Shown piece by piece: positions 1 to 64,000 of a stretch of 64,000 nt of DNA. Both the position numbers and the translations under genes were made by a program. The notes under the pieces are model-generated. The model was not told the DNA's origin and did not search any database. It saw nothing but the letters and a program-made list of their open reading frames with translations. Every line of letters begins with the position of its first letter. Positions within the stretch are counted from its first letter, which is position 1. The stretch spans positions 1,302,001-1,366,000 of the forward strand of contig WWBZ02000051.1 of NCBI GenBank assembly GCA_011503125.2, written 5' to 3'. The DNA is from Botryosphaeria dothidea (lineage: Eukaryota; Ascomycota; Dothideomycetes; Botryosphaeriales; Botryosphaeriaceae).

Positions 1-627
1 GGTCGACATCGTGCGCGCCATCAAGGACCTGCCGCAGCCGAAGCACGAGGGCAAGAGGCTCGAGATCTGGGGCGAGGAGCAGCGCTGGGAGCAGCTGCCG
101 CTGTTTGGTGGAAAGGCCCGCGAGGCCTTGGACATCTGTACGACCCTCTCTCATGCACGCCATCGGAATCGCCATGTGATTGCTAACACGCGACGTCACC
201 AGCCCAGGGGAAATCAGACGACGGCTTCGTGAACGCAAACGCCTTCTTCGCACGTGTGACCGCCGCCGACATCAGCGACCTCAGCCTCTATGCCATTTGG
301 ATTCTCCGCGAAGCGCTCGAGGACCCCGAGGATGAGGATATTGCGAAGACGACGTCGCCTGCACTGCTACAAGCTGCTTCGGTATGGCTGGTTTATGCCG
401 CTCCAAAGCTGTCCAGTCTTAGCAAAGAAGCGAAGCAGTTCGATGGGAAAATGGCGAAGCCGGGAAGCAGTTTGTCCATATTCAAGGATGCTCCTGGGTG
501 GAGAGGGTTCTGTGAAGATCGATGGGACACCTGGATTGAGCGCCTGACTCCTCTGAAGGAGGCCGAAGTCGCAACGGAGGCAAAATCTCTGATCAGCCAG
601 GCCTTGGACCAAGCGTCCAAGGTTTAA
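1..627 (+). CDS. DUF3632-like fungal protein, 3' part (5' end outside window)
   Basis: The frame is open from the left edge, so the start lies upstream. The first visible exon runs to about 137, where a GTACGA donor is followed by a TGCTAAC branch point (180-186). The acceptor is the CAG at 200-202 or, equally in frame, the one at 215-217. The last exon ends with a TAA at 625-627. The segment around RAIKDLPQPKHEGKRLEIWG followed by an N-A-F-F-A-R-V helix resembles fungal DUF3632 proteins, which have no assigned function. No signal peptide or membrane segment is visible in this part. The family call rests on motif memory and is moderate; the gene itself is well supported by coding quality and the splice signals. 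Confidence 0.6.
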
Positions 628-844
628 GGAGCATTGCTTGGTGGCGGGACTTGTGCATATCGAATGGAAGGCAAATACCCTCAGGTTCTCATATAATGTA
701 ATTCAAAGAGATCATCTTGTCGATTTTATTTGCTTGCTGATGTATTTACGCTAGATGGAAACCCCAGGGCTGTGTGCCGAACACCTACCCGGAGAGCCAT
801 ACGAGGTGGCTTGATGCCTTTGCGATGAGAGGCCATCCCAAATT

Positions 845-3348
845 CTAGTAAGATCTCTTTTTTGGCGGTACAGTCTGCATAAACCAGTGTCAGTATCGCA
901 AGTCGGTGGTCAGATGATCGTAAGATCGCTTACCGGGCACTCCTTGGAATCTAATGTATCGAAGACGACGTCTCTGTAGCCGACCTTCACGTCATCGCCC
1001 ACTTGTTTTTGCCAGGTGAGCGTATGCTTCATCCACTCGTCGTCCAGTCTTTCCGGGTAATCCTCTCTCGCATGGCTGCCTCTACTTTCCTTCCGTTCCA
1101 CCGCACTTGCCACCGTTTGCGCAGCGCAAGTGAGCAGATTCCGCGTCTCGAGCGTCTCGATCAGATCCGAGTTCCAAATCATCGACTTGTCCTTCACGGA
1201 CAACCTCTCATTGAAATCCTTCTCCATTGCCTTGACTCTTTCATGTCCCGTAGTCAATGACTTGCCAGTCCTGAACACGGCGGCGTCAGTCTGCATGATC
1301 TTTTGCATGTCCCCGCGGATCTCGGCTGTCAGCTTGTCGCCATTGGAAGCCAAGATGTTGTCCAAATCTGCAATAGAGTCGATTCCAATATCCTCAGGAA
1401 TCTTTTCGTGCGCCATCCCGGTTTCGTGGCCATCCGCAATGTCCATTGCGCACGCGCGACCAAAGACGACGATATCCAGGAGGGAGTTGGCTCCAAGCCT
1501 GTTCGCACCATGAACGCTCACACAGGCTGCTTCTCCCGCCGCATACAAGCCGGGCACCGTCTTCTCCGTGCCGTCCGGACTGATGTCGAGAACCTGGCCC
1601 TTGTAGTTCGTCGGAATACCACCCATGCAGTAGTGAACAGTCGGCAACACCGGGATAGGCTGCTTGGTAATATCGATACCAGCAAAAATCGAAGCCGTCT
1701 CCGCGATCCCCGGCAGCCGCTCCATGATGATGTCTCTCGGCAGATGTGAAAGCTGGAGATGGATGTGATCCCTATCGGGCCCGCAACCCCTGCCCTCGAG
1801 GATCTCCATATTCATCGACCGTGACACGACGTCCCGCGACGCGAGGTCCTTGGCCGTCGGCGCGTAGCGCTCCATGAAGCGCTCGCCCTCGCTGTTGAGC
1901 AGATAGCCGCCCTCGCCGCGCGCGCCCTCGGTGATCAGCACGCCCGCGCCGTAGATGCCGCTGGGGTGGAACTGCACGAACTCCATGTCCTGCAGCGGCA
2001 GGCCGGCGCGCGCGACCATGGCGTTGCCATCGCCCGTGCTGGTGTGCGCCGACGTCGCCGAGAAGTAGGCGCGTCCGTATCCTAAACCCCTCACATCATC
2101 AGCAAAGGCTTCTCGACAGAAGGGGGAAAAAAAACACATACCCCCCGTCGCCAACACCGTGTTCCGCGCAAACAGCCGATGGCACGTCCCATCCTCCATC
2201 CCCACCGCCGTCACCCCGACGCACCTGCCCCCAGCCATCATCAGATCCAGCGCGAAATACTCGACCAGGAACCGGCAGTCGTGCTTGAGCGCCTGCCCGT
2301 ACAGCGTGTGCAGCATGGCGTGCCCCGTGCGGTCGCCGACGCAGGCGGTGCGGTAGGCCTGCCCGCCCTGGCCGTAGCGCAGCGACTGCCCGCCCAGCGC
2401 GCGCTGGTAGATGGTGCCGGCGGCGGTGCGCGAGAAGGGCATGCCGTAGCGCTCGAGCTCGACGACGGCGGCGACGGCCTCGCGCGTCATGTAGTGGATC
2501 GCGTCCTGGTCGCCCAGCCAGTCGGAGCCTTTGACCGTGTCGTAGAAGTGCCAGCTGTTGGTTGTTTGGTTAGAGGCTTGATGCTTCGTTCCTTTGTGAC
2601 TTTGTGCTGCGGGTGCGTGGAGGGGTAGGAGTCTTCAAGTTTTGGGTGTAGCAATGGTACGGTTATCTCGTCAATACGCGTGGGGAGTTGAAGTATTTAT
2701 TCGTGTGTAGATGTGTAGATAGATTGGTGCCAATCGCGTCCGGACGACTGCTTCGACTCCGCACAAGTGATCATGAGATGGCCGTGTTGATACAACATCT
2801 TGCTGGCGAGGGGGGTTTTTTTTCCCCACGAGCCGAGACCAGTGGGAGAAGAGAGGAAGGAATACAGTGGAGCTGAATCTCATCTTACCGGTAATCGTCC
2901 TCGGTCATGTTGCCGAGCGCTGCGTTGATGCCACCTTGGGCCGCGACGGTGTGCGAGCGGGTAGGGAACTGTAAACGACCGGTCAGTGACGATTTCAAGA
3001 GCAAGAAGTTCGTTCGGACGCGTAGGAAATGCAACTGCAAAACATTGTCATAACGAAGGGTATGGCTACCAATTTCGTCACGCATGCTGTATTGAGACCT
3101 GCTTCGGTGAGGCCAACAGCTGCACGCAGACCTGCGCCGCCAGCGCCGACGACGAGAGCACTGGCTCTAATGTCAGTAAATCGGAAGATTGGCCGACAGA
3201 GTGAGACATACTCGTAGTGGTGGTCTATCACGGGATACTTGTTTGAGGACGCAACGGTAGCAAGTCGTCGGCTGACAGGGTGCTTGTTCAAGGTCCGACA
3301 ACGAGCAAGCGAGCTCCAGCGGGGAGCATGGGTGACAGTAGGTCGCAT
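845..3348 (-). CDS. SDH1: Succinate dehydrogenase flavoprotein subunit (mitochondrial complex II)
   Basis: Catalytic subunit of complex II: oxidises succinate to fumarate in the TCA cycle and passes electrons to the Fe-S subunit. Six exons: 3212-3348, 3070-3166, 2889-2968, 2142-2554, 934-2081 and 845-874, giving 634 residues, normal for the family. The N terminus is basic and fits a mitochondrial presequence. Then come the dinucleotide-binding loop [11 protein letters not shown], the FAD-attachment region [10 protein letters not shown] (the His carries covalent FAD in homologues), and [19 protein letters not shown] and [13 protein letters not shown]. The last exon is only 30 bp and supplies the C terminus TVPPKKRSY, which matches the conserved end of SDH1; without it the frame runs into an unrelated tail ending at 910. 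One intron is unusually long (2555-2888, 334 bp). The sequence looks somewhat divergent from fungal SDH1 as I remember it, so a second paralogue is possible. Confidence 0.95.
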
Positions 3349-3848
3349 TGCTGCTGTCTGGACTCAATTGAGGGACACGCCGAGGTGGAAGTTTCGCCGC
3401 ATCTTGAGTAAAGGTGCGAGACGGTTATTGCATCCGGAAATAATCTAGATGTTAGATTATGCATGTTCCCCGCATGGGAAGGGAGCGTCTGCAGGAGAAA
3501 GCTAAACCGGGGGAACGTCATCAGCCGAGGGAACCTGGGTAGTGCGGGGATAGTCGTGGTCACGCTCGTTATTTCCGCTTCGGGTTGCCGAATCAGATCA
3601 ACGCTATTATTTCGCCGCCAGTGTCATCATTCTCTTGTGCGTAAAACCCGGCACCTTTTTCTGACATGGGCTGAGAATCTGCATGGGACCCCTAGCATCA
3701 ATTCGATTCCGTGTCTCTAGGACTGTGCCCCTAGACTATTGTGCCGTAGGCTTGTAAGCTTCCCCAGAGGAACTTATCTCTCGCAGCGTTCCGTAAATAG
3801 GTATCCGCTGCATGTTCCAGTGCTGATCCACTTTCCTCTTCCTTCGCC
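3349..3848. other. Intergenic, upstream of SDH1 and downstream of POP1
   Basis: 500 bp between the SDH1 start and the POP1 stop, both on the minus strand. It should hold the SDH1 promoter and the POP1 3' UTR. Only short antisense frames occur and I see no clear element. Confidence 0.5.
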
Positions 3849-6442
3849 TCACACAATCTCCCACTTCGCCAACCTTCCCACCGTTTCCCCCGCATTCCTC
3901 ACAATACACAGCCTATCCACACTCTTCTTCCCACTCATCCCATCCACTAGCTTCTTCAGCACCACGCTCCCAACTGCCGTCGGCCTGCCTTCACCGAGAT
4001 TGAAATTGCCCGCTGTCACAAACCCAATCAGATCTTCCTTATCTGGCACGGACGGGTAGTCCTTCGTGCCTGCCTGCTTGTCATCGCTGAGCAAGCTAGC
4101 TGCAAGGAAACTCTGTTGTACATGCTCTGGTGCGTTCGGCGGCGGCTTGCGTGGTAGCTGTGCAGCTTTCTTCTTCTGGCTTGGCTTTGCTTTCGGATCT
4201 GGAACAAGAGAGAGCCATTTCTGGCGAAGCTCTTCATCGGTGCTGGGCAGGCGATAAATACGGGCGCAGTCCTTGGGCGTGCCACGCGCAACGATCGTGA
4301 TGCTAACATTGGCGAGGGCAGCATCGGCGTTGGGGATGTCATCCACCTTGCGTGAGCTAATGGCTTCTTCGGCAAGAGAAGGGAGGAGTTGGTAGAAACC
4401 TGGCTTAGATCTGGCCTTTTCGTCTGTCTGAAGGTTAATCTTGAAGTGCGTTCTTCCCAAGCATTGATCTCCAACTTACCGGATGGTTCATTGGCGTCCG
4501 CACGCAACGCCTCCCAGTCACAGGCCCAGCCTTTGCCCACCTCGCCTTTCCTTCCCTCAGCCAATTTCAAGCTGGTCCACGCTGTCCTCTTCCCCTTTGG
4601 CCTCCTTTCCCACTCCGCCTTCCTTCTCTCGGTCTCACGCTCATCCCACATATTTCCTGCTTTCGTGCCTGGGAAATCAGCTGGAAAGAAGGGAACACCA
4701 GCCTCGAATGCCAGCTGCCTCTTCTGGTTCAAGCCACCGAGCCGCACATTGGCGCCTGTCGACAACGGGTAGTACATGAGTGAATTCCAAACCGGTGAGA
4801 CGCATTTCCAAGGCAGTAGCAACGTCCATGTTCCGCTACCCGGGCCAGGTGTGCGAGATGCGAAGAGCACTACCGGAATTGCTGGGTCGTTTGGACGAGC
4901 TTCTGGATACAAGTTCGGCATCGCTTGAGCCTTGCGACGGTTGATCGATTTCTGGCTGGGGAGGGTACGCGAGGCGTCTAGCCGTTTCTTGCGGAAGAAG
5001 AATGCTGGTGCATCCTGTGTATGATCCGGAGGCCAGCTTGAGAGAATGTTCACTAGGCGGGAGTGAGTCTCCTTGTCTTTAGGGAGATTCACAGTACGAG
5101 GCGGGTGGTGGAGTCTGGGGTCTGATATCTCAAATCCCAGGACTGGGTTGGCTGGGAGGGTTCCCAAGTTTGTGACCGGCGCCAGCTGCTTCCATATGCT
5201 GCTTGGACTACCCTCAGCATCGTCCGTGTTGACAGGCCATACGATGCCGCGTAATGCCTCAGTCGCGCCAGGTCCAGTGACTTCGATGCTTCCAATCTCC
5301 CAGCGAAGGTCTTCCGCGGTGACTGGCGGGTTGAGCTTTCTGATTGCGTCCCATAGTTCCAGAAAAGCTGAAGGGTGTATCCGTATCAAGACGTGCCTCC
5401 TCTCCTTCTTAGAAGCGCCGTCAGGAGCAGCATCCTCCATCTTCATGTCTTCTGCCTTCGACTTTGCACACCAAACGATGGTGACTGGAGCAATTGCCTT
5501 TCCGGGCCATCCGCCCTTCTCATACAGCCAACCCTCCCATGTCCTTGTGCCATCCCTCCACTTTTGACCTCTTTTGTCCCAATTGTCAACTCCAAAATCT
5601 GTCAGTAACTTTTTCAGATGTTCTTCTAAGCCGTGCAAACCAATTGTGGACATATAGCTCATATCCCATGCCACAGCACCCCTCGCAGTACTCGCTCTAT
5701 GTGTTGGCCGATAACACTTCATCGTTGGTGCCAATGGTATCGCGAATCGCCATAGTGGCTCGAGGGGAGGTGTTATATGTGCGCGCTTAGCGTGCCACAT
5801 GTGCGTAGGAAGCCATTGCTTGTTCAGCTGGCGCTTGCGGAACTTGGCCGGAGGCGTGGGTGGGTTCTTCAGCTTAGAGCTCTTAACGCGCGCTTTGCGA
5901 GTCTTGACAGTATCATCCGCCGGTGTCACTGTGATATCTGCATCTCCGTCCCTCTTGTTCTCCACATCCACCTTGTCCTTCCCGTCCGTCCGGCCTGCTT
6001 TCCTCTTTTCCCGGAGCTGTCGGAGTGTCTGAAGCCTCTTCGCATTCTCCAGCCTCAATCTCTGATGACCACTCGGCTTCCTCCTTCTTGCTGTGACCGT
6101 CGGCGTGTTATCCTCCAACATCTCTCTCGCCGCTCTTGGACGAAGCTTCTTCGGTACGCGCTTCACATTGTGGCTCGCCGTCCTGCGCCGCAGCTCTTTG
6201 GGAACGCCCTGGAAAGCGCGCGCCGTGAGGCCCTTACGCGCCTTGTTCATTCCATCTTCCAGCGCTTTGATCGCGAACTCGTGCGCCTTCACGAACTTGT
6301 CGACGTCGACCTCGCCATTCTTGAAAGCGGTGCCGGTGCTCTGCGTCGCGATCGCCCGGGCGTCGCGCGTCTTTGCGCGTTTGCGGTCGCGGCCATTCTG
6401 GCCCTGCTGTTTCGACGGCGGCTGTTTGCGTTTGTCCGCCAT
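3849..6442 (-). CDS. POP1: Ribonuclease P/MRP protein subunit POP1
   Basis: Largest protein of RNase P and RNase MRP, the nuclear ribonucleoproteins that mature tRNA 5' ends and cut pre-rRNA. Two exons (4480-6442 and 3849-4423) are joined by a 56 bp intron (donor GTAAGT, acceptor CAGACAG), giving 845 residues. The N-terminal third is very basic and carries the POP1 signature RRRTASHNVKRVPKKLRPRA at about residues 86-105. A POPLD-type central region follows (AWDMSYMSTIGLHG). The C-terminal exon ends with the conserved GFVTAGNFNLGEG and CIVRNAGETVGRLAKWE motifs. The start ATG opens directly into the lysine/arginine-rich tail and shares a divergent promoter with the WBP11-like gene. Confidence 0.93.
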
Positions 6443-6866
6443 GGTTGCGTGGTCGGCGGATGCGGCGGAATAGGTGCGGGGTGGTGTTGCGGGGGAGCTG
6501 TCGAGCTGACGGGCGACGCAATGGAAATTTTGGGGGCGCGCGACACGCTTGCAGGGATTCGCGCGGGCACGTGAAAAAGTGAAGTCATTGCTCGCGGCAG
6601 ACGAACACCCCCAGCTCCAAAGCTTCCCGCCCCGGACTCAACCACACACCCTTCACGTACATTTCACAAACTTCCAGCGGCCCATCTCCGCCAGTTGCCA
6701 CATTGCACACCGGCATTCTCCTTGTACACGATCTCCGCACACTACCGGACGCCCAACACCCGCCGCCTCAAAAATTCTCTACAGCAATAACCATCCTCCG
6801 CGCCTCGAGCGCTCGTAATCGGACCCTCCTAACCTCCGGGCTTAAACGCCCAGCCCCACCGTGACC
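6443..6866. promoter_or_regulatory. Divergent promoter region POP1 / WBP11-like gene
   Basis: 424 bp between two divergent starts. It is rich in pyrimidine tracts on the plus strand (about 6600-6760), common in fungal core promoters. No TATA box or specific factor site can be assigned with confidence. Confidence 0.5.
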
Positions 6867-7823
6867 ATGGCGAAAGACAAATCCCTCAACCCCGTCGCCG
6901 CGCAGCACAAAGCCGACAAGCAGCGCGCCCTCAAGAAGAACAAAGCCGCCGTCGCCGCGCAGCGCAACGAGCGCCTCGCCAAGCGCAACCCGGAGCGCCT
7001 GCAGCGCCAGATCGACGACCTCAAGGGCGCCGAGGAGCGCGGCGAGTCGCTGCGCCCGCGCGACCGCGAGCTCCTCAACAACTTGGAGAAAGAGGTGCGT
7101 GCGATCAGGAAGGCGCGCGAGGCGATGGGGGAGAGCGCGCCGACGTTTGGTGGTGGCGGTGGGCCGAGGCGGGATGGTGGTGGTGGCGGCGGCGGTAGAG
7201 GGGGCCGCGGTGGAAGCGGGGTGTTGGGGAAGAGGAGGAGGGACGGCGGGAGGGGACGGGAGGGGGATGGGAGCGAGAGCAGCGAGACGGACGAGGATGT
7301 GAGGGCCATACCCATGCCGCGCGATACCCCGCCGCCGATTCCGCGGAGGGAGAAGAGGAGGGGTGCAGAGGAGGGAGAGGGGAGGTCCGGTCCGCATCCG
7401 TTGCCTGCGAGACCTGGGGCCGAGGGGACGACCGCGGCGGCGCCCGTCGAGGCAAAGACGGTGTACAGTGCCGCTCCAGTGCATCGGGATCTAAGGAAAG
7501 AGGCGACGTCGCGCTTCGTGCCGGCGGCTGTGGCGCAGAAGCTTAGTGCGGCGAAGGGGAAGACGCCGGGCAAGTTGCTGGAGCCGGAGGAGTTAGATAA
7601 GCTTGAGAAGCAAGGTTATGGTCAGAAGAAGGCAGAGATTGCACAGGGAGGATTGGAAGATGCAGAGCAAGCAGCTGAGGCTGCTGCTCAAGAGGCGGAA
7701 TTTAGGATGATGAATGCAGAGAGTGGAGAAGACGTGGATATCGATGAGGAGGCAGCCAAGTTCGAACGGGAGCTAAAACACGTCGAGATGGAGGAGGTTG
7801 AGGATGAAGCATTCACAGGATAA
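6867..7823 (+). CDS. WBP11-like pre-mRNA splicing factor
   Basis: Single exon, 318 residues. The N terminus (MAKDKSLNPVAAQHKADKQR, then lysine/arginine-rich to about residue 75) is the Wbp11 domain seen in spliceosome-associated proteins. A glycine-rich stretch follows (about 95-120), then an acidic/serine segment and a proline motif PMPRDTPPPIPRR that could bind WW domains. The C-terminal third is rich in Glu and Ala and predicted helical. The ATG at 6867 is preferred over an in-frame GTG six bases upstream because it sits in ACCATGG context and begins the conserved MAKDKSLNP motif. It is shorter than animal WBP11. Confidence 0.88.
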   Translation: MAKDKSLNPVAAQHKADKQRALKKNKAAVAAQRNERLAKRNPERLQRQIDDLKGAEERGESLRPRDRELLNNLEKEVRAIRKAREAMGESAPTFGGGGGPRRDGGGGGGGRGGRGGSGVLGKRRRDGGRGREGDGSESSETDEDVRAIPMPRDTPPPIPRREKRRGAEEGEGRSGPHPLPARPGAEGTTAAAPVEAKTVYSAAPVHRDLRKEATSRFVPAAVAQKLSAAKGKTPGKLLEPEELDKLEKQGYGQKKAEIAQGGLEDAEQAAEAAAQEAEFRMMNAESGEDVDIDEEAAKFERELKHVEMEEVEDEAFTG

Positions 7824-8306
7824 ACCTGCATGGAGCTTAGCATATTGCCTTACACCAGCAGCCTGTTAGTAGAAGGTCTCTGACGGGTTCAAAAGCGTGA
7901 TTTCAGGATTTCACTTGCATGGTATTTCGTCTGCAAAGAGATAAGCTAGCTACCTGTATCATGACTATGACCGTCCTTTGGATGCCTGGGGTTATCTGGT
8001 CCATTATTACGAATCTCGAGCTCTACACAAATTAGCATGATCATCTCTCCGGAATAGACAGGATCTTTGCAATCTATGGTAGTATAATAAGCTACATATA
8101 GCTGGCCTGTTTAACCCTTGGAAAAGAAAACTACCGAAAACTGAAAGAAGAGGAAAACAGAAAATAGCAATCCTTCATGGCAGACTTGTTCGTCTCATCC
8201 TCATAATACCTTCGTATCGTCGTGATCATAATCTTGAAGTCAGAATGCGCAAATATAGCAAAACAACGCTCCGGTAGAAAACGATATGAAACGAAAAAAA
8301 TGCCCT
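7824..8306. other. Convergent intergenic region
   Basis: 3' flanks of the WBP11-like gene (plus) and RAD21 (minus). AT-rich compared with the genes, with no coding signal; it should contain both polyadenylation regions. Confidence 0.5.
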
Positions 8307-10720
8307 TCACTGAACAAATTCAGCCTCAGCAGCATGAGGCAAGCTCATGCCAATTTCTTCAAAGGGTTCGTCCTGCCTGGCAGCCACGCGGCCAAGGCTG
8401 GCGAGGGCGAGCAGGTGCATGAAGCCTTGGGCGGCAACAACCCTGGTAGTCGACTCGGGAGGGAGAGCATCCTCAAACATGATCTCGTTGATACCCTCAG
8501 ACTCGTTTTCCTGAGCAGCGGCCGCTTCTTCCTTCCGCTTCAATGAATCGAAGACGAACATGCCGAAGTTCTCCATCTCCCTTGCGAATGCCATGCGGGT
8601 GAACTGAGACTCGGTGGTCGTTTGGGTGTCGACTGCGGCTGCCGGACCGTAAAGCTGAAATGCTTCCTCATCTTCGATCCCGACGTCGCCACCCATGCCA
8701 CCGAGGGTATCGTCGCCCAAGTCGCCGGCATCAGAACTAGGCAGAGGCTCAAGGTTGCGATGCTGTCCACGTCCATGGAGAGGGCTTTCGTTGACAATGC
8801 GACTCCTACGGCCAAGAGAGCCAGCCGGGCCGGCGAAGGAACTCAGTCCACCAGCGGATGAGATGCCTGATCCGCCAAAGCCAAGAGCACGGCGAGCGCT
8901 TGGAGCAAGAGAAGAGTCGCGAACGGAGGCAGTCACGTTCCACGGGAACATCTGGGAGAGATCGCGTCCTTCCTTCTCGAGTTCTTCTTCGCGGGGGAAC
9001 TCGACGTCTTCTTCGTCTTCGACGTTGACAGGACCTCCATCTTCCATGTCGGGATCACCACGGCCGAGTTCGTGTTCGTCCGAGCGCTGGCGGACCCGCC
9101 TTCCGTCTTCATCCGTCTTGTCTTCCTCGCTAGCCTCCGGGGCTTCGCGTTTCTTTTTCTTGCCGGCATTGCGGTCGATTCCAAGAGAGAGAAGCAGAGC
9201 ATCACCCCTGAACATGTCAAGCGGACCTGTGAGTCCAGTGTTTCCGACGATGGAGCCGATACCGCCAATTCCCATCCCGAGAACCCAATGCTCAGCATTC
9301 TTCTTTGCCTGAGTAGTAATGTGCTTAGTATGTTTCTGCTTCATTGCCGCGCGCATGTTGTCCAAGTAGCCATTCATCCAGTTGGCGAGATCTGCATTGC
9401 GAAGTTCTATCCGCTCATCCAGCTGGAGTATACTTTTCGTGGTTCGACGGCGTACGGGAGCTTGAACACTCTCTGATGATGTCACTACTTCCTCTTCGGG
9501 GTGGGATTGTTCATAAGCAGAGCCTTGTTGATTCTGTGCAGAAGGAAACGGTTCGGCGTCCGGGAGGAGATCGACCTCATCATCGTCGCCGAGAGGCATA
9601 TCGATGTCCATCTCATCTCCATACTACAGATGAGAGTCAGCACCGTTAAACGAGAAATATGCAATAGTAAACCCACATCTACACCATGCTGCTGAGCTTC
9701 TTCATGTTCCTGCCTGGCTCTGGCACTCGCAGCAGAGCTGCTGGGTAGATGCGGCCTCGCCACGGTTGACGGTGTCCTTTGCAAATTGTCGGCAGGCGCA
9801 TGATCAATGAAGTTTCCCTCGGCGTCGAAGCCAAAGTCCACTCCCGGCTCGAAGCCTTCATCCTCAAAGTTATAGATATCTCCACCCGGAACCTTAGTGC
9901 CCGGGCCTTCGTCGCCAGGGACAGCGAAACCGCCAGTGCCACCGAAGCCGCCGCTATCAGAGCTCGGGATCTGGAGACCAAAGACTGGACCGCCCTCCTG
10001 CCCCTCCAGTGTGATGCTCCGACGCGGGCTGTTGGAGCGAGAACGCGACGATAGACTGGTGGAGCGGGTGAGCGGAGGAAGTCTCAGGTTCAATTCGTCG
10101 AGGTCGAGCGGCGCGAGGGCGAAGTCTGGGAGGAAGGTCGGATCGTCCTCGAGCACCAGCTGGTCGGGTCTGGAGTCAGAGTAAGTGAGAGCTCAGGCGA
10201 CGCAGCTCTGGGCGCACCTACTTCGCACGTCCAGCCTCAGGGTCAAGCGCGGTATCTTTCGTAATTTGCACCAACGCAGTACGGATTTGATTCTGCATGC
10301 TCTGCGCATCAGTCAGGACGTAGCCGCACTGCTGTGAGTAGACCTTCGAAACACCATAGCTGCGGAGATACGGTCAGCAAACTTCACTTGGCACCGAAGT
10401 GACGCGCTGAAGGTGAGCTCACAGGAGACTGCTCTGAAGACGAAGAGCGAGCGGGACCTCAGGTCCCATGATTGTCTCGCAGGCCTTGGGGACATTGACA
10501 TTGAGAATGGCCTTGCGGGTCACCTTCGTGGTGGAGGATTTGGAGCCCAGCGTCGCCACCAGCCTGACCGTGTCAACTCAAGATACGTTCAATGGAACAT
10601 GATCATTACTTACCAGACGGTTGCGACGCCGTATTTACGGTTTGTAAGCACTACAGGCCATATCAGCGATACTGTCGAGGTGAGGCGAGAGAACGGCCCA
10701 CCTTCGTGACTGTAGAACAT
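8307..10720 (-). CDS. RAD21: Cohesin alpha-kleisin subunit RAD21/SCC1
   Basis: Kleisin that closes the SMC1-SMC3 cohesin ring and is cut by separase at anaphase. Six exons: 10702-10720, 10614-10650, 10423-10563, 10222-10359, 9677-10169 and 8307-9623; introns of 50-63 bp; 714 residues. The first two exons are only 19 and 37 nt, and joining them gives MFYSHEVLTNRKYGVATVW followed by LVATLGSK, the Rad21/Rec8 N-terminal domain that binds SMC3. IMGPEVPLALRLQSSLLYGV is typical of the family. The middle is acidic and low in complexity, as expected of the separase-cleaved linker. The C-terminal winged-helix domain that binds SMC1 ends with TRVVAAQGFMHLLALASLG. The last linker intron can be placed at 9624-9676; an alternative donor 3 nt away is possible. 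Confidence 0.93.
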
Positions 10721-11362
10721 CGTGAAAGTACAAGTTATAGCATGCTACAGTGTGCAGAGAACGAGGGGAGATGGGGGAGTGACAGAGAATGAAAGGGAGA
10801 ATCGGTTCGCGCGTCGAGAGAGAATGAGGCGGGCGATAAATTTGCCCATGCGTTGTGGAAAGAAAATTGGTGGAGAGGCAGACGGGAGGAAGGAGCGCGC
10901 GACGTGGACGCGCCAAACACGCTCCATTTCAGATCACCACCACGCAGCTGCATTGAGCATCAAACAGGTTTTTTTGATTTCTTCCCAAGCCCATGGGGTA
11001 CCGCCGCTCTTATGCTATGCTGAGAGTAAACGGAATCTATGAACCTGTCGCGCTATGCCTCGTAACTCGTACAGTCCACCGTCTAGAACCTTTCATCCAA
11101 TCGCTCGTTAATATAAGCTGGAAAGACATCAGATTGCATTCGGCACGTCAGCTTAAGCAATGGCAGCGTTTTGCTTGGTTTTCAGGTCCTCTTCCGCGTC
11201 CGTCATGTCCTCCTTGCTAGGAAGGGGCACAGCACGGTAGAGCAAGATCAGAGCAGAGTGACTCTGGCCTAATGAAAGTTAGTGCCTCGTCCTGCTAGTA
11301 TGAGGTCGGTTTCAGAGTAGTGCCAAGGCCATCTTTCATAGTGGTTGTGGGTGTTCAAGCAT
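10721..11362. other. Intergenic between RAD21 and UBP6
   Basis: RAD21 upstream region and UBP6 3' flank, both on minus. Purine-rich on the plus strand around 10780-10900; no gene seen. Confidence 0.45.
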
Positions 11363-13445
11363 TCATCCAGACGTAGGTTCCACAATTCCCTCTGAGAATG
11401 TACGTCCCGATGAATGCTTGGACTCCTCGTGCGCATCTATGATTGATGTTGCACCACCCTGGAAACCGAGGCCATAGAAAATGACGAACTTACCACCACC
11501 AGACAAGGTCTCAATCCTATCGGTATCAACCTCAGAGACCTTGTCGTCATTGAACCACCACCACTTGCCGTCCTCCTCCTTGCGCTTGCCGGTAGCCGGG
11601 TCCTTCTGGCCTTCCTTCTTGACGAAAGAGGTGTAATGGCCGCTGTCGGCCGTAGCGCCCTGGTGAGTAATAACACCACGGAGTTCGTACAGACCGGTCT
11701 TGTTGCAGGACTCGTCGGCGATCAGCTTGCTATCGACCAGCTCGAGCAATTCCTTCTTAGCCTTCAAGATCGAAGCAGCGCGCTCAGCCTCGATCTGGGC
11801 GTCAGTCTTGTACTCGACATCTTGCATCTCGACATCGCCGCTGCCGGAGGCCTTCTTCTCGTCCTTCTTGTCCTTGGACTCCTTTTCGCTTGCGGGACCC
11901 TTGCCCTTGACATCCGATGCATTCTCCACATCTTCGCCATGTTGAATACGCTTTCTGCGCTTCCTCGCACGCTCGACGTCTTCTTCCTCCTTCCTGATTT
12001 CTCTGATCTTGTCACGCACCGGAATGACAAGCTTCTTCAGGTCCTCAGAGCAAAACTCGACCGCATCCAGTTCCTGAGGAAAAGTGACCTTCCTCATGAT
12101 CTTTGCCTTTTTGCTCGTATCCCTCCGCCAATCAAAACGCATGAAGTGAACAGGCAAGTACTTCGGAAGTCTCGCAATGCGCGAGGTCTTCGTGTACAGC
12201 GCATTGCGGCCCAGGACTTCGGAGTTCTTCTCGATCTTTTCCTGCATGCCCGCCGAAAGACCTTCGCGCAGATGGTTGACCTCGGCCGTGATGTGGCAGT
12301 TCAGCTTGAAGAATGTATCCTCGCCCTTGACCGGCTCCTCCCCGCCATCCTTTGCGGCTGGCTCGTCGCATTCCATGATCGTCTCGAATTTGCCAGAGAG
12401 GTACTTGTCGATGAAGGACTGGTCCGCCTGTTGGTCGCCTTCCGAACCCTTGATCTTGAGCTTTTGGCGCAGTTGCGAGACAATTTGCGACCATGCTTCC
12501 TCAGCATCTTGCTGGGCATAACCGTGTCCGTCCTTGGCCCTTTGGGCGAATTGAGGGAAGGCGGTCCGTAATGCGTTAAGGAACATCATGGGAGGGAAGC
12601 CTTCTTGAGTCTCGGACATCTGCTTGAAGAGATCGCGCAAGGCCTCAGTAAGATCCGTCGAAGCACCAAGGCCACCAAGACCGAAAGCTCTGAAGTCGCT
12701 GGAGCCAGCGGCACCAGAGGCACTGTTCACTATTAGCACCCAAAGCGTGCGCGATAACAATATAGCCGTAGTCATATCCTACCTCGGCTTGTAGTTGAGG
12801 AGCTCATCCCTCAGCTCCGGGATAGCCTTCAAGGTTTGGAGCGTAGAGTTCATGTAGCAAGTGTTTCCTAAGTTCTGCAGACCAGCAGGAATTGCGCCAG
12901 CGGACTGCGCAGCTTCGGCCTCGGTCATGTCCTCCAAGAATTTGATCTTCTCCTTAGGACGCTCGATCTGGCCCTTGGCGTCTCCCGAAGGCGTGCCCAT
13001 CATCATGAAAGTGTGTCCGGGCTTGACGTTGAGCTTCGAGAGGTCGGTGTCATCCTTGAGCTGGCCACCCTTGACCAGAATCTTCTGGCGCTCGGGCTCG
13101 ACGCCGGTGAGGGAAAAGAGCTGGGACTTGAACGTCTCGCCGGTACTTGAGGGATCGAGTTCGACATCGTACTTCTTTCCCTGATGCTTCACAACCACTG
13201 ATGGCGCAAGTCAGTTAGCAACGTCCATGTTTTCAACGAGGGAAGCAGGGAGGTGAAAGCTGCGGAAGAACCGGCGCGAAGACAGAGAATACCGGCAAGG
13301 ATCCATCCATATGGTGATGCCTTGTGTGGCCCCTCAATCGTGGTAGATGAATGCTTCGAAAGGGCGACGGGGGTACGCGCCACCACGACTTGCTCGACGA
13401 GATGACGCGCGATAGCGGGGCAAGCTTACCTGGAATCGACGCCAT
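11363..13445 (-). CDS. UBP6: Ubiquitin carboxyl-terminal hydrolase 6 (USP14/Ubp6 type)
   Basis: Deubiquitinase that docks on the 26S proteasome lid and trims ubiquitin chains. Three exons (13430-13445, 12783-13197, 11363-12722), 596 residues. Exon 1 is 16 nt, ends in the middle of codon 6, and is followed by a 232 bp intron; splicing gives MASIPVVVKHQGKKYDVEL. Residues about 4-78 form the ubiquitin-like domain that binds the proteasome. The USP domain begins with the Cys box GLQNLGNTCYMNST (catalytic Cys about 119). It ends with the His box HQGATADSGHYTSFV and the downstream WWWFNDDKVSEVD. A lysine/glutamate-rich insert interrupts the catalytic domain around residues 340-400. The gene is divergent from ARPC4. 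Confidence 0.95.
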
Positions 13446-13812
13446 TTTGATGGATGACAGGAGGTATGGAGGTGATAGACGAGGTTCCGGACGTTTGCCC
13501 CGAAGGCAGGTTGACAGCAGCTGGCAGGGCGAGCGGCGAAAGCAACAGAAGGAATGTCGTGGATGGAGAGTTGCCCGGCGATTAGCTCACCGTGCCAAGA
13601 ATGCGGGCTGTCTGGATGCCTGGGGCAACACCGGTGACCGTGTCCGGAGCTTCTTCGGAACGCTTCCAGCCCGCGCATCACCGCCCAAGGGCCCCCGCCT
13701 CACCACATCATACCTCCCCCAGGTCCAGGGAGCTTCTCCGTACCGCCAGCCCAAGCTCCCATCCAACCACCACAAACGCACCGGTCCCGCCTGCCGATTG
13801 CGCCTCGCCAAA
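13446..13812. promoter_or_regulatory. Divergent promoter region UBP6 / ARPC4
   Basis: 367 bp separate the two start codons. Short open frames exist on both strands but none looks coding. Both promoters must lie here. Confidence 0.5.
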
Positions 13813-14581
13813 ATGGTATAATTTCCCGCCCGCCAGCTCTGCATTCACCACCGTAGCTCGCTGACGCCTGGCGATAGTCGCAATCCCTCCGGCCGTACCT
13901 CCAATGCGTGCGCTCCTCGCTCACCGCGGCGCTGTCGCTGTCCAACTTCGCCTCCCAGGCCTCCGAGAGACATAACGTCCCCGAGATCGAGGCCCAGACC
14001 TCGCCCGAAGTCCTCCTGAACCCCTTGACCGTTTCCCGCAATGAGAACGAGCGCGTGTTCATCGAGCCGAGTGTCAACAGCGTGCGCATCAGCATCAAGA
14101 TCAAGCAGGCTGATGAGATCGAACACATCCTGGTCCACAAGTTCACACGATTCCTAACTCAGAGAGCCGAGTCGTTCTTCATTCTGCGGAGGAAGGCCAT
14201 CAAGGTGCGGAGGTTGCCCCTGGGATGCTTTCAGGGCGGTGGAGCTGACGTCTTCTAGGGATACGACATTTCCTTCTTGATCACCAACTTCCACACCGAG
14301 GAGATGTTGAAGCACAAGCTGGTCGATTTCATCATTCAATTTATGGAGGAGGTTGACAAGGAGATTTCGGAGATGAAGCTCTTCGTAAGTGGCACCGGGA
14401 GGATGCGGCGGAAGTCGATCTTTGTGGAGGTGGCGTCTACTTTCGTTACGCATGGGCTAACAATCGCGACAGCTCAACGCTCGCGCACGTTTCGTCGCCG
14501 AGTCTTTCTTGACTCCCGTACGTATTGCACTATCATCCCGCGACGGAGAATGTAAACTAACCAACCCTGTAGTTCGACTGA
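13813..14581 (+). CDS. ARPC4: Actin-related protein 2/3 complex subunit 4
   Basis: Core subunit of the ARP2/3 complex that nucleates branched actin filaments. Five exons: 13813-13815, 13878-14204, 14259-14384, 14473-14517 and 14573-14581; 169 residues, the family length. The coding part of exon 1 is the ATG alone, followed at once by a GTATAA donor. Exon 2 continues [19 protein letters not shown], the conserved N terminus. [40 protein letters not shown] and [14 protein letters not shown] follow almost without change from other eukaryotes. The last exon codes only Phe-Asp-stop, the universal C terminus. Automatic annotation would easily miss both end exons. Confidence 0.95.
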
Positions 14582-14982
14582 AGTGCCAAATAATACAGTG
14601 GATGTACCTACGATATCAGTCTGGAGGAGGGCTAGCGCCTACAGAGGTTGCAGGGCGTTATGGGCAAAGAACAGGCAAAATTATGGAGCCTTTAAACGAT
14701 ATCAGTGAATCGACTACAGCAGGATGGCTGATGTCATATGGCATGATACAACTCAGACTATCGACAATAGAAGACAGTGAGCAAAATCCACACGATTGGT
14801 ATAACTCTGTTGGGCCTCAGGATTTAAGCATGTCACCATCACTTTAACTCTATTTACACTGATTTCACACTTGGCACTAACTGCGTAGCAAAACATTGGA
14901 TTTCTATCGTAAGTTAACCAGCACTCCAACGCTGGGACGAAATTAAATATTTATCTACAACTGTATCCGCCGCGAAAACATC
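14582..14982. other. Convergent intergenic region ARPC4 / GH131
   Basis: 401 bp between the ARPC4 and GH131 stops. AT-rich towards 14880-14960; holds the 3' UTRs. One open frame (14509-14847) overlaps the ARPC4 end and is not supported. Confidence 0.5.
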
Positions 14983-15999
14983 TTACAGAGAGACGCAACC
15001 GTTAGCGCTGTTCTCAACGAAGATGCCGCCGTAGATCTGGCCCTCCTGGAAGCCAGACTCCTGGAAACCGCTGTTGACAACGTCATCAGTGCCGGTGGGC
15101 TTCTTGAGGATGCCAATCTGGAACTGGCCGGCACCGGAATTGTCGTTCTTGAACGGGCCACCAGCCTTCTGGAGGGGCTCAGCGTTCTTGGAGGTGTAGA
15201 TGGTAAGAGTGCTGATTTAATGTCAGAAAATCGAATTCGCATCTGATGGTTGCGAGGAGGTGGAAACTTACTTGGCGGTGTAGTCCAGAGTCAGGGCGAA
15301 GTTCTGCCAGTTCTCAAAGTCGATGGGCGCGTTCCAGAGGAGGTTGGAATCGCGGCCCAGCAGCTGCCACGACTCCTTGTCGGTGCCGTTGGTGCCGATG
15401 CGGTAGCCGGTGTTGAAGTTGAACTGGTTGGTGCTGTAGTCGGCAGCCTCGTGCCAGACGTTCTAGAAAAGCAATCGGATCAGCGGATCTGCGTTTCAAA
15501 TCGCGAAGACCATCGCCAAGCTTACCAGGTACTCGTGGCTCAGGTTGAGCGGCTTCTGCAGGTCCTGCTTGACGCTCCAGTGCAGGGTGACGATGCCGCT
15601 GTCGGACGTGTCATTGGAGCTGTCGGCCGCGAACTGCAGGCCCGCGCGGCGGAAGCCGTACTGCTTCTGGAAGATGGAGTCGTCGTTGATGGTCACTTCG
15701 ATCGGCTTGTACTCGGGCACGTCGAACTTAGACGGCGCGACCTCGGGCACCTCGAGGATCTGCGACCAGGTGACGTTGTTGCCCTTGACGTAGTCGGGGT
15801 TGAAGATGCCATTCTCGGTGTCGAAGGAAGCCAGGGTGGCGTTGGAGGGCACGCGGCCGTCGAGCAGGACGGGGCACTGCGTGGTGTTGATCTGGCGGTG
15901 GCGGAAGGGAAGGCCGAAGCTCTGGCCGTAGGACGGGCGGGATGGCGCGGCCAGGGAGGTGCACGCAAGCGTGGTGAGGAGGACAAGGACCGAAGACAT
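14983..15999 (-). CDS. Secreted glycoside hydrolase family 131 protein (beta-glucanase)
   Basis: GH131 enzymes hydrolyse beta-1,3-, 1,4- and 1,6-linked glucans; they occur in fungi and oomycetes and are often linked to plant cell wall attack. Three exons (15526-15999, 15272-15462, 14983-15211), 297 residues. The start at 15999 is chosen because it opens a classical signal peptide, MSSVLVLLTTLACTSLAAPS; the frame continues upstream but adds a non-hydrophobic leader. Recognisable GH131 features are the LNLSHEYL / NVWHEAADYSTNQF region, the ENWQNFALTLDYTA strand and SGAGQFQIGILKKP near the C terminus. Several N-x-S/T sequons are present. No CBM1 module is visible. The family call is from these motifs. 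Confidence 0.82.
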
Positions 16000-16890
16000 T
16001 TTTGCGCTGGGATGTGACATGGAGAAAGGAATGTAGGTAACACTCAAAGGCTTCAAGCTTTGTACAGAGAAAAAAGAATGAAAGTCCAGCTGCGTAGCAG
16101 TCTCTAAAACGAAAAGATGGTGTTGGGTTGTGGGAGGAAAATTGGTTGTGGGAGAAGGTTTATATTGTCTCTATGTCCGTGACGGGCTATACGGGTCCCG
16201 AACACCTGGACTGACTCTTGGCCGGTTCTACAATGGCATGAGTAGGTTCGAACTAGGCCGGAGGCTCCCGTCCGATCGAATTGATGTTCGAAACAGGAGC
16301 GGCAGGCTCGTGTCCTCTGACTTCGTCCCAGCAGGTTCGATATTGGCAGGGGAATAGGGAGCGATCTGCACAGGCCACAGCCAGGTTGATGATTGTCGGG
16401 CCTCCACCAATCCGCTTGTGGATCTGAGCATCAGTGCCCGAATTAAACTTTTGGCGCGGGGTTGCTTGGGGCTGTTGTGCGGCGGGTAATAGCAGTACGG
16501 TCCGGTGGCCGCCGGCAATTTACCTCTGACCTGCAAGCGCGCTACGGCAATTGAGCGGAGGTGCATCATGGATGATTTTGTTTCATTCTGCTGAGCCCTT
16601 TGGAAAAAGAATGAAATATCAGGCGGAGGGGACCCGACTTGCATGACTCTGCGCGCTGCCTGAGTGCTGCGGTCCTCCTGACTCGTCTGTCAAAGCTGGT
16701 CAACAAGTTGCGACACTGGTGGTCTCCCTAACCCCCCATGAAACCCACTATTCGACTCGCAAGCGAAGAGGCCGGAAGGCGCAGGCGAGGGACGCTGGCA
16801 CAGCTGTTTTGGCAGAACATCTATCTACGGTCTAGAAAAGACAGGCTTTCGCGCATTTACGCCACATACGCACGTCTTCCTGGGCATATA
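16000..16890. other. Intergenic, GH131 promoter side
   Basis: 891 bp upstream of the GH131 gene and downstream of the acid phosphatase. It should contain the GH131 promoter. Short open frames only; nothing distinctive recognised. Confidence 0.45.
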
Positions 16891-18704
16891 TCACTGGTGT
16901 AGAAACGTGATCTTGTCCGGCACGCCCTCGCCAAGTCCGCATTTCTCCCTGAAGTCGCCCAGCTCAGCACCCCTATCTTTAATCTTTTCTGCAAACTTTT
17001 GCAGAGGGCAACTGCTGCCTGGGCCGTTGTCGCAACCCGGCACCGGCACGATTCCGTCATTGATGTTCACGCGCACATAGAACTCCCGGGATGATTTATC
17101 CTCCGAGCCCGGCGGGATGCATGTCAGTCTCTCAAGTATCATACGACCTCCCATAGGTGTGATTTGAGAAGTTTTCCAGGCACGGGTGTCCGCACGATGC
17201 GTTACTGGCAAGTTCTCCTCGTCGTGGAAGAGATCGAATGCAGCGAGCATTGGCACAATATCACCATCATGGACGCTGTGTGCACAAGTCAGCATAGTCC
17301 GACATCGGGACGTGAACAACTTACAAGCTGAAGAAGAAAGGCCCCGCGGAGGGTCCTTCAACCAGGAGATTCGTCGTGGCGTTCAACCACAACCATCCCA
17401 TCAACGCGCCAAACCTGTTTCCAGGGCCAGCGCGATAGAAGTGAATGACATCTCGAGCATATTCGAAGCTCAGCCACTCGTCCCTGGTGAAGACATCACA
17501 CCAGGCGCTGCTACCGCGCACAGTCGTCTCAAAACCGCACATCTCCTGCATGGACCAGATCTCGGTGTCGCTGAACTCAACGTCCGGATTTTGCTTCAGC
17601 AACCTCTTTCGTATGTCGCCAAGGTATGTTGCACGGTACTCAGCAAGCATGCGTGCGCCGTAATCATGACCATATTCCAGGTCTTCGATGTAAGCGAGGC
17701 ATGTATCACCAGGAGTAAGCGTGTCTGCACCAAGATCGTCGGTCTCTGGAATGATGTGCAAGGTGGACGATTTCTCCCAATCGAGGCCGAAGAAACCAGC
17801 TGCAAAATAGCGGGCGGTGTCAATAACACGCGGAGAGTCTCCTGCCCAGAAATTGGTCTTGCCCCTTGACGGTAGCAGATGGTGGTAGCGAGTGCGGAGT
17901 CGGATTCCGGTCGTAAAAGCTCCGAGAACCCCAGAAAAAGGGCCGGTGTTTGTGAGTTGTTCAAAGTCCCGTTGTGGGTCTGGGAGCCGTGAGCTTACGT
18001 ACTACAATTTGATGGGGGGTGTTAGGCCCACATACTTGAGGTAAAGTATGCCCAGTTATTAGCGAATGCCAGGTCGCCCTTCAAGGTGGCATTCATGTCC
18101 TTGATACGCTTCAAAAGATCAAGCTGCTCTATGCGATATCAGCTCTATGCGTGCAGTCCACGTGCTCCGTGGTTAACGTACTACCGCCAGCCTTGAAGGT
18201 AGGGAGTCTTTCGTGGTGTCTTGACATCTTGGACAGTTAGTATAAGAAGCCCACGTGATTTAGTTTGCGAATTTCCAGCCATTGACCATTCCGATAGCTA
18301 TTCCGACTTACCATGTGAACCTGTTCGACCATACAGCCCTCAGGCAACGCAATACCACCATCGAGAATCCCGTCAGCTTTCTCTATCCAAGGTCCATTTC
18401 CTCCCAGATGGTAGAGGATATTCCAATCCTTGCCAATGGTCCCCCCGCCCTGACCCCTGCCCGTAGTTCCTAAATGGGTTCCATCTGATGCAACGAGATG
18501 CCTATCCTTACTCCACCAGCTCGTCCAGCTCGAGGAATAAGGTGTTGAGACGTAATATCCAGAAAGGGAACCTGGGCCATGGCATTCAGAGGCAAAGAAC
18601 GGCAGCTGGAAGGCTGAAGACAAGCCGGTCTGGTTCGCTGCCCAAAGCGCCAGAACCAGGCAGGCAGTGGCAGAAACCAACACGGTTAGGGACCCAGCCA
18701 TCAT
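16891..18704 (-). CDS. Secreted histidine acid phosphatase (phytase-like)
   Basis: Histidine-phosphatase clade 2 enzyme releasing phosphate from phosphomonoesters outside the cell. Five exons: 18312-18704, 18185-18227, 18036-18128, 17325-17979 and 16891-17275; 522 residues. The start at 18704 gives a hydrophobic signal peptide (MMAGSLTVLVSATACLVLAL); an upstream in-frame ATG at 18869 is less likely. HLGGNGPWIEKADG and EQVHM lead into the catalytic loop SRHHERLPT in the 43 nt second exon. The usual motif is RHGxRxP, so the Gly is His here. NPQRDFEQLTNTGPFSG and FTTGIRLRTRY are typical of the family. The proton donor motif HDGDIVPML lies in the last exon, followed by the helix RAWKTSQITPMGGRM and the final Cys pairs. 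Exon 2 may end 3 nt later. It is divergent from the Zn2Cys6 gene. Confidence 0.85.
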
Positions 18705-19646
18705 AGGCCGAGGTAGACGGGTGTGGACAGTGACGAAGGGTGAGATGAACCGAAAACCGAGAGCAGATAAGGTGAACCACCAGACAAAGGATGTGGTACA
18801 AGCTGAGTGTCGCAAGCAAGTACTTGGAATGATGATGGTTGCAATTTTTGGAGAAGAAGCGATCAGCAACTCTTCGCAAACTACAGGCGATGTAGAAGAT
18901 TCGAAATGGCCGTCAATGCGAGCGACGGTGGGGGATTAACGGTTACGGGTTCATTGATGAAACGTGGGCGTGAAGGAGCGGCAATGGCGGCATCCAGAAG
19001 TCCGTCAAGATGGAGAGTGTAGGAGAGAATAAGCCGCGAAGGTGAAGGTCGAAAGCCGGAAAGTGGCATGTGACATCAACAGGAAAAGGGAACGGGAGAT
19101 CCCCGACACGTGGGCGCTGGGCCCTTAGGCCAGATCATCGGGCCGGAGGGCGCCTGGGAGTGCTGCACGGGTCTCGGAGAGCAGCCCGCCAGCCGCAGGC
19201 TTTCAGGCTTTCGGCACACGGTAAAGCGTGATGGGTTTCGGCGCGAGAGATCTGCCTGGGATCCGGGGCAGTCGACGATCGCTCCCGCTTCCGACGCCCG
19301 TCGTGCACAATCCCGGCCAGCGCTGCAGCTGAATCGCGCGCACAACTGCTGTGTATTCCATCGGACAACCTCCCCGTTTCGAGCTCCAACAGAGACAGCA
19401 CCTACGACCATGACGCACGAGGAAAACCGCACATTCGGGATCGTATTCGCTCCCGGCCCGACTTTTCACTTTCACAGCCACCATCATACTTTGCTCGTCC
19501 GGCTCTTAGAGCGGAGTTTGTGTAAATTCCGGCATTGCAGCCTACTTGTAGAACCTCCCTTGCTGTCCCGCTCTTTCCTCAACCCTCGAATTGCCCCTCC
19601 GTGACGTCCGTAACTTGACTGCCGTTCGACCTCGCAGGTGCGCGTC
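18705..19646. promoter_or_regulatory. Divergent promoter region acid phosphatase / Zn2Cys6 regulator
   Basis: 942 bp between two divergent starts. GC-rich and without convincing coding potential. A shared regulatory region is plausible, but I cannot point to a specific phosphate-response site. Confidence 0.45.
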
Positions 19647-22059
19647 ATGGAAACTCAACGAGAGCAGCAGCCGCAGCAGCCGAAACGGAGACGCGTGGTG
19701 ACATCTTGTGCCGAATGCCATCGTCGGAAGCAGAAGGTATTGCAGTCGTGGGCTGATCTTCATCTCAATTGCATTCTAATCCATCTTCAGTGCGACCGTA
19801 AGCAGCCGTGCAACGTTTGCTTAGCTCGCGAGGTACCAGATAAGTGCTACTATGGAGATATCGCGTACGTTGTACTCTTCCTTTGAATCGAACCCCTGCA
19901 ATGCCGAAAGAAAAAGAATTCCCAGGCACGAATGGGTAGAACTTGGGCAAAGGAATCTGTCTTGGTCTACAGCCTGTCTCTGTTGATTTTGTCTTGGGAT
20001 GCCACCTCTTTGGACTCTGTATCGAAATTCACTCTTGAAGTTCTCAAATAGAGCTGAGCTAGTTGCACCCTTGCTGATAAGGAGCACGTAGGCCAGAGGC
20101 TGGTGAACCGCAGCCAAAAAGCACCGGCAATCAGGACGGAATGGGCTATTCTACGCTCGATGGCGCAACTGCTCTCGGCGACTTGAAAAAGGTGTGTGCA
20201 CCGCGTGATTGCGGAGACTCATGATCTAATGGAGAACAGCTCTTGGAAGGAGACAACTTCTTCCGCGCTGCAACATCAAACAACAACAAGACACAGTATG
20301 CAGATGAGGCTGAAGCTAAATACATGGCCTTCATCAAAAAGATTCCTGCACGGAAAATCCTCCAGGAACTGATTGATGTGTACTTTGTCGAGAGCAATTG
20401 GGCATATCCAATCTCCGAACGCCCCTTCTTCAACGAGCTCTTCACAAAATGGGTCTCCCTTGATCCTACTACTACCCGATACACGGGCCTCAAGGGTTTG
20501 ACTCGCGATCTTCAATATTTCCCAGCCCTGCTATTCTCGATGTGCGCAGTCGCTTTGCAGCTCAGCCCGCCGACCACAAGATGCCTCCGGGAGCTTGATG
20601 TAGTGAACGCGACAGCTCGTGATAGGCTGTCAATGAAGATGACTGATATTGCCATGGAAATCATGAATCTCCTAGGAAGACATGATCCTACTCTTAGCGG
20701 TGTTCAGACAGACTTCCTTAGGGCAGTGTGGCTGAAAAATGCGTCTCGAGGAACAGAGGCCTGGCACGCTCTCAGCGACGCAATCAGGTCAGTCGATATC
20801 CCATTCTGTAGTACACACTATGTTGACAGCTCCAGACAAGCTCAAGAAATCGGCCTACATCGTCAGGCCGAGATCCAACAGTCAAGTTGCCTAGAGGAAA
20901 CTTTACGGCAGCTATGGTACGACGAGCACAAAAGACGGATCTGGGTCATTCTGTTCACATGGAACAGGTAAGTTTGAGTCAAACGTCCCAAGTACAGGCT
21001 AACGCGTTCAGCTTCATGGCTTTCGTATTGGGCCGCCCCCGGCAAATCAACATCAGTGATTGCGACATTAGGACACCGATGGACTGCAACATTCCGGAAG
21101 ATCCTTCCAAGAAGGTGCCTCTTGCAACTCCGGTTCCAGGAGATGACGAGATGCCGTCATTCTTCTCCAGTAGCCTTGTCCAGTACGAGCTTTCCAGGAA
21201 GGTCCACGAGATGCGGGAGATGTTTGCGGACAAACCCTACACGAAAGACTACAACGTTGTTTGGAACTTCCACAAGCAAGTCCTGTCAATATTGGAGAAC
21301 GCACAGCCGCTTGTCAGACCGATGAATCCGGATACGTCATTTGATTCGAAGTATCCAATCTTGCCAAAGAAGAGGGAGCAGATTTTCAGTGTTGCAAACA
21401 ACATGATTATGGTCTTGCATCGACCTCACATGTCCATGCATGTTGAAAGCCGGAAAGCGGCGGTGCAAGCTGCCCTCAACAACCTGGATTCACAGGAACG
21501 CTTCTTTAGAGTGAGCGAGCCGCATCACTACAAGCTTTTTGGACTCACCTTCTACACAAATGACGCTGCAATTTTCTTGTCCGCAGTGATTCTCATGTAT
21601 CCTCCAAAAGATGAAGAAGTCAAGAAACGGATCAATGATGCCTTGAAAAAGGCAATCAGCCGGCTCGAAATCATGTCCAAAAGCAATCCCACGGCAAGTT
21701 CTGGAGCTCGAGTGGTCCGCACATGTTATGATAAAGTCAAGGACATCCTGAAGCCAGAAGGAGCAGAATCAACCGGAACTATGTCCTCAACGGAAACTGC
21801 ATGGTCCGGTACTACCATTGCCGAGAACCAGCCTGGGGCGCTTTCGTATCCTACTCATATTGGCAATATACCGGAATTTTCGACTGGGTTGGACGAAACC
21901 CTGGCGTTGCCGGACGACGATCTGACATCTCTGGCCTTTTGGGACGGCAACAACACCTTCGATTCGTCTTATTGGATCAACGAGATGAATCAAATCCCGG
22001 ACCTTGCTCCGGAGGACGATCCCAACAATGAGAGCACATGGGATTCGTTGCTTCTTTAG
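19647..22059 (+). CDS. Zn2Cys6 fungal transcription factor with fungal-specific TF domain
   Basis: Nuclear DNA-binding regulator. Six exons: 19647-19736, 19791-19864, 20092-20191, 20240-20787, 20836-20967 and 21012-22059; 663 residues. The zinc cluster is split by intron 1: CAECHRRKQK on exon 1 and CDRKQPCNVCLAREVPDKCYYG on exon 2 together give the six cysteines (C-x2-C-x6-C-x5-C-x2-C-x8-C). A basic stretch (PKRRRVV) precedes it. The middle-homology/fungal-specific domain occupies about residues 130-480; QAQEIGLHRQ and LWYDEHKRRIWV are its hallmark motifs. The C terminus is acidic and likely an activation region. Intron 2 is 227 bp and could hide a small extra exon. The target genes are unknown; the neighbouring phosphatase is only a candidate by position. 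Confidence 0.88.
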
Positions 22060-25000
22060 CGGAGATCGGATTATGCAGGAGTCGGAATGTCGGAAATATT
22101 TCACGAAACAGTTTCTTGCAACCACCAAGTATCACTCGGATTCACACAAAATGTATTTCCTTTGGCCGGCAGGAGTCAGGTTCATATACAACCAACAAAG
22201 CTACGTGAAGAAAAAAGTTAGCGGCATCACGAGTCCTTGTCTCTTAAAGAACCAAAAGGCATCCGGATGAGAGTTTCATTATCTCCGCGGCTCTCAGAAT
22301 CTTACTCATTCCGGAGCTGCAGAAGCATTCCACTGTCTCTCTTCGGCCCGCTAGATCGGATCCAGAACGCATCACCGTCAATCTTACTCTCAATGAGCAG
22401 CTCACGGAGTTCGCCACGCAACGTAGCCTCGCCTGCCCCGCCAACTCCATTCTAGATTCCCGTCCTTTGAGCCTCGACATCGCTTGCTAGGTCCACAGTC
22501 CAACCGTTATTATTGCTTTTTTTTTCTCGCTTCTACGACATCATTACTTACGCACGGAGCTAGGCACTGCTTGCCCCACCGTCTACTTGTTGCCTCTCAG
22601 CTGTCGTGCGGGTGGGGCATCGAACTGCGTGCTCCATGATTCAATTGCCCTTGCGTGCCCACTCTGCAATACAAATCACTCATGCATCCATCGGCTAACA
22701 CGAGGCCGTTCCATTGTCACCAGACTACGCACAGCGAAGCTTTAGACTTCCGACACTTCTTCGCACGAGCGGCCGGGGCGCGAAAGGGAGGCTCTACCTT
22801 ACGTGAGCACGAAGAGCCGAGGGATTTGCAGATCATCCCAGCCTCGCGCGCGAACACGAAAGCGCTAAGTGCGGAAGAACCAACATTTCGGTGACGCCAG
22901 CTTGTGGGGAGGAGCGCGTCCATGGGAGGAAATGGGGGGGGGAAGCTCGGTAGTGAGGTGACGACGAATCGGCTGATGAGCAGCCGGGAAGGGGGGGGGG
23001 GGGGTTAGATACGTCTCGATCGCGGCGGACGTGCGCTTGGAGGCGAGATCGGGCCGTAAGGTGCTTGATCTGAAAAACGGTGGGTGGAGAACGGTGACAG
23101 AGGAAGAAGCCGGTACACACGCGCCGGTTCGGATTGCTTGTGGTTGAGTAGGAGGATGCGGATTGCGTACGTAAGACGGTTCGCACGGCGTATCATTTGC
23201 GGCGCAGTACACGGGCAGCCGTGACTATGTCGATGTGCTAGGCCGAATGTAGCGGCTTGTCCCTTCAACCGAAACGGGGTCTTTGGTGGGGACAGGCAGC
23301 AGTGGTGCCGGACGAGGAGGATGACGATAGGGGAATATCTGGTCGGGGATACGGGAAGGGAAGCCATTCGCCCCATGCATGCATATGATTCGGGGAGGTT
23401 CAGTTGTTTGTGGGGGTGTTCGTGAGGGCCGTGTATGGATCGTCGTTGCACAGGGCCCATCACCGGATCGCTGCTACGAAAACGGGTGCTCGGAATTGCC
23501 GGTCTGGCCACAGGGATGTTTGCGAGTGTGGCATGTGGAGGTTGCCAAGAGACCAACTCATCTCGTCTGTCTCGAAGTAGAACCCTGCGGTCGCCGGCTT
23601 CGGCTTGACAAGGTGTGGTGTGCGGGAGAAATCGTAGTCCAATGCCACTTATCGTTGGTATCAGTCGGGTGAGAAGAGTCGTGTGACTTGAATGCCACTT
23701 GACGCGTAAGGCGAGTAGAATGTGGCCTAATAAGGAGGATGTTGCAATTTGTGTCAGTCAGTATCACTGCTGCTTGAGCTGGCATTCTTTCACCCATGAG
23801 TTGTACGTATGTCCTAGCGTGTTTGAACGTGGGCTCAATGGCGGTAGCAGGTGGCACTCTTGATGGATGCAATTTATTTATAGCGGATGCGAAAGCTAGG
23901 ACATATGACGTGCAGAAAGGTGATACATACATTGGTGCTGGTTTGACGGAGAGGTGGTCCGCTTCGGGTCGTCCATGATCCTAGAAGCTAGTATATGCAT
24001 CTCGCGAGAATTGGGGCAACCCCCTGTCTCGGGGAGAAGGTCGTCTAACCAGCTTGAAGAAAAGGCAGTGCCCCGTGAGTTTTATCCAAGTTTCCCGGAT
24101 TACACCGTCGATCACAGTGAATTTTCTTAGGCCTTGCGATCGGTTCGGCCCGGACCGTGAAGGAGGGTCCGTCGGGTTTCATTTCGGGAATTGGAAGAAG
24201 CAAAAAGAAAGTTGGACAGAGATGTCAAGTGAGTGTTTGTTCAACGGAACACGTAGTTTTTCTGCAACCCATGATGATGCGTTGGTGTGTGGTACGGAAA
24301 GTCATTCTTGCATTTGCAATTTCGCAAAGTGCCGAGGCGGGAGTGTGCAAGATCTCGCGGGTTTTGGATATATGAGGCGAACCACTCTCTTCGCATCTCA
24401 TGGCTCGGATTACCATCTTGAGTAGGAATCGGCGGAGAACGAGATCCGCCCAACAACGACGGTGGATACTCCCAGCACGCCACAGGGGTAGAGGTGGACC
24501 AGAGGCAGTCCGAGACGGGGACTTGACGGCTGCTGGCAGATTTGGCGATGATCTGTCTCGAGATTCGGAAGGCTGAAAAAGCAAATGAGCGGTTGATGGC
24601 GATGGGATTATCACGCGGTTGGGCTAGATAGATTGGAGGCTTGAGCTCGCAAGCCAAGACTAAGCGCTTAGACGGGTACAGTGGATCAGTACCAACAAAG
24701 GTAAATGCACGTGCACATGGCAAATGTCAGCCGCATATTTGCAGAGATACAACGGGAAAGCGGTCTTAAAAGGCTGAGGTATAGACATGGATACGTAGAT
24801 CTTAAGGCCAGGAGAATAGCGGCCAGGATGCGAAAGCTCGGTGGTGAAGGTTGCGGTGCAACTCACGCGGCAGTCGGGAAATTGCATGTGGCGTGCATCG
24901 AGCTCGATGTTACACGAATCAATGGCTACTTTTTTCCCCGATGGCCCAATCTGGACGACGGTCGGTGCTAGGTCCGACTCACTTCAACACAGACAACTGG

Positions 25001-26314
25001 CGACGCGGGCGGGAGACAGTGAAGTGTCGGGGCCGGGCTGGGGAGCTCGAGGCGAACTGCAGACGGTCAGCAGCACTGACAAGACGGCGGGATGGCGCAG
25101 TGACTGGGAACGGGCGAGGTGCATATAACGCCCTTGGACCACCCGGCATTCTGGTTTAGGCCCTGTCGGCATGACAGGCACGTGGAAAGAGGCCTTGTCC
25201 CTCAGGAGCCGTGCGGGGCGCCGTTGTAGCATTTCCGCATGTGGCCATTGCAGTGGACCAAAAGGGAAATGTGGCAGCCTTCAAGTGATGACGATGTGCG
25301 CGCGTGCTAGCGCGAGCCCCGGGCCAGCACCGCGTGCCTACGCGAAGCAATACTTGAATATTGGCTCATCTCACATCCTGCGCTCGCTGTGCCTCGCGCG
25401 CGCGCAGGCGAGGTGCGGCGGGCAGCATGGCAAGGCACGCGTCAATGCCCGAGCACGACGTCATGTTCCGTGCATGTCAGCGGGCCCCAGGGGACGCGGG
25501 GGAGCTCTGGAATGGTCTGGCCGGGCGTGGGCGAGCCCGCAGGCATGGGCGGCGGGTTGCGAGCCGGCGTCCGCGGTGCTTGAGAGGCCGGCGGGCCTGG
25601 GGCGGGCTCAGAGGGCGCGTCTCGTTCGGAACAGGCGTCAGATTAGCGAGGGGACGGGCAAGGGACTGCCTTCTGCGGCTTCCCTGTGGGTTGCGGCGAT
25701 CTGTGCTGCGTGCTGGCTAGTCGACTGCGCCTGTCAATCCACTCGCCCGCGCTCGATCGACGACTCAACTGCTTTCCGCCCTAATCGACCCCGTCATCGA
25801 CCCTCTCAAGTCGCCCGTTCCTGGCCGCGACGCCTCTTCGGTCCCAGAGATCTGCCCCCTGCACGCCAGCAACACGGCCAAGCTCGTATTGTGCCCAACC
25901 CGTGGCTCCCTGCAAGCTCGCCGGCCTCTCAGCCGCTAGCCATGCTAGTGAACCCTGATGACGCTCAGGATCTCTCTGCCGGAACTTCTCAAAATGCGCA
26001 AAGCTACATGTTCTTTTGCCTACGCCTCCCGACTCGCTGGCCCGGCCCTGTCCTCTCGTGCAGTCCACTGATTGACCTCCGCGCTCCTGCATTGCCCTTC
26101 TTTCTCGCCCAGGCGAAACCCCAGAGCGTCCTGCATCCGAAGCCTGCCAACGCATACATAATTGCACTTCTCCACACCACACGGGAATGATTACCTGCAG
26201 AATTACAGCCTGACTATTCACGCACCCGCTCAACGCTAGGAACCTGCATTGGCTTTCGGCCCTCCTGCACCAGCTCTGCGCTACCGCTGCCGCACAGGCG
26301 TCTATTCTACAGAA
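22060..26314. other. 4.25 kb stretch without a convincing gene
   Basis: Between the Zn2Cys6 gene and cryptochrome-DASH. Several open frames of 60-130 codons occur on both strands, plus a GC-driven plus-strand frame of 339 codons at 25171-26190. None shows family motifs, intron logic or a credible start. The stretch contains a run of 14 G (22991-23004), other G-rich runs near 22930-22945, and a GC-rich section at 25300-25720. It may hold long promoter or untranslated regions, a noncoding transcript, or lineage-specific genes I cannot see. Confidence 0.4.
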
Positions 26315-28310
26315 ATGTCTGCTTCGGCACCCCGAATTCTGATATATCTGCTCAGGCGGGATCTTCGCCTTGCTGATAATCCCATCTTTCATCATCTTAG
26401 CCAACAGAACGCTTCCAAGTCTCCACCTTTCACCCATGTCCTTCCTGTATACATCATCCCTGCGAACCAGGTTGAAGTATCCGGCTTCCTGAAACCTGAC
26501 ACAAAAAGTCCATACCCGGAAGCACGTAGCCAGGTCGCTGGTTTCTGGAGATGCGGTCCTCACCGAGCTAAGTTTCTTGCCGAGAGCGTGTGGGACCTGA
26601 AGCAGTCTTTAGGTAATATCGGCAGCGACCTTATCATCCGAGTCGGCATGGTGGGGGACGTGCTACAGGATATGCTCTCCTGGTATGGGGGCAACGAAAA
26701 TGCGGCAAACGGTGATAAGGGCACTATATCGGCCATCTGGATGACGGGGGAGGAAGGTGTGGAAGAGAAAAGAGAGGAGCTCGCTGCTAGGACGGCAGCC
26801 GAAGACAGTGGCGTTGATTTCAAACTTTGGACGGACGAGAAGTACTTTGTCGATGAGTAAGTCAACCCCGAGGTTCGCCAGTGACCTATGCTAACCATCA
26901 TCTCGCCTCAGCCGAGACCTACCAGTCAAGGACATCAAAGACCTGCCCGATGTTTACACCACATTCCGGAAGTCTCTGGAGCCTTTACGCGAGCGACCTC
27001 GAGATACCACATCCGCGCCAAAATCAATACCGCCATTTCCTTCTTCATCCTCGATTCCACCGCAGGCCGGCCCATTTACAACACCCGAATCTCTTTCCTC
27101 GATGATTGACTCTCTGCACAAACCTATCGACCTAGCCATGGGCATGGAGCATCCGCCTCAGTGGCCGCCAGGGGCAAAGTCTGCCCATCCATTCACAGGT
27201 GGCGAGGGTCCGGCCCAGGACAGAGTATCGCATCTCATTTCCTCCGGCTCCATGGCCAACTACAAAGACACGCGCAATGGGCTACTCGGCGAAGACTACA
27301 GCACCAAGATCTCCCCCTGGCTCGCCCTGGGCTGCGTAACCGCCCGTCAAGTCCATGCTTCGCTGGTAGCGTACGAAGACGGCAGCTCGACGGCCCCAGA
27401 CTCCTGGAAATCGGCGCCGGGCTACGGCAAGGGGGAAAACGCGGGCACCGCGGCGGTGCGCTTCGAGCTGCTGTGGCGCGACTACATGCGCCTCTGCACG
27501 CGCAAGTTCGGGCCGCGTCTGTTCGACGTCGACGGCTTCCGCGCGGACGAGCAGCCGGAGAACCCGGAGGGCAAGAAGAAGTGGCGCTACCTCGACCGCA
27601 GCAGCGGGACCGGCGACGACCCGGCCAAGACGCGCCAGGCCGTCGAGCGGTTCCGCGCGGGCAGGACCGGCGTCGGGCTGATCGACGCCTCCCAGCGCGA
27701 GCTGTTCCTCACCGGGTACACGTCGAATCGCGCGCGGCAGAACGTCGCGTCGTTTTTGGCGTCGCATCTGGGCATTGACTGGCGTGTCGGGGCGGAGTGG
27801 TATGAGTGCGCGCTTACTGATTATGACTTGAACAACAACTGGGGCAACTGGCAGTACGTCGCGGGTGTTGGCAACGATCCGCGCCAGGGTCGCAAGTTCA
27901 ATCCTGTCAAGCAGGCGCTGGATTATGACAAGGGCGGTGCCTACATCAAGGCTTGGGTCCAGGAGCTACGCGATGTCGATGTGGATGGTGCACAAGACGG
28001 TGGCCGTAAGGGCGAGGAGATGTTGATGGGGCTGTTCCAAGCATGGAGGTTGCCTGAGAGGGAAAAGGAGAGGCTGAATCTGAAGGGCATCGAGTGGGTG
28101 GAGAGACCACTGGTGAGAATTCCTTTTGCAGTGGGCAACAAGGGCGGAGGTGGTGCTGGAGGAGACAACAGAAGAGCTGGGGGACGTGGCGGTAGAGGTT
28201 ATAGAGGAAGAGGGAGAGGAGGAAGGACAAGAAGGCTGGGAGAGGTGGACAGGGCGGCGAAGCAAGGGGCCATCGAAGACGGACAATCTTCCCAGGGGCA
28301 GGACGCATGA
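26315..28310 (+). CDS. Cryptochrome DASH (photolyase/cryptochrome family)
   Basis: FAD and antenna-cofactor binding blue-light protein; CRY-DASH members repair cyclobutane dimers in single-stranded DNA and act in light signalling. Two exons (26315-26856, 26912-28310) with a 55 bp intron, 646 residues. The N-terminal photolyase domain starts ILIYLLRRDLRLADNPIFHH. The FAD-binding domain holds STKISPWLALGCVTARQVH, WRDYMRLCTRKFG, SNRARQNVASFLASHLGIDW and ALTDYDLNNNWGNWQYVAGV with the NDPRQGRKFNP motif, all diagnostic for DASH. The C terminus (from about residue 600) is an arginine/glycine-rich tail with RGG repeats. The ATG at 26315 is the first one next to the conserved start; the frame is open 66 bp further upstream. 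Confidence 0.94.
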
Positions 28311-28624
28311 TTTATCGGGGAAGATTGAGCAGGTGTATTTGGCATTGCGAAGGCCCTTCCTGCTAGCTGTCCACTGCAGCTATATATTATGTTGCATAGG
28401 ACTGGCGCCCACAGAAGTATTTGTATGATTTCCGTGCGCCTCGATTTTCGGTTTATTCATGTACTTTGTCCGAAAAGTGTACGATGCGTAGTCGGTAGTT
28501 GCCATAATGCCCTTGGCTCTCTTCATTTTTCTTGTACATCAGTTTCCATTCTTGCCCTCCCTCCGCACACTGAGCATGGAATATGAACGAAATCTGCCAA
28601 ATTTATTTACAAGTCAGTAACAAA
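28311..28624. other. Intergenic between cryptochrome DASH and the split tRNA gene
   Basis: 314 bp of 3' flank and tRNA upstream sequence. No gene recognised. Confidence 0.45.
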
Positions 28625-28752
28625 AGCTGCGTGGCGCAGCGGAAGCGGTAAGTCATTACAACTACTCAATTTCAGCCATACAGTTCACTAACAACCTCAA
28701 TAGCGCCGGGCTCATAACCCGGAGGACAATGGATCGAAACCATTCGCAGCTA
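28625..28752 (+). tRNA. Initiator tRNA-Met (CAT) with a 56-nt insert in the D arm
   Basis: Removing 28648-28703 leaves a perfect 72-nt tRNA. The acceptor stem is AGCTGCG/CGCAGCT (28625-28631 and 28745-28751) and the discriminator is A. D stem GCGC/GCGC, anticodon stem CCGGG/CCCGG, loop CTCATAA, T stem AATGG/CCATT, T loop ATCGAAA. The A1:T72 pair, three G:C pairs closing the anticodon loop and A54 in the T loop mark it as the initiator, not the elongator. Box A (TGGCGCAGCGG) and box B (GGATCGAAACC) are present, and a T6 terminator starts at about 28761. The insert lies between tRNA positions 24 and 25, not at 37/38 where tRNA introns normally sit. The copy may be functional after splicing or may be dead. 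Confidence 0.88.
28648..28703 (+). other. Spliceosomal-type intron inside a tRNA gene
   Basis: 56 nt, starting GTAAGT, with CACTAAC (branch-point consensus) 11 nt before the final TAG. The size and all three signals match the protein-gene introns in this window (POP1 56 bp, RAD21 50-53 bp, CRY-DASH 55 bp). It does not show an obvious bulge-helix-bulge pairing with the flanking tRNA sequence. Boundaries are fixed by the D-stem pairing on one side and the GT/AG rule on the other. Confidence 0.75.
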
Positions 28753-29518
28753 AGACTTTCTTTTTTGCACTTTTTTATGGCCTTCTCCACCTGAATCTTC
28801 ATGCGAAGGCCTCGACGAGTCACGACAGCCTCTGCTCCGATCCGAGGAATTCCCAGCGCTGATTGGATGAGTTTTGCTACGAGCTGCTTGATCGTGCCGC
28901 CGCCTTCCCTTTTCAGTAAAACTGGAAGGATCTGAAGATCATGTCCGGGTGTCACAGCAAAGGACCGTGAAGCTCTTTGCGAATGCCAGTTCATCTCAGT
29001 GCAGGCATCGAGGTTCGAACAGCCGTTTTCACATTCCCTCACCTTGCCTGCATTGCCCGACGTGGAAGCGCTCGTTTCTCTGTGTGTTCAATTCGGTTCC
29101 CCGCCAGGTCCCGGTTCAGGTTGTGGAACGTGTGTGCCTCGGCGCCGGACGGTGTTTTTACACGGCAGATCCCTGCACCTTTTTTCCTTTCCGTTCTGCA
29201 TGCACTTCTTCTCCCAAGCATTGGCATGTAGCGGCGTTTTCGTCATCCCCCAACGTTTCCCGGATCCTGCTGGCACATGTTCTCCGCTCTGATCCTGTCA
29301 AACCCGATAAAACAGCCCTCACCTCCCGCACGATCCTACCGTCCTCCACCTGCAGAGAACCACCCCTCCCTCCGTGCAAAACGCACGGCCCTCCCTTGTC
29401 GCCGCCCCACACCTGCGCGCCTGGCCCGCCCCGAAGCGGCACAAAAGAGAAATCCCCCCCCTTTTGACACGCAAAAAAAGATGTTGAACAACTGTTCGCT
29501 GGCAGGCAGCTGATTTCC
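28753..29518. other. Intergenic between two tRNA genes
   Basis: 766 bp. T6 run at 28761 terminates the tRNA-Met gene; A7 run at 29473-29479 is the minus-strand T-run terminator of tRNA-Thr. Small open frames on both strands overlap one another and look like noise. Confidence 0.5.
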
Positions 29519-29590
29519 TGCCCCCTATCGGAGTCGAACCGATGGCCTCGACATTACTAGTGTCGCGCTCTACCACTGAGCTAAAGGGGC
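29519..29590 (-). tRNA. tRNA-Thr (AGT)
   Basis: 72 nt, no intron. Acceptor stem GCCCCTT pairs with AGGGGGC (one G:U), discriminator A at 29519. D arm AGCTCAGTGGTAGAGC holds box A. Anticodon stem CGACA/TGTCG with loop CTAGTAA gives anticodon AGT (read as IGU). T arm ATCGG-TTCGACT-CCGAT holds box B. A run of seven T on the minus strand lies about 40 nt downstream. Confidence 0.95.
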
Positions 29591-30134
29591 CGGGGTGTTG
29601 GTGTTGTTGTATTGCCTTGGGGGGGGGCGGATCATGGGGAACGAGGAGGCGGGTTGCACTTTTGTTTGTAGAATGCGGGTTCCCAAGGCATGCACGGGGG
29701 ATGGGTGGGTGCTTCTTCTATGGATTGCTGGGTGAGTTTTTTAATTATTCAGGGTAGCCAAGGGTGGATTGATGGTATGAGGGTGGACTCGGTAGGATGT
29801 GCTCAGGGGTGTTGACAACTGTTCAACACCAAGCCTACCTCGCTGACCACCAATTTCACGGTCAAGACAACCCAATGTACCGCAGCCATTGCTGGAACCA
29901 AGACTAGCAGCTGGATGACCTCCTTGCGTCTTTTCCGCAGCTCGAACGAGATGACTATGCCAGCCGGTGGGCGTCCCGAAATTGCCACGACCAAGGATAG
30001 ACTTCAGAGCTGCATTGTAGTCAGTGTTAAGATTAAATAAAAAAAAAAGAGCAAGAAAAATGAGGGCTCGTCCCATCAATTGATGATTTGGTTCGCAACG
30101 ATCTTTTCGCGCACAGGAGTAGCGGAACTCCACT
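29591..30134. other. Intergenic, 3' of the kinase-like pseudogene
   Basis: 544 bp with a G-rich run near 29620-29630 and an A-rich run near 30040-30060. The minus-strand open frame that continues here from the pseudogene is out of register with the conserved motifs and is not considered coding. Confidence 0.45.
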
Positions 30135-30971
30135 TCACTCCTCACTGTCACGAAAGACAAAGCCACCACCTTTCCCAGACTCATCCACCAACTGCGCGCG
30201 TCGGCTCTGGATTTCCTTCGTCCTCGAATCCACAGACGCGTCCTCCTGGGAACGCTCCAAGTCAATGAGTTTAACCCCGTCTCCTCCAACAAGGAAGTTG
30301 TACCGATTGACATTGCCGTGCGGAAGTCCAAAAGCTCATGGAACTCTCCCAGAGCACGTTCGCAACCGGGCAAGTCATCAACCGAGGCCAATCTCCGGCC
30401 TTCCAGCTTCTTCACACGGCCTTCCTCGTGGATGTGGCCAAGAAAGCGAGGGGCGAGTCTCGAAGCTTACTTCTGCACCAGCACTTGGTACGCCCGCGTC
30501 TCCCGCTCAATGTCGGAAATCTCCCACTCAAACCGTGCGATCTTCGCAATGACCGTGATTCGATCTGACGGCTGATGTGGCGCGATGCCCGGAAAGGCGG
30601 CATCGGGCAGCAAAGCCTCGAAGACCGCGCCGCTAAGCTGCTCCGTTTCTCTTTAAGTCGAGGACATTGGTGTGCGCGCTGTGCCACACATTATGGACCG
30701 CTGCCAGCTGCCGGTGAGACAGCGAGGTCTTGAGCTCACCGGGCGTGCCGTCGCGGGAGATGTGCGCGACTGACCAATCGCCGTCGAAGGGCAGTGGCGG
30801 CAGGAAGGCGAGAGGGAAGGAGAGCGCGCCTCTTTCAAGGGTGGCAGGGGCGATCTCCAGATATTTGACACGATTGCCGATCCGAACGCGGTAGTAGCTC
30901 TCATCAGCGTCATCGTTGTCGACCTCCATCGGGATGATCGAAGGCGCCACGTAATCTTGGTCTGTCGACAT
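30135..30971 (-). pseudogene. Kinase-like (phosphotransferase fold) pseudogene
   Basis: Reading from an ATG at 30971, three pieces of one protein are found in successive frames. Piece 1 is an N-terminal domain (about 100 residues, VAHISRDGTPGELKTSLSHR). Piece 2 begins after a one-base shift near 30650 with AKIARFEWEISDIERETRAY, then meets an in-frame TAA at 30467-30469, and resumes with LAPRFLGHIHEEGRV. Piece 3 begins after another shift near 30330 and holds LPHGNVNRYNFLV and VKLIDLERSQ, which correspond to the HxN...N catalytic loop and the metal-binding D of kinase-like phosphotransferases. It ends with a TGA at 30135. Small fungal kinase-like genes of this layout are common in accessory regions. 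Sequencing error cannot be excluded for any single break, but three together argue for decay. Confidence 0.65.
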
Positions 30972-31275
30972 TTTCCGAACTCTTTTGGAATATCAGAGTT
31001 TCAATATCTCAGGCTTAAAGAATTCCCGTGGCAAAGCTTCCGAGCTGAGGTGAATGAGTCTGGCCTTCTTTCCAAACAGACTATCAATTTATCGAAGTTG
31101 CATAAGCGCGCCTGAATTTTGTTGCCGTAGCCTGGAAGAGCATTGACGAATCGTGACTTCCCTTTGGCGCTGGAGAGTGTTGCCTGGCCTGCGCCGCACG
31201 TGCCGCACCTTTCAAATGCGCTAGGGAATACTATGGAGTAGACATGTTACCTAGCGCCCGCGGCACAGCAGCCAT
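30972..31275. other. Intergenic
   Basis: About 300 bp between two decayed genes. Nothing recognised. Confidence 0.4.
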
Positions 31276-31671
31276 TCATCGCACTTCATTACTATTTTGT
31301 CGTGCTCGGAGGTTGATCTGGCGGAAATGAAATAGCGATGCTATGTCTAGATTTAGACAGACCTCATTGGTGAGTTCGAAAGGCAATCTGTCAAACTCTT
31401 CAAGTGTAGTTGTAGGGTTGCGGAAGTTGGACGAGGTGTATGCTGCAATATTGGTGTGTTCTTGAGGTGGGAACCACATGACGGCGTGGGCATAGTCCTT
31501 GCGATGAAAAGCGCTGACCCGTACTATGGCCTCGGCTTGTGAGGCATAACAGCGTAGGCTGTTTTGAAATAATAACCAGATATCCAAGAGCCTTTTAAGG
31601 GCAGTAGCTCGAAATTCATGTTTGGAGAGGCGATGGGCTGGGGTTCTGCGCGAAACACGGACTGGGTTCAA
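31276..31671 (-). pseudogene. Truncated F-box protein gene
   Basis: A 131-codon frame whose C-terminal part, LDRLPFEL-like (FDRLPFELTNEVCLNLDIAS) followed by LFHFRQINLRARQ, is a clear F-box, the SKP1-binding motif of SCF ubiquitin ligases. The frame stops 6 codons after RARQ, where fungal F-box proteins normally continue for several hundred residues as the substrate-binding part. The N-terminal part (HAVMWFPPQEHTNIAAYTSS) is a typical preface of this family. The gene has therefore lost its 3' part; the sequence beyond the stop does not continue it in another frame that I can see. Confidence 0.6.
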
Positions 31672-32029
31672 GATATGGCAGTGCGTAGGAGAGAATGTGA
31701 AACAATTGTTGGACTTGCGATACGATTACATGCCGTCTCGATGTCGGCGTGAATGTAGTGGTTCCGTAGCCGATTGTGCGGTAGTGAGTGCGCGGGGTTC
31801 GTGTTCAGAGAATGACGCGACGTGTTTTGCGATTGGCTTAGTAAGCTGAACGGCACTCTCCAGCTCGTCTATTTCTAGCAATGAGATCATCTCCAAAGCT
31901 TACTTCTTCTCCTGCTCTTTCTCTTCGTTACCATTCCTCTCCTCGCGGCTTTGGTCATGCTGAAGCTCTAATTGCCCCCATCCTCCGCCTCCAACTTAAC
32001 TTGGCCCATGATGAACTCTGCATCTGATC
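31672..32029. other. Spacer between decayed genes
   Basis: About 360 bp with no gene recognised. Confidence 0.4.
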
Positions 32030-34578
32030 TCAACCGTTGTTGCTCCTCCTCCTCATCCATACGCTGAATACTCTCGAGAGTGAGTTGCGGAGATTCGCCC
32101 AAACAGCAGCCGCCTTGGCCCGGTGTGCCTCGATATCATCGTATCGTCTGAGTTTAGAGACATACATAGAGTGCTCCGGTCGGCAAATACAATCTTTCAG
32201 CCGGAACTTGTCCTCAGCAAGCTGCAGACAAAGATGAGCAGGTCGCAGTTCTGTAGGGGGGAATTTATCCTTACACCTCTGCATCTCCACTGCACCTCTC
32301 CATCTGTTTTCTGTCTGACCTCGCCGCCACATTCCTTGTATTTGGGAGTATCAAAGCCATCAGGACATCCTTCTGGATTTTCCTTGATCCCGTATAGAGA
32401 CTTTGATTCATGATACTCGGTTCTTTTCCCGGACAGGCGCCGAAGCGGTAATTTTCGCGGCCAGTGCAAGGTGTTGTTAGGCTCCCAGTACCATGGGTCA
32501 TGGAGAAAGGGACAGAAGGAGACGATGAAAACTTGGACGAATCCGCTGCGGCACTGCTGAGCAGTGTATTTGTCGGGGTCCAAAGAGCATTGCGAGGAAT
32601 ACCGGTGTCATGATTTTCCACGCTTCATCATGGCGATGGGACGGTAAGAAGTTGAGATGGAATTCCAGCGTCCGCTTCGCCGCTTCGCCGCAATCACGAA
32701 AACCCAAAACCACCAGCCAGTCGTTGTTGCCTCGCAAAATATGCCAAGGATATCCGGGCTTGCTGCAGTGTTACCAAAAACACTAACTCCTACCGTAGTG
32801 GCACTTTTCAGAATGAGTTCCAAGCTTAGATCTAAACTTTGCCAAATATTATGTTGAATAATTCGGCTAGCCTCTCTCTCTAGCTTTGTACGCCCAGATC
32901 TGCCATGGCATACAACCATATCTAGCCTCCCGCTCCACCGTAAAACTACCTGTCTTGTTCGTCACAGTATCCGTGTTACATGTGGCGGGAATTTAAGCAC
33001 ACGAGCTCAAGACTTGAAGGAGGAAGAAAGCCGTGTAAAAATCGAGTACTCGCAATTATTGGCCGGCTTTTCCAGTACCTGTTGGCAGTCTTCCTCACAG
33101 ACTTTGACCTTGAATCCTTTGTCTGGCTCGCATTCGTCCAGGTTGAGACCAGTAGTGCCAGAAAAAGCAGCCAATATTTGAGTAACCGTGCCACCGTGTT
33201 TCTGGTAACGCATCGGCCGAGGTGGTCTGTCTTTGAACTTGTCTTTCAAGATGCCGGCGGGTTGGATATAGTTGCCTTATCGTCGGAGCAAAGCTTGTGT
33301 CCCCGGAGTTGGGATCACAATTCGTCAGCTGCTGTGAATGCTTCTATACATCCATTTTTCGTAATTACTTCGTCTCCGCAATCTTTCTCAGCGGGAGTGT
33401 GGTACTGATTGCTTCCTGATAATCAACACGAATAGTGTGAAGTTTGGTGCATTTCTAACAGAGTGTCAATTCCGCCGGCTGTTCTAGACACGGTCTTACC
33501 GTCCATATCTGAACACCATCTAGTGATTGGATCCGTGACACTTGATTTCCCATCACTTTCTCTCTGTGAAGCTGCCCAGCTAGCCTTTTGACACCTTGGA
33601 ACTCCATCCAAGGGGCCACTATCGTAGCTGTCCTCCGTGAGATCTGGGAGTGAGACAAAGGCCGCCGCGATGTCTTCAGACTTGAGATGGGGTCTGTACT
33701 TTGGGTCAGTCGCTGACTATGGGATACAGTAGTAATCCCTATACTGCCTATGATTTTCTGATATCTGATTTGCGTCAGCGTAGATACCATAAAGCAGGTG
33801 ATGATGCTTACACCAAGACATTTCCACGAATCCTCATCTTCACCACCGCAATCATCGCAGAATAAAGTCTCGGCGCCATCTGGACATTCTGCTTCTGGAG
33901 TATAGCCGCAACCGGTACTCCCAGCTATGCATATGGTTTGATCATTCTCCTTACAATTATCGTCGGAGCACTGTGGCTTCTGCTCATCCAGCGGACAGGA
34001 ATTTGCACAGTCACACCCAACGTTGTTGCCGGTCGAACATTTACCTGTGAGTTTTTAAATGTCTTAGATTTTTTTTTCCGAATGTCTCACCATATTTTCC
34101 AGTGCACTCTGAGTACCTGAGTAGTTCCCGTTGGCACGTCTTTTCCCCGCAGCCACAGCCGATGGCCGAGTCAGTGAGACAAATCCCCTGTATTGCGCCG
34201 CAATCAGAGCACTTCTGCTTCGGATCTGGACAGGATGTATCATCCGGTTTGCTCTCGGGTGCAGGAGATGTCTCCAAGAGTATCTCGGCCACAGAGGCTT
34301 CTTCGGTATATCCAGGCAAGATCCAAGCTGCACCTGCGGCCACAACAACCGCTGCTTCTGTCTCCACTCCAGTCGGGCCATCTTGAGATGTTGGTGGCAA
34401 GGGTGGTTGGGTCACCAACTTCGATAGGAAGCAGGAAGGCAGAGCCCGATGCGAAGGCTGGGAACCTCAAGCTGTACAAAGCTCCAACCAAGCGCTGGTT
34501 GAAAGGAACCCCGAAAGTAGCAAGGGGCTGTATTGCGTAGTCAGGGTTCAAGTCCTGGCGGGGATGCTGAGACCGCAA
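32030..34578 (-). pseudogene. Fragments of a cysteine-rich protein gene, probably decayed
   Basis: Minus-strand coding pieces in changing frames. Around 33810-34290 two or more cysteine modules are readable: CSDCGAIQGICL...GCGCGEKTC, then KCSTGNNVGCDCANSCP, CSDDNCKENDQTICIAGSTG and LFCDDCGGEDED. Modules of this C-x2-C / GC-x-C type occur in large extracellular fungal proteins; I cannot name the family. Upstream (34300-34578) a frame reading ALYSLRFPAFASGSAFLLPI leads into a linker rich in Pro and Ala in a different frame, without good splice signals between them. Downstream pieces at about 33010-33250 (CEEDCQQVLEKPANNC) and 32040-32580 carry further cysteines. Some pieces may be joined by introns, so a living multi-exon gene is not excluded. 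Confidence 0.45.
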
Positions 34579-34756
34579 CTAGGAGCAGATTTCAGTTTTG
34601 TAGATTCTTTTATCATGCTGTATTGAATTAAGTGATTCAAGCATACAATACATTCTATGGAATCAATCCCGCGATGAAAGTCTGGCTTCACCCATGAAGC
34701 TCAGTGACCCAAAAGGAGGTTCTGCATGGTAATTGCACACAGCCCGCACGCCACCA

Positions 34757-36581
34757 CTAATCTACTCTCCTTTGCTGCACCGACTTCCTCCAAGCATCCA
34801 ACTCCCTCGGAGACATCGGCCCACTCCCTGGAAGTTCATACGTGACCTCTCTCCCCTGCAACATCGGCGGCTGCGTCCACAGCTCAACAGGCGGCTGAAC
34901 CTGGCGCAACGGACACTGAGCGGCATGCACCCCGTACGGACAGCCGAACGGGCACTTATTATCCGCACCAGCCCCCGCCACCCCCCGCGACGCATACCCT
35001 CCCACCGCATCCCCGGCCCTCCTCCTCCGCCTCCACCACACCAACACCCCCGCCACAAGCACCACCGCCGCCACCGCGCCCACCGCAATCCCAATCTTCG
35101 CCCCTGTCCCCAACGCGCCAGGCGCGCTCTGCCCTGCGTCGCCCGCATCCGCGCGCGCGCTCGCCAGCGCCGTCGGCGTCGCCGTCTGCGTGCCGTCCTC
35201 GGCCAGGGGCTCCCAGTAGCCCTCCCAGCTCTTCGCCCACGCGGACCCGTCGTCGTCGTCGGCCGCGCTCGTCTCGAGCGCCGTCGCGTGGGCGGCCAGG
35301 TCCTTGCGCTCGACGCCCAGGCCGTTCCTGCTGGGGCCGGGGCCGGGCGCCTGCGCGAGCCAGGAGTGCGTCTCGATGAAGTTGTGGCCGGTGAAGGCGG
35401 CCTGCAGAAAGGCGCGGCCGAGGCGGTAGACGTCGCCGCCGGTGGGGTCGATGGGGATGCAGGGGAAGTAGGGGGTCGGGGTGTCGGCGAGCGGGGCGTC
35501 GAGGGTGAGGTTGAGCAGGAGGAAGGGGACCTTGATGGTGAGGTTGGTGGCGCCGGACGCGTCGCCGGTCCAGGGGAAGGTGAAGGCGAGGTAGGTCGGC
35601 GAGGAGATGATCTTCTGGTAGGCGGCGTCTTCGGTGTTCCAGACGTAGTACTGCAGGCTCGTGTCGAAGGTGAGCGGCAGGTGCTTGGCGATCTCCTGGC
35701 ACGTCTTGCCGGGGAGGTAGAGGCCCGGGATGCCCGGGTTGGGGTTGACGGTGACGGAGGTTTGCTGGCCGGTGTTGTTGAGGAGGAGGCCAGAGATGGT
35801 TTTTTCGCCGGAGGAGAAGGGCGAGCCGCCTGTTTCGACGCCGATGCCGATGTCGAGGAGTTCGATTTCGCTCCCGGTGTGGTTGGTGTACTTGCCGAGC
35901 ACTCTGCCTTTGTCGTAGCCGCCGAATACAAGTGAGCCTCCGTATCTGAGAGTCGCTGAGCCGTAATGCAGGCCGTAGGCGTAGGAAGGGATGACGCTCC
36001 GGTTGTAGAGCCCGGGGAGGAACATGAAGCCCGTGTCAACGTCCGAGGATGCATCGGGGAAATTTTGTCTGGACACTTCCTCCGATTCCCAGTGCTAAAT
36101 TACCACACTGTGGCCCGTATTTCTTCCCAGCTGGACTCGTGACTGTGGCATTGTCGATGGCTACTAGCGGGACGTATGGAACCGTCTCTCCGTTAATAGT
36201 CATCGACTGGATGTATGATGCTCCGTATGCTTCGATTTGGTCGGCGTGGCCGATCCATCCTTGTCTATAGCTGGTGGCCGTGGAGTTCGCATCTGTTGGG
36301 GACCAGACACCACCGGCGCCGCATGGTGTATCCGGATAAGGTTCGCAAGCCTCGGAGGTTATGATCGGGGAGCCGTATGCTCCGCTGGGATACAAGTCGA
36401 CTTGGGTGGTTGCTTGGGTGTCCACTCCACCGACACTGACACTGATGGCCTGCCAGGGACCATCGGGTCCATAAAATTTCGTCGACCAAGGAACAGGAAA
36501 GTTGGACGCAGCTTGAGCGAATCGCGCTTGAATGGCTGCTGACAGAGCCCGAAGGGCTACCGGCCACCCCTTGGATCGCAT
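34757..36581 (-). CDS. Membrane-anchored aspartic-protease-like protein, catalytically altered, with a frameshift
   Basis: Two long frames cover a pepsin-fold (A1-like) protein: 36581 to about 36090 and about 36075 to 34757, together roughly 600 residues. The first lobe (VPWSTKFYGPDGPWQAISVS) leads to VDLYPSG where active enzymes have DTG[ST]. In the second lobe the region NPNPGIPGLYLPGKTC replaces the second DTG. So neither catalytic motif is intact. A transmembrane helix (IGIAVGAVAAVVLVAGVLVWW) is followed by RRRRR and a cytosolic tail of about 100 residues. This layout fits fungal surface proteins of unknown, possibly sensor-like role. The two frames overlap around 36040-36076 but differ by one base; no intron of reasonable size joins them, so there is a real frameshift or a base error. 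N-terminal secretion signal is weak and an upstream exon may be missing. Confidence 0.65.
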
Positions 36582-37643
36582 GTGAAAAATTCCAGGCTGT
36601 CTACGGGTAGCGTCTCGGACGATGGCAAGGGAGAATTACCAACGCAAGCGACCAGCGAATGAGTGATTGGAGCTGCAGGAATTAGAAAAGAAAGTTCATT
36701 AATGACAAGAGTATCATGCCGAGTACAGCGAAGGAGTGGAATTACAGCCACTTCGCGGCTGGGAGCTGGTAGAAAGGACATCAAGGCAGAAGTTCTTGTT
36801 ATCGCATCAGTACTGCTGTGCCTCATCCTTCGCTCAATACACCTAATTATATCGAGGTCTGATTGGGTGCTGGACCAATGGTTGTGAGAAGCTATCCGCC
36901 AGGGTGGAGGTCGCGCGCCTACGCAGCGCGCTTGTGCACTTGCAGCCTTGCGACCAGGCAGCTGGAAAGCCAAGCCTGGGGCGACACATTGGAAAAGCAA
37001 AAGGAAGATTTGATCAACTTGGCTCAAAAGAAATTCGGACTCGTCTTATCACGATAGATTCTGTGTCACGTTTCCGAAAGACTAGCTGAGGGGCCGATAT
37101 GACAGGAAGCGCGGTGGAAAGATTGCGACGAGTGTGGGGATCGACGAGTGCGCTTTCAAATGGACGGCCGCAGAGGAAGTGATCGACCAGGGTATGAACA
37201 CGTCAAATGAGCATCATCAGGAATTGCGGCTTTATGACTCCCTGAACCCGCAAAGGAATGTGTAGCACGCTAGGCCGCGCGCTCTCCCGCCAGAGTGAGC
37301 AAGCGTTTCAGAGGCCGGACAGGCTTCGCTTCAAGGCCCAGAAAGGGTCGGCTCCCGGCTCCAGTCCGGGGACGAGGGATTCCTGACGCAGTGTTGATGC
37401 TGTGCCGCACTGCCGAACGGGTGTACCGGCACTGACTAACTGCAAGTGGATGCGAGTACGCAACGCTTGTAAGGCCGGCACGGTTCGCGGTACAACGTAA
37501 AGGCCCGTTATTGCGCATTGCTGTATTATTGGCAGATGAACCCTCTGAGCCCCGTACAGAGCTGTAACTTCAAAACCTGGAACGCGCGGCTCACCAACAT
37601 TTCTCCAGACCTCTGCCTTTCTTCGAACTGCGAGCTGCGAACG
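36582..37643. other. Intergenic region
   Basis: 1.06 kb between the divergent protease-like and GT25 genes. Short open frames on both strands without motifs. Should hold two promoters. Confidence 0.45.
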
Positions 37644-38882
37644 ATGTTCGTGCCGAAGAAATACACCCAGCTGCTTTGCTTTGCCTTCTTCTTCGCCAGC
37701 CTTTTCATCTACTGCAGGACTTCATTCAATGCCTACCGAGAAACTGGACCCATTCGGCCGGACGTAGGGCTTTCCAGCCATGCGGATACTGAAAATGACT
37801 CGGAAATCGAACCCGCAAACTCCACCCTGGGGTTCGGGGCCGTCTTTGCTGTGTCTGCATTGGATTCCCCACGGAGAACGAAATTGATCCAAGCTGCAAA
37901 TGTGACCGGAATGGACCTCACCATTCCGGATCTGCCGGAGTGGTCAGTGGACGACGAAAACAGGTTTCGAGCTGGCTTGAAAGAAGAGGCCCGCGATGCG
38001 GGGCATGGTTCCATTATGGCCTGGTTTTCCCATATTCATCTGCTGCGACTGTAAGCGTAACGCAGAGTTCGACCGAGTAATGCTGATGATCTGACTGGAG
38101 AGCGCAGATTTCTGGAGTCAGGACTAGAGACTGCCCTCATCATGGAAGACGATGTTGACTGGGACATCCGGCTTCGAAGTCTCCAGATCCCTCGGGCAGC
38201 ACAAGCTGTCCGCACAATGTTCCGTTCACAAGGCGAATACTATGGAAATACTTCTGCTTGGGATCTCCTCTGGCTCGGCCATTGCGGAGATTGGTTCCAA
38301 ACAATCGACAAAGGCATAGGGCCAGGACATCATTTCCCTTCCAACTTGTCCGCATTGGAGCATGAAATCTACCGAGACGACACGCTTCCAGACCGGCCTA
38401 ATCTGCATCCTTATACAAAAGACTTTCTTGATGCCTTAGAGATCCCAGAGAAAGCTCGCGTCGTTCACAGATCCCGGCTTCCTCTCTGCACATTTGGGTA
38501 TGCCGTGACTCGAGCATCGGCTGCCTGGATAATCAACGAGCTTGCGTCCGTCACAACCCCGCCGGACCCGGCCTATGACATGGCCGTCATGCACGGCTGT
38601 CGGAGAAGAGGATTGAGATGCTACACAGTGAACCCGGAATTGTTCCATCATGTTCTCGGCGACAGCCTGATAGCTCAAGTCGATGCAAAAGAGGATGTGC
38701 ATCTTCCCCCTGTGGATGCGGAAGCATTGGCCCAGAGCATGAGCCGGAACGAGACTAGTAACATTGAATGCGGATTTTGGAGCGGGGACTTCCAATTTGA
38801 AGACCAACAAAGACTGAGCACGCTGAAGGAGGAGGTGGGACGGAAGGGAAGGTGTCTGAAGCCTGGCCGAGACCAGCAATAG
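37644..38882 (+). CDS. Glycosyltransferase family 25 protein
   Basis: Two exons (37644-38050, 38108-38882) joined across a GTAAGC donor and GCAG acceptor, 393 residues. The chosen ATG gives a type II membrane topology: MFVPKKYTQ then a hydrophobic anchor LLCFAFFFASLFIYC (about residues 9-24) and a lumenal catalytic domain, as expected for a Golgi enzyme. GT25 signatures are FAVSALDSPRRTKLI near the start of the domain and the D-x-D-like ALIMEDDVDW. Later come DLLWLGHCGDW and GYAVTRASAAWIINEL. Related proteins in bacteria add sugars to lipopolysaccharide and in animals glycosylate collagen; the fungal acceptor is unknown. Confidence 0.85.
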
Positions 38883-40012
38883 AGTTGCTCGTTCGTACCG
38901 TTGTAACGCTATCTGGATACAAATCTTCTGAAGGCGACATACGGGTTGGAAAAGATCGGAGAGTCAGACGTTTTTCATGTGAGCAGTGGAGCCTCTCCAG
39001 CAGACGGGGATTGATTCATCTTTGAAGCATAGCAAGATGGCGTTTGTAGGATATTCAGAATTCATTAAGATACCCATTCCTGAACCAAAGCACGAGACGC
39101 AAAAGAAAAAGTGAATGTCAGCTGAGAGAATTAAGGAGCTGTGATCATTTGCTAGTAAATTAGATTTTCGGGCTGGAAACACAATTTGGAAACAAATGAT
39201 GCAAGTTCAGAGAAGGATATTTACACTGAGCCGGTTCAGCGATACAGAGGGGCAGATATTAGTGCAGTCCCTTTCGAACACTTGGATGAAAAATCCGTTG
39301 GGGACATAGAGTCGTACTGGTCGAACGAGCCTGCTGCGATATTGGCTGAAGTGGTGTTACTACCGCGCCGTCAGTGCGGAAGCAGCAATAAGTGAGTGAT
39401 GGCCGCGAAGATATGAAGTGACGCGTGGCAAGACATGGGTCGACAGGAGGAGAATCAGCCTGCTGTGGAGGCATGTTTCTGCGGAGTATGTCTCGGTTCA
39501 TCTGACACCAGCCTGCAGATCATCAGCCTGCAGGCCACGACTCTCCTACTCATGGTCGAACTCGATGGCCCCGGAGATGTGAGAGAGCGAGAGAATGGGC
39601 AAAAATGATGTCATATGATCATGTGAGTTTTGCTCTGCGCAGCTTGCGTTGGAAGAAAGCCGATGAGAGCAGAACGAGTCCGGTAGGACGATGCGCAACG
39701 TGAGGTCGACAGAGACGCAGCTATGATCGGCAGCGATGCCAGAATGAGCAATGCGCCCTGTGGGAAGAGGCGCCTTCTGGCGTGAAACGGGCGGGACCCT
39801 GAGGCGAAAGGAGGACGAATGGAGCGCAGATTACATTCAATACCCTGTGATTGGCTGGTCTTACGCCGGCAAAGTTTTACCGAGAATATGACGATAGCCT
39901 GTCGGCCGCGGGTAAGGATTACAAACATCAAAGCCCGCCCGCACACCCACGACTCAACCATCCTCTCTCCATCACCATCCCCCCACCACCGACCACACCT
40001 CTAACCTCCGCT
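38883..40012. other. Intergenic region
   Basis: 1.13 kb between GT25 and ISA1. Contains two nearby copies of CAGCCTGCAG near 39510-39530. No gene recognised; should include the ISA1 promoter. Confidence 0.45.
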
Positions 40013-40826
40013 ATGCCATTTTCGCGCTCTGCCACCAGCGCGGTCGCCGCTGCGCCGTCGCTATTCCGCTTTGCCACCTCCACGTCACTCTCCGCATCGA
40101 GAAGGTGTCCTCAATGCTTCCGCTCCATGTCATCCGCCAGGCAAACTCGCCATCTGCAGACGGCGAGCGCATACCAGCCGCACAGCCTACAGCCTCCGCC
40201 CGCGCCGCCGAGGAACACGGGTATCCCTGATACTTCCATCGCCGGCGGCAGGCCCGAGGTCAACGACACACGCCCTCCCCGTTTGACCGAGCAGCGTGGC
40301 AGCAAGGTCGCCTCCAGTAGCGACAAGAAGAGCAGCATCAGCTTAACCGAAACCGAAGCTCAGAAATCGAAGCCTGCATTCAACACTGAGCCTGCGCTTT
40401 CTCCGGCACCTACCAAGCGGCCGAGCCGTCTCAAGTTCAGGCCGAGAAAGGCTGCCATGTCCCTTACTCCCGCCGCTGTCTCTGCACTCCGCGAGCTTCT
40501 GGACTCGCCCGAACCCAAGTTGATTCGAGTTGGAACCAAGAACAAGGGCTGCTCTGGCCTCGCATACCACCTTGAATACGTCGACAAGCCTGGCAAGTTT
40601 GACGACGCCGTCGAGCAGGACGGCGTCAAGGTTTTGATCGATTCCAAGGCCCTCATCCACATTCTGGGCAGTGAGATGGATTGGGTCGAGGACAAGCTTA
40701 GCAGGAGATTTGTCTTCAGGAACCCCAACATCAGTATGTTTGCCGTGCTGACTTCATCTATGATATCATGCTAACAACAACGCAGCTGAACAATGCGGAT
40801 GTGGCGAGTCCTTCAGCGTCAGCTAG
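40013..40826 (+). CDS. ISA1: Mitochondrial iron-sulfur cluster assembly protein ISA1 (A-type carrier)
   Basis: Matures [4Fe-4S] proteins in the mitochondrial matrix together with ISA2 and IBA57. Two exons (40013-40733, 40786-40826), 253 residues. The long N-terminal extension is basic and Ser/Ala/Pro-rich, consistent with a mitochondrial presequence. The HesB/IscA domain begins at about residue 145 (MSLTPAAVSALRELLDSPE). It has the three conserved cysteines: one in NKGCSGLAYHLEYVD and two in the terminal EQCGCGESF, the latter encoded by the 41 nt second exon. The intron has a GTATGT donor, a GCTAACAAC branch point and a GCAG acceptor. Confidence 0.93.
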
Positions 40827-40962
40827 ACATTCTTGGCCATCGATAATTTCCCTCGTTAATATCACGAACGGCGTTGCATTGGAAGGCGTTTGAGCAGTCA
40901 TGAGGCAACGACTGCACGATCAATTTTGGGTACTACGGAACATCGGATATATCCCTCGGTGA

Positions 40963-41413
40963 TTAGAATTTCCCCGGCTCGAAGTCGACGACCCGAACGG
41001 TCTGCACCAATTCTCCTACAGACTTTACAAAACCCAAGTGCGCCGGATCCTGTTCCAGGTAGTACTTCCGGTCCTCCTCGTTTTCAAACTCCGACACGAA
41101 AACGTGCGTGACGCCGCCCTGCGTGGGGGCGCACGGTCAGATGGAAATGATCAACCCGGCACATTTGCGGAACTTACCTGAACCCCCTCGGGACTGTTGT
41201 CCCGTCCGCCGATTCCGGACTTGATGTATGGCTTCTGAGAGGTTGGATGGATGCAATTGTCCTTCAGGGCCAGCATCCGACGGCATACCTGAATAATCAT
41301 TAGATGCAGTACATAAATGTAGAGAACTGTATAAGAAATGCGATTACCTCATCAACTTGCTCGCTCGGAACTTCCGGTTTGAAACCGAACTGGACAATGT
41401 GAACGATAGGCAT
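40963..41413 (-). CDS. Stress-responsive A/B barrel (Dabb) domain protein
   Basis: Three exons (41348-41413, 41178-41288, 40963-41118) with two introns of 59 bp each, 110 residues, the usual size for a single Dabb domain. The protein starts MPIVHIVQFGFKPEVP. It continues GGVTHVFVSEFENEEDRKYY and closes EQDPAHLGFVKSV, then VRVVDFEPGKF, the dimeric ferredoxin-like pattern. Fungal members are small cytosolic proteins, often stress-induced, some acting as enzymes in secondary metabolism; nothing here suggests a cluster. It is divergent from the DSC3 gene with 229 bp between the starts. Confidence 0.87.
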
Positions 41414-41642
41414 GATTTCTGATTCTGACAGCTTCGATATTTCGTAAGATTCAGAGCCGAGTGAATTGGAAGAGTTCGGTTGACATGGTGGGGTTGAGAT
41501 GCTTATGAATGGTGACGTCGCAAGACCAGCCGAGGGACCATGGGTGCATGCTCGGAGCTTCACTTGACCGATATCATGCCAGAGCTCCTGCAGCCAACAC
41601 AACAACCCCAGTACAGCTTCTACCGCACTCACAGCCGCTACT

Positions 41643-42638
41643 ATGGCAGATCCGCCTCCTCCAGAAGTTCTCCTTATCGTCCGCTTCACGGCGTCGATAC
41701 CTGACCTCCCGCTGCCCGTCTCTAATCCCAAAACAACAACCACACTCTCGCTCAAGCAGCTCATCCGCAAGCGCATACCAGGCGCCCACGCGACCAGCCG
41801 CCTCCGCCTCATCCACGCCGGCAAAGTCCTGGCTGACACTGCACCCCTCACTTCAAGCCTCAGTCTTCCTCCACCGCCTCCTCCCCGCGCGAACAAGAAG
41901 CCGTCCGAACAGAGCACAAACGATGTCAAGGGCAAGGGCAAACAGCCCGTCCGCGACGACGACAGCAGCACCGCCGCCCCCGAGCCGCGCAAGGTCTACA
42001 TCCACTGCTCCATCGGCGACACGCTGACGCCCTCGGCCCTCGCCGCCGAGGCCACCGCCGCCACCAACGCCGAGGCCGCCCTCGAAGCAGCCTTCACACA
42101 AGGCGTTTCTCGGACTGCTATGACGGCGGCGGCGGCGTCTGGAGGCGAGCCGTCGAGCGCTGCCGCCCCGACCGGCTCGACCACGACCGAGGCCCCCCGC
42201 GGCTTCGATCGGTTGCTGTCCGCCGGCTTCACGCCCGCTGAGGTGCAGCAGCTGCGCTCGCAGTTCAGGGCTAACCTGTCGTTCACGCACACGCCCGATA
42301 CGATGCCATCGGCCGAGGAGATCCGCGTCATGGAGGACCGCTGGCTGGACAACGATAGCATGAATGGTGGTGGCGGCAGGACCGGCGGCACGGTGACGGA
42401 TGGAGCTGAGAGCGGGGATGCTGCGGGTGGCGGTGGGGGTTGGGGCACGGCGACGTGGTCGGATAACGGGGGGTTGGACGATATGCTGTATGGGAATGTG
42501 GTGGGGTTCTTTTGGCCGTTGGGTGCACTGGGATGGGGGTTTAGGGAGGAGGGAGTGTGGAGTCGGAGGAGGCAGATTGCGGTGCTGACGGGGTTCTTGT
42601 TGAATATTATTTTTGGGTTCTTGAGGCTGTCGGGGTGA
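41643..42638 (+). CDS. dsc3: DSC E3 ubiquitin ligase complex subunit 3
   Basis: Component of the Golgi Dsc complex, which in fungi is needed for proteolytic activation of SREBP and for membrane protein quality control. Single exon, 331 residues. The N-terminal ubiquitin-like domain (DUF2407) includes LLIVRFTASIPDLPLPV and SLKQLIRKRIPG, then SRLRLIHAGKVLAD. The conserved C-terminal DUF2407_C part contains RGFDRLLSAGFTPAEVQQLR. Two hydrophobic helices follow, VVGFFWPLGALGWGF and IAVLTGFLLNIIFGFLRL, anchoring it in the membrane. Low-complexity Ala/Gly/Ser segments between the domains are unusual only in length. Confidence 0.9.
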   Translation: MADPPPPEVLLIVRFTASIPDLPLPVSNPKTTTTLSLKQLIRKRIPGAHATSRLRLIHAGKVLADTAPLTSSLSLPPPPPPRANKKPSEQSTNDVKGKGKQPVRDDDSSTAAPEPRKVYIHCSIGDTLTPSALAAEATAATNAEAALEAAFTQGVSRTAMTAAAASGGEPSSAAAPTGSTTTEAPRGFDRLLSAGFTPAEVQQLRSQFRANLSFTHTPDTMPSAEEIRVMEDRWLDNDSMNGGGGRTGGTVTDGAESGDAAGGGGGWGTATWSDNGGLDDMLYGNVVGFFWPLGALGWGFREEGVWSRRRQIAVLTGFLLNIIFGFLRLSG

Positions 42639-42816
42639 ATGATGGGATTCTTGAGGAGGGGGGACTTTTCTACAGCTGAGTTGGCTTTACAAGGCGCAGG
42701 CGTTTGGATCCGCTTGCTTTATGATACCCCGCTGCTACTGCTGCAGTCTGTAATGTTTTACTAGAGAGAATCCGTCACAAGAGCTAGCATACATCTTTTG
42801 TCTCGCTGCATTTCGT

Positions 42817-43725
42817 TCATGAGTGGGTTGCCTTGCCCAACTCGTCTATAATTACGTCGGTAGCCCATTCCAGGACCTTACCCATGTCTTCGGCTGCGTC
42901 TTTAGGCATAGCCTTGACGCCTACCTGCTTACAGACCTCCTCATCCAGCTCGCCATCTACGTCTTCGCCCTTGAACAAGAATTTGTGGTCCTTGACATAG
43001 TTGGGCCACACAATGTCATCCACATAGCCAGGCGGGTCTTCCCAGAAGCCTTCCAGCGTGACATACCCTGTCCGCGCTTCTCTCCGCCGCTTCGCCGTCG
43101 CGTATGTCGTGCGCAGGAAGAGCTTGGCGTCGAATTGATGTCTTATTCCCAGTTCCGCCATCTCCTTCGAGTACAGCAAGAACCCGTCTATGATCGCTAT
43201 CCGGCGTCCACCCCACTTCTGCTCCACGCCCGGCTGCGCGAAGAACGCGTCCACCCTCGCCTTGCACGCCTCGATCGCCGCGTCGCTGATGCCGCAGTCG
43301 CCGACGGCGTTCTTGTCCTCCTTGCTTACGAAGTCCGAGGGCGGCTCGCCGTGGGCGCGGATGTGGGAGAGGGCGGCGCGCAGGGCGGGCACGTCGATGG
43401 CGCCCAGGCAGTCCCAGTCCTGGACGCCGGCGGCGTTGACGGGGATCTGCGAGTCGTGCTTGTAGAAGTCGTCGAGGTGCAGGATGTACGTGTTGGGCAG
43501 GATGTCGCGCAGCAGGCGGGCGAGGGTCGTCTTGCCGCTGCTGGACGGGCCGGACAGGGCGAGCAGGAGGACGGGCGGAGCGGAGGAGGACGAGGGGGTC
43601 GAGGACGAGGAGAGGTCGAAGGTGCCCGGGCCGGGCGCGTCGGCGTGTGTGATCTGTGCCATCTGGGCGGCGGAGGGGTGGACTGGCGGGGAGGGGCGGG
43701 CGGTGGGGTGGTTGTGCGAGACCAT
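42817..43725 (-). CDS. NRK1: Nicotinamide riboside kinase
   Basis: Phosphorylates nicotinamide riboside to NMN in NAD salvage; P-loop kinase of the uridine-kinase-like fold. Single exon. From the ATG at 43725 it has 302 residues; starts at 43794 or 43662 are also possible because the first 60 residues are Pro/Ser-rich and poorly conserved. Walker A is GPSSSGKTT, followed by LHLDDFYKHDSQIPV and QDWDCLGAIDVPAL, typical of fungal NRK1. IIDGFLLY corresponds to the Walker B region, and RREARTGYVTLEGFWEDPPGY to the lid and substrate contacts. The C-terminal helix ends near the stop at 42817. Confidence 0.88.
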   Translation of the reverse strand: MVSHNHPTARPSPPVHPSAAQMAQITHADAPGPGTFDLSSSSTPSSSSAPPVLLLALSGPSSSGKTTLARLLRDILPNTYILHLDDFYKHDSQIPVNAAGVQDWDCLGAIDVPALRAALSHIRAHGEPPSDFVSKEDKNAVGDCGISDAAIEACKARVDAFFAQPGVEQKWGGRRIAIIDGFLLYSKEMAELGIRHQFDAKLFLRTTYATAKRRREARTGYVTLEGFWEDPPGYVDDIVWPNYVKDHKFLFKGEDVDGELDEEVCKQVGVKAMPKDAAEDMGKVLEWATDVIIDELGKATHS

Positions 43726-44045
43726 GGGCGCCGACTGCTCAGCTGGGTGCAAAGGCCCTGCGAGGGTCCGCGGCGGACGCAGGGGAGAGTGCAATCCTCC
43801 CTTTTCGCAATTTATGAAGCTGTCACAGAAATAGAGGGGCAGCGCAATGTACTTGGCGGATTGGACCGTTGGACCCCGCGCCGGGGGGCCCTAGGCATGT
43901 ATGACGATCGGGCTTGTTCCTTGACAAAAGGCAGCCGCCGATCTGGCGCGGAAATTGGCCCTGCTGTACACACCTGCGTGTCCTTGTCTCTGGTCCCCGA
44001 TCAATCGAGCGAAACTATCTCGCCCACCCTTCTCGCTTCTGCCCC
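43726..44045. promoter_or_regulatory. Divergent promoter region NRK1 / ARMH3-like gene
   Basis: 320 bp between two starts. Nothing specific recognised. Confidence 0.45.
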
Positions 44046-46402
44046 ATGGAGCCGTCGCCGCTGACCCAGGTGTCTCGCCCGGAGACATTCCAGCCAAAGA
44101 TTGTCCAGCTGTACGAAGCCCTGTTCCAGCCGCCAGACCCTCCGGACGACCTCGACCATGAGCATTCCGAAGGCTTCTGGCAGGAGTTCTTCCTGCTCAA
44201 GCCCGATCCTCCAAGCTTGCGCCGCGTGCTACAGAAGCTGAACCCCGACGAGATGCTGCACCTACAGGTAAACCGGCACTCGAACCAAGACTTCCCAGAC
44301 GACGCTGCACAGAACGAAGCTTACACTTTTCGCGTCCGCAAAAGGTCCCCGCGCAGCAACTCTTCTCCCGCGCAATTGATCGTGTGCAGGATGCCAAAGC
44401 CCCGTCCGACGAGATCGCGCTCGATGTAAGACCGACAATACCTGCCGCTCCATCCCACTCCGCAAATTATGCTCTTTCTTTTCCAGAAAACCCACCGACT
44501 TACGAACTAGACTTTGACAGTCTTCTTAGGCGCCGTGCTGAGCAAGAAATACACGAATCCCAGTTCCGACATCCTCTCTGTGCTCGCCGGCCTTGACGAT
44601 GCCGATGCCGTACTCTCTGAACTTGTGGCTGCCTTGGACAACATAATTCGCAGTGGAAGGAATAGTGAGTTTCCCTGGCGGGCTGCGCTGGAGCTCCAGC
44701 TGCAAATGGTGGAATTTTGGCGAGAGCTGGGATAATGACGTGAGGATAGTACAAATTCGCCGGAAAGCCATTCGCGTGGCTCTTTCAATCACCTCTGGAG
44801 CGTATACTACCGGTCTGATATCCTACTTCACTCATCGGGATCTATTTCCGTCATTGATGAAGGTGAGATTGGGAAATGCCTTAATTGATGAGACACCGCG
44901 CTGACAGTTTTTTCAGTTCGTACAAGACTCCGAATCCTCAGTCGAAATCTCTGAACCGTTCATCCTTCTGGGACTTCTGGCCAACTACAACAAGTTCGAG
45001 TTCCAAAATCCTTATCGGCTGCGCCTCGATGACTTTGTAAACGATGTTGCCATCAAGAAAACCGTTCAATGCGTAGGGAACACCTGTCGAGATCTCAGGG
45101 ATAGATACGTTTCTGTCCAGGATGATACCCCTGAGGCTTGGTCAATTGGAACTGCTCTCAGCTATGTCGGCCTAGGCGCTCTGACTGGCTCTCGGCCTGC
45201 ATCGCCCACTCCAACCCCGGAGGAGGCCCAGTCTCTGTTCACTTCCTTGTATGTCTCCTCTTCATCTCAATTAATGACGATCAAACTGACGATCCCTGAA
45301 GGCCCGGCCCGGAAGCTGCAATTCTTCTATCAACTTACGACTTTGCCAACGCCAACAAGTTATTCTGTTTCAATCTGGTCAACCTTCCAGCAGCGAGCAA
45401 GACGGACATCACGCCGTTCAGCTCTTTTCTTTCTCTGACATCCTATTTATTCCAACATGCTCACCGTTCTGCAAGAACTGCGCTCTATACCCATGTGAAT
45501 CTCTACATTTTACAGATCATCATCGAGGACCCTGCACTTGCGAAGCGGTTATGTAGCGAGGAAAGCAAAACTCCTGTCAGGCTCTGCAGGCAGAGACAGC
45601 CCTACCTACCCGTCGTACGCACTGACAGGGTATTGGCGGCATATATCCTCGACACTATGGTTGATGGCATCAATCACAATCTTCGAAGGCGTCTTGATAC
45701 AGAGTTCTATATGTATGGTGCAAGAATCAAGTTTAAAAGACGAACTATAGCTAATGCGTTGCAGTCTGTGCATCGGGGTCATATTACGGATAGTATCTTT
45801 CTTGGGCAGATCTCGGGTCAGATTCGGTAAGTTATTAATCGGATTGTCTTCACCAGAGCCTGCTAACAGACTTAGCCTACCATTGGTCTGAATTGTGGCG
45901 TTCTTTGCTGTCCTTTATCCGGTTCCTCACCACATACGCCAATGATATCAAGTCTCTCAGGGAATCCGAGCGCTTGATCGACAGTACCGTAAATCTCATC
46001 GCACTGTCATTATCTGCCGGCGAGTCTTTCCTCCCGGACGCTGCGGCCTACGACGATCTCTTCTACAAGCTGGTCGAGACTGGCGACATCCTGACCAAGT
46101 TCCGCGATGCCTACGACCTGTCCAAGCAATCAAGCTCCAGCTCCATCGAGACCCTGATCAACGTGTCGAGCCACTACCACTCGCTTCTGGAGGGGGATGA
46201 GAAGGGCAAGGTGAAGAGCAAGAACCTCAGCCCGAGAGAGGTCAGCAAGGTCATCAAGCAGGGTTACGAGACTTTGTCCATCCAGGCCAGGGAGGATCTT
46301 GACCACTGGGAGAGGTATCGCGAAGCGGACCACAAGGTGGTGCTCAAGAAGGTTTCAAGAGCAGCGGTGGAGGACGCTAAGGCGCTGGTTGCTGAGAAAT
46401 AA
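44046..46402 (+). CDS. Armadillo-like helical protein of the ARMH3/DUF1741 family
   Basis: Eight exons: 44046-44267, 44345-44425, 44511-44664, 44750-44862, 44917-45248, 45302-45712, 45765-45826 and 45876-46402; introns of 49-85 bp; 633 residues with an unbroken frame. The protein is almost wholly helical, with no signal peptide. The conserved C-terminal DUF1741 part includes DDTPEAWSIGTALSYVGLG, YDFANANKLFCFNLVNLP, then YHWSELWRSLLSFIRFLTTY across the exon 7/8 junction. The animal member (C10orf76/ARMH3) recruits a PI4-kinase activity to the Golgi; the fungal role is little known. The short exon 7 (62 nt) is supported by the continuous hydrophobic frame it restores. Confidence 0.82.
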
Positions 46403-47110
46403 TGAGACCACGTGGACGATTGCAACAATATGTACAGCTTTTTGTAGAGGCGCTTGTGCGGGATAGGGAAATTTAGAGGGCATCTGGATTTACTGGTGGG
46501 GTCTCAGCACCGAACCACAAGCGCGTGAAAAGCGGGCATGAATTGTCGATTTATTTTCGGTTTGAGGTTTCTTAGCGTGCTTCTTGCTGATATACGCTTG
46601 GGGATAGCCCTAGTCTATAAAAGTTTGCCGTCCTGAAAGATGCAGTCATCAAGCCGAGGTTTTCTCTCTCTTAAATGTCTGGGTTCGCTGCGACTCCCAT
46701 GTGCTCGCTACCAGTATACAAGGTACGTTGTACCAAATGGATTTGGTAGGCCCAGAAAAAGCTCACTATCTTGTGCATTGCAGGATGATAGGTCTATTGG
46801 GACCAAGCAATAACAGAGCAATGATGCGCGGCCGAATATGGAAATGAGCCTATGCAGGCCGTGGTTTAGGAGCAGCTTCATCCAGGGTCCATTTTTGACT
46901 GCCGAGACCCTTTCTCAACGAGGCTGAAAACTTAACGCCGAGACTGTCATAGTACCAGAAACTGCTTGAACCCTTGAACCATTGTTTCCCGGTCATATAT
47001 AATACCAGTCTTTCTTCTCAACAGGTAGCCTGTTTCCTCTTGAGTCAGATCCTTCTCATCCGGCCAACTTACTGCAGTTAACCTTACTCCCGGGCCGACT
47101 CATTGCTAAC
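46403..47110. other. Intergenic region
   Basis: 708 bp between tandem plus-strand genes. No gene recognised. Confidence 0.45.
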
Positions 47111-48505
47111 ATGAAGCAGATGCAAGAAGTTGGTGCCTCCCCAGGCCCAGCCGACTCCAGCCTTGACTTCAATGACGCAGCACGATCACCGGAGGAACAT
47201 AATGCCCACGAATCTTCCGAGGTCCTAAAGTCAAAACCTGGTAAAACCCTCTTGGGTCTGGTTGAGAAGCACCTCCGCAACCCATCGTCGGAACGCTCTT
47301 CTTCAGAGGGAAACGGAACCGAGCCAGTTCGAGATGCAGACGCAAAAGCCCCGGCATACGGAGAGGTCGTCAACGATCGGGCCATCAGAAAGAGTCCGCC
47401 TGCTGCAGATCTCCGCTCCCGCTATCTCCTGCAAAGCCTCGGTGCTGGCGATGTAGGCGGGCCGCCGACATCCAGCGGATCTAGTCTACGGCTCTCATCT
47501 TGCGTTCCGAAGATGGCGTCAGAGGACGAAGGAAAACTCGTAAACGGACACACACCAACGCCTAGTCAGGCCAAAGGAAAGTCGCCAGCTTCGAATGTCT
47601 CGGTCTGCCGCGGACGCAACGGTGAGCAGTGGGTTGACGACCCCTCCCGCGACCACATCCCCGTAATCAGGCCCGCTGCGTCTAGAAAAGCGTCAGCAGA
47701 AGACACTCCACGGGGGAATTCCAGCCGCCCAAATCGATCGCCATCTCCACGCTGCAGAACCCCCGACCGGGCACTGGCCAGCGGTCGCGGTGCGGGTGGC
47801 GGTGCTGCTGGGCCGCAGCGTCCGGCACTCAGGCCCCAGCGGGTGGCGCCGGAGACGAGGGATGTGTCGCAGCTCGCGCTGGCGGGTGCTGCGGATGCGG
47901 GCAGGGCTGCGAGCGGTGACGCGTGTAAGATGTGGGAGCTGTTGGTGCAGAAGCTGCGGGAGCATGGCTTGGAGCCGTCGGATATGTCGGCGGCGCAGGT
48001 CGGCGAGTGGGAGCGTAGGCCGTTCGCGGGGGCGGATGAGTACTTTGAGACGAGTCTGCGTGATGTGTTGAAGAGGAAGAAGGGTATGTTGGAGAAGGCA
48101 GGGAGAGGGACGCACGAGGGTGCCGTCGAGGTGGCGGCGGGGCCGAGTGGCCTGCGCGAGGAGGACCGCTTTAAGATGCCTACGGAGACGACGTATCCGC
48201 AGCCGACGGAGGCCTTGGATGGCAGTGAAGAGGCGCATGAGAATGAAGATGCAGATGATGAGCTTTCTGCTTCGGTGAAAGATGAGGTGAAGTTGAAGAG
48301 GATAGAAGCGGGGAAGAAAGCTAACTATGCTCACAAGGGCAAAGAGAGGCAGCAGGAGACGAAGGAGGGTATTTTGTCGAGTTCTGCGGATCAAGGGGAT
48401 GGAAATGGTGACGGGAACCAGCAAGCTCCATGCCGTCTGCATTGGTGTGGTGTTGGGAACCTCATTCGGGGGGTTTTCCGCCCTCATTATACTAATAGGC
48501 GGTAA
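47111..48505 (+). CDS. Disordered hypothetical protein, C terminus uncertain
   Basis: Single open frame of 464 codons. I do not recognise a family. The sequence is rich in Ser, Pro, Gly, Glu and Lys and looks largely disordered. One more ordered segment, MWELLVQKLREHGLEPSDMS near residue 275, is followed by an acidic/basic C-terminal third. The ATG at 47111 is the first in the frame, about 20 nt after a pyrimidine-rich leader. An alternative ending exists: a GTGAAG donor near 48287, a GCTAAC branch and an AG acceptor about 58 nt further on would shift into a frame that ends with a hydrophobic helix (HAVCIGVVLGTSFGGFSALI) and stops at 48509. That would make it a tail-anchored membrane protein. 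Confidence 0.55.
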   Translation: MKQMQEVGASPGPADSSLDFNDAARSPEEHNAHESSEVLKSKPGKTLLGLVEKHLRNPSSERSSSEGNGTEPVRDADAKAPAYGEVVNDRAIRKSPPAADLRSRYLLQSLGAGDVGGPPTSSGSSLRLSSCVPKMASEDEGKLVNGHTPTPSQAKGKSPASNVSVCRGRNGEQWVDDPSRDHIPVIRPAASRKASAEDTPRGNSSRPNRSPSPRCRTPDRALASGRGAGGGAAGPQRPALRPQRVAPETRDVSQLALAGAADAGRAASGDACKMWELLVQKLREHGLEPSDMSAAQVGEWERRPFAGADEYFETSLRDVLKRKKGMLEKAGRGTHEGAVEVAAGPSGLREEDRFKMPTETTYPQPTEALDGSEEAHENEDADDELSASVKDEVKLKRIEAGKKANYAHKGKERQQETKEGILSSSADQGDGNGDGNQQAPCRLHWCGVGNLIRGVFRPHYTNRR

Positions 48506-48633
48506 ATAATAGAAAGAGCCTATATTTTTGCAAGCGGAATTATTCTTTTCTTGTAAACGGCTTCTGTAGCTCCACCCAGATCAGCACTCTCTAGGGACGC
48601 AGCAGGCTTTATCTCTGCCCATTGTGATCTAAT

Positions 48634-50055
48634 TCAACGCCAAAAGAGTAAAATTGCTTGTAGAACTGCGGGGGAGCAAAATGCACTGAGCTGCTCATCT
48701 GAGACCGAATTTGAGCATGTTTGTATAACCGAGAGCCGATACTGTTTGTATGCAAGATCGTACTGCTTCACCGCGTATGCAGTGGAAGCAGCCCCGAATG
48801 CTATGCTCACGAGCGTCAAAAGCGCCACAAAGATAGCTATTCAAAAATTGATCCAGTCACCGAAGTTTCGTCTGTCCCGTGCTACCTGCCGAAATCCGCG
48901 TGCCGGTTCGTTGAGAATACTCATGAACCTCTCCAGCCTATCTCTCCATATGGCGTATCTCGAAAGATCAAAGACTGTGGGTCTTCCGCATGAACCAAGA
49001 GTGAATAGCGTAGTTTTGCCCTGTCCCTCAAGAAATTTGCGTGTTGGTTCGTCATGCCATGGAAACAACAAGTTGAAGGTGTCAATCGTCTCCTCGATGA
49101 CTTCCAAGGGAATAGGACACTGCTCTGAGGTCTTGAAACATTGGAGGTGGTTCCACAAAGATATTCTGTGCTGGTATATCGTAATTGATCTTTCATCTCT
49201 GTTGCAGAGAAGATGATCGGCCATGTTGTTCGTCCAAATGACATCAACGTCAAATGTGTGTTGGAGGTTGGCAATGGTGAATCCGTGGGGGACTGTCCCA
49301 TCACAAGAGCTCCTCGAGAGTGGAAATAAACTTTTAATCAGCTCTTCCAAAGACTGCTCGTTGGGCCAGCTGGCGGTGTTAATATGCCGATATCTTGGTC
49401 CCACGGCGATGTCTTCCGAACGAACATTGAGATTTAGCCAGAGCCGAATGACCATCTGATGGAAAATGAGCTCAATCACCTCCGTTATCTGTTATTGGAT
49501 AGTATATTAGCTTAGTCATTCATTCTGAGACGTCTTGGGGATCAACACCACGAGCGCCTCAGCAACCAAGCAATCAAGTCATTCATTCATCGATTCCGAC
49601 CGATCAAGCACAAATTACATCACCATCTCAATAGATCTCAAGACTTTCGAATGTTCGACAGCGTGGAAACTATCATTGGCTAGTAGGTCCGGGATTTTTT
49701 CACGGGGGATTGCCAAGTGTTGCCTGAGATCGCCAACGAGGCTCAATGTCGACTTCCGTGTCTGAGCGGCGAATTTCCAGTGTCGTTGTTCCAACACATA
49801 GAACTCGTCTCGAAAATCGTTGAAAATAGCTCTGTAGTCTTCATCTCGAAAACTACCATTGGGAACAGTTATGCCGCAATGCGGCCAAAGAGCTCGGAGA
49901 ATCTGTTCCTTTTCCGGAGCTGATAAATTTGGCGTTTCGTTGTTGAACCTCTTTCCACGCAAGATTTGGCAAATATTGCAAAGTAGAGCCATCTCAAGCT
50001 CATACAGTCTTGCGTTTGTTGCAGTCCAGGCAGAAAGGTAGGGAGTTGATAGCAA
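48634..50055 (-). pseudogene. Membrane-protein pseudogene split by a solo LTR
   Basis: Two coding blocks flank the LTR at 49457-49622: the 5' block (50055 to 49628) and the 3' block (49456 to 48634). Dropping the LTR and one copy of the CCATC duplication joins them in frame across EHSKVLRSIEM/VIRLWLNLN. The 3' block meets an in-frame TGA at 48841-48843 just before a hydrophobic helix (IFVALLTLVSIAFGAASTAY), where a Trp codon is likely, then runs to the real stop. I know this only as a fungal protein of unknown function with conserved segments such as ICQILRGKRFNNE, LWPHCGI and RQVARDRRNFGDW, plus a C-terminal membrane segment. The annotated 5' end is not a good ATG; an upstream exon (to about 50138) is likely. 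Confidence 0.7.
49457..49622 (+). repeat. Solo LTR of copia element A
   Basis: 166 bp, starting TGATGG and ending CATCA, flanked by perfect 5-bp target-site duplications CCATC at 49452-49456 and 49623-49627. Nearly the same sequence occurs at 50860-51024 and, lacking its first part, at 63529-63657. There is no internal element sequence next to it, so it is the product of LTR-LTR recombination. Confidence 0.93.
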
Positions 50056-50714
50056 CTTGAGCAGGCTTGGTTCGGAAGAATCTTGCGATCATCGCACTTG
50101 TAGATAAATGTAGGGCGGGCGCTTGTGAAATGACTCAATCATGCAGTAATCACTGAGTTGGAGCTTTCATGCATTGACCGGTTGTATAGCGTCTCTTAGC
50201 CTTGCGTTGTATCCGCGTCAAGCTCCTTATTCGTCTCTGGCCCTCACCGGTCAAGGCTGCTTCTCGCGACCCTCCGGCTCCTCTGGACATCATACCTTCT
50301 CTACTACATCGCACTCAATCTGACCTGAATCAACTACCTGCAACTCTGAAAGATCTCAAAAGCAGAAACTCTGAAAGTGCCTAAGGTTTTTGGGTATGCA
50401 TACCCTCCTCGTCGAACGCAATTCTTGCGGTTCAGCCTTGTACAAGTTCAGCCTTGCATGACGCATTTCAGCATCGACATCATCTCCGACACCGCCTACC
50501 CGTAGGCCTCCCCCAAAGGGGAAAAAGCTAACTCCCAAACAGCTGGTGCTACGTCGGCCACAAACCCCTCACCCGTGCCATCGCACAGCACTGGGGCAGG
50601 CTTGCACTCATAGTCGGCGCCAGGTTGAAATACAGAAGTAAGCAATCCAGAGGCTTCTTTCCCTTGGCTTGCTCTGACCCTGGATTGGGTACAGATCCGC
50701 TTTTGTAGCATACG
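50056..50714. other. Spacer between pseudogene and interrupted host gene
   Basis: About 660 bp. Short frames on both strands; no gene recognised. Likely promoter of the plus-strand gene at 50715. Confidence 0.4.
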
Positions 50715-50859
50715 ATGGCATCTGGGAGTTCCGCAGTCACGGAGACTGAAACGACCCACGTACGCGTGTTCGGAAGGCATGCTCCCCGGTTTGCATGGCC
50801 TCAATCTATCACTGCCGCTGCAGTCCCGCAGCCAACTGCCTCTGTGGACGAAACGTTTC
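50715..50859 (+). CDS. N-terminal part of a host gene interrupted by the transposon island
   Basis: ATG at 50715 opens 48 codons of Ser/Thr/Ala/Pro-rich sequence (MASGSSAVTETETTHVRVFG to SVDETF) that run directly into the LTR at 50860. The reading phase here is compatible with the plus-strand frame that resumes after the last LTR near 63663, allowing for a 5-bp target duplication. The product is not recognised. The link between the two halves is an inference because the bases next to the two LTRs (GTTTC and GAAAG) do not match. Confidence 0.4.
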
Positions 50860-51024
50860 TGATGGAAAATGAGCTCAATCACCTCCGTTATCTGTTATTG
50901 GATAGTATATTAGCTTAGTCATTCATTCTGAGACGTCTTGGGAGCAACACGACGAGCGCCTCAGCAACTAAGCAATTAAGTCATTTATTCATCGATTGCG
51001 ACCGATCAAGCGCAAATCCCATCA
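50860..51024 (+). repeat. 5' LTR of copia element A
   Basis: 165 bp, TGATGG...CCCATCA, with short terminal inverted repeat TGATG/CATCA. It is followed immediately by a primer-binding site and a gag frame on the plus strand. Confidence 0.9.
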
Positions 51025-51038
51025 GGTTATAAGCCCGG
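51025..51038 (+). other. Primer-binding site, copia element A
   Basis: GGTTATAAGCCCGG directly after the LTR. It is the reverse complement of the initiator tRNA-Met anticodon arm (28706-28719 in this window) with one G-to-A change, which is a CpA-to-TpA change on the other strand. Confidence 0.85.
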
Positions 51039-54000
51039 ATGGTGCTTAAACAATAGCCTGATCGGCCGCAATCACTCAGAATCAATTTCTACCGAATACT
51101 GCCGAATCCGGCGCATCCGAGGCCGTTTATTGGACGAGCACTCATCGCATCAATTTAAGCATCAGCGCGCATCAACTAAATTACCGAATCGAATCCCTGA
51201 CGACGAACGACTGTTCCGACCGTCATAATGACCGAATCGTCGACTAAGGAGCTTGGGACTGTCCTAAAGCTCATTAGTTCAAGGAACTATCTACAATGGA
51301 GGTCCTTACTAGAAGGATACTTTAAGAGAGAGGATCTTTGGGAGATCGTCAGCGGCGATCTTGCACAACCATTAAAGCAAGAACGTCTGAAGCCTAAAGA
51401 AGAAGACGCTCTGGAGGAGACAGATCTTGCCAAGTACGAGCGCAAGCTCAAACGGTATAAAGACTGGATTACCAGGGATGCCAAGGCAATCTACGCAATC
51501 AAGATAACGGTCCATATGGACTACCTTCGTTCCCTATCCACGTTCTCAACCTCGAAAGGGATATAGGACGATATCAATTCCAAATTCGAAGGAGAAGGTC
51601 CTGTCCAGCAATCAATCTACTTCTTAATCTAGACTAAGATGACCTATGATCTAACCTCGAATCTTGAGACTTTCTTGCGGAAGTATAGTACTGCCTGGAT
51701 AGACTATATCTAATCTAGCCTTAAACTTCTACCTAAGGTAGTAGTCTATAAGCTGCTTGCTAAGCTGGATTAGCACTTCGATGCCTGGGTCACGGCTAAG
51801 CACTAATTACTTCGCAATAACGAGAAAATCAAGCTCTAAGACCTTATTAACCAGATCATCGATAAGAATAAGCGCAATATACTTCTTCCGAATTCATAAG
51901 TTAATATTATTAAACGAGGAGCTAAATTCAATCAACCGAATTAACCGAATTAATCGAATTAGTAGAAATGCCTCTGCTGTAATAGACCTCATCGAACGGA
52001 GAGGTGCTTCTACCTACATCCTAAATTGTCACGAGGAGGATTATTTATCCCTAATTAGAAACTTGTTAGCGAATACCATGCCTCTTAATCTAAGGATCAG
52101 CTAAATGCGAAGTCCGATACGAAATTAGGAGCCTTAAATTACATAGCAATCATGCAGTTACCTCTTAAAGTTCCTATAAAGTCTAAGGAATAGTTCCGTG
52201 AATACTTTATTGTTGATACTGGAGCCTACTATCACTGCTATAACAATCGAGAAGTATTCTTAGATCTCTAAGATACTCTACTAAGTAAGATCTATACCGG
52301 AGGAGGACTAATCCGAGTACTTAGCAGAGGAACAATTTAACTTACCTACCTAGATTCCAAGAACGACAAGATCACGAGGACTATCTAGTATATCCTCTAC
52401 ACTCCCTATTTACTAATTAGTATAATTTCCTCTCGGGTCTTTTATAAAAGGAAAGGTAATCAGCTCTTCTTCTATAGATTAAACAAGCTAGGATTCTACA
52501 CCCTATTAGGTGAAGAAATCATACACACGCCTTATAATAAGGAACTCGGCTTCTTTAGCCCAAAGATCATTGCTATCGGCAACGAATCTAAGAATCAACA
52601 ACGCCAATTACTCCTTCTAATCTCACTAATCAAGATCGATATTAATCTTCTGCATCAACGAATGGGACACGCATTATTTCAAGCCTGCTAGACCCTTGCC
52701 TAGTAACTTAGCTATTAACTTACCGGAGAGCGAGGCAACTGCGAGACCTGTGCCCTCACTAAATTACAAAGGAACATTAGCTATAAGAAGCAACGACGTG
52801 CCTCTGAACCAGGTGAATTCCATGTCGATACCGTTCAGATGTCTACTCCTAGAATGCACGGCGAACGCTATTTTCTTCTTATAACTAATAATGCAACCAC
52901 ATTCCGCTAGGGCTACCTATTTAAGAAGAAATATTATACATTTAACACGCTTAAGGATCATATTAAGATATGGAATACTTAGACCGGGAACTACCCGAAA
53001 CGAATTCGAATTAATAATAGTCGAGAATTTGTAATGAATTAACTCCGAGCCTATTACAGCATAAAAGGCATTAAACTTAAGATTTTAGCCCCCTATACAC
53101 CTAAATAGAATAGCAAGGCTAAGAAAGCTAATTATATTATCGAAACCCGAATTAGATTAATACTTTAAGATGCCGGACTGCCCTTATTTCTCTAGCTAGA
53201 AACCTTAAATACCGCAATTAAGATTGTTAATCGGACACCCACTAGAATCAATAAGGATTCCTAGACCCTATACTAGTCTCTTAGCGAGATATTAGAAATA
53301 TCGAATACTCTTCCTAATATTACTAATTAGAGGACCTTTAGCTATACTACCTACGTCTATATTCTAAAGTAACGAAAAACCTAAGAAAATAAGCTCGAGC
53401 TTAGAGCTTAGAAGAGAAATCTTATCGGATATAAGGGAGATACTATCTACCGCATCTACTTGCCTAGTAAGCGTGTTATTATTAGAAGCTCCTATATTAT
53501 ATTTAATAAATCAAATCTAGACCTCCCTAATATTTTAAATAAGGACCTCTTAGATAAGAAGGACCCTATAATCGAATACGTTAGACTCCCCCTTAATTCG
53601 GAGGGTAGAACTCTATTAGATCTACCTTAGTATTAAATTAAATCTTAGTAATTAGAAGAATATAAATAGATAGATAGACTCTAGTTAATTGCTTAATAAG
53701 CTCTACGAATTTAAGATTAACTAGACTTACCTAGATCTACTAGCACTTTTAACCTACCTAAATTACCTAATCTCGGAATAATACGTTAATCTTTAATCGA
53801 ATCTCTACTAATTTCGGATATAGAATAATACCTACTACTAATTAGTAACTAAGACTAACTATTAGAATTATCGGAATCACCTTCGGCTTTAATACCTATA
53901 GCCAACTAAGAAGAATCGAGCTAGCCTACCCTAGTTCGAAAATTATTACGCCCTAAGATTTAGATAGAGAAGGGCTAAACTTATCGAAGAATTATAGAAG

Positions 54001-54749
54001 TACGCACCGGTAAACCTAGACGCCCACGCACTATTCTATTAATTCTACTACTAATTACGGTATATTATTTTGCTATCGGGCTAGATTACGCACCTAAAAT
54101 CAAGGACCTACTACTAGAACCACGAGACTAGACTAAAGCTATAAATTATCCTCTTAGGGATCGTTAGATTTAAGCTACTACGAAGGAAATTAATTAATAT
54201 AAGAAGAATAGCACCTAGATACTTACTAAGCCACCTAATTCAGCTAGGATCTTACCCTATACCTAGGTCTTTAAGTATAAGGCTAATTTAACCGGAAATC
54301 TCGCATCTTATAAGGCAAGACTTTGTATTAGAGAAGATAAGCAACGCCCTAGACTTAACTATCTTAAAACCTTTATATTAGTCGTTAAGCTAGCCACCTT
54401 TAAGATTATTATAGCTCTTATTATAATTCTAGATCTCGAATACTACCAATTGGATATCTCTTTAGTATTTATTAACGGTAAGATCGATAAGGATAATATC
54501 TACATAGCACTTCCACCGAAATTTAATAACTAACTAAATGGAACTAATCTCGTTGCACATCTCCGGAAGGCACTCTATAGATTAAAATAAGCTTCACGTA
54601 TCTAGTAGTAGGAGATTACTTAATATCTCGCAACTGTCTAATACTACCCACTAGAATTAGATCCCTATATATTCTAACATGCTTAGCATAAGGGAATCAT
54701 TATTATCTACGTAGATAACTTAATTCTTATTCACTAGGATAAGGATATC
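51025..54749 (+). mobile_element. Ty1/copia retrotransposon A, internal region, truncated and mutated
   Basis: Plus-strand gag-pol remains. The gag start (51228-51566, 112 codons) is intact: MTESSTKELGTVLKLISS, then an LQWRSLLEGYFKREDLWEIV motif typical of copia gag. After a stop, gag continues with many TAG/TAA where Gln is expected. A CCHC-like knuckle (CLCCNRPHRTERC) lies near 51970. Protease appears as FIVDTGAYYH near 52205, GAG-pre-integrase as LLHQRMGHA near 52650, integrase core from about 52790 to 53250 (GEFHVDTVQMSTP). Reverse transcriptase follows near 54400-54720 with YYQLDISLVFINGKI and YVDNLILIH, where the usual sequence is YVDD. The element breaks off at 54749 where another LTR begins; RNase H is missing. 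Confidence 0.85.
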
Positions 54750-54904
54750 TGTTAGACTATAAACTATTAGGAGAAACAGGGTCTTATTATACTAAGGATT
54801 AACAGCGAAAATTTGCTAGATAGCTACTATATAAGAGGCTGCAGGGTCATCTACCCTCCTCCTTATACCACTTATTATCTAGTAATACGAATAATTACAA
54901 TTCA
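54750..54904 (+). repeat. Probable 5' LTR of copia element B
   Basis: TGTTAG...AATTCA, about 155 bp, placed between the broken reverse transcriptase of element A and a primer-binding site. The right end is well fixed by the binding site; the left end is the nearest TG and less sure. It shares the CTCCTTATA core with the LTR of element C. Confidence 0.6.
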
Positions 54905-56085
54905 ATAGTTATGAGCCCGGATATGCGTATGATGCATTCTGCTATCTAAAGCTATCCTCCTTTTGCACCTCTTTATGCAGTATTCGACGTACCGAGGCAT
55001 CCGGACGTTATCTTAGCAATCTTTGCCTACCCCTTCGAAAGCTATTATTACTTTTTATATTACTAGACTACTTCGTTAAGTACTAGTATTAGCTTTCTAT
55101 ATCTTACGCAGTAAAAGTAATCTTCGTATTAACCTTATAGGTGCCCGGCAGATAGGAGTACTAATTAGGGAGCGAGCAAATAAGGATACGGTCGCAAAGA
55201 AAACGCCGACTAGTCCCACTATAACGATAACCGTCATCTGCTATTGGTTACTAGTTACCAGTAAATTAGCAGCTATAACGTCTTCTAAACTAATCGTTAT
55301 CCTAAAGTCGTCGGACGACTGGGACGAGTGGTATTTTATTATCTAATCAAGAGCAAAAAAGGCTCAGATCTTCGCCTATATCGACCCATCGAAACCGGAG
55401 AAACCGGAGCAACCAACTAAACCTACGAGACCTTCCGAACTAGAATCCTCAGACGATGAAAATGATCGTATATGGGATCGATATAAGATAAGGAGGGAGG
55501 ACTATAAGGAAGATCTTAAGTAGTACGAGAAGCGTATAAAGGAGATCAATAACCTCTTATCAGTCATTGAGGATTCGGTTAGCCAATCGTTGCTACCGAT
55601 TCTCCTTAAGCTAAAAGAGGACTCGCATCCCTATTCACAGCTATGCGCACTTAAGGCTCGCCTTTAACCGACCTCTTAGACATAAGAAGATCTTGTTATC
55701 AATCATCTTAGGCAGCTTGAGAAATCACCTAGCAGCCAGAACCTTGAGAAATAGCTTGCGCAATGGGAAGAGACTGTGTTTAAAGCTGAGTCTCTCGGCC
55801 TTCCTGACGTCTTAGGCGATCGAGGAAAGAAGAATTTCCTTAAGGCACTTACGTCTTATAACGTGCAATAGGCAGCCAACCGCAAGATCAAGCTTCAAGA
55901 CGGTGAACTTAATAAGTCACTTTAAGAGCTTATTATCGACTACCGGAACTACTATCGCCAAGGACTAGCTGAGAATCCGAAGGTTACTTAAGTAGCCTTT
56001 GCAGCAACACTCCGAAACCAGCAGCAAGAAAGACCAGCATATATTTGCGGTCTACAGCATGCTCAGTACAAGTGTTACTATCTAT
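54905..56085 (+). mobile_element. Copia element B, gag fragment
   Basis: Plus-strand gag-like sequence with scattered stops: SDDWDEWYFII near 55310, FAYIDPSKPEKPEQPTKPTR, RREDYKEDLK, then LPDVLGDRGKKNFLKALTSY near 55800. It resembles the gag of element C, so B and C are related families. It is cut off at 56085 by the LTR of element C; nothing beyond gag is left. Confidence 0.75.
54908..54920 (+). other. Primer-binding site, copia element B
   Basis: GTTATGAGCCCGG is an exact 13-nt reverse complement of the initiator tRNA-Met anticodon arm. Unlike the sites in elements A and C it is not mutated. Confidence 0.85.
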
Positions 56086-56230
56086 TGGTATGTTGATGAA
56101 CAATGATGATCTATTGATGATTGGCATGAGGAGGAAGGGCGTAGGTGGCCCACCCTCCTTATATACGTAAGTAAGTGACTAAGCTATCTGGTGTTGCAAA
56201 AGCAATATGCAAAACACGTGATTTCCAACA
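56086..56230 (-). repeat. 3' LTR of copia element C
   Basis: 145 bp; on the minus strand TGTTGG...CATACCA. A polypurine tract (minus strand GAAGGGGGTG, 56231-56240) lies just inside. The partner LTR is 61343-61487. Confidence 0.9.
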
Positions 56231-59200
56231 CACCCCCTTCGCGTGGTGTCCGATCGGGTAGTGCGCGATAATCTGCTTAGTGTTAACCTTTAATAGTGTA
56301 AAAGGAACGTGATTACCGAAATATATAAATAAAATGGTGATAATCTGGTTTAAGCGGTGTATACGCTTATAATCACTGTTGTAGTAATGAGAGGCCTAAG
56401 CCTTGCATAAAGTGGGCGTGCTTTTGCTTTGTTAACGGCTTTGTGAGACCGTCTACGATCATCTAAGCTATTAGTATCTATTTAAAGTAAACGTTGCCTG
56501 CTTAAGTCTCTTGCCTAAGCTAGTAGTAATAGATATTAACGTGACGAAGCTTCGTAATAAGCTTTCCGACGTTCTCTTCTATAAGGCGGAGCGTCTATAT
56601 ATTGTTATACTCGATCTAAACGAGGTAACCTAGCTTAAATTAGATGCCTCTAAAGAAGCGTTTCTACTAGTATACTTGCTTAGCAGTCTCTAATAGAGCG
56701 AGGAGCTCTACTTCCGTTGTTAAGGTCGTCACTATTAGTTACTTAGAGGCTTTCTAGTCCACGGGTCCGTCGAATAGCATTATAAGTAATCCTTAGTAAC
56801 TACGGCGTATAGCCGTGTTATTTACGAAGGATATATTACTACTAGGCACGAAGATGCGTTAATCATTTGCTACGTTGCCGTTATATATAATTACGAGGTC
56901 CTTCGTATTTACGAGATATTCTAGGAGGCGGTGTGTAAGATAGAGGTGTCGCTTAGAAGGGTTCGTTAAATACGTAGAGAGGGCTAAGTAGGCGTGGCCT
57001 ATATTAGGTCTCGTGCTAATAGTAGCGAACTAGGTAGATCCCATCTTACTCTAGAACGTGTAGATATCTTAAGGTATTATATAAGCCTCGTTATTTAGGG
57101 TAGGTAGGTCCTCTATCGGAAGAGGCGTAGTAACCGATAATTCTTTAACGTTATATTTAGCCCTAAGGCTAGTAAGGTATAACTTCTATAATAGCTATAG
57201 TAGTTACTTACTTCGATTACGGACGATTTATAAAGCTAAGAACTACTAAACTTCTCCTATCTTATATATCTCGTAGCGCTAAAAGAGGTCTTATTCGAAT
57301 ACGTGCGCGAATGGCTTATCCTTCTTAGGAAAGGCTATAATAATATCGTCTACGAAGAAGAATATAAAGAGGTACTCGTTTGCGTAGAGATATGGAGCAT
57401 CTAGTATAGGCTTAAGTCCCAGGTCTTTAAGCGTGGCTTAAAAGTGCTTTTGCTATAACGCTGGCGACTCTTTAAGCCTATAGAGAGCTTTCTTAAGTAA
57501 TAAGATCTTCCTATAAGGAAGTGTTATGCCTTCTAGTGCTCGGTAGAAGGTTGGTTAATCGAGAGGGATATAAGGAAAGGCATTAACAACGTCGTATTGC
57601 CATATCTCGAGGTCGAATGCGCAGATAATCGCTATAAGCGTGCGAAAGATACGGAAGATAAGGGTAGCCGCATATGTATCTTAGTAGGAGACTTAGAGGT
57701 TACCTCGTACGTATACTCGTGCCTTAATCTTAGTAAGATATCCCTTCTTATCGAATTTATATTTAAAGACCTATGTAAGAGGAATGACCTCTTTATTGGC
57801 CTTGCGTACTTGATCCTCGTCTACAACGATCCACACCCCCTTACTATTGCCTTCCTATAGCTTACGGTAGAGTACTTAAAAGAGATAAGGCTTAAGTTAG
57901 TGTTTAAGGATATTCTTATAGTAACGAGGCTCGGGCGGAAGGTCGTCCCGATAAATGCGTGGTAGAGGAGGAAGCTCCTCTAACTAATATAAGGGTGGAG
58001 GATCCTCGTGTGTAGTAGGTTAAGATGTTTGCTCGTGATTACCCGTAGGAGCGTATTTAAGCAGTGCATATATGCTCGCGGCGAGAAAGGTCTGCTCACA
58101 GTAAGCGTTACTAATAACCTTCGCGGCATGCGCAGCTCTTCTTCGATTCCTTAGACCTTCGATAATAAGGTTCGGGTTGGGGTCCGCGTTAATATTAGCT
58201 GCAAGGGGTGCACGATTGCCCCGTGCTGCTCCTGGGTTAGGCTCAGTATCGTATTAAACAGGGAGGAGACGACCAAGGCGTCCCTCTTACTATTGTTCGT
58301 CTTCCTCACCCCCTAAGGTATGCGAGTCTCTGAGAGTAGGTGACGGCAAGACGTTATCGCTTGGTAGGTATAGTATGCTGTTGTCCGTAGTGGACGGCGA
58401 TGGTGTATATAGTTGAGTGTATTATATATCTGGTTTATTAGGCAGTATGCCTTGTTGTTGTCCATCTAATAACGAAGTAGGTTGTTCTTCTATATTAGTG
58501 GCTTGCTTATAAGTAACCTCCTTATCTTCACTAGATGACGAATCTAACGTAATAAGGTCCTTAGAGCCTAGACGGATGCGAGGAATTACCTCCTAAGGCT
58601 CCTCTTCTATATCCTCGATTTCTTAATACTGCTCTTGCTTATCTGGTGAGTATTTTAATAACTCGTTAAAACTAACGTCTCTTGAGCGGATGATACGGTC
58701 CCCTAGTAGATACTATATCCGGTAGATGTTAGTAGAGTTATACCTAATAAGATAGCTAACGAGGGCTCGTTCTTAGAGCTTGTTACTACGCGGGATGGTT
58801 TTATTAAGGGCGTAGGCCTTGTATCCGTAGACTCTTATGTGAGCTACGTTTGGTTTAATGCTATAAGCAAGCTCGAAGGGCGTCTTCTACTTAAGGACTT
58901 TGCTTGGCGTCCGATTATATATGTACGTTGCTGCTAGGACTGTCTCTGGCCATAGGCGTTTAGGGAGGTTTGCCCCGATACGTATTGCTCGTGCTTTGAT
59001 AATAATAGACTAACTAGTTCTCTCGGCATGTCCGTTCTAAGCAGGTGTATAGGGTGCTGAGACCTCTATTGTGATTCCTCTTCGCTTAAGTTTAGCCTTA
59101 AACGCGGTATTAAGTGATCTTTCGCTATTAGTTCGAAAGAACGTAGTGAGAGCGTCAAAGCGACGTTCGATTATACTTAGAATATCGAGAATGAGCGTGT

Positions 59201-61326
59201 TGTAGTCTGATTTGAGCATATAGGTGCGGGTGAAGACATAGTTGCTCTTTATACACTCGATATAAGTGATCCACTCGTGTTGATTGAAGGCGGGCGTCAT
59301 CTAGATGAGGTCAAATGAGACTCGGAAGAATGACTCGTTGCGAGCTTCCTCTGGTGATGAGTCTCGCGCAATAAGCTAATGAGCTTTTGCTCGCGAGTAG
59401 GTGTCGCAGTAAACAGGCACGACGTCGTTCGTAAACTCTACGCCGGTAATAGCTATAAGTAACGCCTTAATAGCGTGGTAGTTGGCATAAGTAAAGACTC
59501 TATGCCACTGTTTAGCTAGGAGACTACGGGTGGTCGCAGCACTCGTAATAGCTAGTACGGACTCTGCTTAGTATAGTTTAAGAAAGAACTGTCCTTTAGA
59601 CGGAGTAAGGACATATACTATAGTGTCGTCCTTATAAAGTCGAAGACTCTTAGTGTCCATATAAACGTCTTTCTTATTGCACTTAGAAATGGAGACTAAG
59701 TTGCCCATGAATGCTAGGACGTAGGCTACATTACGAAGGGTGATAACCTTACTCTTCTTTCCGTTACGGGCATTAACTATAATATTCCCGAAGCTCTTAA
59801 TAGGCACACGCGTGTTGCCGTAGATCACGAAGTCATCTGGACCTGCGTTGCGTGTCTTGATAAACCTTTTACGCATATATCTGTTACACACGTGATAAGT
59901 GGTACTAGTATCTACGATCTATAAGAGCTCTAACGTGGTTGGACGCGAGTCTCGGTGCGTAGCAAATGACTGCGCAACAACGGCTGGGAAGGACTTAATA
60001 GATCCTTGCTCGTTATTACTATTATTATTATTTGCAAGCGTGTTAGGCTTAGGCTCCTTACCTTTATCCTTGTTACCTTATATATAAGGTGTTGGCGGTG
60101 TACCGCGCTTAAGTGCATTCTTAACTTACGTCTTAATCTTGTTATTCTTTATAAGCTTAAGGATCTTATCCTGGACCTTCTTATTTGGTTTAAAGTCGGC
60201 AGGACGGTTAGGCGCGTTCGGATTAAGATAGAAGCACTAGAAGTACTAGTGTAGGAGTCTATATAAGCATTTAGGAGGCTTCTGCGGCTACTCCTCGCCT
60301 CGTAGAGTAGCTGCGAAGGTCGTATGAGTCTTGTTCGTTATAAGCGCTTACTTCTGGCGAGCATACTCACGATAATCGACAATGACATCTGAAACGTCAA
60401 GCGTCTTAGTACCGAGTCGCAGCTTACGAAGGATAGGGCTAGCGTATTCTAAGTCGTGTTGCATGATAGGCTTGAGGAATGTATTTACTCCTCGAGAGCC
60501 TTCGACATTAGAGAGGCTAAGAGAGCGTGCTTTGAATACACACTCTTCCTATTGTGTGAGCCACTTTTTAGTACTCTAGGTAGTTGGAGGCTTCTTAAGC
60601 TCGCGGAGCTTATTAAGAACGAACTCCTATTATATAGAGGTGGAAGGTTAAAGTCGTGCTTGTAAGGCGCGCAACTATGCGTAAGAATATAAATCCTCGA
60701 CCTTGCGTAGGAGTAGTAGCAGTGGCTAAGACACTAAGTCTTTAATAAGTAATAAGAGGTTATTAAGCTCTCGTATCTGCCTGTCGTACTCCTTTTTATC
60801 CTCCTTATAGTCCTCGCGCTTCTACTTATACTTCTTACGATCCGCGTCGGTAATATTGCCTATTAGTAGAGGAGGCTTAGTAGGCGCGATTGGTTGTTGC
60901 GGACGTAAGTCCTTAGTTAGATCGATGTAGTCGTATAAGCGAGCCTTCTTTGCACGCGATTGGACGATAAAGAACTATTTATCCTAGTCTTGCGAAGACT
61001 TGAGGACGATAATTAGCTTCGAAGACGATATGGTGGGTGACGAATAGGTGCTATTCGTTAGTTAACGTCGTATAGCTAACTAAAAGGGTTAAAGCTAGCT
61101 AGGAACGTGTATTAGATACTTAAGATGCTCGATATTAAGGTAAATAGCTATATCGTGATAACTGTTAATAAAATAATACGTAGAGGGAAGCCGTCGTACG
61201 GTCGTAGTGTATTATAGCAGGGTGTAATAATATAGTATTCTTCTAGATGCCGTAGAGAGAACGTTATAAGCGTATAAGACGCTTATATAGAGATTAAACG
61301 ATAGATAACGAGTTTTAGAAGTGATT

Positions 61327-61339
61327 CCGGGCTTATAAC
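61327..61339 (-). other. Primer-binding site, copia element C
   Basis: Minus-strand GTTATAAGCCCGG, 3 nt inside the 5' LTR. Complementary to the initiator tRNA-Met anticodon arm except for the same single transition as in element A. Confidence 0.85.
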
Positions 61340-61342
61340 TAT

Positions 61343-61487
61343 TGGTATATTGATAAATAATAATAATCTATTAATAATTAGCATGAGGAGGAAGGGCGTA
61401 GGTGGCCTACCCTCCTTATATACGTAAGTAAGTGACTAAGCTATCTGGTGTTATAAAAGCAATATGCAAAATACGTGATTTCTAACA
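61343..61487 (-). repeat. 5' LTR of copia element C
   Basis: 145 bp partner of 56086-56230, here more AT-rich because many CpA and TpG sites have become TpA. Confidence 0.9.
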
Positions 61488-61695
61488 TTCGATTAATTCG
61501 GTTGATTAAATTTAACTCCTCGTTTAATAATATTAACTTATAAATTCGGAAGAAGCATATTACGCTTATTCTTATCGATAATCTAATTAATAAGGTCTTA
61601 GAGCTTAATTTTTTCGTTATTACGAAGTAATTAGCGCTTAGCCGTAACCTAGGTATCGAAGTGCTAATCTAGCTTAGTAAGCAGCTTATAGACTA
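61488..61695 (-). mobile_element. Inverted gag fragment of copia element A
   Basis: About 205 bp that is the reverse complement, with transitions, of 51742-51945 in element A (the stretch before the zinc knuckle). It lies in opposite orientation to element A and to the LTR piece at 63529. Confidence 0.85.
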
Positions 61696-63528
61696 ACGTG
61701 TTTTACTAGTGAGCTGCGCACCCTAGTGAGCTGCGCACCCTACAAACCTAAGACGCGTCTTCGCACGAAAATAAACATGGCACCACTACAACTTTCTTAA
61801 TTACTCTAAAAAGAAGCGAGATTAGCTCTTGCTTCCTAAGCCTTGCAAAGAAACCTAAATTAAAGCCGGCGCGCTCTAGGACGGTCGTACGGTGTTCCGG
61901 AATTAACCCTACGGACGCGTCTTCGTGGCACCTAAGCTAGATATAAGTTACCCTTAACTAAACGAAAGCTAAAGCTATCCGAAGAGCAAGCTTTAGTTAA
62001 ATAGATCCTAGGCCTAGATCGACGAGGATTTTCTCTCTAGATAATCGACGTGCGAAGAATAGCAGACTCTTTACTCGCCGCGCGCGGCCACGATCCCTCA
62101 CCTTAACTAGTTGGTAAGAACTAGGTATCTCGCTTTATCGACAACTAGCCTAAGCTTAAAACGAAATAGAATCGAAAGTTCTATTTATAACGCGTAAAAT
62201 GTGAGGATCCGGACGCGATTAACGCGTGGTTTAAGCGCGTTTAAGAGACGCGTCGGTCGTATAGCATTCTCGACGACGATATTTATAACTTTAATAAGAC
62301 AGAATTTATAATAGGTATAGTTACGATATCTAAAGTAGTTATAAGCTCCGATACGATCGGCCGAGCGGTCGTCGTGCAGCTAGGAAACCGGGAGTAAATA
62401 ACGACGATTAAGGGTATTAACGCCTCCGGCTGGGCGATTCCGCCGTTCGTTATTCTCGTAGGAAAGGTGTACTAGTTAAACTAGTATCGAGGACTACCGG
62501 CTAATTAGGTAATTACTATAAGCGACAACGGCTAGACGATAGATTAGCTAGGTCTTAAATAGATTAAGCATTTTAATACGCACACGGAATCTCGTACTAA
62601 GGGAATCTACCGTCTGCTTATCCTCGACGGCCATAGTAGCTACGCAACGCCCGAATTCGACCAGTACTGCATGGCAAACAATATCGTCACGCTCTATATA
62701 CCTACGCATACGTCGCATCTTCTCTAGCCGCTTAACGTTAGCTGCTTTTCCCCTCTTAAGCGCTCGTACGGTTAGGAGGTACAGGAAAGCGTCCGCCAGG
62801 GAATCCACTATATCGATAAAGATAATTTTCTCACGATATACTTAAGGGTGCGCCCATTAGTCTTTACGGATTAAAACATTAGAAGCGGATTCCGAGCTAC
62901 AGGGCTTATACCGTACGACCTATAACGCGTCTTATCGTCGCTCACCGTTACTAAGATACCCTCTCTACCAGGGACGGCGAACGGACAGGCACCTTAATAG
63001 ACGTTAGAAATACCTTATACTTTGGCTTAGCTAGAGCAGCAGACTCGGCTTGTACGGGAGCTTATCTAGCGCCAATCCCAGAGCCCGACAAACCAAGTAT
63101 TCAGCCAACTTATTAAGGGATATTAGATAGCGATGTATTTAGCTGTAATACTTGCAAAGGAGAATTCGGAGCTTCGTGCGGCTAATTAACGACGAAAATA
63201 AAAGCAGTAATACCGCCGAAGGTATATCGTATAGGGAGGCGCTTTATAGGCTTAGTAGGGGTAGTTCTTAGTTCAAAGGATAGAAAATAGGGAAGAAGAG
63301 GCTAATCAACGGGAATCGATAGCTGCACGACAACGTGCACCGCCGACGTGCAGTAATTATTATTTATAAGGCCACACGATTCGGCGCTATCCTGAGATTC
63401 AAAGAGCGGTTAGATAGGGTTTTTAATTAAATTCAAGGCGTTGTAGTGGAATATTTGTGCGAAGACGCGTCCTGGGTCTAGTGGGGTGCGCAGCTTACTA
63501 GGGTGCGCAGCTTACTGGTGAAACACGT
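61696..63528 (+). mobile_element. pogo/Fot1-type (Tc1/mariner superfamily) DNA transposon, inactive
   Basis: 1833 bp bounded by TA (61694-61695 and 63529-63530) and terminal inverted repeats of about 70 bp beginning ACGTGTTTYACYAGT. Each end contains two direct copies of AGT[A/G]AGCTGCGCACCC, and the inner border of each inverted repeat is GACGCGTCTTCGCAC. The plus strand holds a mutated DDE transposase. Recognisable parts are a CENP-B-like helix-turn-helix region (about 61960-62240), FDE-like and GINASGWAIPPFVI (62415-62460), and LILDGH (about 62617). SHLLQPLNV follows near 62710, then ITKDNF-like sequence. No frame is open over the domain: stops replace Gln throughout. Confidence 0.87.
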
Positions 63529-63657
63529 TATTGGATAGCATATTAGCTTAGTCATTCATTCTGAGACGTCTTGGGAGCAATACCACGAGCGCCTCAGCAA
63601 CCAAGCAATCAAGTCATTCATTCATCGATTCCGACCGATCAAGCGCGAATTTCATCA
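63529..63657 (+). repeat. Truncated LTR of copia element A
   Basis: Matches the element A LTR from TTATTGG to CATCA but lacks the first 36-37 bp, because the pogo-type element abuts it at a TA. Same orientation as the LTR at 50860. Confidence 0.88.
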
Positions 63658-64000
63658 GAAAGAAATCCGTGCAAAGCTGAGAGAGTACAGTATGTTTCTT
63701 CATCATTTTGAGTCCAATATTCGCTGCCACTTGCTGATCATGAAACACTATGCAGATGATGCGATCGTCCGGCAGATGAGGTTTGTCGCCATTGAATCGC
63801 CCAACTCCGGGGGTCTGCAACGCATTCAGCGCTACATCGCCTCTACAGAAATGGGGCCACCTGCTCTTACGGACGGTGACACATACCTATGGGGCTCAGA
63901 GGAGTGCGATCCTGACAAAGGCTGCTGCGATCTTATATCCCTGACATCACGCCACAACAAAGACTTCTTCTTCAGCTGGAGAACGGACAATGTGTCCGAG
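63658..64000 (+). CDS. Host gene fragment to the right of the transposon island (3' end outside window)
   Basis: A plus-strand frame is open from the LTR border to the end of the window, about 113 codons: IRAKLREYSMFLHHFESNIR, MRFVAIESPNSGGLQRIQRY, GDTYLWGSEECDPDKGCCDL and NKDFFFSWRTDNVSE. Codon use and composition are normal for the genome, unlike the island. The product is not recognised; the first part looks helical. It could be the continuation of the 50715-50859 fragment. Confidence 0.5.

Follow-up and report, generated by a model that had tools for sequence, protein, structure and literature searches.

Three of the initiator tRNA-Met genes found in Botryosphaeria dothidea are each interrupted between tRNA positions 24 and 25 by what is very probably a U2-type spliceosomal intron, and the one described here is very probably a working gene that is transcribed by RNA polymerase III (Pol III) and spliced by the spliceosome. 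Textbooks assign tRNA introns to an endonuclease and a ligase of their own, apart from the spliceosome; if the present reading is true, working tRNA genes with U2-type introns would break this division, and Pol III tRNA precursors would be real spliceosome substrates. In the proposed route, the intact A and B boxes would direct Pol III to transcribe the split gene as far as a downstream T run, the nuclear spliceosome would recognise GTAAG, CTRAC and YAG and join position 24 to position 25, and the D arm would then close to give the mature initiator tRNA. That Pol III makes the transcript, that the spliceosome excises the insert and that the product serves in translation is what we infer from sequence; the arrangement itself is real and, judging by its pattern of conservation, probably under selection.

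The split gene

The gene lies in a stretch of 64,000 nucleotides (contig WWBZ02000051.1, positions 1,302,001 to 1,366,000, forward strand), here called the window. Its features, read from the sequence, are listed below together with their counterparts at two further split loci, L002 and L003.

28625-28752, plus strand: initiator tRNA-Met gene, split by an intron
28625..28647, plus strand: exon 1, tRNA positions 1-24 (23 nt), identical in L002 and L003
28632..28642, plus strand: Pol III A box TGGCGCAGCGG, intact, in exon 1
28648..28703, plus strand: spliceosome-type intron, 56 nt, between tRNA positions 24 and 25
28648..28653, plus strand: 5' splice site GTAAGT (GTAAGC in L002, GTAAGA in L003)
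28686..28692, plus strand: branch-site-like CACTAAC, with the branch A at 28691, 12 nt before the intron end
28701..28703, plus strand: 3' splice site TAG (CAG in L002, TAG in L003)
28704..28752, plus strand: exon 2, tRNA positions 25-73 (49 nt)
28713..28715, plus strand: anticodon CAT
28731..28741, plus strand: Pol III B box GGATCGAAACC, intact, in exon 2
28761..28766, plus strand: T6 run, likely Pol III terminator, its first T being base 9 past the gene end

The original prediction of a 56-nt insert at 24/25 with GTAAGT, CACTAAC and TAG is confirmed to the base. The insert sits in the 3' strand of the D stem, between G24 and C25, and its removal leaves a gene of 72 nt with 21 of 21 cloverleaf pairs, anticodon CAT, A1:T72, A54 and A60. 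Although the exons are also compatible with borders shifted one base to the left, GT-AG appears only in the register given here. Initiator tRNA-Met is recognised by its CAT anticodon, A1:T72, three G:C pairs (G29-G31/C39-C41), A54 and A60, all of which are present in the spliced sequences; A54 is named as an initiator feature in PMC3978253. The A and B boxes were assigned from their consensus and are presumably the promoter elements of the gene.

Upstream, an open reading frame of photolyase/cryptochrome type (26895-28310, plus strand; Pfam FAD_binding_7) ends in a glycine/arginine-rich C-terminus, and downstream, 766 bp past the end of the initiator gene, lies an ordinary tRNA-Thr(AGT) gene without an intron (29519-29590, minus strand). 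The initiator gene begins 314 bp past the stop codon of the photolyase/cryptochrome-like frame and on the same strand, a proximity that would suit an insert spliced only in Pol II transcripts crossing the locus, with no functional tRNA as a result. This explanation is scarcely credible, given that the arrangement is repeated at two other loci and that the A box, the B box and the T runs have been kept.

Initiator copies across the genome

A pattern built on the anticodon arm and variable region, with at most two mismatches allowed, returned four initiator loci from the 51.7-Mb assembly, and a DNA search returned the same four. Besides the window gene, these are:

L002, C1:751567: 57-nt GTAAGC...TACTAAC...CAG insert at 24/25
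L003, C1:6143290, minus strand: 54-nt GTAAGA...GACTGAC...TAG insert at 24/25
L004, C29:539543: no insert, intact initiator gene

The original prediction had asked whether every initiator gene carries the insert, and not all do: three of the four loci found have it at the same site, while L004 is intact and intronless. GTAAG, CTRAC and YAG are present in all three inserts, each with its branch A 12 nt before the end, and all three spliced products form 21 of 21 cloverleaf pairs. The 72-nt products show 0, 1 and 1 pairwise differences; those of the window and L002 are identical, and the sole exon change in L003, A49G, retains a G-T pair in the T stem. In L004 the exon join is contiguous (...GGAAGCG+CGCCGGG...), as predicted from the split copies, and paired changes in the acceptor and T stems (AGCTGAA/TTCAGCT; AGTGG/CCACT) keep all 21 pairs.

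The sequences between and around these elements look quite different. With the first 6 and last 17 bases excluded, the three pairs of intron interiors are 0.51, 0.45 and 0.51 identical, where shuffled sequences average 0.53, 0.50 and 0.47. Among 12 comparisons of 150-nt flanks between the four loci, 7 fall in the shuffled range (9-100 of 100 shuffles as good), and the other 5 lie slightly above it (1-5 of 100 as good; identities 0.52-0.56), so that some residual common ancestry of the flanks is possible. The duplications of the initiator gene therefore look old, with exons and splice signals being what was kept, and part of the exon identity among the copies could stem from gene conversion rather than from selection on each copy. 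As a rough figure with the introns assumed saturated, the chance of keeping GTAAG, the CTRAC spacing and YAG in two further copies is ~10^-14, which overstates independence because the introns of the window and L002 share the tail CTAACAACCT and their branch regions are not independent. Neither chance nor artefact can explain how three loci with different flanks each came to have, at one and the same site, an intron whose interior is unlike the others.

The original prediction had left open two readings, namely that the copy is dead or that the gene works and its insert is a spliceosomal intron, and these data speak for the latter: three of the four initiator genes found carry the insert, and the splice signals and mature sequence are conserved where the rest of the intron is not. 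The opposing view would hold that the three split genes are pseudogenes and that L004 supplies all the initiator tRNA. It draws on the intactness of L004, which forms every cloverleaf pair and is followed by a T12 run, such that the cell might live on this gene alone, as well as on PMC4090602, where short insertions in the D and T arms of eukaryotic tRNAs are described as occurring mostly in one of many synonymous genes and as supposed pseudogenes. We nevertheless regard it as improbable, since the insert is in most of the copies found, the splice signals are kept in each split copy, and decay would not spare exons that differ at 0-1 of 72 positions while interiors have fallen to shuffle level and flanks to that level or slightly above. 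No decayed exon or promoter was seen in the three split copies, whose A and B boxes are intact. Because an intact intronless gene exists, splicing cannot be called essential. L004 also supplies one half of what the original prediction had named as marking a pseudogene, which was other intact initiator genes together with a lack of spliced reads.

The original prediction had also considered an introner-like insertion, and this idea found no support. A recently spread introner-like or transposon-like element would account for an insert present in several copies of one gene, but in a genome-wide DNA search that skips very common words (E<=1) each of the three introns matches only itself; with three interiors so unlike, an old insertion preceding gene duplication fits better, and a recent spread is most unlikely.

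If the working-gene reading holds, three split genes out of four would suggest that the cell's tRNA production draws on its machinery for splicing mRNA. We tentatively extend this to the lineage, and would put slightly more weight against the extension than for it: most of its initiator genes may need spliceosomal splicing of a Pol III transcript, a need kept by selection until the interiors lost their similarity, and initiator supply, and with it translation initiation, may be coupled to the spliceosome. Splicing capacity would then be linked to translation initiation and, should RNA data confirm it, the making of tRNA would be a new use of the spliceosome.

Outside this genome, an exact-pattern scan of viral contigs gave nothing, and one of genome contigs gave a single match in a Desulforapulum-titled MAG contig that lies inside a long bacterial open reading frame and was set aside as chance.

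Folding and Pol III signals

In the window copy, the spliced cloverleaf lies 0.9 kcal/mol above the predicted minimum, and the other three copies behave likewise. The unspliced RNAs are predicted to fold differently: the D arm is absent from the best fold of the window precursor, an outer helix of GGCGC with the exon-2 GCGCC surrounds the insert in that of L002, and that of L003 is rearranged. Forcing the cloverleaf on the three precursors costs, as an energy difference, ~9, ~9 and ~12.5 kcal/mol. Compared with shuffles, the three introns themselves have no extra structure (z -0.80 to 0.59).

Pol III transcription is suggested by the intact A and B boxes together with T runs 3' of the genes. 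In addition to the T6 of the window gene, L002 has a T6 at base 14 and L004 has its T12 at base 10; L003 has only a T4 at base 14, a weak terminator, with a T6 at base 73.

Ordinary tRNA introns in the same genome

Canonical introns of eukaryotic tRNAs lie at 37/38 and are removed by the Sen endonuclease and a ligase. Like these, the initiator introns separate the A box from the B box of a nuclear tRNA gene, but they sit at 24/25, outside any anticodon-loop context, and carry GT-AG ends and a branch site. For comparison, Rfam family RF00005 gave at least 61 matches in the genome from a first look in which 63 of 1497 candidates were scored, which falls short of a full tRNA census. From these, 27 matches at separate short loci were sampled, leaving out the longer L036 and L037. 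ARAGORN called 26 of the 27, and by our reading of its output 16 of the 27 bear introns; no D-arm insert was seen in the 26 called loci. With L030 and L038 dropped as the same genes as L029 and L025, 14 of the 16 intron-bearing genes went into the parsing: introns of 9-69 nt fit 37/38 in 11 of them (L021 in two ways), and L020, L025 and L031 stayed unparsed. Two tRNA-Gly(GCC) introns of 66 nt and one of 69 nt in tRNA-Ser(GCT), all at 37/38 (L032, L033, L034), suggest that A and B boxes this far apart can still serve Pol III as a promoter.

These endonuclease-type introns show that the genome has tRNA introns of the usual kind, and D-arm introns are described in archaea, nucleomorphs and Cyanidioschyzon (PMC4090602 and PMC3978253); both could be taken to mean that the tRNA splicing endonuclease removes the insert, as a tRNA intron of non-canonical type. 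A bulge-helix-bulge fold, which the original prediction had named as the observation that would tell against the spliceosome, was looked for at the splice sites as two 3-nt bulges flanking a 4-bp helix. It is absent: across eight registers per copy, the central helix never gains more than 2, 3 and 2 of its 4 pairs, which leaves the spliceosome as the best candidate for removing the insert. Moreover, cutting by the endonuclease leaves the GT-AG ends and branch motifs unexplained, and none of the 11 parsed 37/38 introns begins with GT. We thus consider this alternative very unlikely.

Match to the mRNA introns of the host

By every sequence-level criterion tested, the insert looks spliceosomal. 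We described mRNA-type introns by the pattern GTAAG-(26..52)-CTRAC-(4..20)-YAG, which permits lengths of 43-85 nt only. The window holds 14 matches (13 start sites, one start being common to two), against 2.07 expected in dinucleotide shuffles, none of which reached 14 in 100; the pattern therefore marks mostly real mRNA-type introns in the window. One match is exactly 28648-28703. The 12 others, while not proven introns one by one, are 44-65 nt long with 9-18 nt from branch to end. A codon-usage scan of the window for mRNA introns, which was overly strict, gave 3 candidates.

A further example is the ribosomal protein L3 gene, whose 49-nt GTAAGT...GCTAAC...TAG intron has its branch A 11 nt before the end. 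The best matches of its exon among solved chains are 8oo0, 7olc and 7r81 (443-441 bits; next 396), which we take to be from Chaetomium thermophilum and Neurospora crassa; by this resemblance the host probably belongs to the filamentous ascomycetes of the Pezizomycotina. The lengths of the tRNA inserts (54-57 nt) fall within the host range set by the window matches and this gene. All three inserts share with U2-type introns the GT...AG ends with an extended 5' splice site, the CTRAC distance, the length and the restoration of the exons.

Introns in U6, U3 and other structured RNAs

Spliceosomal introns of fungal U6 were reportedly surveyed by Canzler in 2016. Introns of the same kind occur in U6 and U3 genes of this genome, which further favours the reading that the tRNA gene is functional and its insert spliceosomal. 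In a first look that scored 47 of 2779 candidates for U6, one of at least three matches (L041; G000:C18:304005; L041:1501-1656) is interrupted exactly by a 58-nt GTAAGC..TACTAAC..CAG intron: the sequence leaves the model at GCACTAAG|GTAAGC and resumes past the intron, which ends at TACTAACGTCTCGGTGCAG|GATGAC, with the branch A 13 nt before the intron end. L039 and L040 are full-length, intronless and identical in the stretch compared. The L041 intron contains GTTCGATCC, which resembles a Pol III B box, and in L039 and L040 a B-box-like GAGTTCGACCCC lies just downstream of the T run.

For U3, where 24 of 584 candidates were scored, both of at least two matches have a 5' intron ending ...TGCTAAC...CAG|ACTCATAGG. 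Read by eye, it starts at GTCGACTTT|GTAAGT in L042 (minus strand, above position 1714) and at GTCGACTTT|GTGAGT in L043 (plus strand, below 1505). The Rfam match begins at the last bases of the intron, and exon 1 is thus invisible to the model. The matches to SRP RNA (L049) and RNase P RNA (L050, L051) span their models from end to end.

On contigs C3 and C12 (G000), the same tRNA-Ser and U6 genes recur at near-equal spacing (offsets 1699482 and 1699489), which points either to redundancy in the assembly or to the duplication of at least 28 kb. This repetition is no explanation for the split initiator loci, whose introns and flanks differ.

Relation to known introns

The closest parallels are the introns of fungal U6 snRNA and U3 snoRNA, which are likewise short, with GT-AG ends and an RCTRAC-type branch, interrupt a small structured RNA, can vary in presence among copies, and occur in this same genome (L041, L042, L043); the difference is that the host here is a tRNA, with dedicated splicing enzymes of its own. 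An intron in an initiator tRNA gene also has a cyanobacterial counterpart, a group I intron reportedly described by Biniszkiewicz in 1994 that, unlike the present one, is self-splicing by the title of that work; at 54-57 nt, the present inserts presumably fall well below the size of any group I or II intron. The consensus given for U3 introns is GTRWGT, RCTRAC and YAG, with 6-36 nt from branch to acceptor, and they are reported in the vast majority of the Pezizomycotina analysed; as of 2017, frequent interruption by an intron was known from no small structured RNA other than U3 and U6 (PMC5832005).

The tRNA introns of archaea, nucleomorphs and Cyanidioschyzon resemble ours in their location in the D arm. 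In PMC4090602 and PMC3978253, those of archaea and Cyanidioschyzon are attributed to processing through bulge-helix-bulge motifs, whereas mRNA splice signals take their place here; the nucleomorph inserts of Guillardia are given as 3-24 nt, and their splicing is said not to be understood. Among the papers listed from the open-access literature, none describes a tRNA gene with a spliceosomal intron, and the arrangement is likely new.

Gene finders

The gene finders applied here handle these genes poorly. The window gene was missed by ARAGORN run without introns and by Rfam at the gathering score; in intron mode, ARAGORN wrongly reported a tRNA-Cys(ACA) with an intron of 34 nt there and returned nothing at L002 and L003. 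Because interrupted genes were missed or misnamed by both programs, annotations of other fungal genomes may lack such genes and undercount initiators. Among the ordinary tRNA genes, ARAGORN also misnames L032 as tRNA-Thr.
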